Source of the DNA: Curvibacter sp. PAE-UM
GTDB taxonomy: Bacteria > Pseudomonadota > Gammaproteobacteria > Burkholderiales > Burkholderiaceae_C
Assembly (NCBI RefSeq): GCF_001432305.1
Contig: NZ_KQ483358.1
Location: forward strand, 2,849,710 to 2,913,709
Length of the DNA stretch: 64,000 nucleotides
Direction of reading: 5' to 3'
A program made the position numbers and the translations under genes. Positions 1 to 64,000 of this stretch are shown here, one piece after another. Position 1 is the first letter of the stretch, and the number at the start of each line of letters is the position of its first letter. Below the pieces are notes generated by a model. That model was not told the origin of the DNA. It saw only the letters and a list, made by a program, of their open reading frames with translations, and did not search any database.

Positions 1-57
1 GGCTGCTGCTTTTGAGAGGGATGTTCGGCCTGAAATGCGCTGGGGCGGCTGGATTTC

Positions 58-76
58 TGAACAGTTCAAGATTATA
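58..76 (-). promoter_or_regulatory. Possible leftward promoter with small palindrome
   Basis: On the minus strand TATAAT lies at 76..71, beside the perfect palindrome TGAACAGTTCA (58-68). No convincing -35 is present. It would fire out of the left edge towards a gene not in the window. The palindrome sits about where transcription would begin, as an operator might. The positions are seen; the role is inference. Confidence 0.3.
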
Positions 77-146
77 GCTTAGGGCCGATGTCCCCTCGCA
101 GCCTTCGCCTTGCACGGGCCGCCTTGAAACCGCAGCAAGAAACGAT

Positions 147-926
147 TCAGGTCGCAGCGACCGCCACGGCGCTGGCGTGCAGGCAGATGGCCGCAGCGGC
201 GGCCACGTTGAGCGACTCCTCACCGCCGGGCTGGGCGATGCGCACGGAGAATGCGGCGCGGGCCATCAGCTCGGCGCCCACGCCCTGCCCTTCGTGGCCC
301 AAAGCCCAGGCGCAGGGCCAGGGCAAGGTCTGCCGGTGGATCAGTTCACCCTGGTGCGAGCTGGTGACGATGATGGGCACGGCCAGCTCATCGAGCACCA
401 CTGGCTCCACACTCTCGACCAGACGCAGTGCGAAATGCGCGCCCATGCCGGCGCGTAGCACCTTGGGACTCCACAAGGCCGCGGTGCCCTTGAGGGCAAT
501 CACCTGCTGGAAACCGAAGGCCGCCGCACTGCGCAGGATGGATCCCACGTTGCCGGCGTCCTGCACGCGGTCGAGGATGACCGAGGCCAAGCCGGACTGC
601 AAAGCCACGTCAACCGGCAGGTCAAACACAAAACCCAGACGCGCCGGCGATTCCAGGCCGCTGAGGCCGTCGAACAGCGCATCGGGCACCAGGAGGGTCT
701 TGGCCGCAGACGCACCGAACTCAGCCGCCCAAACCGGCCAGGCCGATTCGGCGAACACGGCGATGGCTGGCTGGCGCCCACGCTGCAAGGCAGCGCGGCA
801 GAGATGATCTCCCTCGATCCAGAAACGCCCTGCCTTGCGATAGGCCGTGCTGTCCTGCGCCAGGCGGCGCAACTCCTTGAGCAAGGGGTTGTCGCGCGAA
901 CTGATGGAGACCGGCTCTTGGCTCAC
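147..926 (-). CDS. SpoU/TrmH-family RNA 2'-O-ribose methyltransferase
   Basis: Predicted SAM-dependent methyltransferase acting on a ribose 2'-OH of rRNA or tRNA. The 259-residue product shows the three SPOUT motifs: [12 protein letters not shown] (about 126-137), ALGHEGQGV (208-216) and [14 protein letters not shown] (233-246), which form the knotted cofactor pocket. The first 100 residues match the N-terminal RNA-binding domain usual in the family. The GTG start at 926 was chosen because it overlaps the rnhB stop as GTGA, giving translational coupling. It is the last gene of the envelope cluster, where E. coli has dnaE. The modified nucleotide cannot be read from the sequence. Confidence 0.88.
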
Positions 927-1498
927 CTCAACACCTCCGTCACCGGCGCAAAAGTCTTGCGGTGCTGTGGGCAGGCGCCGTGCGCGCGCAAGGCCGCCAG
1001 GTGCTCGGCCGTACCGTAGCCCTTGTGCGCAGCAAAGCCGTACTGCGGGAACTCGCGGTCGTATTCTGCGCACCAGCGATCGCGGTGCACCTTGGCCAGG
1101 ATGGATGCGGCGGAAATCGCCGGCACCGTGGCGTCGCCCTTCACGATCGCCTCGGCCAGCACGTCCAGCACCGGCAGGCGGTTGCCGTCCACCAGCACCT
1201 TGGCGGGCTTGAGGCGCAGGCCCTCGACGGCACGGCGCATGGCCAGCAGCGTGGCCTGCAGGATATTCAGCGTGTCGATCTCTTCCACGCTGGCTTCGGC
1301 GATCGAGCAGCACAGGGCCTTGGCGCGGATCTCGTCGTACAGCTTCTCGCGACGCGCGGCCGTGAGCTTCTTGGAATCGGCCAGGCCGGCGATGGGGTTC
1401 AGCTCATCCAGGATGACGGCGGCCGCCACCACCGGGCCGGCCAGCGGGCCGCGGCCGGCCTCATCCACCCCGGCGATCAAACCCGGGGTGTCCCACAT
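923..1498 (-). CDS. rnhB: Ribonuclease HII
   Basis: Endonuclease that removes ribonucleotides from RNA-DNA hybrids in the cytoplasm. With the ATG at 1498 the protein is 191 aa and carries the family signature [19 protein letters not shown] from about residue 10, whose Asp-Glu pair (12-13) binds metal. Downstream are the expected second catalytic aspartate region and the C-terminal [10 protein letters not shown] segment. An upstream ATG at 1540 would give 205 aa but overlaps lpxB by 29 bp; neither start has a strong Shine-Dalgarno. It lies between lpxB and the SpoU methyltransferase, as in the conserved lpxA-lpxB-rnhB order. Confidence 0.93.
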
Positions 1499-1511
1499 CA
1501 GCGTGGCCTGT

Positions 1512-2810
1512 TCAGCCTGCAAGAACTTGCGCGATCGCATCGGCAGCCAGTTTAGGTGTGTCGCGCTGCAATTCGGCATGCAGTGCCGTGAAGGTCTGCT
1601 CCAGCGCCGCGACACGTTCGGGCGCGTCCAGCCACTGCAGCGTGGCAGCAGCCAGCTTCTCAGGCGTGGCGTCATGCTGCAAGAGCTCGGGCACGACGAA
1701 ATCGCGGCACAGGACGTTAGGCAGGCCGACCCAAGGCTGCAGCTGCTTGCGCTTCATGATCTGGTAGGTCAGCCAGTTCACGGCATAGGAGATCACCATG
1801 GGCCGCTTGAACAGGGCGGCCTCCAGGGTGGCCGTGCCGCTGGCGATCAGGGTCACGTCACAGGCCGCCAGCACGGTGTGGGACTGACCGTCGAGGATGC
1901 GCAGGCGCCCTTCCATGCCCGCGGCGCGGGCGGCTTGCTCGATGCGCGCGCGCAGGGCGGGAATGGCCGGCACGATGAATTGCAGCTGCGGGCGGGACTG
2001 GAGCATCAGGGCCGCCGCACGGAAGAAACGTTCAGCCAACTGCTTGATCTCGCCCGCTCGGCTGCCTGGCAGGATGGCGACAAGCCGCGCATCAGTCGAC
2101 ACACCCAACGTCGCGCGTGCGGCGGCGCGGTCAGGTTGCAGGGGAATCACATTGGCCAGCGGATGACCGACATAGGTCGCGGCGATGCCGTTCCGGGCCA
2201 GAAACTCCACTTCAAAAGGGAAGATGCACAGGACGTGGTCCACGCTGGCCTTGATCTTGTGCACGCGCTCGGGACGCCAGGCCCAGATGGAGGGACAGAC
2301 GAAGTGCACGGTGCGGATGCCGGCCGCGCGCAGGTCGCGTTCGAGATCCAGATTGAAGTCAGGGGCATCGACGCCGATGAAGACATCGGGCCGGTCCTGC
2401 AGCAGTCGCTGGCGGAGCTGGTCGCGGATACCCACCAACTCACGGTAATGGCGCAGCACCTCGACATACCCGCTCACAGCCAGCTTGTCGCTGGGCCACC
2501 AGGCCTCGAAGCCGCGCCGGGCCATCTGCGGCCCGCCGATGCCCAAAGTACGGACCTCCGGCCAGCGGGCCTTCAGGCCATCGAGCAGCAGACCGGCCAG
2601 CAAGTCGCCGGAAGTCTCCCCGGCAACCATGGCGACTCCAGGAGCCCCCACGCTTGCCACTTCGTGTGCTGCGCTGGACGTGTCGCTGCGAGACGCAGCG
2701 CCTCTTCCGTCCGTCCCTGCCTGCGCAGGCAGGCTAGGAGCCGCGGCCGTCAGCCCCACGGGGGCCTTCGCACCTTGGGGCGGCCCAGCGGTGCTTTGGG
2801 GTGCGCTCAT
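1512..2810 (-). CDS. lpxB: Lipid-A-disaccharide synthase
   Basis: Glycosyltransferase joining UDP-2,3-diacylglucosamine and lipid X to lipid A disaccharide at the inner membrane. The core starts at [17 protein letters not shown] (about residue 60) and contains HYVCPSIW-like [19 protein letters not shown] and the C-terminal [10 protein letters not shown] nucleotide-sugar site. From the ATG at 2810 the protein is 432 aa, about 50 longer than the usual 380. The extra residues are low complexity and encoded by repeat-like DNA (2716-2791). In-frame GTG codons at 2660 and 2651 would give 382 or 379 aa, the normal length. The ATG lies 6 bp after the lpxA stop. The enzyme call is firm, the start is not. 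Confidence 0.93.
2716..2791. repeat. Dispersed GC-rich repeat within the lpxB 5' end
   Basis: Holds a perfect 18-bp palindrome (2716-2733), the block CCCCACGGGGGCC (2754-2766) and CCTTGGGGCGGCCCAGCGG (2773-2791). The last two, in the same order and spacing, recur at 51749-51790, between genes. Here the element is read through in frame as part of the lpxB N-terminal extension. Its presence in both places is seen; that it is a family of intergenic repeats is inference from two copies. Confidence 0.65.
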
Positions 2811-2816
2811 GATCGC

Positions 2817-3611
2817 TTAGCGGATGATGCCGCGTTGCGGCGTAGTCTGGGACAGGAAGTCCGCCATCATCGCCACATCCGGCGCCGCCTCGGGATATCG
2901 CTCGGTCAGCGCAACGATCTGCGCCTGTGCCTGCTCCAGCGTCAGGCCATCACGGTACAGGGCCTTGTGCATGGCCTTGATGGCGCTGATGCGCTCGGGC
3001 GTGAAACCACGACGGCGAAGCCCCTCGAAATTCATCGAGCGCGCCTGAGCCGGCTGGCCCTGGCACATGACGAAGGGAGGCATGTCACCGAGCAGCGACG
3101 AGCACAGGGCGCTCATGCTGTGTGCGCCGATGCGAACGAACTGGTGCACCGTGGTGAAGCCGCCCAGGATGACCCAGTCGCCCACGACCACGTGACCCGC
3201 CAGCTGGGCGTTATTGGCGAAGGTACAGTTGTTGCCCACCAGGCAGTCGTGCGCGAGGTGGGTGTAGGCCATCATCCAGTTGTCGTTGCCCATGCGGGTC
3301 AGACCGCCGCCCTGCACCGTACCGATGTGGTAAGTGCTGTATTCGCGGACGGTGTTGCGGTCGCCGATGATGAGTTCGCAGGGCTCACCCTTGTACTTCT
3401 TGTCCTGGTTGTCCGAACCCAGCGAGACGAACTGGAAAAAACGGTTGTCGCGCCCGATGGTGGTGTGCCCCTCGATCACGCAGTGCGAGGCGATGCGCGT
3501 GCCCGCGGCTACTTTCACATTCGGGCCAATGACGGTGTAGGGACCGACCGTGACCGTGCTGTCCAGCTCGGCCTTGGGATCGACAATGGCCGTCGGATGG
3601 ATAAGGCTCAC
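2817..3611 (-). CDS. lpxA: UDP-N-acetylglucosamine O-acyltransferase
   Basis: First enzyme of lipid A synthesis: transfers a 3-hydroxyacyl chain from acyl carrier protein to the 3-OH of UDP-GlcNAc. The 264-aa protein opens with IHPTAIVDPKAELDSTVTVG and continues as left-handed beta-helix hexapeptide repeats (AQLAGHVVVGDWVILGG, with the catalytic His in the HLAHDCLVG stretch), ending in the helical C-terminal domain from about residue 190. Length matches E. coli LpxA (262). The GTG at 3611 is preceded by GGGGAGGGGAAC, a strong ribosome site. It lies 14 bp downstream of fabZ. Confidence 0.96.
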   Translation of the reverse strand: MSLIHPTAIVDPKAELDSTVTVGPYTVIGPNVKVAAGTRIASHCVIEGHTTIGRDNRFFQFVSLGSDNQDKKYKGEPCELIIGDRNTVREYSTYHIGTVQGGGLTRMGNDNWMMAYTHLAHDCLVGNNCTFANNAQLAGHVVVGDWVILGGFTTVHQFVRIGAHSMSALCSSLLGDMPPFVMCQGQPAQARSMNFEGLRRRGFTPERISAIKAMHKALYRDGLTLEQAQAQIVALTERYPEAAPDVAMMADFLSQTTPQRGIIR

Positions 3612-3625
3612 GTTCCCCTCCCCGC

Positions 3626-4069
3626 TCAGGCAATCTTGCGCATGGTGCACATGAGCTCGGCTTCCACCGCCAGCTCCTCGCCCACCATGGCTCGGGCCTT
3701 GAACTTGAAGATGCCGGCTTTCATGCGGTCCAGCGCCACCTCGAGGATGAGTTGGTCGCCCGGCTCCACGGGGCGCTTGAAGCGCGCGCCGTCGATGCCA
3801 GCGAAGTAGTAGACCGTCTTGTCATCCGGCGTTTCACCGACCGTCTCGAAGGACAGCAGGGCAGCGGCCTGGGCCAGCGCTTCGAGCATCAGCACACCCG
3901 GCATGACGGGACGGTGCGGGAAGTGACCGTTGAAGAAGTGCTCATTGATCGTGACGTTCTTCAGCGCCTTGATGCGCTTGCCTGTTTCAACTTCCAGCAC
4001 GCGATCTACCAGCAGGAAGGGGTAGCGGTGCGGGAGTTTCTTGAGAATCTGGTGGATGTCCATCATCAT
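3626..4069 (-). CDS. fabZ: 3-hydroxyacyl-ACP dehydratase
   Basis: Dehydrates beta-hydroxyacyl-ACP in fatty acid elongation and competes with LpxA for the same acyl-ACP pool, which fits its place in the lpx operon. The 147-aa hot-dog-fold protein shows [13 protein letters not shown] (12-24), [10 protein letters not shown] (42-51, catalytic His) and [11 protein letters not shown] with the catalytic Glu. The start region is ATGATGATGG; the first ATG (4069) overlaps the lpxD stop as ATGA, and the next two ATGs (4066, 4063) are equally in frame. Confidence 0.96.
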
Positions 4070-5049
4070 TTTTTTGTTTCCTTGAGTTCTTTTTCCAGCG
4101 CACGCACGCGTTCGCGCAGCGTTGACAGCTGCTTGAGGGTGGCGGCGTTCTTTTCCCAGGACGCATTGTCCTCCAGCGGATAGAAGCCGGTGTAATGACC
4201 GGGCTTGTTGAGCGAACGCGTGACCAGCGAGAACGAGGACACATTCACCCCATCGGCGATGGTCAGGTGGCCCAGCACGCCGGCGCTGCCGCCGATGGTG
4301 CAGTTGGCGCCGATGGTGGCACTGCCGGCCACGCCCACGCAGCCGGCCATGGCGGTGTTGCGGCCCACGCGCACGTTGTGGCCGATCTGGATCAGGTTGT
4401 CGAGCTTGACACCATCCTCGATCACGGTATCGCTCAGGGCACCGCGGTCGATGCAGGTGTTGGCTCCGATCTCGACATCGTTGCCAATGCGCACCGCGCC
4501 CAGCTGCTCGATCTTCTCCCAGCGCTCGCCATCCTTGGCAAAGCCGAAGCCGTCGGCGCCGATCACCACGCCCGGGTGCAGGATGCAGCGCTCGCCGATC
4601 ACGCAGTCTTCGCTGACGGTCACGCGAGACTTGAGCACGGTGTTCGCCCCGATGCGCGCGCCGCGCTCGACCACGCACAGCGGCCCGATCTCGGCCTGCG
4701 GGTCAACATGGGCCCCGGGGTCGACGATCGCACTCGGATGGATGCGCGGCCCGGCTGGCGACTGCCGCGCCCGCCGCCAGAGCTGGGTCACCCGCGCGAA
4801 ATAGAGATAGGGATTGTCAGCAACGATGCAGGCGCCGCGGGCGACAGCCTCGGCCTGCATCTGCGGCCCAACGATCACGCAGCCGGCGCGCGATGCGGCC
4901 AGTTGCTGACGGTATTTGGGATTGCTGAGGAAGCTGAGGTGCTGGGGCTCGGCCAGGTCGAGAGGTGCCAGGGCCTGGATTTCCAGCGCAGGGTCGCCAA
5001 ACAGTTCGCCCCCGAGCTGCTCGACGATGTTGCCTAGACGCAAAACCAC
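4066..5049 (-). CDS. lpxD: UDP-3-O-(3-hydroxyacyl)glucosamine N-acyltransferase
   Basis: Third step of lipid A synthesis: N-acylation of UDP-3-O-acylglucosamine by 3-hydroxyacyl-ACP in the cytoplasm. The 327 residues show the N-terminal uridine-binding domain ([20 protein letters not shown]), a long hexapeptide beta-helix (about 105-290, with [18 protein letters not shown] containing the catalytic His region) and a C-terminal helix rich in Lys/Glu. Length is close to the usual 340. It follows skp by 31 bp and overlaps fabZ by 4 bp. Confidence 0.96.
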
Positions 5050-5080
5050 ACGCGATCTGCCCGCAAATGTCCGTGCAACC

Positions 5081-5593
5081 TTACTTGGTCACGGTGGCGT
5101 TCAGGGCCTTGATCACCTTGTCGGTGATGTCGTGCCTGGGGTTGACGTAGACCGCCTCCTGGAGGATCAGGTCGTATTTCTCTGCGTCGGCCACCTGCTT
5201 GACGACGCGGTTGGCACGCTCGAACACCTGCTGCAATTCCTCATTGCGACGGGCATTGAGATCCTCCTGGAACTCGCGGCGCTTGCGCTGGAAGTCACGG
5301 TCCAGTTCGACCAGCTGCTTCTGGCGGGTCACGCGCTGGCTTTCGGACAGCGTGGGCGCCTCGCGCTCAAGCTGCTCGGCCATGCCCTTGATGCTGGCGC
5401 CCTGGGTCTGCAACTCCTTCTCACGCTTGGAGAATTCCTGCTCCAGCTTGGCTTGGGCATTCTTGGCCGGCACCGCTTCCTTGATGATGCGGTCCAGGCT
5501 GACGAAACCCAGCCGGAACTCCTGGGCCAGCGCCGGCACGGCCAGCAGACTCAGACCCAGCAGCAGATAGGCAGGACGTATGAAGTACTTCAT
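5081..5593 (-). CDS. skp: Periplasmic OmpH-family chaperone
   Basis: Periplasmic holdase that carries unfolded outer-membrane proteins to the BAM complex. 170 aa with a signal peptide ([23 protein letters not shown], cleavage about residue 23). The middle (about 45-125) is a charged coiled coil rich in Gln, Glu, Lys and Arg, forming the tentacles of the trimer, and the C-terminal part has the usual [21 protein letters not shown] beta segment. Its ATG shares one base with the bamA stop (TGATG), so the chaperone is translationally coupled to its client machine. Confidence 0.94.
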
Positions 5594-7884
5594 CAGAATG
5601 TGGTCCCAATCTGGAATTGCAGATACTGGATTCTATCGCCTTCGAATTGCCGGATGGGACGGGCAAAGGCCAGACGCAAAGGCCCCATGGGCGAGATCCA
5701 GCTGATACCGACGCCACCGCCCACCCGGAAGTTGGCCGCATCGATCGGATCGTCCGGCCCATAGACGTTGCCGGCGTCGACAAAGGTATAGACGCGCAGG
5801 GTCCGGTCGTTGCCGGCGCCGGGGAACGGCGCCTGCAGTTCGACGTTGAAATTGATCTTTTTCGGCCCGCCGTAGGTCAGGCCGGTGGCCGAGTCGCGCG
5901 GCCCCAGACTGCCTGCCTCGAAACCACGCACCGAGCCCAGGCCGCCACCATAGAAGTTCTTGAACAGCGGATAGGGTCGGCCGTCGATGCCCTGGCCCAG
6001 GGCCAGATCCGTATTGAAGGCAAAGGTGTACTGCTTGGTCAGCGGAACAAAGTGCTGGTAGTTGTACGTGCCGCGGACATAACGCACCTCACCGAAGGTG
6101 CTCCACTCGGCGGTGGCGCGCTGGAGGTTGCCACTGGTCGGCACCAGGGCACTGTCGCGGTTGTCCCGCCCCCACCCCAGGGTCAGCGGCACGGCGGTGC
6201 TGGCGTAACCGAACTGGTCGGCGTAATTTTGGTAAGCCACCGGCAGGTAGGTGCCCGGCACGATCGTGGTGCGCTCGACACCTGCCCCGACATAGACGGT
6301 ATCGCGCTCGGTGAAAGGGATGCCAAAGCGCAGGCTGGTGCCCACGGTCTCCAGCGCGTAGGAATCTTCGTAGTAGTAGGGGCGCGAGACCCGCTGGTAC
6401 AGATCAATGGTGCGCGACACCCCGTCCTGCGTGAAATACGGGTCGGTCGTGTTGACCACAATCAAGCGATTGATCTTGCTGGTATTGACCTGCAGACCGA
6501 GCGAGTGGCCCGACCCGAAAGCATTCTGCTGGCTGATGCCAAACGTCAGCCCCAGTCCCTCGCTGCTGGAAAAGCCGGCGCCCAGGGTCAGACTGCCGGT
6601 GGGCCGCTCGACGACCTTCATGGTCAGGTCCACCTGGTCGGGCGTGCCCGGCACTTCCGTGGTCTCCATCGTGACCTCGCTGAAGTAGCCCAGTCGGTCC
6701 ACCCGATTGCGCGACAGGCGGATCCTGTCACTGTCGTACCAGGACGATTCGTACTGACGAAATTCGCGGCGGATCACCTCGTCACGCGTGCGGTTGTTGC
6801 CCGCCACGTTGATGCGCCGCACATAGGCACGGCGCGAAGGCTCGGCTTGCAGCACCAGTGTCACCCGGCTGGTGCTGCGGTCGATCTCGGGTACGGACTG
6901 GACGCGGGCAAAGGCGTAGCCGAAGCGGCCGAAATAATCGGTAAAGGCTTTGGTGGTCTCGGCCACCCGGTCGGCGTTGTAGGCCTCGCCGGGACGAATC
7001 GACACCAGGGCCTTGAACTCGTCCTCGCGCCCCAGGTAGTTGCCGGCCAGGCGCACCCCGGCCACGACGAAGCGCTCACCCTCGGTCACATTGTGGGTGA
7101 TGGAAATATCCTGCTTGTTGGGGGCGATGGCCACCTGGGTCGAGTCAATCCGGAATTCCAGATAACCGCGCGCCAGATAGTAGGAACGCATCGTCTCGAT
7201 GTCGGCATTGAGCTTGGCACGTGAGTAACGGTCGGACTTGGTGTACCAGCTCATCCAGTTACCGGTATCCAGGTCGAACAGGTTGCGCAGGGTGGATTCG
7301 GAAAACGCCTTGTTGCCGACGATGCGAATCTCGCTGATCTTGGCTGGTTCGCCTTCGATGACGGTGAAGGCCAGGCTCACGCGGTTGCGCTCGACCGGCG
7401 TCACGGTGCTCACCACCTCGGCCGCATAAAGGCTCTTGTTGATGTACTGGCGCTTGAGCTCCTGCTCGGCGCGATCCAGCAGGGCCTTGTCGAAGGGACG
7501 ACCTTCGGCCAGGCCAATATCCCGCATGGCCTTGGTCAGCATGTCCTTGTCGAACTCGCGGGTTCCGATGAACTCGACGCCAGCCACGCTGGGCCGCTCC
7601 TCGACCACCACCACCAGTACGTCCCCGTTGATCTCCAGACGCACGTCGGTGAACAGGCCCAGGGCGAACAGCGCACGGATCGAGGCCGTGCCTTTCTCGT
7701 CGTTGTAGGTATCCCCCACGCGCAGCGGCATGGAGGCGAAGACCGTCCCCGGCTCGACGCGCTGCAAGCCCTCGACCTGGATGTCGCGGATCTTGAACGG
7801 TTCGGCGGCCCAGGCCATGTGCGCGGCCAGCAACAGGGCTGCCACCAGGGAGGCGGCGCGCAGGCTATATCGTTTGAATTGCAT
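5593..7884 (-). CDS. bamA: Outer-membrane protein assembly factor
   Basis: Omp85-family core of the BAM complex, which folds beta-barrels into the outer membrane. 763 aa: signal peptide 1-26 (ends AHMAWA), five POTRA domains (about 28-430; the first begins FKIRDIQVEGLQRVEPGTV), then a 16-strand barrel. The barrel has the lid-loop motif VRGF (GSVRGFEAGSLGPRD) and ends in an aromatic C-terminal strand (LQFQIGTTF). Size and layout match family members. It follows rseP by 46 bp and is coupled to skp. Confidence 0.96.
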   Translation of the reverse strand: MQFKRYSLRAASLVAALLLAAHMAWAAEPFKIRDIQVEGLQRVEPGTVFASMPLRVGDTYNDEKGTASIRALFALGLFTDVRLEINGDVLVVVVEERPSVAGVEFIGTREFDKDMLTKAMRDIGLAEGRPFDKALLDRAEQELKRQYINKSLYAAEVVSTVTPVERNRVSLAFTVIEGEPAKISEIRIVGNKAFSESTLRNLFDLDTGNWMSWYTKSDRYSRAKLNADIETMRSYYLARGYLEFRIDSTQVAIAPNKQDISITHNVTEGERFVVAGVRLAGNYLGREDEFKALVSIRPGEAYNADRVAETTKAFTDYFGRFGYAFARVQSVPEIDRSTSRVTLVLQAEPSRRAYVRRINVAGNNRTRDEVIRREFRQYESSWYDSDRIRLSRNRVDRLGYFSEVTMETTEVPGTPDQVDLTMKVVERPTGSLTLGAGFSSSEGLGLTFGISQQNAFGSGHSLGLQVNTSKINRLIVVNTTDPYFTQDGVSRTIDLYQRVSRPYYYEDSYALETVGTSLRFGIPFTERDTVYVGAGVERTTIVPGTYLPVAYQNYADQFGYASTAVPLTLGWGRDNRDSALVPTSGNLQRATAEWSTFGEVRYVRGTYNYQHFVPLTKQYTFAFNTDLALGQGIDGRPYPLFKNFYGGGLGSVRGFEAGSLGPRDSATGLTYGGPKKINFNVELQAPFPGAGNDRTLRVYTFVDAGNVYGPDDPIDAANFRVGGGVGISWISPMGPLRLAFARPIRQFEGDRIQYLQFQIGTTF

Positions 7885-7930
7885 CGGTCAACTTGAAATT
7901 TGGCTGGGGCACACCGTCGGGTCCGGTGGT

Positions 7931-9292
7931 TCAGCCCAGGAGACGGGTCAGGTCATTGAACAGCGCGATAGACATCATGAGCGCCAGCACGGCAACGCCG
8001 GCCCTCTGCAGGAGCTCCAGCCAGGCTTCCGACACGGGCTTGCCTGTGACACCCTCCCAAAGATAATACATCAGGTGTCCGCCATCGAGTACCGGCAAGG
8101 GCAGCAGGTTGAGCACGCCCAGGCTGACGCTGATCAGGGCCAGAAAGACCAGGTAGGACGTCAGCCCCAGGCTGGCGGAGCGGCCGGCGTAGTCGGCAAT
8201 GGTCAGCGGACCACTGAGATTCTTCAGCGACGCCTCGCCCACCAGCATGCGGCCCAGGGTGCGCAACGTCAGCAGCGAAACGTCCCATGTCTTCTCGACG
8301 CCCTGCCACAGGCCCTCGAACACGCCGTACTGGACCGTGATCATCTCGGGGGCCACCCCCACATAGGCCCCGATACGGCCGATCGCCACCCCACCCTGCT
8401 GCTGGACCTCGGGGGTCACGTCGAGGGTGATGATGGCGCCCTGGCGATCGATACGCCAGCTCTTCGTCAGGGGTTGGCCTTCCCGCACCGAGGCACGGAT
8501 CATCTCGCGCAACTGGCGGCCGTCCATCACGACCATCCCGCCCAGGTTCAGCACCAGATCGCCCGGACGCAGCCCGGCGCGCTCGGCAGCGCTGCCCGGC
8601 GTGATATCACCGATTTCCGGCCGGCTCAGCGGCGCAACGATGCCGATCCGCTCGAACAGCTGGGCATCGGCATCGCTCACCGACATGCTGGCCAGCGGCA
8701 GCACCAATTCGGTCATGGCGTGCCCACGCGCATCGATCAGGGCCAGGCGCACATCGCGCCCCTCCAGGGCCCCGCGCGTCAACAGCCAGCGCACATCCTC
8801 GAACGAGGCCATGGGCTTGAGTTCGCCCCCCTCGAAACCCGCGCGCTCGACACGCTCGCCCCCGCGCAGTCCGGCGCGTTCAGCCACCGAAGCGGTCACC
8901 GGAGCGCCCAGCACCGGGCTGGCCATCTGTACGCCACTCCAGTTGACCACCGCATAGAGCAACACGGCCAGCAACAGATTGGCCAGCGGACCGGCCGCGA
9001 CGATCAGAGCGCGCGAACGCAGCGGCTGGGTATTGAAGGCCAGGTGACGTTCGTGCGCAGCCACCGGCGCTTCCCGTTCGTCGAGCATGCGGACGTAGCC
9101 GCCCAGCGGGAAAGCCCCCAGCACGAATTCGGTATCGGAGCCCCTGGGCTGCCAGCGCAGCAGGGTGTGGCCAAAACCGACCGAGAAGCGCAGCACCTTG
9201 ACGCCGCAGGCCACGGCCATGCGGTAGTGCCCGTATTCATGGATGGCGATCAGCAGCCCCAGGGCCACGATGAAAGCAACAACGGTCAGCAT
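7931..9292 (-). CDS. rseP: Site-2 zinc metalloprotease
   Basis: Intramembrane protease that cleaves RseA in the sigma-E envelope stress pathway and clears remnant signal peptides. The 453-aa protein has the zinc motif HEYGH (18-22) in the first membrane helix, two PDZ domains (about 110-290), and the LDG motif that completes the active site (402-404) before the last helix. Family membership is clear; the substrate is inferred from E. coli. It sits between dxr and bamA in the canonical order. Confidence 0.95.
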   Translation of the reverse strand: MLTVVAFIVALGLLIAIHEYGHYRMAVACGVKVLRFSVGFGHTLLRWQPRGSDTEFVLGAFPLGGYVRMLDEREAPVAAHERHLAFNTQPLRSRALIVAAGPLANLLLAVLLYAVVNWSGVQMASPVLGAPVTASVAERAGLRGGERVERAGFEGGELKPMASFEDVRWLLTRGALEGRDVRLALIDARGHAMTELVLPLASMSVSDADAQLFERIGIVAPLSRPEIGDITPGSAAERAGLRPGDLVLNLGGMVVMDGRQLREMIRASVREGQPLTKSWRIDRQGAIITLDVTPEVQQQGGVAIGRIGAYVGVAPEMITVQYGVFEGLWQGVEKTWDVSLLTLRTLGRMLVGEASLKNLSGPLTIADYAGRSASLGLTSYLVFLALISVSLGVLNLLPLPVLDGGHLMYYLWEGVTGKPVSEAWLELLQRAGVAVLALMMSIALFNDLTRLLG

Positions 9293-9308
9293 GTCTGTCC
9301 TTTGAGGT

Positions 9309-10499
9309 TCAGGCCGTCAGCCCACGCATGCAATGCTGCGCGGCCGCGCGCGACTGCGCGTCCAGCGCCAGCAGATCGTCCAGCGAACCAGGGGCTGCCG
9401 GCACAACGGCGTCCAGCGTGCCCAGGTTGACCGCATGGATCTGGTCGAAGCGGATGCGCCGCTCCAGGAAGGCCGCCACCGCCACTTCGTTGGCCGCATT
9501 GAGCACCGCCGTGGTGCCCGCCGGGCCACGCAAGGCATCCCAGGCCAGTCGTATCCCCGGGAAACGCTGGGCGTGCCCGGGGGCGTCCATGGGCTCGAAG
9601 GTCATGGCCGCCAGCTTGTGAAAATCCAGCGCGGCGGCGCCCGAGGCCATGCGCTCGGGCCAGGACAGGCCGTAGGCGATGGGCACCCGCATGTCGGGTG
9701 TGCCCAGTTGCGCCACCACCGAATGATCGTTGTATTGCACCATGGAGTGGATCACGCTCTGCGGGTGGATCACCACCTCCAGCCGATCCGGCCCCAAGCC
9801 GAACAGGTAACGCGCCTCGATCACCTCCAGCGCCTTGTTCATCATGGTGGCCGAATCGACCGAGATCTTGCGCCCCATCACCCAGTTCGGGTGGGCGCAG
9901 GCCTGCTCCGGCGTGACCTCGCGCAGGGTCTGCGGATCGCGCGTGCGAAAGGGCCCGCCGGAGGCCGTGAGGATGATCCGATCGACCCGCTGCGACCAGG
10001 TGGCCGGGTCTTCAGGCAAGGACTGGAAAATGGCCGAATGCTCGCTGTCGATCGGCAGCAGCGTGGCGCCGCCCGTGCGCACCGCCTGCATGAAGAACTC
10101 GCCGCCGACCACCAGTGCCTCCTTGTTGGCCAGCAGCAGGCGCTTGCCCGCGCGCGCCGCGGCCAGGCAGGGCGCCAGGCCAGCGGCACCGACGATGGCG
10201 GCCATCACGACATCGACCTCCTCGTGCGCTGCCACCTCGTTGAGGGCCACCTCACCGCCCAGCACCTGTGTCTTCGCGCCGGCCTGGCGCAGGCGCTCGG
10301 CCAGTTGCGTGGCGTGGGCGGCACTGGCCATGACGGCGAATCGGGGCTGGAACTGCAGGCATTGCTGCAGCATCAGGTCCACCTGCGTGGCTGCCGTCAG
10401 CGCATGGACCTCGAAGCGCTGCGGATGGCGCGCCAGCACGTCCAGTGTGCTCGTGCCGATGGAACCGGTGGAGCCGAGGATCGCGACGCGTTGCTTCAT
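9309..10499 (-). CDS. dxr: 1-deoxy-D-xylulose 5-phosphate reductoisomerase
   Basis: Converts DXP to 2-C-methylerythritol 4-phosphate with NADPH, the committed step of the MEP isoprenoid pathway. 396 aa from the ATG at 10499, which shares one base with the cdsA stop. The N-terminus shows the Rossmann motif ILGSTGSIGTSTLDV (8-22); the middle has LANKEALVVGG and the metal-binding region with the catalytic flexible loop (GRKISVDSATMMNKALEVIE). It supplies the isoprenoid precursor used by the neighbouring uppS. Confidence 0.96.
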   Translation of the reverse strand: MKQRVAILGSTGSIGTSTLDVLARHPQRFEVHALTAATQVDLMLQQCLQFQPRFAVMASAAHATQLAERLRQAGAKTQVLGGEVALNEVAAHEEVDVVMAAIVGAAGLAPCLAAARAGKRLLLANKEALVVGGEFFMQAVRTGGATLLPIDSEHSAIFQSLPEDPATWSQRVDRIILTASGGPFRTRDPQTLREVTPEQACAHPNWVMGRKISVDSATMMNKALEVIEARYLFGLGPDRLEVVIHPQSVIHSMVQYNDHSVVAQLGTPDMRVPIAYGLSWPERMASGAAALDFHKLAAMTFEPMDAPGHAQRFPGIRLAWDALRGPAGTTAVLNAANEVAVAAFLERRIRFDQIHAVNLGTLDAVVPAAPGSLDDLLALDAQSRAAAQHCMRGLTA

Positions 10500-11353
10500 C
10501 AATTCAGTACCGAATAAAACATCATCGCCAGAGGCAGCGTGGGCAGCAGGGCATCGACGCGGTCGAGCACACCCCCATGGCCGGGCAGCAGACGGCTGCT
10601 GTCCTTGGCACCGGCGCTGCGCTTGACCAGCGATTCCACCAGATCGCCCACCACGCTCATGGCAGCGAGGAACAGCACGGCCAGCAGCAGCAGCAGCCAG
10701 CCGCCGCGCGACTGCAGATGGCTGTAGAGGCTGGGTGATGCCAGCACGCCGGCCCGCTCCAGGGCCAGCCAGACCAGCGCCAGCAGCACCACGCCCACCA
10801 TGCCGCCCCAGACCCCTTCCCAACTCTTGCCCGGACTGATGGCCGGCGCCAGCTTGACCGCACTAAACCGCCCACCCCAGGCCTTGCCGGCAAAGTAGGC
10901 GGCAACGTCCGCCATCCAGACCAGCACCAGGATGGAGAGCAAAAAGGCCACTCCGACTTCGCGCGCCTGCACCACGGCCAGCCAGGCCAGCCACAGCACC
11001 AACCAGCCCCCGCCCAGACGCAAGGCCCGTGGCAGTTGCCCCCAGCGGCTCACGCCGGTCTTGATCAGGGCGGCCCCGACCAGCACCCAGATGCCACCAG
11101 CCAGCGTCCACAGCAGCGGCTGGGGAGCGGCCAGCAAACCCAGATCCCAGGCCATGACACAGGCCACCAGGCAGACGAAGGCACCGATCCAGGAGCCAAA
11201 CTGGCCCAGGCGGTTGAGGCGCCCCCACTCCCACGCACCCGCCGCGATCAGGACCAGGGTGACCAGGCGCCAGTACAGCGTGTCGTGGTGAAAGAGCGCC
11301 GGCAGCAGGATCAGCAGCAGGACGATGGCGGTGATGATGCGCTGCTTGAGCAT
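10499..11353 (-). CDS. cdsA: Phosphatidate cytidylyltransferase
   Basis: Inner-membrane enzyme making CDP-diacylglycerol from phosphatidate and CTP, the precursor of all phospholipids. The 284-aa sequence is a run of hydrophobic helices and carries the family signature near the C-terminus (SVVGDLVESLVKRSAGAKDS then LLPGHGGVLDRVDAL). It overlaps dxr by one base and follows uppS by 9 bp. Confidence 0.95.
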   Translation of the reverse strand: MLKQRIITAIVLLLILLPALFHHDTLYWRLVTLVLIAAGAWEWGRLNRLGQFGSWIGAFVCLVACVMAWDLGLLAAPQPLLWTLAGGIWVLVGAALIKTGVSRWGQLPRALRLGGGWLVLWLAWLAVVQAREVGVAFLLSILVLVWMADVAAYFAGKAWGGRFSAVKLAPAISPGKSWEGVWGGMVGVVLLALVWLALERAGVLASPSLYSHLQSRGGWLLLLLAVLFLAAMSVVGDLVESLVKRSAGAKDSSRLLPGHGGVLDRVDALLPTLPLAMMFYSVLN

Positions 11354-11362
11354 GGTTGATCC

Positions 11363-12094
11363 TCAGGCCGCCTTCTGGCCCGGGCCCGGTGAAACGACCT
11401 GGTCGGAGGTCTGGCCATAGCGGCGTTCGCGCCGGTTGAATTCGCTGATGGCACGGTCCAGCTCGGCCTCATCGAAGTCGGGCCAGAGCTTGTCACTGAA
11501 GAACAGTTCGGCATAAGCCGCCTGCCAGAGCAGGAAGTTGCTCAGGCGCAACTCACCCCCGGTACGGATGATGAGATCCGGGTCAGGGACATGGGCCATG
11601 GCCATGGCCTGGTGCAGCGCCATCTCGGTGATGGGCTGTCCCTGTGCCGCCAGCCGGGCTGCCGCCTGGGCGATATCCCAGCGTCCGCCATAGTTGAAGC
11701 ACACGTTCAGAATGAGCTTGCTGTTGGCTGCCGTCGCAAGCTCGGCCTGGTCCAGGCCGGTGCACACCTTGTCGGACAGGCCGGCGCGATCGCCGACAAA
11801 ATGCAGGCGCACGCCATCCTTGAGCAGTTGCGGAACTTCCTTGGCCAGGGCCGTGACCAGCAGTTCCATGAGACCCGAGACCTCGTCGGCCGGGCGGTTC
11901 CAGTTTTCGGAGGAAAAGGCGAAGACGGTCAGCACCCCCACCTGACGCTCCAGGCAGGCCCGGATGCAACGGCGCAGGCTCTCCATGCCCTGGCGGTGGC
12001 CTGCCAGACGCGGCAGGAAGCGCTTGGTGGCCCAGCGGCCATTGCCATCCATGACGATGGCGATGTGTTGCGGCAAGCCGCCGGACGGTGTCAT
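11363..12094 (-). CDS. uppS: Undecaprenyl diphosphate synthase
   Basis: cis-prenyltransferase that builds the C55 lipid carrier for peptidoglycan and O-antigen. 243 aa; the active site is HIAIVMDGNGRWATKR (10-25), with Asp16 in the position of the catalytic Asp26 of E. coli. The C-terminal RTGGELRLSNFLLWQAAYAE matches the substrate-binding region. The downstream gene cdsA begins 9 bp later. Confidence 0.96.
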   Translation of the reverse strand: MTPSGGLPQHIAIVMDGNGRWATKRFLPRLAGHRQGMESLRRCIRACLERQVGVLTVFAFSSENWNRPADEVSGLMELLVTALAKEVPQLLKDGVRLHFVGDRAGLSDKVCTGLDQAELATAANSKLILNVCFNYGGRWDIAQAAARLAAQGQPITEMALHQAMAMAHVPDPDLIIRTGGELRLSNFLLWQAAYAELFFSDKLWPDFDEAELDRAISEFNRRERRYGQTSDQVVSPGPGQKAA

Positions 12095-12115
12095 CGGTAC
12101 GTCATGAGGGCGATG

Positions 12116-12676
12116 TCAGACCGCCATCACTTCCTGTTCCTTGCCTGCGACCAATTGGTCGATGGTCGCGACATGCTTGTCGGTCAGCTTCTGGATGTCG
12201 GCCTCGGAACGCTTCTGGTCGTCCTCGGAAGCAACCTTGTCCTTGACCAGCTTCTTGACGGCCTCATTGGCATCACGTCGCAGGTTGCGCACGGCGATCT
12301 TGGCGTTCTCGCCCTCGGTGCGCACCAGCTTGGTCATCTCCTTGCGGCGCTCCTCGCTCATCGGCGGCATGGGCACGCGTATCAGGTCTCCCATGGAGGC
12401 CGGGTTCAGGCCCAGGTCGCTCTCGCGGATGGCCTTCTCGATCTTGGCACCCATGCCCTTTTCCCACGGCTGCACGCTGATGGTGCGGGCATCGAGCAGG
12501 TTGACGTTGGCCACCTGGCTCAGCGGCACCATGGAGCCGTAGTACTCGACCTGCAGGGAATCGAGCAGCGACGGATTCGCGCGGCCGGTACGGATTTTGG
12601 ACAGATGGTTTTTCAGGGCCTCGATGGACTGGTCCATCTTGGTTTCCATGGTTTTCTTGATGTCTGCAATCGTCAT
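12116..12676 (-). CDS. frr: Ribosome recycling factor
   Basis: With EF-G, splits the post-termination ribosome. 186 aa, the standard length, with the three-helix bundle signature ([20 protein letters not shown] near residue 20-40) and the conserved [13 protein letters not shown] in domain II. The ATG at 12676 is preceded by GAGGAGCAA. It lies between pyrH (32 bp upstream) and uppS as in most proteobacteria. Confidence 0.97.
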
Positions 12677-12708
12677 GCTTTGCTCCTCTGCGGCATCAGC
12701 GGCTGCGC

Positions 12709-13431
12709 TCAGGCGTAGACCAGCGTGCCCTCGTCTTCACCCATCACGACGCGCTTGAGCGCGCCGTGCTTGAAAATGGAAAACACCTTGATCGGCAGCT
12801 TCTGGTCGCGGCACAGCGCGAAGGCCGTGGCGTCCATGATGCCGAGATTCTTCGAGATCGCCTCGTCGAAGGATATCTTGCTGTAACGGGTGGCGGTCTT
12901 GTCCTTGTTCGGGTCGGCGCTGTAGACGCCGTCCACCTTGGTGGCCTTGAGCACCATCTCGGCGCCAATCTCGGCCCCGCGCAACGCGGCCGCGGTATCG
13001 GTGGTGAAGAAGGGGTTGCCCGTGCCGGCCGCGAAGACCACGACCTTGCCCTCTTCGAGGTACTGCAGGGCCTTGGGACGCACATAGGGCTCGACCACCT
13101 GCTCGATGGCAATCGCCGACATCACGCGGGCCGTCAGCCCAGCCTTGTTCATGGTGTCGGCCAGCGCCAGCGCATTCATCACGGTGGCCAGCATGCCCAT
13201 GTAGTCCGCCGTGGCGCGGTCCATGCCGACCGAGCCGCCAGCCACGCCGCGGAAGATGTTGCCGCCGCCGATGACAACGGCGACTTCCACCCCCAGGCGC
13301 GTGATCTCGGCCACCTCCTGCACCATGCGCTGGATGGTCGCGTGGTTGATGCCGAAGGCATCGTCGCCCATCAGGGCCTCCCCGGACAGCTTAAGCAGAA
13401 TACGCTTGTAGGCTGGCTTGGGGTCGGACAT
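12709..13431 (-). CDS. pyrH: Uridylate kinase
   Basis: UMP kinase of the amino-acid-kinase fold, making UDP for nucleic acids and for the UDP-sugars used by the lpx enzymes. 240 aa; [18 protein letters not shown] (10-28) is the phosphate/UMP-binding start, [11 protein letters not shown] (around 57) the glycine-rich loop, and the C-terminal [18 protein letters not shown] is typical. GCAAGGAG precedes the ATG. The 94-bp gap to tsf holds a hairpin. Confidence 0.97.
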
Positions 13432-13494
13432 GAGGGGCTCCTTGCAGGTGATGGTGATATGCGATCCGGACAGACGGAATTTACAGGATTTCGC

Positions 13495-13518
13495 CTGGCC
13501 GAACCGTCGCTCGGCCAG
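13495..13518 (-). terminator. Hairpin between tsf and pyrH
   Basis: Perfect 8-bp stem (CTGGCCGA at 13495-13502 with TCGGCCAG at 13511-13518, 8-nt loop), just after the tsf stop on the minus strand. No U-run follows, so it may be an mRNA-stabilising or processing hairpin rather than a full terminator. Confidence 0.4.
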
Positions 13519-13525
13519 TGGACTG

Positions 13526-14449
13526 TCAGCCCGCCTGCTTGGCGGCAGCCACCTGGGCAGCCACTTCGGCGGCGAAGTCGTCGACCTTCTTCTCGATGCC
13601 CTCGCCCACCACGTACAGGGTGAAACCCTTGATGGTGGTGCCGGCGGCCTTGAGCATCTGCTCGACTGTCTGCTTGTCGTTCTTCACGAAGGGCTGGTTG
13701 AACAGCGACACTTCCTTCAGGAACTTCTGCACACCGCCCTCGATGCGCTTGGCCACGATGTCGGCGGGCTGCACGGGCTTGCCAGCGGCTTCAGCGGTCT
13801 TGCGGTCTTCTTCGGCCTTGCCTGCGGCAACGGCACGTTCTTTTTCGATCAGTTCGGCCGGCACGTCGGCGCTGGTCAGCGCCACGGGCTTCATGGCGGC
13901 CACGTGCATGGCAACGTCCTTGGCGGCAGTCTCGTCACCGTCGAACTCCACGACCACGCCGATGCGCGTGCCGTGCAGGTAGGCAGCCAGCTTGGCGCCG
14001 GAGGCAAAACGCTTGAAACGGCGGAAGCTCATGTTCTCGCCGATCTTGCCGATCAGGCCCTTGCGCACGTCTTCCAGGGTGGGGCCGAAGCCGTCCTGGC
14101 TGTAGGGCAGCGCGCCCAGGGCGGCCACATCGGCCGGGTTGTGCTTGGCGATCAGCTCGGCAGCCGCCTTGGCCAGGGCCAGGAAGCTGTCGTTCTTGGT
14201 CACGAAGTCAGTCTCGCAGTTCACTTCGATCAGGGCGCCAGTGCTGCCGCTGATGGAGCTGGTCACCACGCCTTCGGCGGTCACGCGTGAGGCGGCCTTG
14301 CCGGCCTTGGTGCCGAGCTTGACGCGCAGCAGCTCTTCGGCCTTGGCCATGTCGCCCTCGGCTTCGGTCAGGGCCTTCTTGCATTCCATCATCGGGGCGT
14401 CGGTCTTGCCGCGCAGTTCGGCAACCATGCTTGCGGTAATTGCAGCCAT
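13526..14449 (-). CDS. tsf: Elongation factor Ts
   Basis: Guanine nucleotide exchange factor for EF-Tu. 307 aa: N-terminal UBA-like domain (about 1-55, with [18 protein letters not shown]), the exchange core with the [14 protein letters not shown] segment (about 80-95), two subdomains, and a C-terminal Ala/Lys-rich end. Lies 83 bp after rpsB, with a terminator-like hairpin between. Confidence 0.97.
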
Positions 14450-14488
14450 CTTCTTACTCCGTCATCAATTCAAAATCAGATTGGGACT

Positions 14489-14514
14489 AAAAAAAAGGGG
14501 CACAGCGCCCCTTT
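14489..14514 (-). terminator. rpsB-tsf intergenic terminator or attenuator
   Basis: Read on the minus strand, AAAGGGGC pairs with GCCCCTTT (8 bp, 5-nt loop) and is followed by eight U (14496-14489), a textbook intrinsic terminator 18 bp after the rpsB stop. As tsf continues in the same direction, it probably lowers rather than stops expression of tsf and the genes beyond. Confidence 0.8.
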
Positions 14515-14532
14515 CTTCGGGTCGGGCGTGGA

Positions 14533-15285
14533 TCAGGCGGAAGCTTCGTTCACTTCCACGAACTCGTCACCGCTCTCGGACGCAACGGCCTTGACCACGT
14601 CATCCACGGCGTTGGCACGGCCTTCCAGAATGGCGTCGGCGATGCCGCGGGCGTACAGGGTCACGGCCTTGGACGAGTCGTCGTTGCCCGGAATCACGTA
14701 GTCGATGCCTTCGGGCGAGTGGTTGGAGTCGACCACGCCGATCAGCGGGATGCCCAGCTTCTTGGCTTCGGCAATGGCAATCTTGTGGTAACCAACGTCG
14801 ATCACAAAGATGGCGTCCGGCAGGGTGTTCATGTCCTGGATGCCGCCGATGTCTTTTTCCAGCTTTTCCAGTTCGCGGGCGAACATCAGCTGCTCTTTCT
14901 TGCTCATCGCGTCCAGGCCGGTTTCCTGCTGGGCCTTCATATCCTTCAGACGCTTGATCGAGGTCTTGACGGTCTTGAAGTTGGTCAGCATGCCGCCCAG
15001 CCAGCGCTGGTCAACGTAGGGCACGCCAGCGCGCTGGGCTTCGGCAGCCACGGTTTCGCGGGCGGTGCGCTTGGTGCCGACCATCAGGATGGTGCCGCGC
15101 TTGGCAGCCAGTTGCTTGGCAAACTTGGCTGCGTCCTGGAACATCGGCAGCGATTTTTCCAGGTTGATGATGTGAATCTTGTTGCGATGGCCGAAGATGA
15201 AGGGGGCCATCTTGGGGTTCCAGAAGCGGGTCTGGTGGCCAAAATGGACACCGGCTTCCAGCATTTGACGCATGGTCACGGACAT
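14533..15285 (-). CDS. rpsB: 30S ribosomal protein S2
   Basis: Small-subunit protein that bridges the 30S head and body and recruits S1. 250 aa; starts [19 protein letters not shown] and contains the S2 signatures ([20 protein letters not shown] and [19 protein letters not shown]). The ATG at 15285 follows GGAGTTATTCAC. First gene of the large operon; its leader is structured (see 15286-15431). Confidence 0.97.
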
Positions 15286-15431
15286 GTGAATAACTCCGAA
15301 GGTTGGGTCTAAAATCCGGTCCTCTTTGCAATCAACGTCTAGCGTCGCTTGCAACACCTGGATGGACCGGTTTGCGATTTGCTCTGCGGCTGCTTGCGCG
15401 AGATGCGCAGGCCTTTCCAGCAAAGCCCAAC
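15286..15431 (-). promoter_or_regulatory. Structured rpsB 5' leader
   Basis: About 140 nt lie between the predicted start of transcription (about 15425) and rpsB. They contain nested pairings: CCGGTCC (15316-15322) with GGACCGG (15364-15370), extended by an AAA/TTT pair after one unpaired base, enclosing TTGCAA (15326-15331) that can pair with TTGCAA (15349-15354). S2 represses its own operon in E. coli; that this leader is the S2 target is inference. Confidence 0.5.
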
Positions 15432-15440
15432 GAGTATAGC
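15432..15440 (-). promoter_or_regulatory. rpsB extended -10 promoter
   Basis: Minus-strand TGCTATACT: a TATACT hexamer at 15437..15432 with the extended TGn element and a GC-rich discriminator after it. No good -35 is seen. The same ten bases GCTATACTCG precede tRNA-Val. Probable start of the whole cluster transcript. Confidence 0.65.
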
Positions 15441-15456
15441 ACAGGCACCCCGTCCG

Positions 15457-16800
15457 ATGACACCCGTCCCCGACCTCCACACCACCCGCCAGCGCCTGCT
15501 GGCCGGCCTGGCCAGCCCCGCGGCCGAGATCGGTCAAGCCATCGCCTGTGCCGCCTCATCGGCCTGTGCGCACGCCTTCCTCCAGACCGACTTCGACGGC
15601 GCCCGCGCCCAGGCCGCGGCGGCCGACCCGACCCGCCAGCCCCTGGCCGGTCTGGCCGTCTCGGTCAAGGACCTGTTCGACGTGGCCGGCCAGGTCAGCC
15701 GCGCCGGCTCCGTGGTGCTGACAGACGCAGCGCCGGCCCGCCAGGACGCCGTGGCCGTGGCCCGGCTGCGCGCTGCCGGTGCCGCCCTGATCGGTCGCAG
15801 CAACATGAGCGAGTTCGCCTATTCGGGGGTCGGCGTCAACCCGCACCATGGCACCCCGGCCAATGCGGTGGCCACCGACGTGCCGCGTGTGCCGGGCGGC
15901 TCGTCCAGCGGCGCAGCTGTTTCCGTCGCCACCGGCGCGGCTTTCGTCGGCCTCGGCTCGGACACCGGTGGCTCCATCCGCATTCCCGCCGCCCTGCAGG
16001 GCCTGGTCGGCTTCAAGAGCACCCAGCGCCTGGTACCGCTGGACGGCACGGTGCCCCTGTCCTCCACGCTGGATACGGCCTGCGCCATCACCCGCTCGGT
16101 GCGTGATGCCATCACCGTGCACGAGATCCTGGCCGCGCGCCGCGTCACGCGCAGCGCGGCGCCGCTGTCGGCCTACAGGCTGGCTGTCGTGCCGCAAGTC
16201 ATGTTCGACGGCATCGACGCCACCGTGGCGCGCGGCTTCGAACGCACGCTGCGGATCCTGCGCGATGCCGGCGCCCGCATCGAGGAGCTCCCCCTGCCTG
16301 CGCTGGGCGAACTGGCTGGCCTGCAGGCCAGCGGCGGTTTTGCCGCCGCCGAAAGTTACGCCTGGCACCGCCACCTGCTGGCTGACCATGCCGCCCAGTA
16401 CGACCCACGCGTTCTGTCGCGCATCCAGCGCGGTGCGACCATCAGCGCGGCCGACTATATCGACCTGTTGCAGGCACGGCGCGGCTGGATCGCGCGCGTC
16501 GAGCTGGCCCTGGCCGGTTTCGACGCGGTGCTCTCGCCAACCGTGCCCATCGTGGCGCCCCCGCTGGCCGGTGTGCTGCCCGGGAGCGAACACGACGAAA
16601 CCTTCTTCCGCATCAACGGCCTGCTGCTGCGCAACCCCAGCGTGGTGAACATGCTTGATGGCTGCGCCATCTCCCTGCCCTGTCACACGCCGGACGAGTT
16701 GCCGGTGGGCCTGATGGTCTGGCAGGGCGCGATGCGCGATGATGTGGTCCTGAACATTGCGCAGCAGATTGAAAATCTGCTGCGCCAGCAACAACCATAA
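15457..16800 (+). CDS. Amidase-signature family hydrolase
   Basis: Predicted amide hydrolase of the GatA/amidase family. 447 aa from the ATG at 15457. The Ser-cisSer-Lys triad is visible: Lys in [12 protein letters not shown] (about 67), the glycine/serine-rich stretch [14 protein letters not shown] (about 148), and [15 protein letters not shown] holding the nucleophile. It is divergent from rpsB, whose promoter region overlaps its start. No gatC or gatB is next to it, so a stand-alone amidase is likelier than a tRNA amidotransferase subunit. Substrate unknown. Confidence 0.85.
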
Positions 16801-16849
16801 TCCCCCATCCCGCCAGCCAGCCCGGCCAGCGGGAACCCAATCCCGATTC

Positions 16850-18103
16850 ATGAAAATTGCAGTCATCGGCGCCGGCATCATCGGCGTCACCACCGCCTGG
16901 GAACTGGCCCGCGACGGCCACGAGGTCACCGTCTTCGAACGCCGCATCGCCGCCGCCGAGGAAGGCAGCTTTGCCAACACCGGCATCCTCGCGCCTGGCT
17001 ATACCGCCCCCTGGGCCGCCCCGGGCATGCCCTTCAAGATCCTGCGCCACCTGCTGCTGCGCCACGCGCCGGTGCATTTTTCCCTGCCCCTGAGCGGCAG
17101 CGACCTGGCCTGGATGTGGAAGTCCTGGCGCGCCTGCGGCAGCGAGACCTATCTGCGCAACCGCCAGAACCTGCTGGGCCTGGCCCGCTACAGCCGCACG
17201 CGCCTGCACGAACTTGCCGCCGAACTGGAACTCGATTTCGACCGCAGCCAGGGCCTGCTGGTCCTGCTGCGCTCCGAGCGCGACCACGCCCTGCTGCGTC
17301 CCGGCCTGCAGTTGCTGCGTGACCAGGGCCTCGCGCACCGCGAGCTCACGCCCGAAGAGGCGCGCGCCATCGAGCCAGCCCTGAATCCAGACACCGCCTT
17401 CCACGGCGCGCTGCACCTGCCCGAGGACGAAGTGGGCAACTGCCGGCAATTTGCCTTGCTGCTCAAGAACGCGGCGCTGGCCCGCGGCGTGCAATTTGCC
17501 TTCGGCACCACCGTCGAACGCCTGACACCCGGCCAGGGCATGGACGTGCAGTTGACCGGCGAGTCGCAGCCGCGCCGCTTCGATGCCGCCGTGCTGTGCG
17601 CCGGGGTCGACTCGGCCCGGCTGTTGCGCCCCCTGGGCGTGAAGATTCCGATGGCTGCCGTGTATGGCTACTCGGTCAGCGCCACCGTGCGCGAACCGCT
17701 GAACGCCCCGCGCAGTGCCGTCATGGATGAGCGCTACAAGGTGGCCATCGCCCGCCTGGGCAACCGGGTGCGCGTGGGTGGCGGTGCCGAACTGGGGGGG
17801 CGCCCCGAGCGTCAGCGCAAGGACGCCCTGCAGACCCTCTACAAGGTGCTGCAGGACTGGTTTCCCGGCGCAGCCGTGCTCTCCAGCGGCGTGCAGACCT
17901 GGAAGGGCGCACGCCCCATGCTGCCCGACGGCCCGCCCCTGCTGGGCGCCAGCGGCATCCCGGGCCTGTGGCTGAACTGCGGCCACGGCTCCAGTGGCTG
18001 GGCCCTGGGCTGCGGCTCGGCCCGGGCCCTCGCCGACCTGGTGGGCGGCCACCGACCGGAACTCGCGCTGGACGGCTTCGGCATCGAACGGCTGCGCACC
18101 TGA
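16850..18103 (+). CDS. dadA: D-amino-acid dehydrogenase
   Basis: FAD-dependent membrane-associated oxidative deaminase of D-amino acids (DAO family). The 417-aa protein opens with the dinucleotide-binding motif KIAVIGAGIIGVTTAWELA (2-20) and SFANTGILAPGYTAPWAAPG, which is characteristic of DadA. The C-terminal NCGHGSSGWALGCGSAR matches the FAD-contacting end. The ATG at 16850 starts 49 bp after the amidase stop, and the two may be co-transcribed, consistent with amide/amino-acid catabolism. No alanine racemase lies beside it. Confidence 0.88.
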   Translation: MKIAVIGAGIIGVTTAWELARDGHEVTVFERRIAAAEEGSFANTGILAPGYTAPWAAPGMPFKILRHLLLRHAPVHFSLPLSGSDLAWMWKSWRACGSETYLRNRQNLLGLARYSRTRLHELAAELELDFDRSQGLLVLLRSERDHALLRPGLQLLRDQGLAHRELTPEEARAIEPALNPDTAFHGALHLPEDEVGNCRQFALLLKNAALARGVQFAFGTTVERLTPGQGMDVQLTGESQPRRFDAAVLCAGVDSARLLRPLGVKIPMAAVYGYSVSATVREPLNAPRSAVMDERYKVAIARLGNRVRVGGGAELGGRPERQRKDALQTLYKVLQDWFPGAAVLSSGVQTWKGARPMLPDGPPLLGASGIPGLWLNCGHGSSGWALGCGSARALADLVGGHRPELALDGFGIERLRT

Positions 18104-18109
18104 GGGGGG

Positions 18110-18143
18110 ATTGTGTACAGTAGGCGCACTCCCGGTACACAAT
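18110..18143. promoter_or_regulatory. Perfect inverted repeat upstream of the HDOD gene
   Basis: ATTGTGTAC (18110-18118) and GTACACAAT (18135-18143), perfect 9-bp inverted repeats 16 bp apart, lie between dadA and the HDOD gene and end 6 bp before its ATG. Possible operator, or a hairpin that hides the HDOD start. Confidence 0.5.
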
Positions 18144-18149
18144 GCAATC

Positions 18150-18998
18150 ATGAGTCCTGAACTGTCGCAAAAGCTGGCGGCTGCCGTTGACGGCATGCCG
18201 GCCTTCCCCAAAAGCGTGCAGGCCATCCTCGACCTGACCCGTGACGTCAACTGCACCCCCAAGGACCTGGTGCAGGTGATCGACAAGGATCCGGTGGTCA
18301 CGGTCAAGATCCTCAAGGTCATCAACTCGGCCTACTACAGCCTGCCCAAGCAGGTCACCTCGATCAACCACGCCGTGGTCTTCCTGGGTTTCAACACCAT
18401 CAAGAACCTGGCCCTGGGCATCGCCGCCATCGGCATGCTGCCCAAGAGCAATGCTGCCGGCTTCGACGTGCAGCAGTACCTGCTGCACTCGCTGGCCACG
18501 GCGAACATTGCCAAGAGGATTGCCAGCGATGTGGAGGGCGCGGACCCGATGGACTGTTTCATCGCCGGCCTGCTGCATGATTTCGGCAAGGTGGTCTTTG
18601 CCCAGTTCATGCCCAACGAGTTCCGCCAGGCCCTCGAAGCCAGCAAGGCCGACGGCAGTTCGCTGCACGAGGCATTGCGCCAGATCATCGGCGTGGACCA
18701 CGCAGTGGTCGGAGGCATGCTGGTGGAGAAATGGCGCTTCGCCCCCAACCTGGTCGAGACCATCCAGAACATGCACGGCCCCGAAGTGCTGGATACGCCC
18801 ATGGTGGCCTGCGTCTTTGCCGCCAACCAGATCAGCAAGAAGCTGCAGTTCGGCTTCGGCGGCAACCACTTTGCAGAACCGCTCCCGCCGGTCATCGCCA
18901 GACGGCTCGGTGGCGACCTCGACCACGTCATCGCCGAACTCGGCGATCTCCAGGCGCTTTTCGAGGAAGCGCAGGTCTTTTCCAAGCTCGAATCATGA
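18150..18998 (+). CDS. HDOD-domain signalling protein
   Basis: The 282-residue protein is essentially one HDOD domain, a metal-site-degenerate relative of HD phosphohydrolases that acts as a protein-protein signalling module. Visible features: FPKSVQAILDLTRD (18-31), INSAYYSLPKQVTSINHAVVFLGF (about 61-84) and FIAGLLHDFGKVVFAQF (about 134-150), where HD is retained. A short C-terminal tail follows. It overlaps the next gene by 4 bp, suggesting joint function. The HDOD partner is unknown; roles in c-di-GMP or chemotaxis networks are known for other members. Confidence 0.85.
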   Translation: MSPELSQKLAAAVDGMPAFPKSVQAILDLTRDVNCTPKDLVQVIDKDPVVTVKILKVINSAYYSLPKQVTSINHAVVFLGFNTIKNLALGIAAIGMLPKSNAAGFDVQQYLLHSLATANIAKRIASDVEGADPMDCFIAGLLHDFGKVVFAQFMPNEFRQALEASKADGSSLHEALRQIIGVDHAVVGGMLVEKWRFAPNLVETIQNMHGPEVLDTPMVACVFAANQISKKLQFGFGGNHFAEPLPPVIARRLGGDLDHVIAELGDLQALFEEAQVFSKLES

Positions 18999-19882
18999 AA
19001 GTCAAATTCTGGGGTGTGCGCGGTTCGATCGCCTCGCCGGGGCCGCACACGGTGCGCTATGGCGGCAACACCACCTGCATCGAGGTACGCACGGACAGCA
19101 ACGAGCTCATCATCCTGGATGCAGGCACCGGCATCTTCCCGCTGTCACAGACCCTGCTGGCCGAACTGCCGGTCCAGGCCAACGTGCTCATCACCCACTC
19201 GCACTGGGACCACATCCAGGGTCTGCCTTTTTTCATCCCCAACTTCATCCCCGGCAATGTGCTGCGCCTGCACGGCGCCCACGACCCGGTCTCGGGCCAG
19301 GGGGTGGAGCAGGTCATGTCGGTGCAGCTGCAGTACAGCTATTTCCCGGTGCGCGAAGCCGAAATGAAGGGCACGATCGAGTACGTGACGCTGATGCCTG
19401 AGCAAAGCATCCAGGTGGGCAGCGCCACCATCACTCCCTATCTGCTCAATCACCCGGTCATCAACTTCGGCTACCGCATCGAAGCCAACGGCAAATCGGT
19501 CTTCTTCACCGGCGACCACGAACCCCCCTACAACATCTACGATCCGGGCGACGCCGAGTACGCCGAGTACCAGTCCTTCGTGGACGAGAAGCAGGCCTCC
19601 ATCATCCAGGCCATGCGCGACGTGGACGTGCTGATCGCCGACACCTCCTACACCGCCCAGGAATACCCGTCCAAGGTCGGCTGGGGCCACGGCACCTTCA
19701 AGACCAGCATCGAGGCCGCCTGCCAGGCCGGCGCCAAGGTGCTCTACTGCACGCACCACGAGCCCACCCGCAGCGACGACGCGCTGGAAGCCGCCTTCGC
19801 CCAGGCCCTGGCCGACAACCCCGTGCCCGCGGGCGGGCCGGAGATCCGGCTGGCCTTCGAAGGCCACAGCTACGAATTCTGA
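18995..19882 (+). CDS. Metallo-beta-lactamase-fold hydrolase
   Basis: 295-aa metal-dependent hydrolase. The zinc motif ITHSHWDHIQG (HxHxDH, about 63-73) is intact, the later metal ligands are in LNHPVINFGY, FTGDHEPP and CTHHEPTRSDD, and the N-terminus (KFWGVRGSIASPGPHTVRYGG) is the one seen in RNase Z/PhnP-like phosphodiesterases. A nucleotide or nucleic-acid phosphodiester substrate is possible but not proven. The ATG overlaps the HDOD stop as ATGA, so the pair is translationally coupled; nnr follows 14 bp later. Confidence 0.83.
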   Translation: MKVKFWGVRGSIASPGPHTVRYGGNTTCIEVRTDSNELIILDAGTGIFPLSQTLLAELPVQANVLITHSHWDHIQGLPFFIPNFIPGNVLRLHGAHDPVSGQGVEQVMSVQLQYSYFPVREAEMKGTIEYVTLMPEQSIQVGSATITPYLLNHPVINFGYRIEANGKSVFFTGDHEPPYNIYDPGDAEYAEYQSFVDEKQASIIQAMRDVDVLIADTSYTAQEYPSKVGWGHGTFKTSIEAACQAGAKVLYCTHHEPTRSDDALEAAFAQALADNPVPAGGPEIRLAFEGHSYEF

Positions 19883-19896
19883 GCCGGGCCGGCTCC

Positions 19897-21336
19897 ATGC
19901 AACGCGTCCCCTCCTGTCAGCCCCTGCCGTTGCACAGTGCGGCCGCCACGCGCGCACTGGAGGCCGCGCTGGCGACGACGCTAGCACCCCATGCCCTGAT
20001 GCAGCGTGCCGGTCTGGCCACGGCCCGGCTGGCCCTGGCCATCGCTCCGCACGCGCGCAACTACTGGATCGCCTGCGGTCCGGGCAACAATGGGGGCGAC
20101 GGCCTGGAAGCTGCCATGCACCTGCAGCAGTGGGGCAAGACGCCGCTGGTGAGCTGGCTCGGCACGCCTGCCACCGCTCCGGCCGATGCCCGCGCTTCGC
20201 ACGCCCGCGCCGTGGCAGCCGGTGTGCGCTTTGTCGACGCCCCGCCCGCGGACTGCGACATCTGCATCGACGCCCTGCTCGGCACCGGCGCGAGCCGCCC
20301 ACCCGAAGGCCAGCTGGCCGGCTGGATCGCGCACATCAACACCCTGGGCGTGCCGGTGCTGGCGGTCGACCTGCCCTCGGGACTGAACGCCGACACCGGT
20401 GCCACGCTCGGCCCTTGCGTGCGCGCCAGCCACACGCTCAGCCTGCTCACGCTCAAACCCGGTCTCTACACGGCACAGGGCCGCGACCAGACCGGCAACA
20501 TCTGGTACGAGCCCCTCGGTGCAGACGTGATGTCCACCGAACCACAGGCGAGTCTGGGAGGGACGCCCGCTGCGGCTCCCCGCCGACACGCCACGCACAA
20601 GGGCAGTTACGGTGATGTGGCGGTCATCGGCGGCGCCCCCGGCATGAGCGGTGCCGCCCTGCTGGCCGCCAGTGCAGCGCTGCACCATGGCGCCGGTCGC
20701 GTTTATGTCGGCCTGCTCGATGAGGGCGGCATGACGGTGGACCCCACCCACCCCGAGTTGATGTTCCGTGCGCCCGCGGCACTGGACGTCACCGTCCTGA
20801 CCGTGGTGGCCGGCTGCGGCGGCGGCCCAGCCATGGCCGCCCAGCTGCCGCGCCTGCTGTCCAGCGCACCGCGCTTGGTGTTAGACGCTGATGCTCTCAA
20901 TTCAATAGCAAATGACAGCCAGCTCGCGGCTCTCTTGCGGACACGCTCTGCGCGTCAGCGCCAGACGGTTCTGACCCCGCACCCGCTGGAAGCGGCCCGC
21001 CTGCTGGCTTGCACGACGGCGGCCGTGCAGGCCGACCGACTGGCGGCCGCGCAGCAACTGGCGCAGCAGTTCAGCTGTAGCGTGGTCTTGAAAGGTTCGG
21101 GCTCGGTAGTCGCCGCACCGGACCGGCCGCCGCTCATCAATCCGACCGGCAATGCGCGCCTGGCCACCGCCGGTACCGGCGACGTACTGGCAGGTCTGAT
21201 CGGTGCGCGCCTGGCACAAGGCGAAAGTGCGTTCGAGGCCGCTTGCGCTGCCGTCTGGCTGCACGGCCGGGCCGCCGACACCTGGCCGCAGGATCGCGCC
21301 CTGACGGCCGGCGCATTGGCGCGGGCCATCAACTGA
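19897..21336 (+). CDS. nnr: Bifunctional NAD(P)HX epimerase/dehydratase
   Basis: Repairs hydrated NADH and NADPH. The 479-aa protein fuses a YjeF N-terminal epimerase domain (about 1-215: WIACGPGNNGGDGLEAA and the downstream CIDALLGTGASRPPEG) to a C-terminal ADP- or ATP-dependent dehydratase (about 225-479), with GNARLATAGTGDVLAG as its nucleotide motif. E. coli Nnr is 515 aa. A low-GC patch around 20880-20945 encodes a variable loop. Coupled in position to the HDOD/MBL pair. Confidence 0.92.
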   Translation: MQRVPSCQPLPLHSAAATRALEAALATTLAPHALMQRAGLATARLALAIAPHARNYWIACGPGNNGGDGLEAAMHLQQWGKTPLVSWLGTPATAPADARASHARAVAAGVRFVDAPPADCDICIDALLGTGASRPPEGQLAGWIAHINTLGVPVLAVDLPSGLNADTGATLGPCVRASHTLSLLTLKPGLYTAQGRDQTGNIWYEPLGADVMSTEPQASLGGTPAAAPRRHATHKGSYGDVAVIGGAPGMSGAALLAASAALHHGAGRVYVGLLDEGGMTVDPTHPELMFRAPAALDVTVLTVVAGCGGGPAMAAQLPRLLSSAPRLVLDADALNSIANDSQLAALLRTRSARQRQTVLTPHPLEAARLLACTTAAVQADRLAAAQQLAQQFSCSVVLKGSGSVVAAPDRPPLINPTGNARLATAGTGDVLAGLIGARLAQGESAFEAACAAVWLHGRAADTWPQDRALTAGALARAIN

Positions 21337-21344
21337 TGACAGCG

Positions 21345-21487
21345 CAGAACTTGTGAAGAAATCGTAGCGAGCGGCCCGAGAGCAAGGCGGACGGAGCGCA
21401 GCGACGAGACATATCGAATAGATAGGCGAGGAGCGAGCACCGCCCAACGCAGCTATCGGGCCGCGCAGTAGATTTATTCGCGAGTTC
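21345..21487. repeat. Imperfect inverted-repeat element between convergent genes
   Basis: The gap between nnr and the minus-strand SDR is nearly filled by an imperfect palindrome. The left end GAACTTGTGAAGAAATC mirrors the right end (complement GAACTCGCGAATAAATC, 14/17), and the inner GCGAGCGGCCCGAGAG mirrors GCGCGGCCCGATAG. The interior repeats GAGCG/GCAGCG units. It has no ORF and could fold as a bidirectional terminator or be a small dispersed element. Confidence 0.5.
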
Positions 21488-22243
21488 TCAGCCGCGCCCG
21501 ACGAAGGGCATCTTGGTCGCCATCACCGTATGGAACAGCACATTGACTTCCAGCGGCAGCTTGGCCATATAGAGCACCGACTGGCCGACGATGTCCACGT
21601 CCATCAGCGGCTCCACGGCGATCTCGCCATTGGCCTGCGGCACGCCCTTGGCCATGCGCGCGGCCAGATCGGTCGCGGCATTGCCGATGTCGATCTGCCC
21701 CACGGCAATGTCGTAGGGACGGCCATCCAGCGAAGCCGCCTTGGTCAGGCCCATCACACCGTGTTTGGTGGCGGTGTAGGCGATCGAGTTGGGGCGCGGC
21801 GCATGCGCCGAGATCGAGCCGTTGTTGATGATGCGGCCGCCACGCGGGCTCTGCGCCTTCATCACGCGGAAGGCGTTCTGGATGCAGAAGAACATGCCCG
21901 AGAGGTTCACGTCCACCACCGACCGCCATTGCTCGACGGTCAGCTCCTCCAGCGGCACCCCGGGCGCCCCCATGCCGGCATTGTTGAACAGCACGTCCAC
22001 CCGCCCCCAAGCCTGCACCGTGGCGTCGAACAGCGCACGCACGGCCTCCGGCTGGGCCACGTCGGTCGGCAGCACCAGGGCACGCGCACCGGCGCCACTG
22101 GCAGCGGCGACCGCCTCCAGCGGTTCGCGCCGGCGTCCGGCCAGGGCCACGTTGTAGCCGTCTTTCAGCAGCGCGAGTGCTGCCGCCTTGCCGATGCCCG
22201 TGCCCGCACCGGTCACGATGGCCACCTTCTTCACACCAGTCAT
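21488..22243 (-). CDS. SDR-family NAD(P)-dependent oxidoreductase
   Basis: 251-aa short-chain dehydrogenase. Cofactor motif [15 protein letters not shown] (12-26), NNAG (about 90) and the [10 protein letters not shown] catalytic Tyr-Lys (about 158-166) are intact, with a Ser in [10 protein letters not shown] (about 142). The start ATG at 22243 has GGGAGACACAAGCAA upstream. Substrate not identifiable; nearest families act on hydroxy-acyl or sugar compounds. Convergent to nnr, 28 bp downstream of rnr. Confidence 0.85.
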
Positions 22244-22270
22244 TTGCTTGTGTCTCCCTGGTTCAAAACA

Positions 22271-24553
22271 TCAGCGGCGCGTCTTGCGCCCCTTGCCCCT
22301 GGCCTTGTCCGTGACCTTCTTGGCTGCCGCCTTGACCGAGGCCTTCAGTGCCTGGATCGGTGAGGGCAAGGCACGCTTGCTCGCATCACTGGCCTTTTTG
22401 TTGCGGGTCTCCCGCTTGAGTGAGGCCTTGCGCGGCGCCCCGGTGGACTCGCCGGCCTCCTCAGGCGCCAATCCCTTGTCGCGCAGGGCGCGGTTGATCA
22501 GCTCCTCGCCCTCGCGCACCAGGCGGAAGTCGATGCGCCGACCGTCCAGGTCCACGCGGCTGACCTGTACCCGCACCCGCGTGCCGATAGCGTAGCGGAT
22601 GCCGGTGCGCTCGCCGCGCAGTTCCTGGCGCGCCTCGTCGAAGCGGAAGTACTCGCCGCCGAGTTCGGTGATGTGGATCAGTCCCTCCACGTACATGGCA
22701 TCCAGCGTGACGAACAAGCCGAAGCTGGTGGCCGACGTGACCACGCCACCGAACTCCTCGCCCAGATGCTCGCGCATGTACTTGCACTTGAGCCAGGCCT
22801 CCACGTCGCGACTGGCCTCGTCGGCGCGGCGCTCGTTGGCACTGCAATGCAGGCCCGCAGCCTGCCAGGCCATCAATTCCGCGCTGACCTTCTTGGGCTT
22901 CTCGCCGGAGATCTTCATCTTGGCGGCTTCGCTCTTCTCGATCCGCTTGGAGAGCTTGGCGTGTGCCTCGCCCGGCGTGGGCAGGACCGGCAGGTGGTAA
23001 CGCGTCTTGTTGAGGATCGCCTTGATCACCCGGTGCACCAGCAGGTCCGGGTAACGCCGGATCGGGCTGGTGAAGTGGGTGTAGGCCTCGAAAGCCAGGC
23101 CGAAGTGGCCGCTGTTGTGCGGCGTGTAGATGGCCTGCTGCATGGAGCGCAGCAGCATGGAATGGATCTGCTGCGCGTCAGGCCGCTCCTTGGTCGCGAT
23201 GGCAATGGCCTGGAACTCCGCCGGCGAGGGGTCCTCGCTGATGGTCAGGCCCACGCCCGTGACCTTGAGGTAGTTGCGCAGCAGCTCGTTCTTCTCGGGC
23301 GTCGGCCCCTCGTGTACGCGGAACAGGCCGGCGTGCTTGCTGTGGCCGATGAAGTCGGCACTGCAGACGTTGGCCGCCAGCATGGCTTCCTCGATCAGGC
23401 GGTGCGCATCATTGCGCGTGCGCGGCACGATCTTCTCGATCCGGCCGCTTTCGTCACAGATGATCTGCGTCTCGGTGGTCTCGAAGTCCACCGCGCCACG
23501 CTTGGCACGCGCGGCCAGCAGGGCGCGGTAGACGTCGTGCAGGTTCAGCAGATCCTGGATGCGATCCTTGCGCTTGGCCGCTTCCGGCCCGCGCGTGTTG
23601 GCCAGGATGGCCGCCACCTCGGTGTAGGTGAAGCGCGCATGGCTGTGCATCACGGCCGGGTAGAACTGGTAGGCCGTGACCTCACCCTCGCTGCTCACGA
23701 ACATGTCGCAGACCATGCACAGGCGATCCACGTCGGGGTTCAGCGAGCACAGGCCGTTGGACAGCTTCTCCGGCAGCATGGGGATCACGCGGCGCGGGAA
23801 GTAGACGCTGGTGGCCCGTTCGTAGGCGTCCACGTCGATCGGCGAGCCGGTCTCCACGTAGTGGCTGACGTCGGCGATCGCCACCAGCAGGCGCCAGCCT
23901 TGCTGGGCGCTCCTGCCACGGCCCTGGGTGGACGGCTCGCAATAGACGGCATCGTCGAAGTCGCGCGCGTCCTCGCCATCGATGGTGACCAGCGGGACGT
24001 CGGTCAGGTCGACGCGGTGCCGGCTGTCCTGCTCCCTCACCTTGTCGGGCAGACCGCGCGCCTGGGCAATGCAGGCCTCGGAGAACTCATGAGGCACGCT
24101 GTACTTGCGCACCGCGATCTCGATCTCCATGCCCGGGTCATCGACCTCGCCCAGCACTTCCTTGATGCGTCCCACAGGCTGTCCGAAGAGTGCCGGCGGC
24201 TCGACCAGTTCGACCACCACCACCTGGCCCGCCTTGGCTTGCCCGGTCGCACTCTTGGGGATCAGGATGTCCTGGCCGTAACGCTTGTCCTCGGGCGCCA
24301 CCAGCCAGACGCCGCTCTCCTGCAGCAGGCGGCCGATGATGGGTTGCGCCGCGCGCTCCATGATCTCCACCACGCGCCCCTCGGGCCGGCCCTTGCGATC
24401 CAGGCGCACGACACGCGCCTTGACGCGGTCCTTGTGCAGCACGGCGCGCATCTCGTTGGGCGGCAGGTAGATGTCGGGCTCGCCGTCGTCACGCACCACA
24501 AAACCATGACCATCACGATGTCCGTTGATGGTCCCCTCGATTTCTTCCAGCAG
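22271..24553 (-). CDS. rnr: Ribonuclease R
   Basis: Processive 3'-5' exoribonuclease of the RNB family. Visible parts: cold-shock OB domains from EGTINGHRDGHGFVVRDDGEPD, the RNB catalytic centre with IDGEDARDFDDAVYC (Asp ligands) and HFTSPIRRYPDLLVHRVI, an S1 domain (EEFGGVVTSATSFGLFV), and a basic Lys/Arg-rich tail. The N-terminal helix-turn-helix of E. coli RNase R is absent. In frame there is no ATG, GTG or TTG between the tRNA-Leu gene and the core; the CTG at 24553 (760 aa) is used here provisionally. The next in-frame start upstream (24688) would read antisense through the tRNA. Confidence 0.9.
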   Translation of the reverse strand: MLEEIEGTINGHRDGHGFVVRDDGEPDIYLPPNEMRAVLHKDRVKARVVRLDRKGRPEGRVVEIMERAAQPIIGRLLQESGVWLVAPEDKRYGQDILIPKSATGQAKAGQVVVVELVEPPALFGQPVGRIKEVLGEVDDPGMEIEIAVRKYSVPHEFSEACIAQARGLPDKVREQDSRHRVDLTDVPLVTIDGEDARDFDDAVYCEPSTQGRGRSAQQGWRLLVAIADVSHYVETGSPIDVDAYERATSVYFPRRVIPMLPEKLSNGLCSLNPDVDRLCMVCDMFVSSEGEVTAYQFYPAVMHSHARFTYTEVAAILANTRGPEAAKRKDRIQDLLNLHDVYRALLAARAKRGAVDFETTETQIICDESGRIEKIVPRTRNDAHRLIEEAMLAANVCSADFIGHSKHAGLFRVHEGPTPEKNELLRNYLKVTGVGLTISEDPSPAEFQAIAIATKERPDAQQIHSMLLRSMQQAIYTPHNSGHFGLAFEAYTHFTSPIRRYPDLLVHRVIKAILNKTRYHLPVLPTPGEAHAKLSKRIEKSEAAKMKISGEKPKKVSAELMAWQAAGLHCSANERRADEASRDVEAWLKCKYMREHLGEEFGGVVTSATSFGLFVTLDAMYVEGLIHITELGGEYFRFDEARQELRGERTGIRYAIGTRVRVQVSRVDLDGRRIDFRLVREGEELINRALRDKGLAPEEAGESTGAPRKASLKRETRNKKASDASKRALPSPIQALKASVKAAAKKVTDKARGKGRKTRR

Positions 24554-24576
24554 GCCGCTGGAGCGTTCTAAATTTC

Positions 24577-24585
24577 TGATATACT
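24577..24585 (+). promoter_or_regulatory. tRNA-Leu extended -10 promoter
   Basis: TGATATACT, an extended -10 (TGn plus TATACT at 24580-24585), 17 bp before the tRNA 5' end. No strong -35. It overlaps the region that would encode the first residues of RNase R on the other strand. Confidence 0.6.
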
Positions 24586-24602
24586 TCTCTCTTTCCTGAG
24601 AT

Positions 24603-24687
<85 letters not shown>

Positions 24688-24725
24688 CAAATATACGGTA
24701 AAACCCATCGGGTTCTACCAGCGAA

Positions 24726-24753
24726 AGCCGCTGAGACCTCAGCGGCTTTTTTT
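24726..24753 (+). terminator. tRNA-Leu terminator
   Basis: AGCCGCTGA (24726-24734) and TCAGCGGCT (24739-24747), a perfect 9-bp stem with loop GACC, followed by a T-run to 24753. Read on the other strand it is followed by only TTTCGC, so it probably terminates tRNA-Leu rather than rimO. Confidence 0.88.
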
Positions 24754-24796
24754 ATGGGCCGGCCCACAGGGAACCGACCGCTCTGACACATGTCGG

Positions 24797-26197
24797 TCAA
24801 ATCGGCACCGCCACCAGGTCATGGCCTTGCGTGCCGACGATGCGCGCACGCGTGAACTCACCGACCTTCAGCGTCTTGCTGATCTTCTCCGGCGGCAGCA
24901 ACTGCACCAGGCCATCGATCTCCGGCGCATCGGCATAACTGCGGCCGACGCCGCCCTTGCGGCCCAGGGCCGGCGCCGAATCGACCAGCACCTGCATGGT
25001 GGCGCCGATGCGGCGTTGCAGGCGCGCAGTGGACACCTCCTCGGCCACGGCCATGAAACGGGCCCGGCGCTCCTCGCGCAAGGCTTCGGGCAGCATGCCC
25101 GGCAGGTCGTTGGCTGCCGCGCCCTGCACCGGGCTGTAGGCAAAACAGCCGGCACGGTCGATCTGCGCCTCGCGCATGAAACCCAGCAGGTGCTCGAACT
25201 CCTCTTCGGTCTCGCCCGGAAACCCGGCGATGAAGGTGCTGCGGATCACCAGTTCGGGGCAGATCTCGCGCCAGCGCTGGATGCGCTCCAGATTGCGCTC
25301 ACCGCTGGCCGGGCGCTTCATGCGCCGCAGCACTTCGGGGTGGCTGTGCTGGAAAGGCACGTCTAGGTAGGGCAGCACCTTGCCCGCCGCCATCAGCGGC
25401 AGGATGTCGTCCACATGGGGATAGGGATAGACGTAATGCAGGCGCACCCAGGCGCCGTGCGTCTCGGCCAGCTCGCCCAGGGACTGCACCAGGTCCAGCA
25501 AGCGGGTCTTGACCGGCTTGCCGTCCCAGAAACCTGTGCGGTACTTCACGTCCACGCCATAGGCCGAAGTGTCCTGGCTGATCACCAGCAACTCTTTCAC
25601 GCCGCCTTCGAACAGGGCCTTGGCCTCCTTCAGCACATCGCCCACCGGGCGCGACACCAGATCGCCGCGCATCGAGGGGATGATGCAGAAAGTGCAGCGG
25701 TGGTTGCAGCCCTCGCTGATCTTCAGGTACGCATAGTGGCGCGGCGTGAGTTTGAGCCCCGCCTCGCCGAAGGCGCCCGGCACCAGGTCGATGAAGGGAT
25801 CGTGCGGCTTGGGCAGGTGGGCGTGCACCGCATCCATCACCTCTTGCGTGGCATGCGGGCCGGTCACGGCCAGCACGCTGGGATGCATCTGCCGGACCAG
25901 GTTACCGCCGCCCTCGCCAGACTTGGCGCCCAGGCAGCCCGTCACGATGACCTTGCCGTTCTCGGCCAGGGCCTCGCCGATGGTGTCCAGGCTTTCCTTG
26001 ACGGCGTCGTCGATGAAGCCACAGGTGTTGACGATGACCAGGTCCGCGCCCTGGAAGGTCTTGGCGGTCTGGTAGCCCTCGGCGCTTAGCTGGGTGAGGA
26101 TCAACTCGGAATCGGTCAGGGCCTTGGGGCAGCCCAGGCTGACAAAACCGATCTTCGGCGCGGGGGCGGTGGTATTCGGGGACAGGACTTCACTCAT
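24797..26197 (-). CDS. rimO: Ribosomal protein S12 methylthiotransferase
   Basis: Radical-SAM enzyme that methylthiolates Asp89 of S12. 466 aa: N-terminal MTTase domain with cysteines ([26 protein letters not shown]), the radical-SAM CxxxCxxC motif in [18 protein letters not shown] (about 165), and a C-terminal TRAM domain (about 395-466). Length is slightly above E. coli RimO (441). Follows phaR by 28 bp and is probably co-transcribed with it. Confidence 0.95.
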
Positions 26198-26225
26198 GCC
26201 CGTATTGTCCCAGTATTCGGTGACC

Positions 26226-26759
26226 TCAGCGTTTCAGACCGAAGGACTCCAGCATCTGCTCGGTCTGTTTCTGCATCTGCTCCTGCATCTGCACGAACAG
26301 GTGCTGGGACTGCTCCAGGTTCTGCGTCACCAGGCCCTGCATTGCGGGCGTCTGCATGGCCATGAACTGCGTCCACATCTCGGGACTCAGTCCCTTGGAC
26401 TGCTCGGCGAGCTTGGTCTGCACGTCCTGCAATGACTGGATGTTCTTCTCAAGATAACCGCCCATGAAACCCTGCATGGCGTGGCCGTAGAAACGGATGA
26501 TGTTGGAAAGCACAGAGGTGCTGAACATCGGCGAGCCGCCGGCTTCTTCTTCCAGGATGATCTGCAGCAGGATGCTGCGCGTGAGGTCTTCGCTGGTCTT
26601 GGCGTCGCGCACCACGAAGGGGGCGCCTTCCATGACCAGTTGCTTGATTTCCGTCAGCGTGATGTAACTCGACGTGCGGGTGTCGTACAGACGGCGGTTG
26701 GGATATTTCTTGATGATCCGCTCAGCGCCTGCAGCAGCCTCACCCTTTTTTTCTTTCAT
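26226..26759 (-). CDS. phaR: Polyhydroxyalkanoate synthesis repressor
   Basis: Transcription factor that binds DNA and PHA granules and represses phasin and its own gene. 177 aa: N-terminal DNA-binding domain [20 protein letters not shown] (about 14-33), [11 protein letters not shown], a middle PHB-binding segment and a C-terminal Gln/Met-rich helix (about 140-175). The operator-like site upstream supports autoregulation. No phaC or phasin is in the window. Confidence 0.95.
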
Positions 26760-26802
26760 ACCCTGATCTCCTCTCCTCGGTCCTGCGGACCGCTTTCATG
26801 TA

Positions 26803-26822
26803 TTGCGCTGCAACACATTCTA
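26803..26822 (-). promoter_or_regulatory. phaR promoter with TTGC-N3-GCAA operator
   Basis: On the minus strand, -10 TAGAAT (26822..26817) is followed three bases later by the imperfect palindrome TTGCAGCGCAA (26813..26803). The expected start of transcription (about 26810) falls inside it. PhaR sites in other bacteria are TGC/GCA-rich palindromes, so autorepression is likely. The -35 is weak. Confidence 0.55.
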
Positions 26823-26891
26823 GGAAGCCGGCTGCGCCACCGCCCCAAGGTTTACCCTGAGAGCGGATGGCGACAAGACGGAAAGGGATTT

Positions 26892-26968
26892 TGGTAGGCG
26901 CGATTGGACTCGAACCAACGACCCCCACCATGTCAAGGTGGTGCTCTAACCAGCTGAGCTACGCGCCT
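26892..26968 (-). tRNA. tRNA-Val (anticodon GAC)
   Basis: 77 nt including encoded CCA. Acceptor AGGCGCG (26968-26962) pairs with CGCGCCT (26902-26896); D-arm AGCTCAGCTGGTTAGAGC, anticodon stem CCACC/GGTGG with loop TTGACAT giving anticodon GAC, T-loop GGTTCGAGTCC. Lies upstream of phaR on the same strand. Confidence 0.97.
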
Positions 26969-26989
26969 GAGAATTCGTTCGAAACCGCG

Positions 26990-26998
26990 AGTATAGCA
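26990..26998 (-). promoter_or_regulatory. tRNA-Val extended -10 promoter
   Basis: Minus-strand TGCTATACT (26998..26990) with a CG-rich discriminator, 21 bp before the tRNA. The ten bases GCTATACTCG are shared with the rpsB promoter. No clear -35. Confidence 0.6.
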
Positions 26999-27063
26999 GC
27001 AAACTTCGGCCCTCCTTTCACGTCATGGCCAGAACGCCAGAGAAAAGAAGGGCTGCGCCATAA

Positions 27064-27079
27064 TTGACGTTAACGTCAA
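27064..27079. promoter_or_regulatory. Perfect 16-bp palindrome upstream of SDR gene
   Basis: TTGACGTTAACGTCAA is fully self-complementary and is followed by a third CGTCAA half-site (27080-27085). It lies 22 bp before the SDR start. ACGT-centred palindromes of this kind are typical of MerR-family regulators of branched-chain or acyl-CoA catabolism (LiuR-like). No regulator gene of that type is in the window. Confidence 0.6.
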
Positions 27080-27101
27080 CGTCAAAACACAGGAGCATTT
27101 C

Positions 27102-27860
27102 ATGCAGATCGCAGGCAAGGTATTCATCGTCACCGGCGGCGCTTCGGGCCTCGGCGAAGGCACGGCGCGTTTGCTGGCGGCCAACGGCGGCAAGGTCGTC
27201 ATTGCCGACATGCAGGCCGACAAGGGTGAGGCCGTCGCCAGGGAGATCGGTGGCGCCTTCGTCAAGTGCGACGTGAGCCAGGAGGCCGATGCGCAGGCCG
27301 TGGTGGCCAAGGCCGTCTCGCTGGGCAAGCTCATGGGCCTGGTCAACTGCGCCGGCATCGCCCCGGCCGAGAAGACCGTAGGCAAGAACGGCGCGCACGC
27401 GCTGGCCACCTTCAGCCGCACGATCACGGTCAACCTGATCGGCAGCTTCAACATGATCCGCCTGGCGGCCGACGCCATGTGCAAGAACGAGCCGGAGTCG
27501 ACCGGCGAACGCGGCGTGCTGATCTCCACCGCCAGCGTGGCCGCCTATGACGGCCAGATCGGCCAGGCCGCCTACAGCGCATCCAAGGGGGGCATCGTGG
27601 GCATGACCCTGCCGATCGCCCGCGACCTGGCGCGCAACGGCATCCGCAACATGACCATCGCCCCCGGCATCTTCGGCACACCCATGCTGTTCGGCATGCC
27701 GCAGGAGGTGCAGGACGCGCTGGCCGCCAGCGTGCCCTTCCCCAGCCGCCTGGGTACGCCCGAGGACTACGCAAAACTTGCGAAGCACATCTTCGAGAAC
27801 GACATGCTCAATGGTGAGGTGATCCGCCTGGACGGCGCCATCCGCCTGGCACCACGCTGA
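27102..27860 (+). CDS. 3-hydroxyacyl-CoA dehydrogenase, SDR type II
   Basis: 252-aa short-chain dehydrogenase resembling HSD17B10-type 3-hydroxyacyl-CoA dehydrogenases. [16 protein letters not shown] (10-25), [10 protein letters not shown] (about 83), [11 protein letters not shown] with the catalytic Ser (about 149) and [20 protein letters not shown] (Tyr 162, Lys 166) are all intact. Likely role: NAD-dependent oxidation of 3-hydroxyacyl-CoA in fatty or branched-chain acid breakdown, which fits the LiuR-like operator. AGGAGCATTTC precedes the ATG. Followed 23 bp later by the gamma-glutamyltransferase. Confidence 0.87.
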
Positions 27861-27883
27861 GCCCGCCCCCGGCAGGAGCCCCC

Positions 27884-29749
27884 ATGCGCAGCACACAGCA
27901 TCTCCCGCTCCTGCTGCTGGCAGGTCTGCTCCTGGCGGCACCTCACGCCCAGGCGAAATCACCCGCGCCATCCACCGGCGTCCCGGCCCAGCCCGAAGCT
28001 GCCAGCACCCAGCGTGCCAAGCCCGGCTGGTCCAGCAAGAAGTTTGCGGTCGCGGCGGCGCACCCGCTGGCCGTCGACGCGGGTTACCAGATCCTCAAGG
28101 CCGGTGGCAGCGCCGTGGACGCGGCGGTGGCCGTGCAAATGGTGCTGACCCTGGTCGAGCCCCAGTCCAGCGGCATTGGCGGCGGCGCTTTCATGCTGCA
28201 CCACGACGGCCAGCTCACCGAGGCCTACGACGGCCGCGAGACCGCCCCCTCGGACGCCGATGAAGACCTTTTCCTGGACGCGCAGCGCCAGCCCCTGAGC
28301 TTCCAGGCCGCAGCCGTGGGTGGGCGCGCGGTCGGCACACCCGGCGTCCTGCACATGCTGGCGCTGGCCCATCGCCAGCATGGTCGCCTGCCCTGGCGCC
28401 AGCTCTTCGAACCCGCCATTGCCCTGGCCGAAGAAGGTTTTCCGGTCGGCCCGCGCCTGCATGCCCTGCTCTCCGACGCTGCGACCCTGCGACAGGACCC
28501 GGCCGCCGCGACGTATTTCTTCGACACCACCGGCCAGCCCTGGCCGGTCGGCCATCTCCTGAAGAACCCCGAGCTGGCCGCCGTACTGCGTCGCATCGCC
28601 GCAGAGGGGGTGCGCGCCTTCTACGAGGGTGAAATGGCCGAGGCCATGGTACGCAAGGTGCGCGAGCACCCAGGCAATCCAGGGCGTCTCACGCTGGCCG
28701 ACCTGGCCGAGTACGAGGCCACAGTACGCGCCCCCCTGTGCTTTGTGCACAGTGCACGCCCCGTGCATCCCAAGGGCGCACGCCAGCGCGACGTCCGCAT
28801 CTGCGGCATGCCCCCTCCCAGTTCGGGCACCCTGGCCATGGGGCAGATCCTGGGCCTGCTGGCTCACACACCGGCGGCCCGGCTGCAACCCGCGCGCGGC
28901 CCGCAGGGGCTGCAGCCCGGCCCGGACTGGCTGCACCTCTATACCGAAGCCTCGCGCCTGGCCTTTGCCGACCGCGCCGTCTACGTGGCTGATCCGGATT
29001 ACGTGCCGCCGCCGGGCAATAGCTGGATGAGCCTGCTCGACGAAGACTACCTGGCACAACGCGCCCGCCTGATCGGCAGCGGCCCGCGGGCCCGCCGCAT
29101 GCCCGAGGCCCCCGCGGGCATCCCGGCCGGCGTCCAGCAGAGCCTGGGGCCCATGCCCGAGCAGGCCGAGTACGGCACCTCGCACATCAGCATCGTCGAT
29201 GGTCAGGGGCGGACCCTGGCCATGACCAGCAGCATCGAAGCCGCCTGGGGCGCCCACCTCATGGTCAACCGTGGCCAGGGACTGGCCGGGGGCTTTCTGC
29301 TCAACAACCAGCTGACCGACTTCAGCTTCGTTCCGCGCAGCGAATCCGGCGCGCCCATCGCCAACCGCGTCGAACCGCGCAAGCGGCCACGCTCGTCCAT
29401 GACCCCGGTGCTGGTGTTCGAGCGGCCCCGCGGCGACTTCCTGCTCAGCGGCGGCAGCCCGGGCGGCGCCTACATCATCCATTACACGAGCAAGCTGCTC
29501 TACGGCACCTTGCACTGGGGGCTGGATGTGCAGCAGGCCATCAACCTGCCCAACTTCGCAGCCTTTGGCGGCCCGGTCCTGCTGGAGGACCAGCGTTTCC
29601 CCCCGAGCACGGCAGCGGCCCTGCGCCAGCGCGGCCATCGCGTGCAGGAGCAGGCGCTGACCAGCGGTCTGCAGGCCATCCAGGTGCGCGGCAAGGGCCT
29701 GTACGGCGGCGCCGACCCGCGGCGCGAGGGCGTGGTCAAAGGCGACTGA
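27884..29749 (+). CDS. ggt: Gamma-glutamyltransferase
   Basis: Periplasmic enzyme that hydrolyses or transfers the gamma-glutamyl group of glutathione. 621 aa: signal peptide 1-25 (ends HAQA), the large-subunit core AVAVQMVLTLVEPQSSGIGGG, the small-subunit start with nucleophile Thr in YGTSHISIVDG (about 429; the second Thr of the usual TTH is Ser), and RSSMTPVLVFE plus LLSGGSPGGAYIIHY near the C-terminus. The autoprocessing Thr is conserved. No glutathione neighbours are visible. Confidence 0.92.
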   Translation: MRSTQHLPLLLLAGLLLAAPHAQAKSPAPSTGVPAQPEAASTQRAKPGWSSKKFAVAAAHPLAVDAGYQILKAGGSAVDAAVAVQMVLTLVEPQSSGIGGGAFMLHHDGQLTEAYDGRETAPSDADEDLFLDAQRQPLSFQAAAVGGRAVGTPGVLHMLALAHRQHGRLPWRQLFEPAIALAEEGFPVGPRLHALLSDAATLRQDPAAATYFFDTTGQPWPVGHLLKNPELAAVLRRIAAEGVRAFYEGEMAEAMVRKVREHPGNPGRLTLADLAEYEATVRAPLCFVHSARPVHPKGARQRDVRICGMPPPSSGTLAMGQILGLLAHTPAARLQPARGPQGLQPGPDWLHLYTEASRLAFADRAVYVADPDYVPPPGNSWMSLLDEDYLAQRARLIGSGPRARRMPEAPAGIPAGVQQSLGPMPEQAEYGTSHISIVDGQGRTLAMTSSIEAAWGAHLMVNRGQGLAGGFLLNNQLTDFSFVPRSESGAPIANRVEPRKRPRSSMTPVLVFERPRGDFLLSGGSPGGAYIIHYTSKLLYGTLHWGLDVQQAINLPNFAAFGGPVLLEDQRFPPSTAAALRQRGHRVQEQALTSGLQAIQVRGKGLYGGADPRREGVVKGD

Positions 29750-29759
29750 GCCGCCTCCC

Positions 29760-29778
29760 TACAATCGAGGCCACGCTA
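29760..29778 (+). promoter_or_regulatory. Possible dnaG -10 and ribosome site
   Basis: TACAAT at 29760-29765 followed by GAGG (29767-29770), 12 bp before the dnaG ATG. No clear -35. It would give a short leader, so dnaG could be expressed independently of ggt. Confidence 0.3.
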
Positions 29779-31652
29779 TGGCCATCCCCCAGTCCTTCAT
29801 CCAGGAGTTGCTCGCACGTGCCGACGTCGTCGAGATCGTCGGCCGCACCGTGCAGCTCAAGAAGGGCGGCGCCAACTTCATGGGCCTGTGCCCCTTCCAT
29901 GCCGAGAAGTCCCCCTCCTTCACGGTCAGCCCAACCAAGCAGTTCTATCACTGCTTCGGCTGCGGCAAACATGGCGACGCGATCAACTTCCTGATGGAGC
30001 AGACCGGCATGAGCTTCATCGAGGCGGTGAAGGATCTCGCCCAGCACTACGGTCTGCAGGTACCGGAGGACGACGCCAGCCCGCAGGACCGCGCCCGCGC
30101 CGCCGAGCAGCGCCAGAAGCAGGCCACGCTGAACGATGTGCTTGAAAAAGCCGGCGAGGCCTGGCGCAAGCAGCTCAAAAGCTCAGCCAAGGCGGTCGAC
30201 TACCTCAAGGGCCGCGGCCTGTCCGGCGAAATCGCCAGGCAGTTCGGCCTGGGTTATGCCCCCGAGGGCTGGCGCAGCCTGGCCAGTGTGTTCCCCCAGT
30301 ACGACGACCCGCTGCTGGTGGAAAGCGGCCTGGTCATCACCAATGCCGACGACAACAGCGGCGAGGAAAAGCGCTACGACCGCTTCCGCGACCGCATCAT
30401 GTTCCCCATCCGCAACGTCAAGGGTGAGTGCATCGGCTTTGGCGGGCGGGTGCTGGGCGACGAAAAGCCCAAGTACCTGAACTCGCCCGAGACCCCTGTC
30501 TTCAGCAAGGGCCATGAGCTCTACGGCCTCTTTGAAGCCCGCAACGCCATCCGCGACGCCGGCTACGTGCTGGTCACCGAGGGTTACATGGACGTGGTGG
30601 CCCTGGCCCAGCTGGGCTTTCCCAATGCCGTGGCCACTCTGGGCACGGCCTGCACCACCGACCATGTGCAGAAGCTATTCCGCTTCACCGACTCGGTCGT
30701 CTTCAGCTTCGATGGCGACGCCGCCGGCCGGCGCGCCGCGCGCCGCGCGCTGGACGGCGCCCTGCCCTACGCCACCGACGTGCGCAGCATCAAATTCCTG
30801 TTCCTGCCGGCCGAGCACGACCCGGACAGCTACATCCGTGAGAACGGCAAGGAGGCCTTTGCCCGCTGCGTCGGCGAGGCCGTGCCGCTGAGCCGTTTCC
30901 TGATCGAGGCCGCACGCGAGGGCTGCGACCTCTCCAGCGCCGAGGGCCGCGCCCGCCTGGCCAGCAACGCCAAGCCGCTGTGGAGCCAGTTGCCCGACGG
31001 CGCCCTGAAACGGCAGCTGCTCAAGGAGATCGCCGGACAGGTCAAGGTGGAAACCCAGGAACTGCAGGAACTGTGGGGTAGCGCCAAAAGCAAGGAAGGG
31101 TCGCCCCCCGCAGGTGCAGGCGCCGCGCCGCGCCGCGACAACCGGCCCGCCCCCCGCAACTCCCGCCGTCTGCCCATCCGCCCGGCCATGGAAGCCGGGG
31201 CGAGCAATATTGCGCGCCTCGTCTTCCGTAACCCGGGCTTCTGGGAGCAGTTGACGGCGGCCGACCACGAGGTCCTGTGCCAGCTCGAAGGAACTTTCGG
31301 CGACCTGTTCCGCTGGATCGACAGTCAGGTGCACGAGCATGGCGCGCAACCCATGGCGGCCCTGCTGGCGGGCATGGGCGGGCAGCCGTTCGAGGCACAG
31401 GCGCGCCAGCTCATCGAATTCGACAATCTGCAACCCCTGGGGCGCCAGATCGAAGACCCGGAAACGCCGCTGTCGGACCTGCGGGTCGCGGTGACCCGGC
31501 TGCACCTGGAAGCGATCGACATGGAACTCAAGCAGGTCCAGTCCCTGCCATCGGGCGACGGCACCCGGATCGAGCAGGAAAAACAGCTGATCCAGCAGCA
31601 ACTGGCCTACAAAAAGTCGCTGCATGACCTGGGGAAATCCGTGCGGACATGA
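29778..31652 (+). CDS. dnaG: DNA primase
   Basis: Makes RNA primers at the replication fork. 624 aa: N-terminal CHC2 zinc finger (CPFHAEKSPSFTVSPTKQF then HCFGCGKHGDAINF, about 38-72), the RNA polymerase core with TOPRIM motif VLVTEGYMDVVAL (about 264), and a C-terminal DnaB-binding domain (about 480-624). E. coli DnaG is 581 aa; the difference is in the linker rich in Pro/Ala/Arg (about 440-470). Unlike E. coli, rpsU is not upstream; ggt is. Confidence 0.96.
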   Translation: MAIPQSFIQELLARADVVEIVGRTVQLKKGGANFMGLCPFHAEKSPSFTVSPTKQFYHCFGCGKHGDAINFLMEQTGMSFIEAVKDLAQHYGLQVPEDDASPQDRARAAEQRQKQATLNDVLEKAGEAWRKQLKSSAKAVDYLKGRGLSGEIARQFGLGYAPEGWRSLASVFPQYDDPLLVESGLVITNADDNSGEEKRYDRFRDRIMFPIRNVKGECIGFGGRVLGDEKPKYLNSPETPVFSKGHELYGLFEARNAIRDAGYVLVTEGYMDVVALAQLGFPNAVATLGTACTTDHVQKLFRFTDSVVFSFDGDAAGRRAARRALDGALPYATDVRSIKFLFLPAEHDPDSYIRENGKEAFARCVGEAVPLSRFLIEAAREGCDLSSAEGRARLASNAKPLWSQLPDGALKRQLLKEIAGQVKVETQELQELWGSAKSKEGSPPAGAGAAPRRDNRPAPRNSRRLPIRPAMEAGASNIARLVFRNPGFWEQLTAADHEVLCQLEGTFGDLFRWIDSQVHEHGAQPMAALLAGMGGQPFEAQARQLIEFDNLQPLGRQIEDPETPLSDLRVAVTRLHLEAIDMELKQVQSLPSGDGTRIEQEKQLIQQQLAYKKSLHDLGKSVRT

Positions 31653-31672
31653 GCCGCCAGCCCGCCCCGGCA

Positions 31673-31700
31673 TTGAATTTCCGGAATCGCCGGGTATAAT
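31673..31700 (+). promoter_or_regulatory. rpoD sigma70 promoter
   Basis: TTGAAT (31673-31678), 16-bp spacer, TATAAT (31695-31700). It lies just after dnaG and implies a leader of about 210 nt before rpoD. The leader (31707-31916) carries a small GAGGA/TCCTC hairpin and no other recognisable element. Confidence 0.75.
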
Positions 31701-31916
31701 CCATTTCTGATTTCGGCAAGAGCGACAGCAGCACCTCCGGGCCAGGCCAACCGTAGCCTCCGCGCACGACCGGCCACCTTACCGCAAGGACTGCACCCCA
31801 AATGTTCGCCCTCCCATCTTGCCTCTGAGGATTTCTCCTCTGTCCCCCAACCGCGCCGGTTTGTCGGTGCTGTGTTTGTTTCTTTGTGCCAGTTTTTGAT
31901 GTTTCGAGGTTGATCC

Positions 31917-34352
<2,436 letters not shown>

Positions 34353-34375
34353 TTGTTGTCTTCAGGCTCTTGAGG

Positions 34376-34399
34376 AAGCCCGCTTCGTGCGGGCTTTTT
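34376..34399 (+). terminator. rpoD terminator
   Basis: AAGCCCGC (34376-34383), loop TTCGT, GCGGGCTT (34389-34396), then T-rich tract to 34399 and beyond (TTTTTCTTTTTC). A strong intrinsic terminator 24 bp after the rpoD stop. Confidence 0.9.
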
Positions 34400-34433
34400 C
34401 TTTTTCTTTTTTCTGCGCTGTGTTGTTGCTTGC

Positions 34434-34941
34434 GTGGCAGGCCGGGTCTCGCCCCGGCGGGCGAGGTACTTTTCTTTGCTTCGCCAAAGAAAAGTACCCA
34501 AAAGAAAGGCGAGCCGGATTCGTCGACCCGCTACGCGGGCACGCTGCGTTGCTCGGGACCGGCGGGAAGCGCAGAAACTCGGCTAGCGCCTCAAACATCT
34601 GCGCTTCTTTTTCCGCCACTCCCTGCGCTACTCGCCTCCTCATGACGGCGGGAGGAACCGGGTACGAATACCAAGACAACAAGGACGCGCCATGGCGCGT
34701 CCTTGTGGGGTCCGGCTGTTTGATCCCTATGCCGTGTGGCAGGGCTGAGCAGCGCAGCAGCGGGCGGATCAGGGCGGGCGTTGTCCGAGCGCAGCGAGTT
34801 TAGCCCGACCCCGCCCGATGCGAGCAGCGCAAGGAACCCCGCAGGGGCCCTGACTTCGGCTCGCCTTCTCTTTGCTTACTTTCTCTTGGCGAAGCAAGAG
34901 AAAGTGAGTCGCCCGCCGGGGCGAGACCCGGCAAAGCCACG
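34434..34941. repeat. Giant palindromic repeat, copy A
   Basis: A roughly 500-bp non-coding element between rpoD and dnaE (34353-35015 holds no gene). Ends are inverted: GCCGGGTCTCGCCCCGGC from 34441 and its complement ending at 34932. Each arm then carries a hairpin (14-bp stem 34465-34478/34485-34498 with loop CTTCGC, and 34875-34888/34895-34908). A 28-bp perfect palindrome (34679-34706) sits at the centre, and the two halves are diverged inverted copies of each other. The 137 bp 34731-34867 match copy B (39962-40098) with 4 differences. Short ORFs inside look spurious. Confidence 0.85.
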
Positions 34942-35000
34942 ACTACCAAAACGCCAAGACAAAGAGGGGAAACCTTGAGAGTGGCAGTCCGCCAGCCTAC

Positions 35001-35006
35001 TAAAAT
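35001..35006 (+). promoter_or_regulatory. dnaE -10 element (CTAAAATC type)
   Basis: TAAAAT ends 9 bp before the dnaE ATG; TTGAGA (34975-34980) lies upstream with a long, 20-bp spacer. The same CTAAAATC string precedes the TrhO-like gene (40201) and trmB (52689). If used, the dnaE leader would be only a few bases long. Confidence 0.4.
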
Positions 35007-35015
35007 CAAATCCAT

Positions 35016-38000
35016 ATGTTCACCCACCTGCGCCTGCACACCGAGTTCTCCGTCGTCGACGGCACCGTCCGCATCGAGGACATCGTCAAGGCCGCCGCCA
35101 GTGATGGCCAGCCGGCGCTGGCCATCACCGACCTGAACAACCTCTTTGGCGCCATCAAGTTCTACAAGGAAGCGCGCGGCAAGGGTGTCAAGCCTTTGAT
35201 CGGCGTCGAGATCATGCTGGAGGGCCTGGGCCAGGACCCGCTGGCCACCTCGCGCCTGCTACTGCTGGTGCAGAACAAGCAGGGTTACCTCAACCTTTCC
35301 GAAATCATCGCGCGGGCCTGGACCAGCAACGTGGTGAAGGCCCAGGCCGTGGTCAAGCTGGCCTGGCTGAAAGAATTGCACGAGGGGCTGATCGCGCTCT
35401 CCGGCGCGCAAAGTGGCGCCGTGGGCCAGGCCCTGGTGCAGGGCGATGCCGAGCGTGCCCATGAGGCTGCACTGCAGCTGTCCACCGTGTTCCCGCATCG
35501 TTACTACCTGGAACTGCAGCGCGCCGGGCGATCGGACGACGAGGCCCATGTGACGGCCGCCGTGCAATTGGCCGCGCGCATGAAGCTGCCCGTGGTGGCC
35601 ACGCACCCGGTGCAGTTCGCCACACCCGACGACTACGAAGCGCACGAGGCACGCGTCTGCATCTCCGAAGGCGAGATCCTGGGCAACCCGCGCCGGGTGC
35701 GCAAGTTCACGCGCGAGCAGTACTTCAAGAACGCCCAGCAGATGCAGGCCCTGTTTGCCGACCTGCCCAGCGCGGTGGCCAACACCCTGGAGATCGCCAA
35801 GCGCTGCAACCTGACCCTGGTGCTGGGCAAACCACAACTGCCCAACTTCCCCATCCCCGGCGGCCTGAGCATCGAGGAATACTTCCGCCAGGTTTCGTTT
35901 GAGGGCCTGGAAGAACGCCTCGCGCATCTGTACCCCGACGCAGCCAGGCGCGATACCGAACGGCCGCGCTACGTGGAGCGCCTGGAGTTCGAGATCAACA
36001 CCATCCTGAAGATGGGTTTCCCGGGTTACTTCCTCATCGTGGGCGATTTCATCCAGTGGGCCAAGGCCAACGGCTGCCCGGTCGGGCCGGGCCGTGGCTC
36101 GGGCGCCGGCTCGCTGGTGGCCTATGCGCTCAAGATCACCGACCTGGACCCGCTGGAATACAAGCTGCTGTTCGAGCGTTTCCTGAACCCGGAACGTGTC
36201 TCGATGCCGGACTTCGACATCGACTTCTGCCAGGCCAACCGCGACCGCGTGATCGACTACGTCAAGGACAAGTACGGCAAGGAGGCGGTCAGCCAGATCG
36301 CCACCTTCGGCACCATGGCCGCGCGTGCCGCCATCCGCGACGTGGGCCGCGTGCTCGACATGAGCTACACCTTCTGCGATGGCATCTCCAAGCTCATCCC
36401 CAACAAGCCGGGCCAGCACATCACCATTGCCGACGCCATCCAGGCCGAGCCCATCCTGGCCGAACGGCTGGAGAAGGAAGACGAGGTCAAGACCCTGCTG
36501 GCGCTGGCCCAGAAGCTCGAAGGCCTGACACGCAACGTCGGCATGCACGCCGGCGGCGTGCTGATCGCGCCGGGCAAGCTGACCGACTTCTGCCCGCTCT
36601 ACCAGCAGCCTGGCAGCGACGCGGCCGTGAGCCAGTACGACAAGGACGACGTGGAGGCCGTGGGCCTGGTGAAGTTCGACTTCCTGGGCCTGGCCACGCT
36701 GACCATCCTGGAGATTGCGCGCGAGTTCATCATGGCGCGCCACCCGGGCCAGGAGCACTTCGCCTTCGAGAACATCCCGCTCAACGACAAGCCCACCTAC
36801 CACCTGTTCCAGGAAGGCAAGACCGAAGCGGTGTTCCAGTTTGAAAGCCGCGGCATGCAGGGCATGCTGCGCGACGCCAAGCCCACGCGCCTGGAAGACC
36901 TGATCGCACTCAACGCCCTGTACCGCCCGGGCCCCATGGACCTGATCCCCAGTTTCGTGGCACGTAAGCATGGAAGGGAAGAAGTCGCGTACCCGCACCC
37001 GGCGGTGGCCGAGATGCTCAGCGAGACCTACGGCATCATGGTCTACCAGGAGCAGGTGATGCAGACCGCGCAGATCCTGGGCGGCTACTCGCTGGGCGGC
37101 GCCGACCTCTTGCGCCGCGCCATGGGCAAGAAGAAGGCCGAGGAGATGGCCGAGCACCGGGAGAAATTCCGCGTCGGCGCGCTCAAGACCCACAACATTC
37201 CCCAGGACAAGGCCGACGAAGTCTTCGACCTGATGGAGAAGTTCGCCGGCTACGGCTTCAACAAGTCACACGCCGCCGCCTACTCCCTGCTGGCCTACCA
37301 CACAGCCTGGCTCAAGGTGCATTACACGGCCGAGTTCTTCTGCGCCAACATGACCGTGGAAATGGACGACACCGACAAGCTGAAGGTGTTGTTCGAGGAT
37401 GCCCTCAAGATGGGCCTGAGCTTCGAGTCACCCGACGTCAACCGCGGCCATTACCGCTTCGAGCCGATCTCGGACAAGGCCATCCGCTACGGCCTGGGTG
37501 CCGTCAAGGGTACGGGCCAGCAGGCCATCGAAGCCATCGTGAAAGCCCGCGAAGAAGGCGGCCCGTTCACCAGCCTGTACGACTTCTGCGTGCGCGTGGA
37601 TCGCACACGCCTGAACAAACGCAGCATCGAGGCGCTGATCAAGGCGGGGGCTTTCGACTCCCTGCAGCTCAACCGTGCGTCTCTGGTTGCATCGATTGAT
37701 CGCGCCTTCGACTTCGCCAATGCCACCGCCGCCAACGTCAACCAGGGCGGCCTGTTCGACCTGGGAGACGACAGCCATGGCGCCAGCACGCAGGAGCCGG
37801 AGCTGGTGGAAGCCATGCCTTGGGGCGTGAAGGAACGCCTCACGAACGAGAAGACCGCCGTGGGTTTCTACCTCTCGGGTCATCTGTTCGACGAGGTCTC
37901 CATGGAAGTACGCCGCTTCGCCAAGCGCGAACTGGCCGACCTGATCGACACACGCGAGCCGCAGCTGCTGGTCGGCATCGTCAGCGATTTCCGTGTCATC

Positions 38001-38489
38001 AACGGCCAGCGCGGCAAGCTGGCCCTCTTCAAGCTCGACGACAAGACGGCCGTGCTCGACGCCCGCGTAGACGAGGCGCTGATGAACGCCAACCGCAACC
38101 TGCTCAAGGACGATGAGCTCATCATCGTCATGGCCAAGGTCATGCCCGATCGTTTTTCAGGCGGCCTGCAGCTCAACATCAACCAGGTCTGGAGCCTGGA
38201 GGCCGCGCGCTGCCGCTTCGGCAAGTACCTTCGCGTGGCCGTCAACGGCCGCGCCCCCGACGTGCAGCGTCTGGTGGCCGAACATCCGCCCAAGCGCGAG
38301 ATGACCGAGCAGGGCGAACTGCTGCGCGGCCTGGGTGTGCGCCTGACCCTGCGCCGTCAGGGCCCGGGGCTGGGCGCTGCGGCCGAGTTGCAACTGGGCG
38401 AAGACGCGAAGTTCTATCCCAGTGATGCGGCGTTGGCGGGGTGGATGGCGCAGGCGGATCAGGGTAAGGCTGTCATCGTTTACGACTGA
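35016..38489 (+). CDS. dnaE: DNA polymerase III alpha subunit
   Basis: Replicative polymerase of the C family. 1157 aa, essentially E. coli length (1160). N-terminal PHP domain (HLRLHTEFSVVDG, 4-16), palm with the catalytic PDFDIDFCQ (about 398-406) and the third Asp in the following segment, tandem helix-hairpin-helix, OB domain (about 980-1070) and the tau-binding C-terminus. No classic Shine-Dalgarno is evident before the ATG. Separated from rnhB, its usual neighbour, and flanked by two large palindromic repeats. Confidence 0.97.
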   Translation: MFTHLRLHTEFSVVDGTVRIEDIVKAAASDGQPALAITDLNNLFGAIKFYKEARGKGVKPLIGVEIMLEGLGQDPLATSRLLLLVQNKQGYLNLSEIIARAWTSNVVKAQAVVKLAWLKELHEGLIALSGAQSGAVGQALVQGDAERAHEAALQLSTVFPHRYYLELQRAGRSDDEAHVTAAVQLAARMKLPVVATHPVQFATPDDYEAHEARVCISEGEILGNPRRVRKFTREQYFKNAQQMQALFADLPSAVANTLEIAKRCNLTLVLGKPQLPNFPIPGGLSIEEYFRQVSFEGLEERLAHLYPDAARRDTERPRYVERLEFEINTILKMGFPGYFLIVGDFIQWAKANGCPVGPGRGSGAGSLVAYALKITDLDPLEYKLLFERFLNPERVSMPDFDIDFCQANRDRVIDYVKDKYGKEAVSQIATFGTMAARAAIRDVGRVLDMSYTFCDGISKLIPNKPGQHITIADAIQAEPILAERLEKEDEVKTLLALAQKLEGLTRNVGMHAGGVLIAPGKLTDFCPLYQQPGSDAAVSQYDKDDVEAVGLVKFDFLGLATLTILEIAREFIMARHPGQEHFAFENIPLNDKPTYHLFQEGKTEAVFQFESRGMQGMLRDAKPTRLEDLIALNALYRPGPMDLIPSFVARKHGREEVAYPHPAVAEMLSETYGIMVYQEQVMQTAQILGGYSLGGADLLRRAMGKKKAEEMAEHREKFRVGALKTHNIPQDKADEVFDLMEKFAGYGFNKSHAAAYSLLAYHTAWLKVHYTAEFFCANMTVEMDDTDKLKVLFEDALKMGLSFESPDVNRGHYRFEPISDKAIRYGLGAVKGTGQQAIEAIVKAREEGGPFTSLYDFCVRVDRTRLNKRSIEALIKAGAFDSLQLNRASLVASIDRAFDFANATAANVNQGGLFDLGDDSHGASTQEPELVEAMPWGVKERLTNEKTAVGFYLSGHLFDEVSMEVRRFAKRELADLIDTREPQLLVGIVSDFRVINGQRGKLALFKLDDKTAVLDARVDEALMNANRNLLKDDELIIVMAKVMPDRFSGGLQLNINQVWSLEAARCRFGKYLRVAVNGRAPDVQRLVAEHPPKREMTEQGELLRGLGVRLTLRRQGPGLGAAAELQLGEDAKFYPSDAALAGWMAQADQGKAVIVYD

Positions 38490-38581
38490 GCTCTCTGCTC
38501 TGCCTGGCCGGCAGGGATGCTTTGCCGGGTCTCGCCCCGGCGGGCGACTCACTTTCTCTTGCTTCGCCAAGAGAAAGTAAG

Positions 38582-39708
38582 GGCGGATTCAAATACCAAG
38601 TGCAACGATGGGCTGGATATCGACATTCTGCTTGAAGCAATCTTCGAAGAGCACCTCGGCTGGAGTCCTGAACCCAAGGGTCTTGCGAGGGCGGGTATTG
38701 AGACTCCAGGCAATGTGATCGAGCTGGCGCTGGCTATAGACGCTCAGATCCGTCCCCTTGGGCAGGTATTGCCTGATCAGCCCATTGGTGTTCTCGTTGA
38801 TTCCGCGCTGCCAGGGGCTGTGCGGGTCCGCAAAGTAGATCTTCAATCCTGTGCTCTCGGCCAGCTTTTTGTGCAACGCCATCTCCTTGCCCTGGTCGTA
38901 CGTCAAGGTCTGGCGTAATGCATCGTCCAGAGGGCTGAAGGCCTGTTCGTAGCCGCGCAGGGCTTCTTCTGCCGTGGCACCATCCATCTTCACCAGCATG
39001 ACGAACAAGGTCTTGCGGCACACCAGGGTGCCCACAGCCGATTGGTTCCTGGAACCCTTGATCAGATCGCCTTCCCAGTGACCCGGTAGTAATCGATCGC
39101 TGGCTTCGGGGGGGCGCAGATGAATGCTGACGATGTCCTGTAGGGCGCCGCGCCGCCCAGTGCCTCGTGCCTGGGGACGGCGTGCCCCACGCCCTTGGCG
39201 CAGCAGGCTGACCAGCTGTCGACGCAGCTCCCCTCGCGGGGCCGCGTAAATGGCGGTGTAGATCGTCTCGTGGGAAGCTTGCAATTGAGGTTGCCCGGGA
39301 TGCTCGCGTTTGAGTGTGCCCGCAATCTGTTCAGGCGACCAGCTCTGGCACAGCAGGCCATGAACCCTTTGCCACAAGGCACCGTCCGGATGAAGTTTTC
39401 GGGTTGGTCGACAAGCACGACGGAGGCGACGGGCACGCACGCCAGCACGTACTGCGTTGTAGCCGCCCGCAACTCGGGGACGGCCCATAGGCCCTAACTC
39501 AGATTCCTGCTTGTAGCCATTTCGCCGCAGTTCGCGACTGATGGTGCTCGGACAACGGCCAAGCGCCCGAGCAATGCCGCGGACGCTGCAATCCTGAAAC
39601 TTCATGGCCATGATCGCGCCACGTTCCTCGGCGCTCAGGTGGGTGTAGGTGGCTTTCATGCAACGGGCTCCTTCTGGAAGTGTGTTGCACTTCAGCTTTG
39701 AATCCGCC
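38582..39708 (-). mobile_element. IS30-family insertion sequence, complete
   Basis: 1127 bp. Terminal inverted repeats GGCGGATTCAAA, five non-matching bases, then AGTGCAAC at the left; the same pattern inverted at the right. Flanked by direct AAG (38579-38581 and 39709-39711), a 3-bp target duplication. The uninterrupted target is present in copy A, which confirms the ends. One transposase gene on the minus strand, apparently intact, so the element may be active. Confidence 0.93.
38589..39659 (-). CDS. IS30-family transposase
   Basis: 356 aa from the ATG at 39659. N-terminal helix-turn-helix (AEERGAIMAMKFQDCSVRGI), then the DDE core: Asp198 in HWEGDLIKG, Asp255 in TYDQGKEM and Glu289 in GINENTNGLIRQYLPKGTD, with the 33-residue D-E spacing of the IS30 family. 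No frameshift is seen. A TTG 17 codons upstream would start outside the element and is not used here. Confidence 0.94.
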   Translation of the reverse strand: MKATYTHLSAEERGAIMAMKFQDCSVRGIARALGRCPSTISRELRRNGYKQESELGPMGRPRVAGGYNAVRAGVRARRLRRACRPTRKLHPDGALWQRVHGLLCQSWSPEQIAGTLKREHPGQPQLQASHETIYTAIYAAPRGELRRQLVSLLRQGRGARRPQARGTGRRGALQDIVSIHLRPPEASDRLLPGHWEGDLIKGSRNQSAVGTLVCRKTLFVMLVKMDGATAEEALRGYEQAFSPLDDALRQTLTYDQGKEMALHKKLAESTGLKIYFADPHSPWQRGINENTNGLIRQYLPKGTDLSVYSQRQLDHIAWSLNTRPRKTLGFRTPAEVLFEDCFKQNVDIQPIVALGI

Positions 39709-40201
39709 AAGCAAAGAGAAGGCGAGCCGGGTGCGTCGTCCCTGCGCTACGCTCCGGGCACGCTGCGTTGCTCGGCCAGGGCGGGAAGTGCAGAAACTCG
39801 CCCTGCGGGCTCAGACATCTGCACTTCCTTTTCCACCCTGGCCTGCGCTACTCGCCTCCGCACACGGCAGAGGTGAACCGGATACCAAAACCAAAGACCA
39901 CAAGGGCGCGCCATGGCGCGTCCTTGTTTGGCTGTTTTGTCTTCGGCTGTTGGTTCCCCATGCCGTGTGGCAGGGCTGAGCAGCGCAGCAGCGGGCGGTT
40001 CAGGGCGGGCGTTGTCTGAGCGCAGCGAGTTTAGCCCGACCCCGCCCGGTGCGAGCAGCGCAAGGTACCCCGCAGGGGCCCTGACTTCGGCTCGCCTTTC
40101 TTTTGGGTACTTTGCTTTGGCGAAGCAAAGAAAAGTACCTCGCCTGCCGGGGCGAGACCCGGCTTGCCGCATAAACGATCACTCAAGCGAAAAGAGAAAA
40201 C

Positions 40202-40207
40202 TAAAAT
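40202..40207 (+). promoter_or_regulatory. TAAAAT element before TrhO-like gene
   Basis: CTAAAATCAC ends 7 bp before the GTG start at 40215, next to the end of repeat copy B. With transcription starting about 7 bp after the hexamer, the mRNA would be leaderless or nearly so. No clear -35. Confidence 0.4.
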
Positions 40208-40214
40208 CACGGGT

Positions 40215-40952
40215 GTGAACGACATCCTCAATATCTCCGCCTACAAATTCGTCCCCCTCCCCGACGCCCATGCGCTGCGCGATCGCCTGCACGAACAGGC
40301 CGTCGCCCTGGACCTCAAAGGCACGGTGCTGCTGGCCGAGGAAGGCATCAACCTCTTTCTGGCCGGCCCGGGCGCGGCGGTGCGCGAATTCGTGGCGAAG
40401 CTGCGCCAGGATCCGCGCCTGGCCGATCTGGTGCCGAAAGAGAGCTGGTCGGCCCAGGTGCCGTTTCGCAAGCTACTGGTCAAGGTCAAGCGCGAGATCA
40501 TCCGCATGAACCACCCCACCATCCGGCCAGCCGCGGGGCGTGCACCGGCCGTGCCGGCCGCCACCGTGCGGCGCTGGCTGGACCAGGGGCATGACGATGA
40601 CGGACGCCCGGTGGTGACCCTGGACACGCGTAATGCCTTCGAGATCGACCACGGCACGTTCGAAGGCGCGATCGACTGGCGCATCCAAAAATTCTCCGAT
40701 TTCCCGCAGGCGCTCCAGGCGCACCAGGCCGAGCTCCAGGGCAAGACGGTGGTGAGCTTTTGTACCGGCGGCATCCGCTGCGAAAAAGCGGCCATCTACA
40801 TGCAGGAGAGCGGACTGGAACACGTCTACCAGCTCGAAGGCGGCATCCTCAAGTACTTCGAGGAGTCCGGAGGGGCGCATTTTCGGGGTGAATGCTTCGT
40901 ATTCGACGAACGCGAGGCGTTGGGAGCCGATCTTCAGGCCAGACGCAACTGA
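40215..40952 (+). CDS. Rhodanese-domain tRNA uridine hydroxylase-like protein
   Basis: 245 aa. N-terminal acylphosphatase-like domain (about 1-95), rhodanese domain from about 110, with the active-site loop [15 protein letters not shown] that is characteristic of the TrhO (YceA) family, which makes 5-hydroxyuridine at tRNA position 34. E. coli TrhO is about 350 aa; here the protein stops right after ECFVFDERE, so the C-terminal cysteine-rich region is missing. The GTG at 40215 was chosen because the N-terminus then matches the family; a TTG further upstream (40164) lies in the repeat. Confidence 0.8.
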
Positions 40953-41080
40953 GCGGGCAAGCGAGACTTATTTCACCCGAATCGGCACTCGGGTAACGCC
41001 CGGGGCCTGTTGCCCGGGCATGCGGTCGATTACCATGGTGCCGAGTCCGCTGTTTTCGAAAACGTCAGCGGACCCCACCC

Positions 41081-42082
41081 ATGCGCGCCCAACGGTCTGC
41101 CCCAACAACCCATCGCCCGCTGTCGGTCGCAAGGCGCAGGGTTTTGCTGGGCGCTGCGCTGCCCTGGCTGCTGCCGCTCACCGCCTGCGGTCCCAGGCGT
41201 CCCCTGGTCCTGGCAGGACACCCCTGGCCCGGCTATGAGCCCATGTTCCTGGCGCGCTCGCTGGGGTACCTACCCAAGGATCTCAGCCTGCTCGAAGCAC
41301 CCACGGTGCAGGCCTCTATCGACGCCGTCAAGAATGGCTCGGCCGATGGCGCCATGCTCACCCTCGATGAAATACTGCTGCTGCGCGACGAGGGCGTGCC
41401 CCTGCAGATCGTGCTGGTCTTCGATGTTTCCAAGGGTGCCGACGTTCTGCTGGCACGCCCGACGCTCAAGCGCTTGACCGACCTGAAGGGCCGGCGCATC
41501 GGTGCCGAAGGCAGTGCCCTGGGTTCCCTGATGCTGGCCATGGTGCTGGAGAAGGCGGGCCTGCGGCTGGAGGACGTGCGCGTGCAGCGCATCGTCTACG
41601 ACGAGCATGAAAGTGCCTGGGCCACGGGCGGGCTCGATGCCCTCGTGACTTATGAACCGGTCGCGACCCGTCTCAAGAAGACCGGCGCGCGTCAGTTGCT
41701 GAGCACACGCGAGATGCCCGACACCATCTTCGATGTGCTGGCGGTACGCACGGGTGCCCTGGAAACGCACGGTCACATCCTGCGCGCCAGCCTGGATGGG
41801 CATTTCAAGGCCCTGAGCTACCTGCGGCAGAACCCCTGGGATGCGGCCTACCAGACGGCGCAGCACCTGGGTGTCAGCGCAGAGGAGATGATTGCTTCAC
41901 TGCGCGGCCTGGAATTGCCGGATCTGATCGGCAACCAGCGTTATCTCTCGGCGCAGGATGGTGATCTGCGGCGCGTCACGAGCAAGCTCTCGGCCATCAT
42001 GCTGCAGGCTGGCATCATCCGCCAGCCCGTGGATACCAGGCTGCTCTACAGTGGTGCCTACCTGCCGGCCACTGCCACATGA
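41081..42082 (+). CDS. Periplasmic solute-binding lipoprotein (NMT1/SsuA-like)
   Basis: 333 aa. N-terminus has twin-arginine-like residues (ARRRVLLG) and a lipobox LTAC (about 33-36), then a type II periplasmic binding fold: LVLAGHPWPGYEPMFLARSLGY is the usual start, and ADGAMLTLDEIL and DLKGRRIGAEG are typical NMT1/ThiY/SsuA motifs. Such proteins usually feed ABC importers for sulfonates or thiamine precursors, but no ATPase or permease is nearby. It overlaps the next gene by 4 bp (ATGA), which points to a sensor role. Ligand unknown. Confidence 0.83.
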   Translation: MRAQRSAPTTHRPLSVARRRVLLGAALPWLLPLTACGPRRPLVLAGHPWPGYEPMFLARSLGYLPKDLSLLEAPTVQASIDAVKNGSADGAMLTLDEILLLRDEGVPLQIVLVFDVSKGADVLLARPTLKRLTDLKGRRIGAEGSALGSLMLAMVLEKAGLRLEDVRVQRIVYDEHESAWATGGLDALVTYEPVATRLKKTGARQLLSTREMPDTIFDVLAVRTGALETHGHILRASLDGHFKALSYLRQNPWDAAYQTAQHLGVSAEEMIASLRGLELPDLIGNQRYLSAQDGDLRRVTSKLSAIMLQAGIIRQPVDTRLLYSGAYLPATAT

Positions 42083-44793
42083 TGATCAAACGCCGCCTGC
42101 AACGCGCACTTGCCGGCCTGCTCCTGGCCCTGGCCGCCACGCCGCTGAGGGCCGACCCTGAAACCATCGTGGTGGGTGTCCTGTCGTTCCGTCCTGAAGC
42201 CCTCGCCCTGGCCCAGTGGAAACCCCTGACCGACTACCTCAACCGCTCGGTCCCCTCGGCGCACTTCGAACTCAAGGTGTACGAATACGGCCCCATGCAG
42301 GAAGCCGTGCGCCAGCAGGCGGTGGACCTGGTGATCACCCAGCCCGGCGAGTACGTACGCATGGTGCACCAGAACGGTCTCTCGACCCCCCTGGCCACCC
42401 TGATCAACCTGGAAAACGGGCGGCCGGTGCGTGCCATGGGCGGCGTCATCGTGGCACGCAGCGCACGCCAGGACCTGCGCGACCTGAAGGATCTGCAAGA
42501 CCAGCGCATCGCCACCGTCTCGCGCCTGTCCTTCGGCGCCTACCAGATCCAGGCCACCGAACTGGCGCGCCTGTCGATCAGCCCCGAGCGCGTGGTGGAA
42601 ACCGGCTTACCGCAGGACCGCGTCATCGAAGCCTTGCTGGCCAACGAGGCCGACGTCGCTTTCGTGCGCACCGGCCTGCTCGAAACCCTGGTACGCGAGG
42701 GGCGGCTCAAGCCGGGTGAGCTCAAGGTCCTGGGACAGCAGAACTACCCCGGTTATCCCTACGCCCTGTCCTCGCGGCTTTACCCGGAATGGCCAGTCGT
42801 CGCCATGTCGCACCTGCCGGAAGATCTCTCGGTGCGCATCGCCGGCGCCCTGCTTTCGCTGCCGCACGGCGGCGACGCGGCAAGGCGCATGGGCATCTAC
42901 GGCTTCACCGTGCCGGCCGACTACGAACCGGTACGCGCCATGATGCGCGAGTTGCGCGCCCCGCCCTTCGACAAACCGCCGGTCATCTCCTGGCGCGACA
43001 TCTGGCAGCAGTACGGCCTGCTGGTCGCCAGCGCGGTGCTGACCCTGCTGGTCATCGTGGTGATGGCGCTGCGCGAGATGCTGCTGCGCCAGCGCATGGA
43101 TTCGTTCAGCAACGCCATGGGCGAAGGCATGTTCGTGCTGGATCGCCAGGGCATCGTCACCTACATCAACCGCGCCGCGTGCCGCCTGCTCGGTTACCAG
43201 CGCGAGGCGCTGCTGGGCCGGCAACTGCTGCCCCTGATCCTCTCGACCGCATCCCAGCCCCAGTACCTGGGCGGAACCAACCCCCTGCTCGACCCGCAAC
43301 GCTGGCAACTGCCTTACGAAGGAGAAAACGTCTTCGTCAGTGCCAGTGGCAAAGTCTTCCCGGTCGAGGTCAGCAGCCGGCCCGTACGGCGCAAGGACCG
43401 CTTCGTACGCATCGTGACCGTGTTCTCCGACATCTCGGAGCGCAAGGCCCACAGCGAACATGTCTACCACCTGGCCTACCACGACGCCCTCACCGGCCTG
43501 CCCAACCGCCGCCTGCTGTTCGAACGCCTGCAGGAAAGCCTGGGCCGCAGCAACGGGAGCAGCCGCGGTGCCCTGTTGTTCTCGGACCTGGACCGCTTCA
43601 AGCAGCTCAACGACACCCTGGGCCACAAGGTCGGCGACGCCTTGTTGCAGGCCGTGGCCGGTCGGATGCTGCGCATCGTCGGCGACCAAGGCCTGGTGGC
43701 GCATACCGGCGGCGACGAATTCGCAGTGCTGCTGGAGCGGCTCGACACCGATCCCGAGCGCGCCAGTGCCCAGGCACGCAGCCTGGCGGAAAAGCTGCGC
43801 AGCAGCATGCGCGAACCCTTCGGCATCGACAGCCAGTACCACCAGATGACGGTCAGCATCGGCGTGGCGTTGTTCGATGGCCCCGAGACCGGTGCCGACG
43901 AACTGATCAAGCGCGCCGACATGGCCATGTACGAGGCCAAGGCCGGCGGACGCAATGCCATCCGCTTCTTCGACCACGATATCGCCGTGCAGCTCAGCCA
44001 GCGCGTGACCCTGGAAGCGGACCTGAACCAGGCGCTGGCCCTGCAGCAGTTCCGCGTGTTTTTCCAGCCGCAGTACGACAGCGAAGGCCGCATGGTCGGC
44101 GCCGAGGCCCTGGTGCGCTGGTTGCATCCGCAGCGCGGCCTGGTGACGCCAGGCCACTTCATCCCCCTGGCCGAGGAAACCGGCCTGATCCTGCCGCTGG
44201 GCCAGTGGGTGCTGGAGCAGGTCTGCCAGCAGATCGAACGCTGGCGCGGCCATCCGGTGCTGGGCGAGCTGGTGATCTCCGTCAATCTCTGCGCCCACCA
44301 GCTGCTGCAGGCCAACTTCGTCGAAAGCATCACCTCGGTGCTGATGGCCACCGGCGCCGACGCCAGACGGCTGCAGCTGGAGCTGACCGAAAGCGTGCTG
44401 GCCCACAACATCGACGACGCCACGGACAAGATGCGCAGGCTGGTGGCGCTGGGGGTGCAGTTTGCGCTGGACGACTTCGGCACCGGCTACTCCTCGCTGA
44501 GCTACCTCAAGCGCCTGCCCATCCAGCAGCTCAAGATCGACGCCTCCTTCGTGCGCGACCTGCAGACCGACCCCAACGACGTGGTCATCACCCAGACCAT
44601 CATCGCCCTGGGCCAGAGCCTGGGGCTGGAGGTGATTGCCGAAGGCGTGGAAACCGAAGCCCAGCGCGACATCCTGCTGCAGCAGGGCTGTCGCCTGTTC
44701 CAGGGTTATTTCTATGCCCGGCCTCAAGCTTTGGCCGATCTGGTCGATCTAGTTCATAAAGTTCATCCGCTTCCCCAGGAGTCCCCCCCATGA
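42079..44793 (+). CDS. Solute-binding/PAS/GGDEF/EAL sensor protein
   Basis: 904 aa. Signal peptide (ends LRA, about 25); PhnD-like periplasmic domain (about 27-300: VVGVLSFRPEALALAQWKPL); one membrane helix (about 313-333); PAS domain (about 345-450); GGDEF domain with intact GGDEF (544-548) and no RxxD inhibitory site just before it; EAL domain with EAL at 676-678 and DDFGTGYSSLSYLKRLP. It is likely to make or degrade c-di-GMP in response to a periplasmic ligand. Both catalytic signatures are intact; which activity dominates cannot be told. Overlaps its neighbours on both sides as ATGA. Confidence 0.88.
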   Translation: MMIKRRLQRALAGLLLALAATPLRADPETIVVGVLSFRPEALALAQWKPLTDYLNRSVPSAHFELKVYEYGPMQEAVRQQAVDLVITQPGEYVRMVHQNGLSTPLATLINLENGRPVRAMGGVIVARSARQDLRDLKDLQDQRIATVSRLSFGAYQIQATELARLSISPERVVETGLPQDRVIEALLANEADVAFVRTGLLETLVREGRLKPGELKVLGQQNYPGYPYALSSRLYPEWPVVAMSHLPEDLSVRIAGALLSLPHGGDAARRMGIYGFTVPADYEPVRAMMRELRAPPFDKPPVISWRDIWQQYGLLVASAVLTLLVIVVMALREMLLRQRMDSFSNAMGEGMFVLDRQGIVTYINRAACRLLGYQREALLGRQLLPLILSTASQPQYLGGTNPLLDPQRWQLPYEGENVFVSASGKVFPVEVSSRPVRRKDRFVRIVTVFSDISERKAHSEHVYHLAYHDALTGLPNRRLLFERLQESLGRSNGSSRGALLFSDLDRFKQLNDTLGHKVGDALLQAVAGRMLRIVGDQGLVAHTGGDEFAVLLERLDTDPERASAQARSLAEKLRSSMREPFGIDSQYHQMTVSIGVALFDGPETGADELIKRADMAMYEAKAGGRNAIRFFDHDIAVQLSQRVTLEADLNQALALQQFRVFFQPQYDSEGRMVGAEALVRWLHPQRGLVTPGHFIPLAEETGLILPLGQWVLEQVCQQIERWRGHPVLGELVISVNLCAHQLLQANFVESITSVLMATGADARRLQLELTESVLAHNIDDATDKMRRLVALGVQFALDDFGTGYSSLSYLKRLPIQQLKIDASFVRDLQTDPNDVVITQTIIALGQSLGLEVIAEGVETEAQRDILLQQGCRLFQGYFYARPQALADLVDLVHKVHPLPQESPP

Positions 44794-46751
44794 CCGGTTT
44801 TTTCGGCCCCGCCACGGCACTGATGGCGCGCCTGCGCTTCAGCTACAAGTTCGCACTCTCGGGCCTCGTGGCCCTGGCCCTGCTCGTCTACATGGGCATC
44901 TCCCAGCTTTCTGCCCTGCAGTCACGCGTGAGCATGATCGCTTCGGAACGCGCCGCCGTGGCCCTGATGGCCGACCTGGTGGAGTGGAACAAGGTGCTGA
45001 TCGAGAGCCGGCGCATCACCATCACGGCCGCCCCGGGTGACCAGGGCGTGCGCCAGCGCTTCAAGGACAACGCCAAGGCGGTGGATGCGGTGCTCAAGCG
45101 CATCGAAGACGGCGTGAAGGCCTCCACCCCCTGGTTCGACATGGGCAAGGAGTTCAAGGGCCTGCAGGACGGCTGGGCCGAGCTGCAGAAGAAGGTCGAC
45201 GCCCTCCCCCTGGACACCGACTTCGCACAGAAGGCCTTCGGCGCGCACGCCCCGGAGTACGGCCGCCTGTACGCCTTCATGCGCGACATGGGCAACCGCT
45301 CGCGCATGTCGCTGGACCCGGACCTGGACCTGTTCTACCTGGGCTACCCGCTGGCCAACAACACGCCCAGCACCGCCGGCATCGCCGTGCGCATGGCCGC
45401 GTATTCCACGCTCAACGTCTCGCGCGGCGACATCAAGCCCGGCGACAAGGTGTTCTACGAGGTGACCGAGGCGCGCCTGAGCGACACCTTCGGCACGGTC
45501 GAGACCATGCTCTCCCAGGCCATGAAGGCCAACCCCGACGTGGAGAAAAAGCTCAGCAAGAACTTCGACACGCTCAAGTCCAGTGCCAAGGAGTTCATCG
45601 CCTACACGCGCAAGAATTTCACCACGGCGGATGCCATCGGTGTCACACAGCAACAGGCCGGCCAGGCCGCGCAGGCCACCATCGACGCGGCCTGGGCGCT
45701 GGTCGAGCAGAACCGCAAGGTCATGGATGAAGTGCTGGCCGAACGCTCCAGCAGCGCCGCCACCAAACGCACCCTGCTGGGCCTCGTGCTGGGCCTGGGC
45801 ATCCTGGTCTCGATCTACCTCTACATGGGCATGTACTACGGCATCACCGGCGCCATGCAACAGGCCAAGCAGGCAGGCCGCGCGATTGCCGCGGGTGAGC
45901 TGGGCACCGTGCCCGAGCCGGCCACGCGCGACGAATTCGCCGACCTGATGGACGACCTGCGCCGCGCCGACCGCTCCCTGGTGGGCATCATCAGCAATGT
46001 CAAGGGGGCGGCCGAGTCCATCGCCACCGCCTCCTCGGAAATCGCCCAGGGCAATGCCGACCTGAGCGCCCGCACCGAACAGCAGGCCGGCTCCCTGGAA
46101 CAGACCGCGTCGGCCATGGGCAGCCTCACACAGACCGTGCAGCACAGCGCCGACAACGCGCGCCAGGCCTCGCAACTGGCGGCCACCGCCTCCCAGGTCG
46201 CCGCGCGCGGCGGCCAGGCCGTGGGTGAAGTCGTGAGCACCATGGCCGGCATCCAGACCGCATCGAAAAAGATCAACGACATCATCGGCGTCATCGACGG
46301 CATCGCCTTCCAGACCAACATCCTCGCGCTCAACGCCGCGGTGGAAGCCGCGCGCGCCGGCGAGCAGGGCCGCGGTTTTGCCGTGGTCGCCGGTGAAGTG
46401 CGTCTGCTGGCGCAGCGCAGCGCCGAGGCCGCCAAGGAGATCAAGGCCCTGATCTCCGACAGCGTGAACCAGGTGGACAAGGGCTCGCACCTGGTCGGCG
46501 ACGCCGGCAACACCATGGGCGAGATCGTGGCCCAGGTCCGGCGCGTGACCGACCTGATCGGCGAGATCAGCGCGGCCACGGTGGAGCAGTCCTCGGGCAT
46601 CGCGCGCGTCAACGACTCGATCACGGGCATCGACCAGATGACCCAGCAGAACTCCGCGCTGGTCGAGGAATCGGCCGCAGCCGCGGCCAGCCTGCGCGAT
46701 CAGGCCACCCGTCTCAACGAGATGGTCAGCGTGTTCAAGATCACCAGCTGA
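44790..46751 (+). CDS. Methyl-accepting chemotaxis protein
   Basis: 653 aa. First membrane helix about 20-40, a periplasmic domain of about 285 residues with helical character, second helix about 328-350, HAMP (about 352-400), and the cytoplasmic signalling coiled coil with the CheA/CheW-binding tip [20 protein letters not shown] (about 505-525). A Glu-rich stretch ending in VFKITS lacks an obvious CheR-binding pentapeptide. The ATG overlaps the previous stop as ATGA, so this receptor is translated with the c-di-GMP protein. Confidence 0.92.
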   Translation: MTGFFGPATALMARLRFSYKFALSGLVALALLVYMGISQLSALQSRVSMIASERAAVALMADLVEWNKVLIESRRITITAAPGDQGVRQRFKDNAKAVDAVLKRIEDGVKASTPWFDMGKEFKGLQDGWAELQKKVDALPLDTDFAQKAFGAHAPEYGRLYAFMRDMGNRSRMSLDPDLDLFYLGYPLANNTPSTAGIAVRMAAYSTLNVSRGDIKPGDKVFYEVTEARLSDTFGTVETMLSQAMKANPDVEKKLSKNFDTLKSSAKEFIAYTRKNFTTADAIGVTQQQAGQAAQATIDAAWALVEQNRKVMDEVLAERSSSAATKRTLLGLVLGLGILVSIYLYMGMYYGITGAMQQAKQAGRAIAAGELGTVPEPATRDEFADLMDDLRRADRSLVGIISNVKGAAESIATASSEIAQGNADLSARTEQQAGSLEQTASAMGSLTQTVQHSADNARQASQLAATASQVAARGGQAVGEVVSTMAGIQTASKKINDIIGVIDGIAFQTNILALNAAVEAARAGEQGRGFAVVAGEVRLLAQRSAEAAKEIKALISDSVNQVDKGSHLVGDAGNTMGEIVAQVRRVTDLIGEISAATVEQSSGIARVNDSITGIDQMTQQNSALVEESAAAAASLRDQATRLNEMVSVFKITS

Positions 46752-46786
46752 TCGGTTGCCGCGAGACCCGGGCCGGGTCTCGCACT

Positions 46787-47668
46787 TCAGGACAGGAAGC
46801 GTCGCTCGGGCAGGGGAATGAACTCGGTCTCGCCCGGCACCTGGCCCAGGCGCTGGGCCTCCCAGTCGTCGGCCGCCTGCGCGATGCGCTCGCGGCGAGC
46901 GGAGACGAAGTTCCACCACATATGGCGCGGTGCATCCAGCGGCGCGCCACCGATCACCACCAGGCGGGTGGCCTCGCTGGCGATCAGCTCCGCGCCCGCC
47001 GGGCCCAGCACTGCCATCTGCTGCGCTGCCAGCGGCTGGCCATCGAGCGTCAAAGCACCCTGCACCACGTAGACCGCCAGCTCGGGCGCCAGCGCGGGCA
47101 GCTGGAGACGACCACCGGCCGGCAGCTGCACATCCAGGTACAACGTGGGCATCAGCGTATGCACCGGCGAACGCAAGCCGAAAGCCTCGCCCACCAGCAC
47201 ACGCACCGTCGCATCATCGACCCGCCCCTCGGGGATCGCCGCGGCCGGTGTGTGCTCGAACGACGGCTCGGCCTCCTCGTGCTCGCGCGGCAGGGCCACC
47301 CAGAGCTGCAGGCCATGGTTGGTGTAGGTGCTGCTGCGTAGCGACTCGGGACGGCGCTCGGAATGCACGATGCCGCGCCCGGCCGTCATCCAGTTGATGG
47401 CGCCGGGCTCGATCAGTTGCACCGAGCCCAGGCTGTCGCGGTGCATCATCGCGCCCTCGAACAGATAGGTCACCGTGGCCAGGCCGATGTGCGGATGCGG
47501 CCGCACATCGTGCTCGGTTCCGGGCGTTTCCAGCGCGGGACCGAAGTGGTCAAAGAAGATGAAGGGACCGACCGAACGCTGCGCCGCCGCGGGCAGCAGG
47601 CGTCGCACCAGGAAACCGCCCCCCAGATCCTTCTGGTGGCCCGTAAGGATGTGTTGTGGCGGTTTCAT
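46787..47668 (-). CDS. Pirin-family protein
   Basis: 293 aa bicupin. N-terminal pirin domain with the metal-binding motif (FFDHFGPALETPGTEHDVRPHPHIGL), then PGAINWMTAGRGIVHSERRPE; a second cupin half at the C-terminus. Bacterial pirins can act as quercetinases or in redox regulation. It may form an operon with the flavodoxin, DoxX and second pirin further up the minus strand (35 bp gap). Confidence 0.87.
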   Translation of the reverse strand: MKPPQHILTGHQKDLGGGFLVRRLLPAAAQRSVGPFIFFDHFGPALETPGTEHDVRPHPHIGLATVTYLFEGAMMHRDSLGSVQLIEPGAINWMTAGRGIVHSERRPESLRSSTYTNHGLQLWVALPREHEEAEPSFEHTPAAAIPEGRVDDATVRVLVGEAFGLRSPVHTLMPTLYLDVQLPAGGRLQLPALAPELAVYVVQGALTLDGQPLAAQQMAVLGPAGAELIASEATRLVVIGGAPLDAPRHMWWNFVSARRERIAQAADDWEAQRLGQVPGETEFIPLPERRFLS

Positions 47669-47703
47669 GGCGTTGGTGGCCCTCCTGGAGCCCGACTCTA
47701 CGC

Positions 47704-48258
47704 TCAGCCGCGCAGCTTGGCGGCAACCACGGCCACGCGCTGGCCGAACAGGCGCGCGGTTTCCAGGTCACCGGCTTCCATCTTGTCGGCCGGTGCGTCG
47801 GAGGCCGTCTGGCCCATCAGACCGGCATTCGCGGCCAGATAGTTGACGTCGCTGCGCTTGGAGTCCTTGGTGTTGTGGTACGCCATGCCCAGACCGACCC
47901 ACAGACCGCCATGCTGCATGGCCAGCGTGTGCAGATAGCTCAAGGTGGAGCCCTTGTCGCCGTTGACGTTGGAGCTGTTGGTGAAACCCGCGAACACCTT
48001 GTCCTTCCAGGCCTGGGTGTACCAGGGCTTGCTGGAAGCGTCGGCGAACTTCTTGAACTGCCAGCTCACGCTGCCCATGTAGGTGGGCGAGCCCATGATG
48101 ATGGCGTCGGCGGCAGCCAGCGTCTCCCAAGCAGCTTCGGGCAGGTTGCCCTCGGCGTCGATGGTGAGCAGTTCGGCACCGGCGCCTTCGGCCACGGATT
48201 GGGCCAGGCGTTGGGTATGGCCATAACCCGAATGAAAGACAACAGCAACTTTTGCCAT
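47704..48258 (-). CDS. Flavodoxin-family NAD(P)H-dependent quinone reductase
   Basis: 184 aa, WrbA-like. VAVVFHSGYGHTQRLAQSV (4-22) is the FMN phosphate loop; GSPTYMGSVSWQFKKFAD and the region around FTNSSNVNGDKGST are the isoalloxazine-binding loops. Two-electron reduction of quinones would avoid semiquinone stress, in keeping with the pirin and DoxX neighbours. The ATG at 48258 was preferred over an upstream start that adds non-conserved residues. Confidence 0.87.
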   Translation of the reverse strand: MAKVAVVFHSGYGHTQRLAQSVAEGAGAELLTIDAEGNLPEAAWETLAAADAIIMGSPTYMGSVSWQFKKFADASSKPWYTQAWKDKVFAGFTNSSNVNGDKGSTLSYLHTLAMQHGGLWVGLGMAYHNTKDSKRSDVNYLAANAGLMGQTASDAPADKMEAGDLETARLFGQRVAVVAAKLRG

Positions 48259-48345
48259 GAGATGACTCCAGTAAAAACGATTTGAGAAATTGCAAGGACA
48301 CGTGCCGGTCCCGTGTGTCACGGGGCCCGGCACGCAGGCTGAGGA

Positions 48346-48756
48346 TCAGCGCTGACGCTTGGCGTCCAGGCTCCAGGCGCCGGCGCCGTGCGCGGCCAGC
48401 ACCAGCAGGCCGCCGACCACCGCGATGTTCTTGTTGAACATCAGCTGCTGCACGAAGACCTGGTCAGCCGGCACGCCCCAGTAGTTGTGGAAGATGAAGG
48501 TCGCGACCAGGGTGAACAGGGCCAGCGCCAAGGCGGCCAGGCGGGTGCCGAAACCGAGGATCAGAGCCAGGCCACCGAGGATTTCCACCGCGACGGCGAT
48601 GGCTGCGCCCACTTCCGGCAGGGGCAGGCCCTTGGAAGCGATGTAACCGGCGGTACCGGCAAAGCCGCCGATCTTGCTGATGCCAGCCGGCAGGAACAGG
48701 GCGGCCAGCAGCAGGCGGCCAATGAGGGACAGGGGGTTTTGCAGTGTGTTGAACAT
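48346..48756 (-). CDS. DoxX-family membrane protein
   Basis: 136 aa with four hydrophobic helices: LIGRLLLAALFLPAGISKIGGFAGTAGYI (about 10-38), then about 50-70, 72-92 and 108-126. GISKI and the glycine patterns are typical DoxX. Role in quinone/redox stress is inferred from other DoxX clusters. AAGGAGCTACTC precedes the ATG. Confidence 0.88.
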   Translation of the reverse strand: MFNTLQNPLSLIGRLLLAALFLPAGISKIGGFAGTAGYIASKGLPLPEVGAAIAVAVEILGGLALILGFGTRLAALALALFTLVATFIFHNYWGVPADQVFVQQLMFNKNIAVVGGLLVLAAHGAGAWSLDAKRQR

Positions 48757-48796
48757 GAGTAGCTCCTTGGGTGAAATGAAACAGAGAGAGAAAAAA

Positions 48797-49498
48797 TCAG
48801 TTGGTCAGGTCGAAAACCAGCACTTCGGCGTCCTTGCCGGCCTTGAGCTCGACCCGGCTTTCGCCGGACAGCAGGGCCGCGTCACCAGCGCTCAGTCGCT
48901 GGCCATTGACCTCCAGCTCGCCGCGCACCAGGTGCACGTAGCTCTTGCGCGCCGGATCCAGCGCCAGCGTGGCGGACTCGGCGCCGTCGAACAGGCCGGC
49001 ATACAGGCGCGCATCGGCGTGGATGGTCACCGAGCCGTTGGCGGCGTCGGGCGAGGCCACCAGGCGCAGCGCCCCGCGCTTCTCGGGCGTGGCGAAGGTC
49101 TTCTGCTCGTAGCTGGCCGGAATGCCGGTCACGTTCGGCTCGATCCAGATCTGGAAGAAGTGCGTGGTGTCCTTGGGCGCGTGGTTGTATTCGCTGTGCA
49201 TCACACCGTTGCCGGCGCTCATGCGCTGCACATCTCCCGGCGGGATGGCGCGGCCGTTGCCCATGTTGTCCTTGTGCGCGAGTTCGCCGGACAGCACGTA
49301 GCTGATGATCTCCATGTCGCGGTGGCCGTGTGTGCCGAAACCGGTGCCCGGGGCGATGCGGTCCTCGTTGATCACGCGCAGATTGCCCCAGCCCATGTGT
49401 TGCGGGTCGTAATAACCGGCAAAGGAAAAGCTGTGAAAGGACTTGAGCCAGCCGTGATCGGCGTAGCCGCGGTCCTGCGATTTGCGTACGGTCAGCAT
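48797..49498 (-). CDS. Pirin-family protein (quercetinase-like)
   Basis: 233 aa, YhhW-type pirin. HSFSFAGYYDPQHMGWGNLRV and HGHRDMEIISYVLSGELAHKD contain the metal-binding His/Glu set of the first cupin, and HSEYNHA follows. The start (MLTVRKSQDRGYADHGWLKS) and length match E. coli YhhW (231). It is the first gene of the minus-strand group, divergent from the LysR gene. Confidence 0.9.
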   Translation of the reverse strand: MLTVRKSQDRGYADHGWLKSFHSFSFAGYYDPQHMGWGNLRVINEDRIAPGTGFGTHGHRDMEIISYVLSGELAHKDNMGNGRAIPPGDVQRMSAGNGVMHSEYNHAPKDTTHFFQIWIEPNVTGIPASYEQKTFATPEKRGALRLVASPDAANGSVTIHADARLYAGLFDGAESATLALDPARKSYVHLVRGELEVNGQRLSAGDAALLSGESRVELKAGKDAEVLVFDLTN

Positions 49499-49593
49499 GG
49501 TGGGCTCCTTCCAGGGTCTGCAGGTCAGGCCTGCGATGGGATGAACTTTAGGCCGGTCCGCGGGGTTTGCGATCCATGCGCTTTGATGGCATC

Positions 49594-49610
49594 ATTCAAA
49601 TTAATTGAAT
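49594..49610. promoter_or_regulatory. LysR-type operator in divergent promoter
   Basis: ATTCAA-ATTAA-TTGAAT, a perfect 6-bp inverted repeat with a T-N11-A core (TTCAAATTAATTGAA), in an AT-rich island 16 bp before the LysR start, between it and the pirin gene. Expected autoregulatory and target site of the neighbouring LysR protein. Confidence 0.7.
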
Positions 49611-49625
49611 TAAAGATGATCCACC

Positions 49626-50570
49626 ATGCAAACCGCCCGCGACGTGCTGACCCCCGACGCCCTGGCCATGCTGCAGACCATCGAGCACGCCGGCAGCTTT
49701 GCCGCCGCCGCGCGCGCCCTGGGCGTGGTGCCCAGCGCCCTGACCTACCGGGTGCGCCAGATCGAGGACGCGCTGGACGTGCTGCTCTACGACCGCAGTT
49801 CGCGCCAGGCCCGGCTCACCGCCGCCGGCGCCGAGCTGCTGCGCGAAGGCCAGCGCCTGCTGGCAGAAATCGACGCCGTGGCCAACCGCGTCAAGCGCGT
49901 GGCCACGGGCTGGGAATCCCAGTTCACGGTGGCGCTGGACGGCATCATCCACCGCACCACGGTGATGGAGCTGTGCGAAAGCTTCTTCGCCCTGGGCGCA
50001 CCGACCCGCCTGAAACTGCGCGAGGAAACCCTCTCGGGCACGCTGGAGGCGCTGACCGGCGGCCAGGCTGATCTGGCCATCGGCGTGGCCCTGGACCCCA
50101 GCACCAGCGCCGGCGTGCACGGCAAGCCCCTGGGGCCGGTCAGCTTCGTCTACGCCGTGGCGCCGCACCACCCGCTGGCGGCCGCGCCCGAGCCCCTGAC
50201 CGACGAGCTGCTGCTGCGCCATCGCGCCGTGGCGGTGGCCGACTCCGCGCAGCGCGGCAGCGGCCTGACCATCGGCCTGCTGGCCGGGCAGGACGTCTTC
50301 ACCGTCGCCAGCATGCAGGCCAAGCTCGACGCCCAGCTGCGCGGCCTGGGCGGCGGCTTCGTGCCCGAGAGCATGGCACGCCCGCACATCGAAGCCGGCC
50401 ACCTCGTGGTCAAGAAAACCGAACGACCAACGCGGGTGATACGCGTGAGTTATGCCTGGCGCGGCAGCGCCGAGCAACAGCAGGGCCGCGCCCTGCAGTG
50501 GTGGCTGCAACAGCTCGAAAGCCCGGCCACCCGCCGGGCGCTGCTCGGGCCGGTGCACACCAGTTTTTGA
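49626..50570 (+). CDS. LysR-family transcriptional regulator
   Basis: 314 aa. N-terminal winged helix-turn-helix (AMLQTIEHAGSFAAAARALG, then VPSALTYRVRQIEDALDVLL; about 16-55), linker, and a co-inducer-binding domain (about 95-300). Divergent from the pirin/DoxX/flavodoxin genes, with an operator between, so it is the likely regulator of that group. Its inducer is unknown; quinones or electrophiles are plausible. Confidence 0.9.
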   Translation: MQTARDVLTPDALAMLQTIEHAGSFAAAARALGVVPSALTYRVRQIEDALDVLLYDRSSRQARLTAAGAELLREGQRLLAEIDAVANRVKRVATGWESQFTVALDGIIHRTTVMELCESFFALGAPTRLKLREETLSGTLEALTGGQADLAIGVALDPSTSAGVHGKPLGPVSFVYAVAPHHPLAAAPEPLTDELLLRHRAVAVADSAQRGSGLTIGLLAGQDVFTVASMQAKLDAQLRGLGGGFVPESMARPHIEAGHLVVKKTERPTRVIRVSYAWRGSAEQQQGRALQWWLQQLESPATRRALLGPVHTSF

Positions 50571-50666
50571 AGTCCGGCGGCGGCGGCCGGGGGGCGCCGG
50601 CTGCCGCTCCGGTACAGTGGAAGCGAAGCTGCAACTGAAATATCGACAAGAACGGAGACTGCCGAC

Positions 50667-51713
50667 ATGAAAAAACCCGCGCAACACTACGCCGTCATCG
50701 GCGCCGGCATGGCCGGCGTGGCCTGCGCCCGCACCCTGGTGCAGGCCGGCCACCAGGTCACGCTGTTCGAGAAAAGCCGCGGCGCCGGCGGCCGCATGGC
50801 CACGCGCGACACCGAATTCGGCAGCTTCGACCACGGCACCCAGTACTTCACGGTACGCAACCCGATGTTCGCGCGCGCCCTGGAAACCGTGCCCGGCCTG
50901 TGCCGGCCCTGGAGCGCCAACGCCGTGCGCGTGCTCGACCCGCTGGGCCGCGTGGTGGCCGCACCGCTGCCCACCCGCGAATCGCACTGGGTCGCCACCC
51001 CCGGCATGAACGCGCTGGTCAAGCGCTGGGCTGAACCGCTGCTGGCCCAGGGTGCGGTGGAACTGCAGACCCGGGTGGTCAAGATCGAACGTGATGCGCT
51101 GAACGAGCGTCGCTGGCAGCTGCACACCGAGGGGGCAGACGACAGCCGCCACGTGCACTCCGGTTTTGATGGCGTGCTGCTGGCCATGCCCAGCGTGCAG
51201 GCCCACGAGTTGCTGCGCAACTCCAAGCAGGCGCCGGCCCTGGCCGAGCGCATCGCCGAAGTCCGGGTGGCGCCCTGCTGGACGCTGATGGTGGCCTTTC
51301 CGCAGGCCATGCAGCCGGGCCTGTCGGCGCTCGGGCCGCAGTGGAATGCGGCGCGCAGCACGCACCACCGCATTGCCTGGCTGGCGCGCGAATCGAGCAA
51401 GCCGCAACGCGGCCCCATCGAACGCTGGACGGTACAGGCCAGCCCGGCCTGGTCGCAGGAACACCTCAACGACGACGCCGAACGCGTGCAGTCCAAGCTG
51501 CTCAAGGCCTTTGCTGAAGTCACGGGCATCCGCGCCGAACCCAGCTACGCCACCGTGCACCGCTGGCACTACGCGCAGACCATCCAGCCCCTGGACCAGA
51601 GCCACCTGTGGGATCCGGCCTCGCGCATCGGCGCCTGCGGCGACTGGTGCATGGGCCACCGCGTCGAGGACGCGTTTGTCTCCGGACTGGAGCTGGCGCT
51701 CAAGGTGGCGTAA
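50667..51713 (+). CDS. FAD-dependent amine oxidase-like protein
   Basis: 348 aa, renalase/amine-oxidase-like. Dinucleotide motif AVIGAGMAGVACARTLVQAG (9-28), LFEKSRGAGGRMATR with the second FAD-contact sequence (36-50), GSFDHGTQYFTVR, and the C-terminal ACGDWCMGHRVEDAFVSGLEL (about 322-342) that closes the flavin site. Substrate unknown. GGAGACTGCCGAC precedes the ATG at 50667. Confidence 0.87.
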   Translation: MKKPAQHYAVIGAGMAGVACARTLVQAGHQVTLFEKSRGAGGRMATRDTEFGSFDHGTQYFTVRNPMFARALETVPGLCRPWSANAVRVLDPLGRVVAAPLPTRESHWVATPGMNALVKRWAEPLLAQGAVELQTRVVKIERDALNERRWQLHTEGADDSRHVHSGFDGVLLAMPSVQAHELLRNSKQAPALAERIAEVRVAPCWTLMVAFPQAMQPGLSALGPQWNAARSTHHRIAWLARESSKPQRGPIERWTVQASPAWSQEHLNDDAERVQSKLLKAFAEVTGIRAEPSYATVHRWHYAQTIQPLDQSHLWDPASRIGACGDWCMGHRVEDAFVSGLELALKVA

Positions 51714-51716
51714 TGG

Positions 51717-51793
51717 CCCCCACGGTCGCTCACTGCGTGTGTTCCCTGCCCCCCGAGGGGGCCGCGTTTCGCCTTGGGGCGGCCCGGCGGCGA
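51717..51793. repeat. Dispersed GC-rich repeat before gluQ
   Basis: CCCCCCGAGGGGGCC (51749-51763) and CCTTGGGGCGGCCCGGCGG (51772-51790), in the order found in the lpxB 5' end at 2754-2791. Here it lies in the gap between the oxidoreductase and gluQ. A shorter match, CCTTGGGGCGG, occurs upstream of phaR (26841-26851, minus strand). Confidence 0.65.
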
Positions 51794-51811
51794 AACATCC
51801 GCGCTTGGTGA

Positions 51812-52705
51812 ATGCCTGCCTCCTACATCGGCAGATTCGCCCCCTCGCCCACCGGCCCGCTGCACGCCGGCTCGATGGTGGCGGCACTCGCCAGCTGGCT
51901 CGATGCACGCGCCCACGGCGGGCGCTGGCTGGTGCGCATCGAGGATGTCGACGTGCCACGCTGTGTGCCCGGGGCCGACCGTGTGATCCTGCAGCAGATC
52001 GCCGACTGCGGCCTGCTGCCGGACGAGCCGCCCCTTTACCAGTCGCAGCGCAGTGCGCAGTACCAGCAGGCGCTGGACGATCTGGTGGCGCGCGGCCGGG
52101 CCTACCCTTGCGCCTGCTCTCGCCGCGACATCGAGGCCGAACAGCAGCGCCTGGGGCGCGTGAAATCGCGCCACGGCGAACTGGTCTACCCCGGCACCTG
52201 CCGTGACGGTCTGCACGGCAAAGCGCCACGCGCCTGGCGCCTGCGCGTGCCCGCCAGCATCGTGCCCTGGACCGACCGCCGCCTGGGCCCCCAGACGCAG
52301 GATGTGGAGGCCGACGTCGGCGACTTCGTGCTGAAACGCGCCGACGGCTATTTCGCCTACCAGCTGGCCGTGGTGGTGGACGACGGCGCCCAGGGCATCA
52401 CGCACATCGTGCGTGGCGAGGATCTGGCCGACAACACGGCGCGCCAGATCCTGCTGCAGTTCGCGCTCGGACTGCCCACACCCGCCTACTTGCACACCCC
52501 GCTGGTCCTGGGCGCCAACGGCGAAAAACTCAGCAAGCAGAATGGCGCCCTGGCGCTGGACACGCGCGACCCGCTGCTCGCCCTCAAGACCGCTGCCGCC
52601 GTGCTGGGCCTGCAGGTGTCGGGCACGACCGTCGGCGACTGCTTGACGGCGGCCACGGCGCAATGGGCCGCCCTCTGGAGAGCGACCGCTAAAATCCAGG
52701 GGTGA
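51812..52705 (+). CDS. gluQ: Glutamyl-Q tRNA(Asp) synthetase
   Basis: Attaches glutamate to the queuosine in tRNA-Asp. 297 aa: a truncated glutamyl-tRNA synthetase without an anticodon-binding domain. Class I motif [20 protein letters not shown] (7-26), the Cys-x-Cys zinc site CACSRRDI plus YPGTC, and the KLSKQNGA motif near residue 239. It overlaps trmB as GTGA; two further RNA-modifying genes follow. Confidence 0.93.
52690..52695 (+). promoter_or_regulatory. TAAAAT element before trmB
   Basis: GCTAAAATCCAGGGG ends at the GTG of trmB (52702), inside the last codons of gluQ. Same motif and spacing as at 40202. If it is a promoter, trmB would have a near-leaderless transcript; GGGG could also be a Shine-Dalgarno for coupled translation. 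Confidence 0.35.
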
Positions 52706-53466
52706 CCGATACCCCCAAGCCCCCCGAACAGGACGCCGCAGCGTCAGCCCCGCCCAAAGACCGGCGCCGCCTGCCGCCGCCCGGCGTCGACTTCCCCAAG
52801 ACCATCAAGAGCTTCGTCAAGCGTGCCGGCCGCACCACCACGGGCCAGGCCAAGGCCTTCGAGCTGTATGGCCCGCGTTTTGTGCTGCCCTACAGCGCTG
52901 CGCCGCTGGACCGTGTAGCGGTCTTCGGCGCCGACGCTGCGACCCGTCCGCTGATCCTGGAGATCGGCTTCGGCATGGGCGACGCCACCGCGCACATTGC
53001 GGACCTGATGCGCGAGAGCAACTTCCTGGGCTGCGAGGTGCACGAGCCCGGTGTGGGTGCGCTGCTCAAACACATCGGCGAACGCGAACTCACGAACATC
53101 CGCATCCTGCAACACGATGCGGTCGAGGTGCTGGACCACATGCTGCCCGAGCAGAGCCTGGACGGCGTGCACATCTTTTTCCCCGATCCCTGGCACAAGA
53201 CCAAACACCACAAGCGCCGCCTGCTGCAAGCCCCGCTGGTGGCCAAGCTGGCTGCGCGCCTGAAACCCGGTGCTTACCTGCACTGCGCCACCGACTGGGA
53301 ACCTTATGCCCAGCAGATGCTGGCCGTGCTGGGTGCCGAGCCGCTGTTGAAGAACACGGCCGAGGGCTACGCCCCCAAGCCCGACTACCGGCCCCTGACC
53401 AAGTTCGAGAAACGCGGCCTGCGCCTGGGCCACGGGGTCTGGGACCTGGTGTTCACTCGCGTCTGA
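52702..53466 (+). CDS. trmB: tRNA (guanine-N7)-methyltransferase
   Basis: Makes m7G46 in tRNA. 254 aa with an N-terminal Pro/Lys-rich extension (1-35), then the SAM motif [17 protein letters not shown] (about 78-94) and the signature [18 protein letters not shown] (about 155-172) near the active site. Ends [18 protein letters not shown], the family's usual end. The GTG start overlaps the gluQ TGA. Confidence 0.94.
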
Positions 53467-53472
53467 TCTTCC

Positions 53473-54390
53473 ATGAGCCGCCCGCCGCATCGCAGCAAAC
53501 CGCCGATGCGCGAAGGCGTCGGCGCCAGTTGCGTCGCCCTGCCCCACGGCCCCTGGACACGGCTGTTCGACTTCCTCGCTGAACGGCTGCCGGCAGTGAG
53601 CGCCGAACAATGGCAAGAACGCATGGCACAGGGCCACGTGCTCGATGAGAGCGGCGCGCCACTGTCACCGGAGGCGCCCTATCGCCACGGCACGCGCGTC
53701 TACTACTACCGTGCGCTGGACGCCGAACCCGTCATTCCTTTCGAGGAAACCATCCTCTACCAGGACGCGCACCTGCTGGTGGCCGACAAACCGCATTTCC
53801 TGCCCGTCACCCCCACCGGCCGTTACGTGCAGCAGACCCTGCTGGTGCGCCTCAAGCGCCGCACCGGCATCGAAGACCTGAGCCCCATCCACCGCATCGA
53901 CCGCGAAACCGCCGGCCTGGTGGTGTTCAGCGTGCGGCCGCAGGACCGCGGTGCCTACCAGGCGCTGTTTCGCGAGCAGGTGGTGGACAAGGCATACGAG
54001 GCCATTGCCCCGCTGCGGCCCGATCTGCCGCTGCCGGCCGTGCACCGCAGCCGCATCGAGCCCGACGAGCGCTTTTTCCGCCAGCGCGAAGTGCCGGGTG
54101 AGCCCAACAGCGAGACGCAGATCGAGCTGATCGAAGCGCTGGGCGAGCTGGCGCGCTACCGCCTGCGCCCGCGCAGCGGCAAGACGCACCAGTTGCGCGT
54201 GCACATGGACGCGCTGGGGCGTCCGATTACCGGCGACCTCTTCTACCCTGAAGTGGTCCATGGCCCGGGCCACGCCGACGAGGACTGGAGCCGCCCGCTC
54301 CAGCTGCTGGCGCGCGCACTGGCCTTCACCGACCCCGTCACCGGCGAGCCGCGGCACTTCGAAAGCCGGCGTCAGTTGGCGGTGGGGTGA
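53473..54390 (+). CDS. RluA-family pseudouridine synthase
   Basis: 305 aa. The motif LSPIHRIDRETAGLVVFSV (about 136-154) contains the catalytic Asp in RIDRETAG; an N-terminal non-canonical domain (about 20-85) precedes it, and the C-terminal SGKTHQLRVHMDALGRPI is typical. The target uridine is not known. It follows trmB by 6 bp and completes an RNA-modification group (gluQ-trmB-this gene). Confidence 0.9.
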   Translation: MSRPPHRSKPPMREGVGASCVALPHGPWTRLFDFLAERLPAVSAEQWQERMAQGHVLDESGAPLSPEAPYRHGTRVYYYRALDAEPVIPFEETILYQDAHLLVADKPHFLPVTPTGRYVQQTLLVRLKRRTGIEDLSPIHRIDRETAGLVVFSVRPQDRGAYQALFREQVVDKAYEAIAPLRPDLPLPAVHRSRIEPDERFFRQREVPGEPNSETQIELIEALGELARYRLRPRSGKTHQLRVHMDALGRPITGDLFYPEVVHGPGHADEDWSRPLQLLARALAFTDPVTGEPRHFESRRQLAVG

Positions 54391-54458
54391 TACGTCTTGA
54401 AACAGCGCAAGCGCCACGACACGGCGATACTGCAACGCATCTCCTGCACCATGACACC

Positions 54459-55178
54459 ATGAAAAAACTCCTTACACTGCTCGCCTTCTCTGCGGCCCTG
54501 GCCCAGCCCGCCCTGGCAGGCGACCTCTCGGCACTCGGCAACCTGAGCCAGTCGGAATTCCGCCGGGTCTCCGAAGACCTCGGCGCAGCCTTCAGCTACA
54601 AGCCCATCGCCCCGACCGAGGCGCAAGGCATCACCGGTTTCGACATCGGCCTCGAAGTCACCGGCACCGACATCTCCCGGAGCGCCGGCGCCCTGTCCCG
54701 GGCCGGCGCCAGCGACAACAGCATGAACACGCTGCTGATCCCCAAGCTGCATCTGCACAAGGGCCTGCCGCTCGGGCTGGACGTGGGCGCCTTCGTCGCC
54801 AACGTCCCGGCCATCAACGCCCGGCTCTACGGCGCCGAAGTGCGTTACGCCCTGCTCGGTGGCGGCGTGGCCATGCCGGCCATCGGCGTGCGCGGTGCCT
54901 ACACCCGGCTCGACGGCGCCAGCCAACTGGCCCTCAGCACGCGCAGCGTGGACATCTCCATCTCCAAGGGCTTCACCGTGCTCACGCCCTACGCCGGTGT
55001 CGGCCAGGTCTGGGTCGACAGCTCGCCCAATGCCGGCAACCTCGCGGGCGAAAGCTTCAGCCAGGGCAAGCTCTTCATCGGGCTCAACCTGAACCTGGGC
55101 CTGCTCAACCTGGCCTTCGAAACCGACAAGACCGGTGACACCACGTCCTGGGGCATGAAGGTCGGCCTGCGCTGGTGA
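54459..55178 (+). CDS. Putative outer-membrane beta-barrel protein
   Basis: 239 aa, unrecognised by family. Signal peptide MKKLLTLLAFSAALAQPALA (cleavage about 20). The rest alternates hydrophobic and polar residues in beta-strand-like segments (GLPLGLDVGAFVANVPAIN, AEVRYALLGGGVAMPAIGV) and ends in Trp (MKVGLRW), the C-terminal aromatic typical of BAM substrates. The ATG at 54459 was chosen for the signal peptide. A hairpin (GGCTATC 55195-55201 / GATAGCC 55211-55217) follows the gene. Confidence 0.72.
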   Translation: MKKLLTLLAFSAALAQPALAGDLSALGNLSQSEFRRVSEDLGAAFSYKPIAPTEAQGITGFDIGLEVTGTDISRSAGALSRAGASDNSMNTLLIPKLHLHKGLPLGLDVGAFVANVPAINARLYGAEVRYALLGGGVAMPAIGVRGAYTRLDGASQLALSTRSVDISISKGFTVLTPYAGVGQVWVDSSPNAGNLAGESFSQGKLFIGLNLNLGLLNLAFETDKTGDTTSWGMKVGLRW

Positions 55179-55194
55179 TCGCCCGACGCCATGG

Positions 55195-55217
55195 GGCTAT
55201 CACTTTTTCCGATAGCC
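55195..55217 (+). terminator. Hairpin after outer-membrane gene
   Basis: GGCTATC/GATAGCC, 7-bp stem with a 9-nt loop, 17 bp after the stop. No U-tract, so a weak terminator at most. A TATACT -10-like hexamer (55258-55263) that could serve the next gene lies downstream. Confidence 0.4.
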
Positions 55218-55314
55218 GCTAAGTAAAAACCAGCGGCCGCCGGTCGGTCGTGCTCCCTATACTGCGAGATTGCATCGGCCCGCCCGGCGGGCTGCATCCA
55301 CCTGAGGAGATTCC

Positions 55315-56289
55315 ATGACATTCAAGATCAAGACGCTCGCCCTCGCGCTGGGCACCTTGCTGGCCGCCGGCCCCGCGCTGGCCCAGGCCAACTGGCCGAC
55401 CAAGCCCCTGACCATGGTGGTGGGCTTTGCCGCTGGCGGCGCCACCGACGCGGTGGCCCGCATCATCGCCAAGCACCTGGGTGATGAGCTCAAGCAGAAC
55501 GTGGTGGTGGACAACAAGGCCGGCGCCGGCGGCAACATCGCCACCGACTTCGTGGCCCGTGCCGAACCGGACGGCCACACGCTGCTACTGGGCAGCGTGG
55601 GCTCGCTCACGGTCGCCCCGCACATGAACGCCAAGCTGCCGTACAAGCCCCTGCAGGATTTCGCCCCGGTCACCATGGCCGTGGTGTTCTCCAACGTGCT
55701 GGTGGTCAAGGCCGACCTGCCCGTGAAGACCCTGGCCGACTACGTGAAGCTGGCCAAGGCGCAGCCCGGCAAGCTGACTTACGCCTCGCCCGGCATCGGC
55801 GGCGCCGGCCACCTGGCCGGTGAACTGCTCAAGATCAAGGCCGACATCGACCTCACCCACGTCGCCTACAAGGGCGGCGGCCCGGCCATGCTGGGCCTGC
55901 TCGGCGGCGAGGTCGATTCCTTCATGTCCACCCCGCCCACGGCCGGCCCGCACATCAAGAGCGGCAAGATCCGCGCCCTGGCGACCACTGGTGCCAAGCG
56001 CGACCCGCTGATGCCTGACGTGCCCACCGTGGCCGAGCAGGGCTACCCCGGTTTCGACACGCTGAACTGGTACGCCTACGTGGTGCCTGCCAAGACACCC
56101 AAGGCCGTGGTGGACCGCCTGAACCAGGTGCTGGTCAGGATCCTCAAGGACCCGGACGTGGTCAAGGAACTCGAGATGAAGGGCCTGTCACCCAGCCCCG
56201 GCACCCCGGCCGAACTTGCGGCCTACATGAAGCGCGAGTACGACACCTGGGGTCAGGTGGTCAAGAAAGCCGGCATCAAGCCAGAGTAA
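55315..56289 (+). CDS. Tripartite tricarboxylate transporter (Bug) receptor
   Basis: 324-aa periplasmic solute receptor of the TctC/Bug family, extremely expanded in Burkholderiales. Signal peptide to about 23 (ends PALAQA); NWPTKPLTMVVGFAAGGATD (25-44) is the family start, with PGAGGN-like KAGAGGNIATD and GEVDSFMSTPPTAGPHIKSG. The tctA/tctB membrane genes are not nearby, an orphan arrangement common for Bug proteins. Ligand unknown. CTGAGGAGATTCC precedes the ATG. Confidence 0.92.
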   Translation: MTFKIKTLALALGTLLAAGPALAQANWPTKPLTMVVGFAAGGATDAVARIIAKHLGDELKQNVVVDNKAGAGGNIATDFVARAEPDGHTLLLGSVGSLTVAPHMNAKLPYKPLQDFAPVTMAVVFSNVLVVKADLPVKTLADYVKLAKAQPGKLTYASPGIGGAGHLAGELLKIKADIDLTHVAYKGGGPAMLGLLGGEVDSFMSTPPTAGPHIKSGKIRALATTGAKRDPLMPDVPTVAEQGYPGFDTLNWYAYVVPAKTPKAVVDRLNQVLVRILKDPDVVKELEMKGLSPSPGTPAELAAYMKREYDTWGQVVKKAGIKPE

Positions 56290-56419
56290 ACGTCTCACGC
56301 CAAGGGGCAGGCCTGTAAACCTGCTGCGCTGACGAGCTCATCGACGGGCTCCGGCCGGCCCTGCAGGTAACCATGGGTGCCGGCCATGCGCCGGTCCTCG
56401 CGCCCCTCACGCAGATAAA

Positions 56420-58141
56420 TCAGAAGCTTTCCCAGTCCCCGGCATCGCCGTCTTTGGCCCTGACCGCTGCACCCGAGGAAGCGGTCGGCGCCGACAATGC
56501 CGGCTTGCGGGCCGCGGGCCTGCCCGGTGCCTTGCTGGCCGCCGCCGGACGTGCCGTCATCACCGGCGCACGGGCCACCGGCACCGCAGCCGGCTCCCCA
56601 TGGGCGAGTTTGAAAACGGATACCGCCTGCACCAGGTCCTGGGCCTGGCCGCGCAGGCTGCTGGCCGCCGCCGCCATCTCTTCCACCAATGCAGCATTCT
56701 GTTGCGTGGCCTGGTCCATCTGCGTCACGGCCTCGCCGATCTGGGCCACACCCTGGCTCTGCTCTGTACTGGCTGCACTGATCTCGCCCATGATGTCGGT
56801 CACCCGGCGGATGCTGGCCACCACCTCGTTCATCGTCGCGCCGGCCTGGTCCACCAGCGCGCTGCCCTGCCCGACCCGCTCCACGCTGTCAGTGATCAGG
56901 GTCTTGATCTCCTTGGCGGCATCGGCACTGCGCCCCGCCAGCGAGCGCACTTCAGATGCCACCACGGCAAAACCGCGGCCCTGCTCGCCAGCCCGTGCGG
57001 CTTCCACGGCGGCGTTCAGCGCCAGGATGTTGGTCTGGAAGGCGATGCCGTCGATCACGCTGATGATGTCGGCAATCTTCCGGGAACTGTCGTTGATGCC
57101 CTTCATGGTGTCCACCACCTGGGCCACCACTTCACCGCCCTGCACCGCCACGGTACTGGCGCTCTGCGCCAGCTGGTTGGCCTGGCGCGCGTTGTCGGCG
57201 TTCTGTTTCACCGTCGAAGACAGCTCTTCCATCGAAGCGGCCGTCTCTTCCAGCGCGCTGGCCTGACTCTCGGTACGCGCGCTCAGGTCGTTGTTGCCCT
57301 GGGCGATCTCGGCGCTGGCCGTGGACACCGATTCCGATCCCTGGCGTACCGTGCCCACCACCTTGACCAGGCCGTCCTGCATGCCCGACAGCGCCTTGAG
57401 CAGCTGCGCCACCTCGTCCTGGCCCGAGGTATCGATGCGGCGCGACAGGTCACCCTGGGCCACGGCGTGGGTCGTGGCAATCGCTTCGGCCAGGGATCTC
57501 GAGATGTTGCGCACCAGCATCCAGCCAAAAACAATCGCAAAGCCTACGCCCAGGATGAAGAAACCGATGGCCATCAGGCGCGCGGTGTTGTAGCGCGAGA
57601 CAGCCGAGTCGTACTCCTCCTTGGCCACTTCCAGTTGCAGGTCCGTCAGCAGCCCCAGCTGCTTGCGCACCTCCGGATAGATCACGCTGTCCTTTTCGGC
57701 CAGCAAGCGGCGCGCCGCATCGAGATCGCTGGCGCGCAGGGCCGTCTGGACAGGCCTCAGGAATTCGCTGACGAAGCGGCCCCGCACCTGCGCAAAGGCC
57801 TTGGCGATTTCGGTCTCCTTGGGCGTCAGGTAGGTCGACATATAGGCTTCCCACACCTTGTTGATCGCCACGATGTTCTCGTCGATCTGGTCAACATTGG
57901 CCTTGATGTTCTCGGGCATGGGGAGGGCAATCGCATTGTTCGCCGCCACCCGGTTGCGCAGGATGTTGCGCTGCACATCCAGCAACTGCCCCATGGGCAC
58001 GGTACGGTCTTCGTAGACCGTCTTCAGGCCGTCGTTGGTGTTGCTCATGCCCCGGATGCCGATGAAACCGACGATCAGCAGCAGCAGCACCAGCACGCTG
58101 ACCAGCAGGGTGAGGCGCGTGGAGATTTTGAGATTGTTCAT
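56420..58141 (-). CDS. Methyl-accepting chemotaxis protein
   Basis: 573 aa. Membrane helix about 9-30, periplasmic four-helix-bundle ligand domain (about 31-185), second helix about 187-210, HAMP (about 212-262), and a signalling region with the conserved tip [20 protein letters not shown] (about 363-383). The C-terminal about 60 residues are Ala/Pro/Arg-rich. Divergent from the diguanylate cyclase at 58523; it lacks the neighbours seen for the receptor at 44790. Confidence 0.93.
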
Positions 58142-58522
58142 GGGGATTCCCGTGTCGTGAGGGATGTGTTGGGGTTTGAGTCGGTGGACCGGAATGAGGA
58201 TAGCCTTGGATGCGCTTCAGATCAATGAGGGTTGGCGCTGTTTTCCCACCGCCCCAAAACCGTGCGGGTCACGGAAGGAGAGCATGTTCTGGCGCGTGGA
58301 TGAAAACCAGGATTCCTACACCCGGGTCCATCGCCGATCCGGGTGAGCGAGCAGGCATACGTGTCCGACCTGGCGCCGCTGGATACCACGGCCGAGGTCG
58401 GTGGAACATGATATGTTCAGCGCTGAATGCACGCAAGCCACCCGGATCCCTCCAGCAGCGCGCAGCCCCTGGCTGCCCTCTCGGCAGTTCCGGCCTGAGC
58501 GGGTCGACGCCCCAAAGAAGAC
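58142..58522. other. Intergenic region between MCP and diguanylate cyclase
   Basis: 381 bp with no credible ORF. It contains two adjoining palindromes: GAACAT-GAT-ATGTTC (58404-58418) and TTCAGCGCTGAA (58416-58427). They lie nearer the cyclase start and resemble operator half-sites. No clear -35/-10 pair could be fixed for either gene. Confidence 0.5.
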
Positions 58523-60103
58523 ATGAATAAAAAGCACAAAACCCTGAGGCGCTACCGGACGGAATGGTGGGGGCTGATCCTGGGCCTGCTGCTGATCGGC
58601 TCGTTGCTGGGCCTGGATCTTTACAACGCTTATCAGGAAACCTTACAGACAGCGCAAGCGCGTCTGCTGCACAACCTGAATATTGTCGAGATCAATCTCA
58701 GCCGGCGCATGCAAAGCACCAGCAGTGCGCTGGATGTGGTCCGTGAAGAAATACAGGCCGGGAAAACGAACCCTTCCGCGATGAACCCGCGCCTGTCCGC
58801 CATGGTGGCAGCACAGGCTGGCGTGCGCACCATGGCATGGATCGATGCCAAAGGCACGGTGGTGGCCAGCAATCGCAGGGAACTCGTCGGCCAGAATTTC
58901 CGGAATTCAGAGCGTTACACCATCATTCGCCAGACGGCAGACCCCGGTGTGCTCCATCTGTCGGCACCATATGTCACCTCACTGGGCAACTACTCGATGA
59001 GCATCGGCAAGATGGTGCAGGGGCCGCAGGGCCGCTTTGACGGTTATGTGCTGGCCATCCTCGATGCAGAGTATTTCAGTGTGCTAATGGAATCCATCCT
59101 GTACGCACCCGATGTGCATGCCGGCCTGATCCACAGCGATGGCCAGCTGATCTTCCGTGCCCCTGACCTGGAAAAGGTCGTGGGCGTGAATCTGGCAGCC
59201 CGGCCGGATTCCCTGTTCAACCGCTTCGTCAAAAGTGGCAAGGACAAAGACGTCATCTCGGGCATGGCCGCTGCCACCCAGGTGGAGCGCATGGTGGCCT
59301 TCACCTTCATCCGGCCGCTGAACGTCAAGTCCGACAAGGCGCTGGTTGCGTCCATCGACCGGAATCTTTCTGTGGTGCTTGCCCCCTGGGTCCGGGACCT
59401 GGAGCTCAGGGCCAGCCTGTTTGCCCTTATCGCAGGTGTCACGATATTCGGCCTGTATCTGTACCAGCGCCGCCATCTGGCTTTCGAACTGCTGGAACAG
59501 CAGCAGGAGGATGAACGCCTGGCCATGGAGAAACGCATCCTCCAGATCAACGCCGATCTGGAAAACATGGTGCAGCAACGCACCGCCGAACTGGAGAAGG
59601 CCAATGCAAGCTTGCGCCACCTGTCGCGACACGACGTTCTGACCGGTCTTTCCAACCGCATGGCCGCCAACGAAAGGATCCACAGCGAATTCATGCGGAT
59701 GAAGCGCACGGGGTCTCGTTATGCCGTGCTGATGCTGGACGTGGATTTCTTCAAGCGCATCAATGACACCTACGGTCATGAAGCGGGCGACCATGTTCTC
59801 AAACGGATTTCCGATGTCCTGAAAAGCTGCCTGAGAGCAAGCGACTTCGTCGCACGCTACGGCGGAGAAGAATTTCTCGTGCTGTTGCCGGACACCCCCC
59901 TGGAAGCGGCGACGCAGGTCGCCGAGAAGATCCGTCAGGCCCTGGCCAGATCGACTGACCCGATCGCTGGCGTCACCACCATGAGCATCGGCCTGGTGGT
60001 CGCCAGCCCGGAGCACCATGACGAAAACGTCGCGGTCAATGAGGCCGATGCCCGGCTCTACCAGGCCAAAAAAACCGGTCGCAACTGCGTGGTCGCGGCC
60101 TGA
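58523..60103 (+). CDS. Membrane-bound diguanylate cyclase
   Basis: 526 aa. Membrane helix about 17-38, periplasmic double-Cache-like sensor (about 40-290), second helix about 300-318, a coiled coil (about 320-370) and a GGDEF domain with active motif GGEEF (447-451) and the inhibitory RASD site (438-441), correctly spaced. Product c-di-GMP, with feedback inhibition expected. Divergent from the chemoreceptor at 56420, with which it may share an environmental cue. Confidence 0.93.
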   Translation: MNKKHKTLRRYRTEWWGLILGLLLIGSLLGLDLYNAYQETLQTAQARLLHNLNIVEINLSRRMQSTSSALDVVREEIQAGKTNPSAMNPRLSAMVAAQAGVRTMAWIDAKGTVVASNRRELVGQNFRNSERYTIIRQTADPGVLHLSAPYVTSLGNYSMSIGKMVQGPQGRFDGYVLAILDAEYFSVLMESILYAPDVHAGLIHSDGQLIFRAPDLEKVVGVNLAARPDSLFNRFVKSGKDKDVISGMAAATQVERMVAFTFIRPLNVKSDKALVASIDRNLSVVLAPWVRDLELRASLFALIAGVTIFGLYLYQRRHLAFELLEQQQEDERLAMEKRILQINADLENMVQQRTAELEKANASLRHLSRHDVLTGLSNRMAANERIHSEFMRMKRTGSRYAVLMLDVDFFKRINDTYGHEAGDHVLKRISDVLKSCLRASDFVARYGGEEFLVLLPDTPLEAATQVAEKIRQALARSTDPIAGVTTMSIGLVVASPEHHDENVAVNEADARLYQAKKTGRNCVVAA

Positions 60104-60158
60104 GGGCCGCAGCCCACCAGTGATAAGCTGGCCGGGTTAGCAAACCACGGAGTTCCCC

Positions 60159-61343
60159 ATGTCCAGCCCTGTCCTGGTCGCCGGTGTCGGCATGATCGCT
60201 TTTGCCAAACCGGGCGCCAACCGCCCCTACCCCGAGATGGCCGCCGAGGCCACGCGCGCCGCCCTGGCCGACGCCGGCGTGGACTACGCGCAGATCCAGC
60301 AGGCCTACGTGGGCTACGTCTACGGTGACTCCACCGCCGGCCAGCGCGCGCTCTACGACGTGGGCATGAGCGGCATCCCCATCGTCAACGTCAACAACAA
60401 CTGTTCCACCGGCTCCACCGCCCTCTACCTGGCGCGCCAGGCCGTGGCCAGCGGCGCCGCTGACTGCGTGCTGGCCCTGGGCTTCGAGCACATGAGCCCC
60501 GGCGCCCTGGGCGCCGTCTTCAACGACCGCCCCACACCCTTCGACCGTTTCGACGAAGCGACCCAGGAACTGGTCGGCCACGGCGAGATCCCGCTGGCCC
60601 TGCGCTATTTCGGCGGCGCCGGCCTGGCCCACATGCAGCAGTACGGCACCAGGCTGGAGACCTTTGCCGCCATCCGCGCCAAGGCCAGCCGCCACGCTGT
60701 CAACAACCCGCTGGCCCTGTTCCGCAAGGAAGTGACCACCGAGGACGTGATGGCCGCGCCCATGCTGTGGGACGGCGTGATGACCCGCCTGATGGCCTGC
60801 CCGCCCACCTGCGGCGCCGCAGCGGCCGTGATCTGCTCAGAGGCCTTTGCGCAGAAACACGGCCTGGACCGCTCGGTGCGCATCCGCGCCCAGGCCATGA
60901 CGACCGACACAAACAAAACGTTCGAGGCACGCGACATGCGCGAGGTCGTGGGTTTTTCCATGGCGAAGGAGGCCGCGCGCCAGGTCTATGAAAGCGCAGG
61001 CATCGGCCCGCAGGACGTGGACGTGGTGGAACTGCACGACTGCTTCGCGCAGAACGAACTCATCACGTACGAAGCCCTGGGCCTGTGCCCCGAGGGCGGC
61101 GCAGAGAAGTTTGTGATGGACGGCGACAACACGTATGGCGGCCAGTTCGTCACCAACCCCTCGGGCGGCCTGCTCAGCAAGGGCCACCCGCTGGGCGCCA
61201 CGGGCCTGGCGCAATGCACGGAGCTGGTTCAGCAGCTGCGCGGCCAGGCCGGTGCACGCCAGGTACCCGATGCGCGCCTGGCCCTGCAGCACAACCTGGG
61301 CCTGGGCGGCGCCTGCGTGGTAACACTGTACGAACGGGCCTGA
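60159..61343 (+). CDS. Thiolase / lipid-transfer protein (SCP2-type)
   Basis: 394 aa. VGMIAFAKPGANRPYPEMA (about 10-28) is the SCP2-thiolase start, NVNNNCSTGSTALYLARQAV (about 80-99) holds the nucleophile Cys, VVELHDCFAQNELITYEAL (about 287-305) and GGLLSKGHPLGATGLAQ (about 331-347) are the remaining conserved motifs. Probably acts in acyl-CoA or steroid side-chain metabolism. GGAGTTCCCC precedes the ATG. Confidence 0.9.
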   Translation: MSSPVLVAGVGMIAFAKPGANRPYPEMAAEATRAALADAGVDYAQIQQAYVGYVYGDSTAGQRALYDVGMSGIPIVNVNNNCSTGSTALYLARQAVASGAADCVLALGFEHMSPGALGAVFNDRPTPFDRFDEATQELVGHGEIPLALRYFGGAGLAHMQQYGTRLETFAAIRAKASRHAVNNPLALFRKEVTTEDVMAAPMLWDGVMTRLMACPPTCGAAAAVICSEAFAQKHGLDRSVRIRAQAMTTDTNKTFEARDMREVVGFSMAKEAARQVYESAGIGPQDVDVVELHDCFAQNELITYEALGLCPEGGAEKFVMDGDNTYGGQFVTNPSGGLLSKGHPLGATGLAQCTELVQQLRGQAGARQVPDARLALQHNLGLGGACVVTLYERA

Positions 61344-61359
61344 CGCGCCTCGTGCCTGG

Positions 61360-61818
61360 TCAGTGTTTCGGTGCGCCGCTCGCCTTAGCCGCGGCGTCGA
61401 AGCCGCCCTTGGCCTTCCACTCGCTCATGCCACCCTGCAGGATGCGCACGTTCTCGTAACCCGCCAGACGCAGCGCCAGGCCGGCCTGGGCCGACAGCGT
61501 GCCCTGGTTGCAGTAGATCAGCACCGGCTTGTCCTTGGGGATCTCGTTGCGCTTGGCCAGCACCTGGCGCCACTCGATGTGGTGCGCACCGGGAATGTGG
61601 CCCTTGTCGAACTGGCCCTTGTCGCGCGCGTCGATGACGAAGAACTTCTTCCAGTCGTCCTTCGGGATCTGCTCGGGGAAGATGGTGGCGCCGCCGTAAT
61701 CGACGAACTCGAAGTAACCCTCCATGGCGTCGACAAGGGCCTTGTCGTTGGCATGCGCCGGCAGGCTGGCAACACCGACGGTCAGCGCGAGCAGGGAGAG
61801 AGTCAGCAGTTTTTTCAT
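61360..61818 (-). CDS. Exported rhodanese-like protein
   Basis: 152 aa. Signal peptide MKKLLTLSLLALTVGVASLPAHA (cleavage about 23), then a single rhodanese domain with active Cys in LIYCNQGTLSAQAGLALRL (about 107-125). The ATG at 61818 has AAGGAATGAAAACC upstream; an ATG at 61827 is too close to that site. With MFS and YeeE genes upstream on the same strand it looks like a sulfur-compound handling group. Confidence 0.87.
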   Translation of the reverse strand: MKKLLTLSLLALTVGVASLPAHANDKALVDAMEGYFEFVDYGGATIFPEQIPKDDWKKFFVIDARDKGQFDKGHIPGAHHIEWRQVLAKRNEIPKDKPVLIYCNQGTLSAQAGLALRLAGYENVRILQGGMSEWKAKGGFDAAAKASGAPKH

Positions 61819-61846
61819 GGTTTTCATTCCTTCAATGTGAATTGGT

Positions 61847-63160
61847 TCAGGCGGGGTTGAGCCGCGGATGGGTTTCTTCGCCCCACCACCAGAGCAGCGC
61901 ACCGGATGCGAGCATGGACAAGGCGACGAACCAGAAGGCACCCTCCATGTGACCGGTGAAATGGGCCACCCCGCCCAGGCCCAGCGCGCCGATGCCGTAG
62001 CCCAGGTCGCGCCAGAAGCGGTAGATGCCGATGGCCGAGCCGCGCCAGTTGGGGTGCGAGATGTCGGCCACGGCCGCGGAGAGGTTCGGGTACAGCAGGG
62101 CCATGCCGAAACCCGACACCGCCGCCGACAGCGACCACCAGGCCACGCCCGAGCCCAGCAACATCATGGCCACGCCGGCGCCGCAGACCCACATGCCGGC
62201 CACGTTGGGGAGATGGCGGCCGATGCGGTCCGACAGCTTGCCGGTGAAGAGCTGCGAGCCGCCCCACACGAAACCATAGACGCCAATGACCCAGCCCACC
62301 TGCGGCAGGCTCAGGCCCTGCTGGTAGAGGAACACCGGGTAGAAGACCCAGATCAGCGCATCGACGAACTTCTCCACCAGCCCGGCCTGGCACAACGCGG
62401 CCAGGCGGCGGTCACGCCAGGTCATCAGGGCAAAGATCTCCCAGGTGCTCGGCCGCGCCGGCACGTTGGCGGGATAACGCGGCACCGGCCCGCTGACCTG
62501 GCCGGCGGCATGGCGCGCGCCCTCGGCCTTGGCCCAGGGCAGCGTCTCCTGCACGAAAAAAAGCGTCAGCAGCAGCGCCGAGACGATCACCACCCCGCCG
62601 AAGATCAGCAGGCCCAGTCGCGGGCCGAAAGCCGTGGCCATGTAGCCGGTGACAATGCCGGCGATGGCCACGCCCACGTAACCGGCAAACTCGTTGAGGC
62701 CGATGGTCAGGCCGCGCTGGTCGGCTCGCGTGATGTCGAGCTTGGAGGTCTGCGTCATGGACCAGGCGAAGCCCTGGTTCATGCCCAGCAGCACGGTGGC
62801 CGCGACGATCCAGCCCCAGCTCGGGGCCCACAGGATCATGAAGGGGATGGGCAGCGCGCTGAGCCAGCCGATCAGCAGCACACGCTTGCGCCCGATCTTT
62901 TCCGACAGGCGGCCGGCCACGAAGTTGAGCGTGCCCTTGACGAAGCCGAAGGCCACGACAAAGGAGATCAGCAGCATGAAGGAGCCCTTGGGCACGCCGA
63001 ACTCGGCGCTGGCCAGGGCCGGCACCACGGTGCGCATCATGCCGATGGTCAGGCCGACCAGCAGCACCTGCAGCAGCTGGTGGACGAATTGCGCCAGGTT
63101 GTGGCGGATGCCGTGCAGGACATCCTGCACCTCGTGGCGGGCGATGCTGAGTTCACTCAT
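61847..63160 (-). CDS. MFS transporter
   Basis: 437 aa with about 12 membrane helices. LSEKIGRKRVLLIGW (about 83-97) and GKLSDRIGRHLPNVAG are the loop 2-3 and 8-9 motifs of the major facilitator family. The ATG at 63160 is preceded by GAGGAGCTATCG. Substrate unknown; 28 bp from the rhodanese and 10 bp from YeeE suggest a role in sulfur or sulfonate movement, which is inference. Confidence 0.87.
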   Translation of the reverse strand: MSELSIARHEVQDVLHGIRHNLAQFVHQLLQVLLVGLTIGMMRTVVPALASAEFGVPKGSFMLLISFVVAFGFVKGTLNFVAGRLSEKIGRKRVLLIGWLSALPIPFMILWAPSWGWIVAATVLLGMNQGFAWSMTQTSKLDITRADQRGLTIGLNEFAGYVGVAIAGIVTGYMATAFGPRLGLLIFGGVVIVSALLLTLFFVQETLPWAKAEGARHAAGQVSGPVPRYPANVPARPSTWEIFALMTWRDRRLAALCQAGLVEKFVDALIWVFYPVFLYQQGLSLPQVGWVIGVYGFVWGGSQLFTGKLSDRIGRHLPNVAGMWVCGAGVAMMLLGSGVAWWSLSAAVSGFGMALLYPNLSAAVADISHPNWRGSAIGIYRFWRDLGYGIGALGLGGVAHFTGHMEGAFWFVALSMLASGALLWWWGEETHPRLNPA

Positions 63161-63170
63161 CGATAGCTCC

Positions 63171-64000
63171 TCAGGCCTGCGTCGTGCGCAGCAGCACACG
63201 CTGGGCCAGCCAGGCCCCCAGCACCATGGCGACCACGACGAGCAGGCTGGAGACGGAAAGCGTGGCCACACCGGCCATGCCCTGGCCGATGGTGCAACCC
63301 ATGGCCAGGATGCCGCCCAGGGCCATCAGCAGACCGCCGGCCAGGTTGCGCAGCATCTGCGCCCCGCCGGGCATGGCCCAGGTGAACTGGCGCGCCATGA
63401 GCGCGCTGGCGAAGGCGCCGATGAACACGCCCAGCACCGAGGCCGAACCGAACTTCAGCGGGAAGCCCAGACGCTCCATGGCGACGAAACGCAGCAGGTC
63501 CTGCGCCGGCGCCACGAAGGCCAGCGAGCTCAGCACCGGCGTCTCGAATTCGTCGGCACCGGCAATGCTCACGTACCAGCTGGCCGCCACCAGCAGTCCG
63601 ACCAGCGCGCCCGCCAGGGGCAGGCGCCAGCCCCACCACGCCGACTGGCGCGGCGCCCGCAACAGGAAGAACACGATCAGACCGGCCAGCACCACCGTGA
63701 CCAGCCAGGCCGGCAAACCACCCAGCAGCGCCGGCAGCGAGGCGGCCGGCAACTGCACGGCCGGGCCGCTCAGGATTTCACGCACCGGCGCCAGCACGCC
63801 TTCCAGGCTGGCCATGATGGCCAGCACGAAGACCAGCCAGGTCAGCAGGGCCGCGCCCTGCCCCTGCGCGGCGCGCACGATCAGGCGGCTCGGGCAGCCG
63901 CCGGCCAGCATCATGCCGGCGCCGAACAGGACGCCGCCGACCAGCAATCCCAGCAGCGGCACGCCGGCGCGCAGATAAGGCGTGCCGGACAGATCGACCA
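63171..64000 (-). CDS. YeeE/YedE-family sulfur transporter (5' end outside window)
   Basis: Partial: the reading frame is open to the window edge, so the N-terminus is missing. The visible C-terminal part (about 276 residues) has several membrane helices and the two conserved cysteine motifs of the YeeE/TsuA thiosulfate-uptake fold, AGGCPSRLIVR and MGCTIGQGMAG. Next to an MFS protein and an exported rhodanese, it supports import of thiosulfate or a related sulfur species. Confidence 0.88.
   Translation of the reverse strand, partial: VDLSGTPYLRAGVPLLGLLVGGVLFGAGMMLAGGCPSRLIVRAAQGQGAALLTWLVFVLAIMASLEGVLAPVREILSGPAVQLPAASLPALLGGLPAWLVTVVLAGLIVFFLLRAPRQSAWWGWRLPLAGALVGLLVAASWYVSIAGADEFETPVLSSLAFVAPAQDLLRFVAMERLGFPLKFGSASVLGVFIGAFASALMARQFTWAMPGGAQMLRNLAGGLLMALGGILAMGCTIGQGMAGVATLSVSSLLVVVAMVLGAWLAQRVLLRTTQA

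Follow-up and report, generated by a model that had tools for sequence, protein, structure and literature searches.

Large palindromic repeats at fixed chromosomal sites in Curvibacter, and a tentative role for their arms in gene exchange

The dnaE gene of Curvibacter sp. PAE-UM lies between two copies of a large palindromic repeat, members of a family whose intergenic positions are fixed and common to several species. Our best explanation, with a probability of slightly under one half (about 0.48), is that the copies are ancient, non-coding palindromes of the chromosome that are now immobile over the time scale of the genus, and that the arms of these site-fixed palindromes serve as homology handles around an exchangeable gene. 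The analysis started from a 64,000-nt window, the whole stretch under study (GCF_001432305.1, contig NZ_KQ483358.1, positions 2,849,710-2,913,709 of the forward strand), to which all coordinates refer.

Anatomy of the two copies and their insertion sequence

Each element consists of two hairpin-rich inverted arms, placed tail to tail, with a 28-bp palindrome resembling a terminator in between (Table 1). A sequence-only reading of the window had described an imperfect palindrome with inverted GCCGGGTCTCGCCCCGGC ends, each followed inward by a 14-bp hairpin. Both features were borne out for copy 1, where the hairpins have 14-bp stems, the right one with one mismatch; the near-perfect centres were likewise confirmed, perfect in copy 1 and with one mismatched pair in copy 2. 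That reading placed two copies of about 500 bp around dnaE. Both are real, but an IS30-family element splitting the left arm of copy 2 was overlooked, so that this copy, whose left end is 38524-38541, extends over 1640 bp with the insertion sequence and ∼510 bp without it. The reported 137-bp match between the copies has exactly the 4 differences claimed (34731-34867 vs 39962-40098), but the region is the right arm rather than the core. Copy 1 is indeed free of genes; copy 2 is not, since the IS30 transposase gene lies within it, and different genes are found inside some further copies.

Table 1. Features of the two palindromic elements and their surroundings (window coordinates)
Feature	Position	Strand	Remark
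rpoD	31917..34352	+	neighbour of copy 1
Terminator-like hairpin after rpoD	34372..34400	+	just outside copy 1
Copy 1, palindromic element	34441..34932	.	between rpoD and dnaE; complete, without cargo
Copy 1 arm type A	34441..34678	+	outer to inner
Copy 1 left terminal motif, GCCGGGTCTCGCCCCGGC + GGGCGA	34441..34464	.	covarying hairpin TCGCCC/GGGCGA
Copy 1 left-arm hairpin 2	34465..34498	.	14-bp stem
Copy 1 central palindrome, 28 bp	34679..34706	.	terminator-like stem-loop
Copy 1 arm type B	34707..34932	-	outer to inner on - strand
Copy 1 right-arm hairpin 2	34875..34908	.
dnaE	35016..38489	+	neighbour of both copies
Copy 2, IS-interrupted	38524..40163	.	between dnaE and UPF0176/rhodanese gene
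Copy 2 arm A, outer part	38524..38581	+	left terminus and hairpin 2, as far as IS insertion point
IS30-family insertion sequence, 1127 bp	38582..39708	-	AAG on both sides; splits copy 2 left arm
IS30-family transposase gene, 356 aa	38589..39659	-
Copy 2 arm A, inner part	39712..39899	+
Copy 2 central palindrome	39900..39927	.	one mismatched pair
Copy 2 arm type B	39928..40163	-	includes hairpin 2 and right terminus 40146-40163
UPF0176/rhodanese gene	40215..40952	+	neighbour of copy 2

The IS30-family element is a specialist that inserts at one arm position of the palindromic elements. All five copies in the genome sit within such elements at this same position, with 3-bp duplications and with both orientations represented.

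Fixed positions, rearrangement and collapse

The Curvibacter genome holds 17 elements, all 34 of whose ends were found, far above chance. Copies are not confined to a longer coding element: 66 of 78 end pairs span 269-732 bp. The supposition that similar elements are common in Comamonadaceae proved correct, and it extends to Rhodocyclales, with at least 118 stretches matched. Candidate matches, to be taken as leads, also occurred in Pasteurella, Aeromonas, Burkholderia and Variovorax. The 76-bp hairpin region had no match in E. coli.

Site stability is seen in the related species G018, in which all 10 loci recovered by an arm-A search lie at sites occupied in the Curvibacter genome too. Some elements join flanks that are separate in the Curvibacter genome. 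One element in G018 connects the right flank of our site L034 to the right flank of our site L041a; G018 and G010 both have the corresponding left-left junction, whose two sides are 64-75 bp apart, and an element in G013 joins the left flank of L034 to the left flank of L042. Chromosome inversion breakpoints thus fall on palindromic elements, and the suggestion of a chromosome-structure element stands in this one sense.

Elements also collapse in place, down to their terminal hairpins. Remnants of this kind, identified by eye, were found at the FAD-oxidase site in G014 and at the rpoD site in G002, G017 and G025, sites that are full elsewhere.

Genes between the arms

Cargo is the minority state: genes other than the IS30 transposase lie inside 8 of the 78 end pairs. 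It is clearest at the FAD-oxidase site, where 4 of 16 relatives (G010, G018, G020 and G013) as well as the Curvibacter genome carry clear cargo. These five genomes have arm, promoter and leader in common up to the sequence CACGTT, as does G006 as far as its contig runs; past this leader, the five species present four unrelated inserts. Between G010 and G018 the cargo is 0.996 identical (1363/1369), compared with 0.89 for the flanking gene, 0.90 downstream, 0.95 for both left arm and leader, 0.97 for the inner and 0.91 for the outer right arm. This cargo-only peak of identity was seen in that one species pair. At other sites, a single arm was detected beside the inserts of relatives; these sites are queE-rarA (G014, G018), fdhD (G006, G009) and rpoD (G004).

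Genes inside elements or beside one remaining arm encode a murein peptidase, a restriction enzyme of the Mrr type and several proteins that belong to no known family. Among seven proteins submitted to PADLOC, the Mrr-like enzyme was the one clear defence match; the L107 protein matched an entry labelled pAgo (E 3e-12). Two cargo proteins were searched for in family genomes, in a sample that excluded G010 and G018. One was found in none of 249 other genomes and the second in 1 of 250, at 63% identity and without arms; neither had a copy between arms at another site.

The FAD-oxidase leader resembles the genome's own attI region in sequence, with a putative crossover of the form G-TTRRRY. Degenerate versions of this attI-like module occur at fdhD of G006 and rpoD of G004, each beside a single detected arm. 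The module at the FAD-oxidase slot, together with the weaker ones at these two sites, suggests that the genes may first have entered the slots as integron cassettes. Like such cassettes, they are orphan genes of low GC content that occur singly, preceded by a conserved promoter and by an attI-like site with G-TTRRRY at its end. Unlike them, they come one insert per slot, with palindromic arms outside and no adjoining integrase, and no complete attC was seen at the cargo end of the FAD-oxidase site (a RYYYAAC half-motif was noted by eye in two of four insert types). The Curvibacter genome does encode an integron integrase, accompanied by an attI-like site and a single attC-like stretch; an integrase scored above the family cut-off in 2 of 26 genomes of the genus, not at cargo sites. 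Arms are not a requirement for carrying cassettes, since attI-like modules without arms occur at six loci, of which two lie close to the start of a contig. Nor is a downstream palindrome universal: our site L041b has a palindrome on both sides, in G004 it precedes the module, and L083, L104, L107 and L136 have no palindrome of this sequence.

Under our preferred explanation the arms would be old recombination handles. The interior would be swapped by RecA-type recombination, either with arms carried on incoming DNA or among the dispersed copies, through crossovers presumably placed inside the arms. The element would thereby act as a protected slot, in which one gene, equipped with a promoter and a terminator of its own, could be replaced while the neighbours stay untouched. 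The central palindrome may be the terminator of the cargo gene, left behind in empty copies. A fuller scheme is a transposase-free gene-exchange system of dispersed, site-stable cradles: arms common to many species would be universal homology handles, one accessory gene would sit in each, with a resident promoter and an orphan, integron attI-like entry site on one side and a resident terminator on the other, and recombination at these fixed slots of the chromosome would let lineages exchange genes. We consider this scheme, taken as a whole, rather unlikely.

Alternatives and known repeat systems

The elements could instead be bidirectional terminators or insulators kept for gene regulation, with no part in gene exchange, an alternative that we find somewhat doubtful. 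Their structure would fit that of a composite terminator; the stem-loops are GC-rich, at least one gene 3' end adjoins nearly all sites in the genome (using a crude ORF picker), and the interval 34300-35050 has 4 terminator-like sites vs 0.9 expected, although one of these is rpoD's own, outside the element. The presence of that rpoD terminator ahead of copy 1 speaks against the idea, as do the common losses and collapses and the location of one element between two genes that diverge from it, one a radical-SAM gene taken to be queE, the other of MgsA/RarA type. The terminator scan made no call on the central palindrome of copy 1.

The single strand of copy 1 (34434-34941) folds at -313 kcal/mol, against a mean of -218 for 100 shuffles (z = -14.9). 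Across 34 aligned ends, 17 of them distinct, the terminal hairpins covary, with 41 cells changed on both sides vs 16.9 (sd 2.9) in shuffles; a count of 41 was reached in 0 of 500 shuffles, and slid controls gave at most 16. No Rfam family reached its gathering score in the stretches searched, and weak matches such as STnc320 and mir-4679 were rejected as reflecting hairpins only. Covariation could be mutational rather than selected, if template switching in quasi-palindromes perfects imperfect stems and the elements are inert debris whose similarity is maintained through gene conversion. Template switching is known to be frequent in large palindromes, arm types are mixed between sites, and collapse is common, as such an origin would have it. 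We nonetheless hold it unlikely: in ends from many genera, the hairpin 2 loop is by far most commonly CTTCGC while its stem varies, which is mild evidence only, because other loops exist.

A giant REPIN-like element, once spread in single-stranded form by a RAYT/Y1-type transposase, would account for hairpins that come in inverted pairs and have covarying stems; such inverted pairs of hairpin units are indeed present. Target duplication is not expected in Y1 systems, and none of 5-10 bp was found in 73 end pairs. The genome has one Y1-family gene, but RAYTs usually adjoin their own REPs, and the 3.3-kb locus of this gene contains no arm, for which reason we rejected a RAYT as mobiliser. REP units are also much shorter than these palindromes, and we judge such an origin clearly improbable.

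A classical MITE, meaning a non-autonomous derivative of a cut-and-paste transposon that moves with the help of a transposase supplied in trans, is very improbable. The MITE-like character proposed earlier retains weak support from the inverted ends, short length, mostly non-coding interior and many dispersed copies. Against it stand positions common to several species and the lack of 5-10-bp target duplications; the loci read included no longer copy that encodes a matching transposase, phages gave no match, and viral contigs no exact match to the end pattern. Plasmid matches were limited to 12 records, of which 11 have short hairpin matches and one lies on a 2.5-Mb replicon. The duplication test compared 73 end pairs (two loci counted twice) at equal offsets of 0-13 outside the ends; direct repeats of 5-10 bp occurred in 0 of 73, whereas two pairs had a 4-bp repeat at one offset, vs 0.2 expected. 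The flanks also show a bias in strand composition, with A scarce on either side in the strand that runs into the element; this signal was dropped, since the starts and ends of genes would produce it as well.

We found no description of the element in the literature consulted, though an earlier account may be that of a MITE reported in Polaromonas JS666 (Mattes 2008, as cited in PMC10969869). Polaromonas JS666 carries the palindrome family, and the two may be the same element. Compared with prokaryotic MITEs as so described, ours share inverted ends, non-coding sequence and high copy number, but are site-stable and without target duplication or, among the loci read, a partner transposase.

As dispersed intergenic palindromes the elements resemble REP/BIME sequences. 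In the account of Tobes and Pareja (2006, PMC1525189), the REP-targeting insertion sequences of the type 1 association have every copy at one repeat position, and ISPsy8 makes a 3-bp duplication; the IS30-family element here is likewise always at one repeat position with a 3-bp duplication. That account lists the families IS3, IS110, IS4, IS256 and IS5, whereas ours belongs to IS30, and the elements differ from REP/BIME as there described in being ∼500 bp with two long arms rather than short units, and in that they can hold genes. The BRE of Polaromonas, Delftia, Acidovorax and Bordetella (Hot 2011, PMC3110155) is also a chromosomal, mostly intergenic, GC-rich repeat, but by its description is a unit of ∼90 bp, often tandem.

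In Burkholderiales, palindromes of this size between genes readily escape notice. The IS30-family element, with all five genome copies in palindromes, offers a way into how the elements are recognised. If the arms are shared homology handles, they would explain how small orphan genes replace each other at one chromosomal slot without an adjoining transposase, and would link palindromic repeats, integron-like entry sites and chromosome inversions, which are usually studied apart.

The two copies in the window and their family

The repeat that the sequence-only reading had described on either side of dnaE is real and unusual. The copy between rpoD and dnaE (copy 1) has 18-bp inverted ends, with one 14-bp-stem hairpin (hairpin 2) inside each end, and its single strand folds at −313 kcal/mol versus −218 for shuffles (z −14.9). 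For copy 2, between dnaE and a UPF0176/rhodanese gene, the left end had been misplaced; its true start precedes an insertion sequence that splits the left arm in two, with an IS30-family transposase (NF033563, 255.5 bits, cut-off 80; 300 residues scanned). The near-identity proposed for a 137-bp segment of the two copies was exact, with 4 differences, but the segment is the right arm.

Positions of features in the window and, for the last two rows, elsewhere
Feature	Position	Remarks
Copy 1 of the palindromic element	34441–34932	between the terminator-like hairpin after rpoD and dnaE
Terminator-like hairpin 3′ of rpoD	34372–34400	outside copy 1
Perfect 28-bp palindrome of copy 1	34679–34706	
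Copy 2, left end	38524	not near 39700
Insertion sequence in left arm of copy 2	38582–39708	1127 bp; AAG on both sides
Integron integrase of this genome	1643185–1644129	456 bits
Arm-free attI-like modules	L277:2792–2890 (G000:C1:928291–928389), L278, L279, L280, L281, L283	arms absent in the stretch read

The 3.63-Mb genome holds 17 elements, whose 34 ends could all be located and aligned. Every element consists of two arms whose outer ends face away from each other. Inner arm parts are of at least three kinds (A, B and C), and in copies free of cargo (genes between the arms, IS30 excepted) the 28-bp palindrome is where the two arms join. One element (locus L035, near 2995; G000:C1:1901990) contains an N run and apparently tandem half-elements; given the N run, this copy may be masked or misassembled.

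Pairing in the hairpins is kept while the bases change. In the three end helices tested, 41 cells were altered on both sides; shuffles gave 16.9 (sd 2.9), with not one of 500 reaching 41, and sliding the partners gave at most 16 two-sided changes. A wider set, many of whose arms were picked by a pattern fixing one stem, had a CGGC loop in 193 of 201 distinct ends; counted from the loop, stem positions 3 to 5 pair in 97–98% (CG, GC, TA and AT variants), position 1 in 82% and position 7 in 47%. The three-helix shuffle test is free of that choice and therefore the better one. Such covariation can come from either selection on the hairpin or template switching in imperfect palindromes.

The guess of a common family was borne out. 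An exact-pattern scan of named genomes gave at least 118 stretches, with Variovorax, Polaromonas, Rhodoferax, Hydrogenophaga, Acidovorax, Hylemonella, Curvibacter, Rubrivivax, Zoogloea, Denitromonas and others among the matches listed, and 29 of the 60 genomes searched (this one included) had element matches. The phages searched gave no match, the exact pattern was absent from viral contigs, and a 76-bp hairpin query had no match in E. coli; 12 plasmid records matched, 11 of them by short hairpin matches. The loci read held 78 plus-then-minus end pairs (two loci being entered twice under two names), of which 66 span 269–732 bp and 12 exceed 1 kb, 4 with IS30 only and 8 with other open reading frames.

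Between dapF and a DUF484 gene of Pasteurella multocida (L172:2999–3420) lies a ∼420-bp intergenic palindrome of the same outward-hairpin layout (CTTTTCTTTG...CAAAGAAAAG then AAAAGAAAGGCGACCC), which may be remotely related to the element. Burkholderia (L174:3000–3070) and Aeromonas (L173:3000–3060) each have a lone hairpin similar in sequence type, with no second arm seen by eye at either. In Variovorax paradoxus VAI-C (L175:3000–3700) the element interior carries a further palindrome, CCCTCTCCC...GGGAGAGGG, and repeated GCTTCGCTCGG units.

IS30 insertion, site stability and rearrangement

All five copies of the IS30 element in this genome lie within palindromic elements, at an identical point just inside hairpin 2, in both orientations and with a 3-bp duplication, CAC or AAG. 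The chance of this is ∼3e-9 in a rough model that confines insertion to intergenic DNA, assumed to be 12% of the genome. Such pairing of insertion sequence and repeat is what Tobes and Pareja (PMC1525189) call a type 1 association.

The element itself as an active MITE is ruled against by the absence of 5–10-bp direct repeats flanking the ends (0 of 73 end pairs) and by sites shared between species; 4-bp direct repeats at one offset were seen in 2 of 73 end pairs, versus 0.2 expected. The genome has a single Y1/RAYT-type transposase gene (L176; G000:C1:109334–109660), and the repeat was not found near it. Among the related genomes compared (G002, G004 and so on), the species G018 has 10 of 10 loci at sites that also bear the element here (FAD-oxidase, rpoD, queE-rarA and fdhD, named by neighbor genes, and L031, L032, L034/L041a, L035, L036 and L044), in an arm-A search that B- or C-only loci could escape. 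Its L031 is a collapsed remnant. By eye, G014 at the FAD-oxidase site, and G002, G017 and G025 at the rpoD site, retain nothing but joined terminal hairpins. Copies are thus passed down in place, decaying through internal deletion.

Flanks have been rearranged at some sites. In G018 an element connects the right flanks of our sites L034 and L041a; the reciprocal left-left junction, in G018 and G010, has 64–75 bp between flanks and no arm match. An element of G013 links the left flanks of L034 and L042. Order at these sites is as in our genome in G009 and G014; the G016 contig stops at the element. Inversion between dispersed copies in opposite orientation would be expected to yield such junctions. 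A single site can also differ in arm types from species to species, those at rpoD being A/B here, B/A in G010 and G024, and A/C in G013 and G018.

Genes between the arms

In three of the 17 copies, genes besides the insertion sequence lie between two arms: the FAD-oxidase site (flank gene matching PF02913) holds 125 + 184 aa, queE-rarA 296 aa and fdhD about 124 aa. Cargo was clear at the FAD-oxidase site in 4 of 16 relatives read (280 + 161 aa in G010 and G018, 144 aa in G020, 163 aa in G013); G023 has a short interior, G016 lacks cargo, G014 is collapsed, the G006 contig ends inside the leader, and no arm was found in 8. The cargo-bearing copies have in common arm A, one hairpin, a promoter-like TTGTCA-17-TATAGT and a leader sequence. 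Similarity ends at ...ATATCACGTT, beyond which the inserts are unrelated by blastn, G010/G018 excepted, and just 3′ of the cargo gene lies the shared palindrome GACAAGGGCACGCGATAGCGTGCCCTTGTC or one near-identical.

The analysis covered 15 queE-rarA regions, in which queE was recognised by eye and has a radical-SAM match, and rarA matches PF12002. G018 has an Mrr-type enzyme (PF04471) with the left arm only, the right not being found; G014 has a small gene, GIY-YIG-like by eye but with no Pfam match, with the right arm only. Elements are cargo-free in G009, G010, G013 and G016, G023 shows just a right arm, a remnant is left on the G006 contig read, and no arm was found in 7 regions. At fdhD (PF02634; 13 regions read), a peptidase M74 gene in G006 and an RCC1-like gene (by eye) in G009 each have the right arm only. 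The G018 element is cargo-free, that of G014 is shortened, G013 and G023 have a partial right end, the G005 contig is too short, and no arm was found in 6. A gene between two arms is thus shown for our three copies, the FAD-oxidase site and loci L083, L104, L107 and L136; at one-armed sites it is only suggested.

A Pfam family passed its cut-off for two of the 10 scanned cargo proteins. Cargo GC was 0.47–0.58 versus 0.61–0.66 for eight loci with non-IS30 open reading frames. The FAD-oxidase site, our fdhD, queE-rarA of G018 and G014, and fdhD of G006 and G009 have a terminator-like palindrome 3′ of the gene; it lies on both sides at our queE-rarA, and 5′ of an attI-like module in G004; a palindrome of this sequence is absent from L083, L104, L107 and L136.

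Signs of cargo exchange and a possible integron link

Between G010 and G018, the one genome pair giving an exchange signal, identity is 89% in the flanking gene and 95% in both left arm and leader, rises to 99.6% in the cargo (1363/1369 bases), and falls through 97% in the inner right to 91% in the outer right arm and 90% downstream. Because the identity peak covers non-codon bases too, the simplest reading is that the interior was recently transferred, with exchange points probably in the arms or leader.

The FAD-oxidase leader is similar to the attI region of our genome's chromosomal integron (L276:7168–9865; G000:C1:1643167–1645864), where a motif search picked out an attI-like site and a single attC-like stretch of 78 bp. 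Crossover in the leader would fall at G-TTRRRY. No complete attC was seen at the cargo ends of this site, and an integrase scoring above the family cut-off occurs in only 2 of 26 genus genomes. Weaker attI-like modules, with one detected arm each, occur in G006 (fdhD) and G004 (rpoD); at the latter (L241) the cargo region behind the leader is broken by an IS3-like insertion (by eye). At least six arm-free loci, two near a contig start, also have modules, a lower bound since two candidates were scored per genome; the module of L277 is followed by two small genes (200 + 187 aa). These modules may be working attI sites.

We place the element among the known palindromic intergenic repeats, as one that stays at its sites, is targeted by an insertion sequence of its own, coincides with breakpoints of rearrangement and, in some copies, offers a slot where genes may be exchanged.
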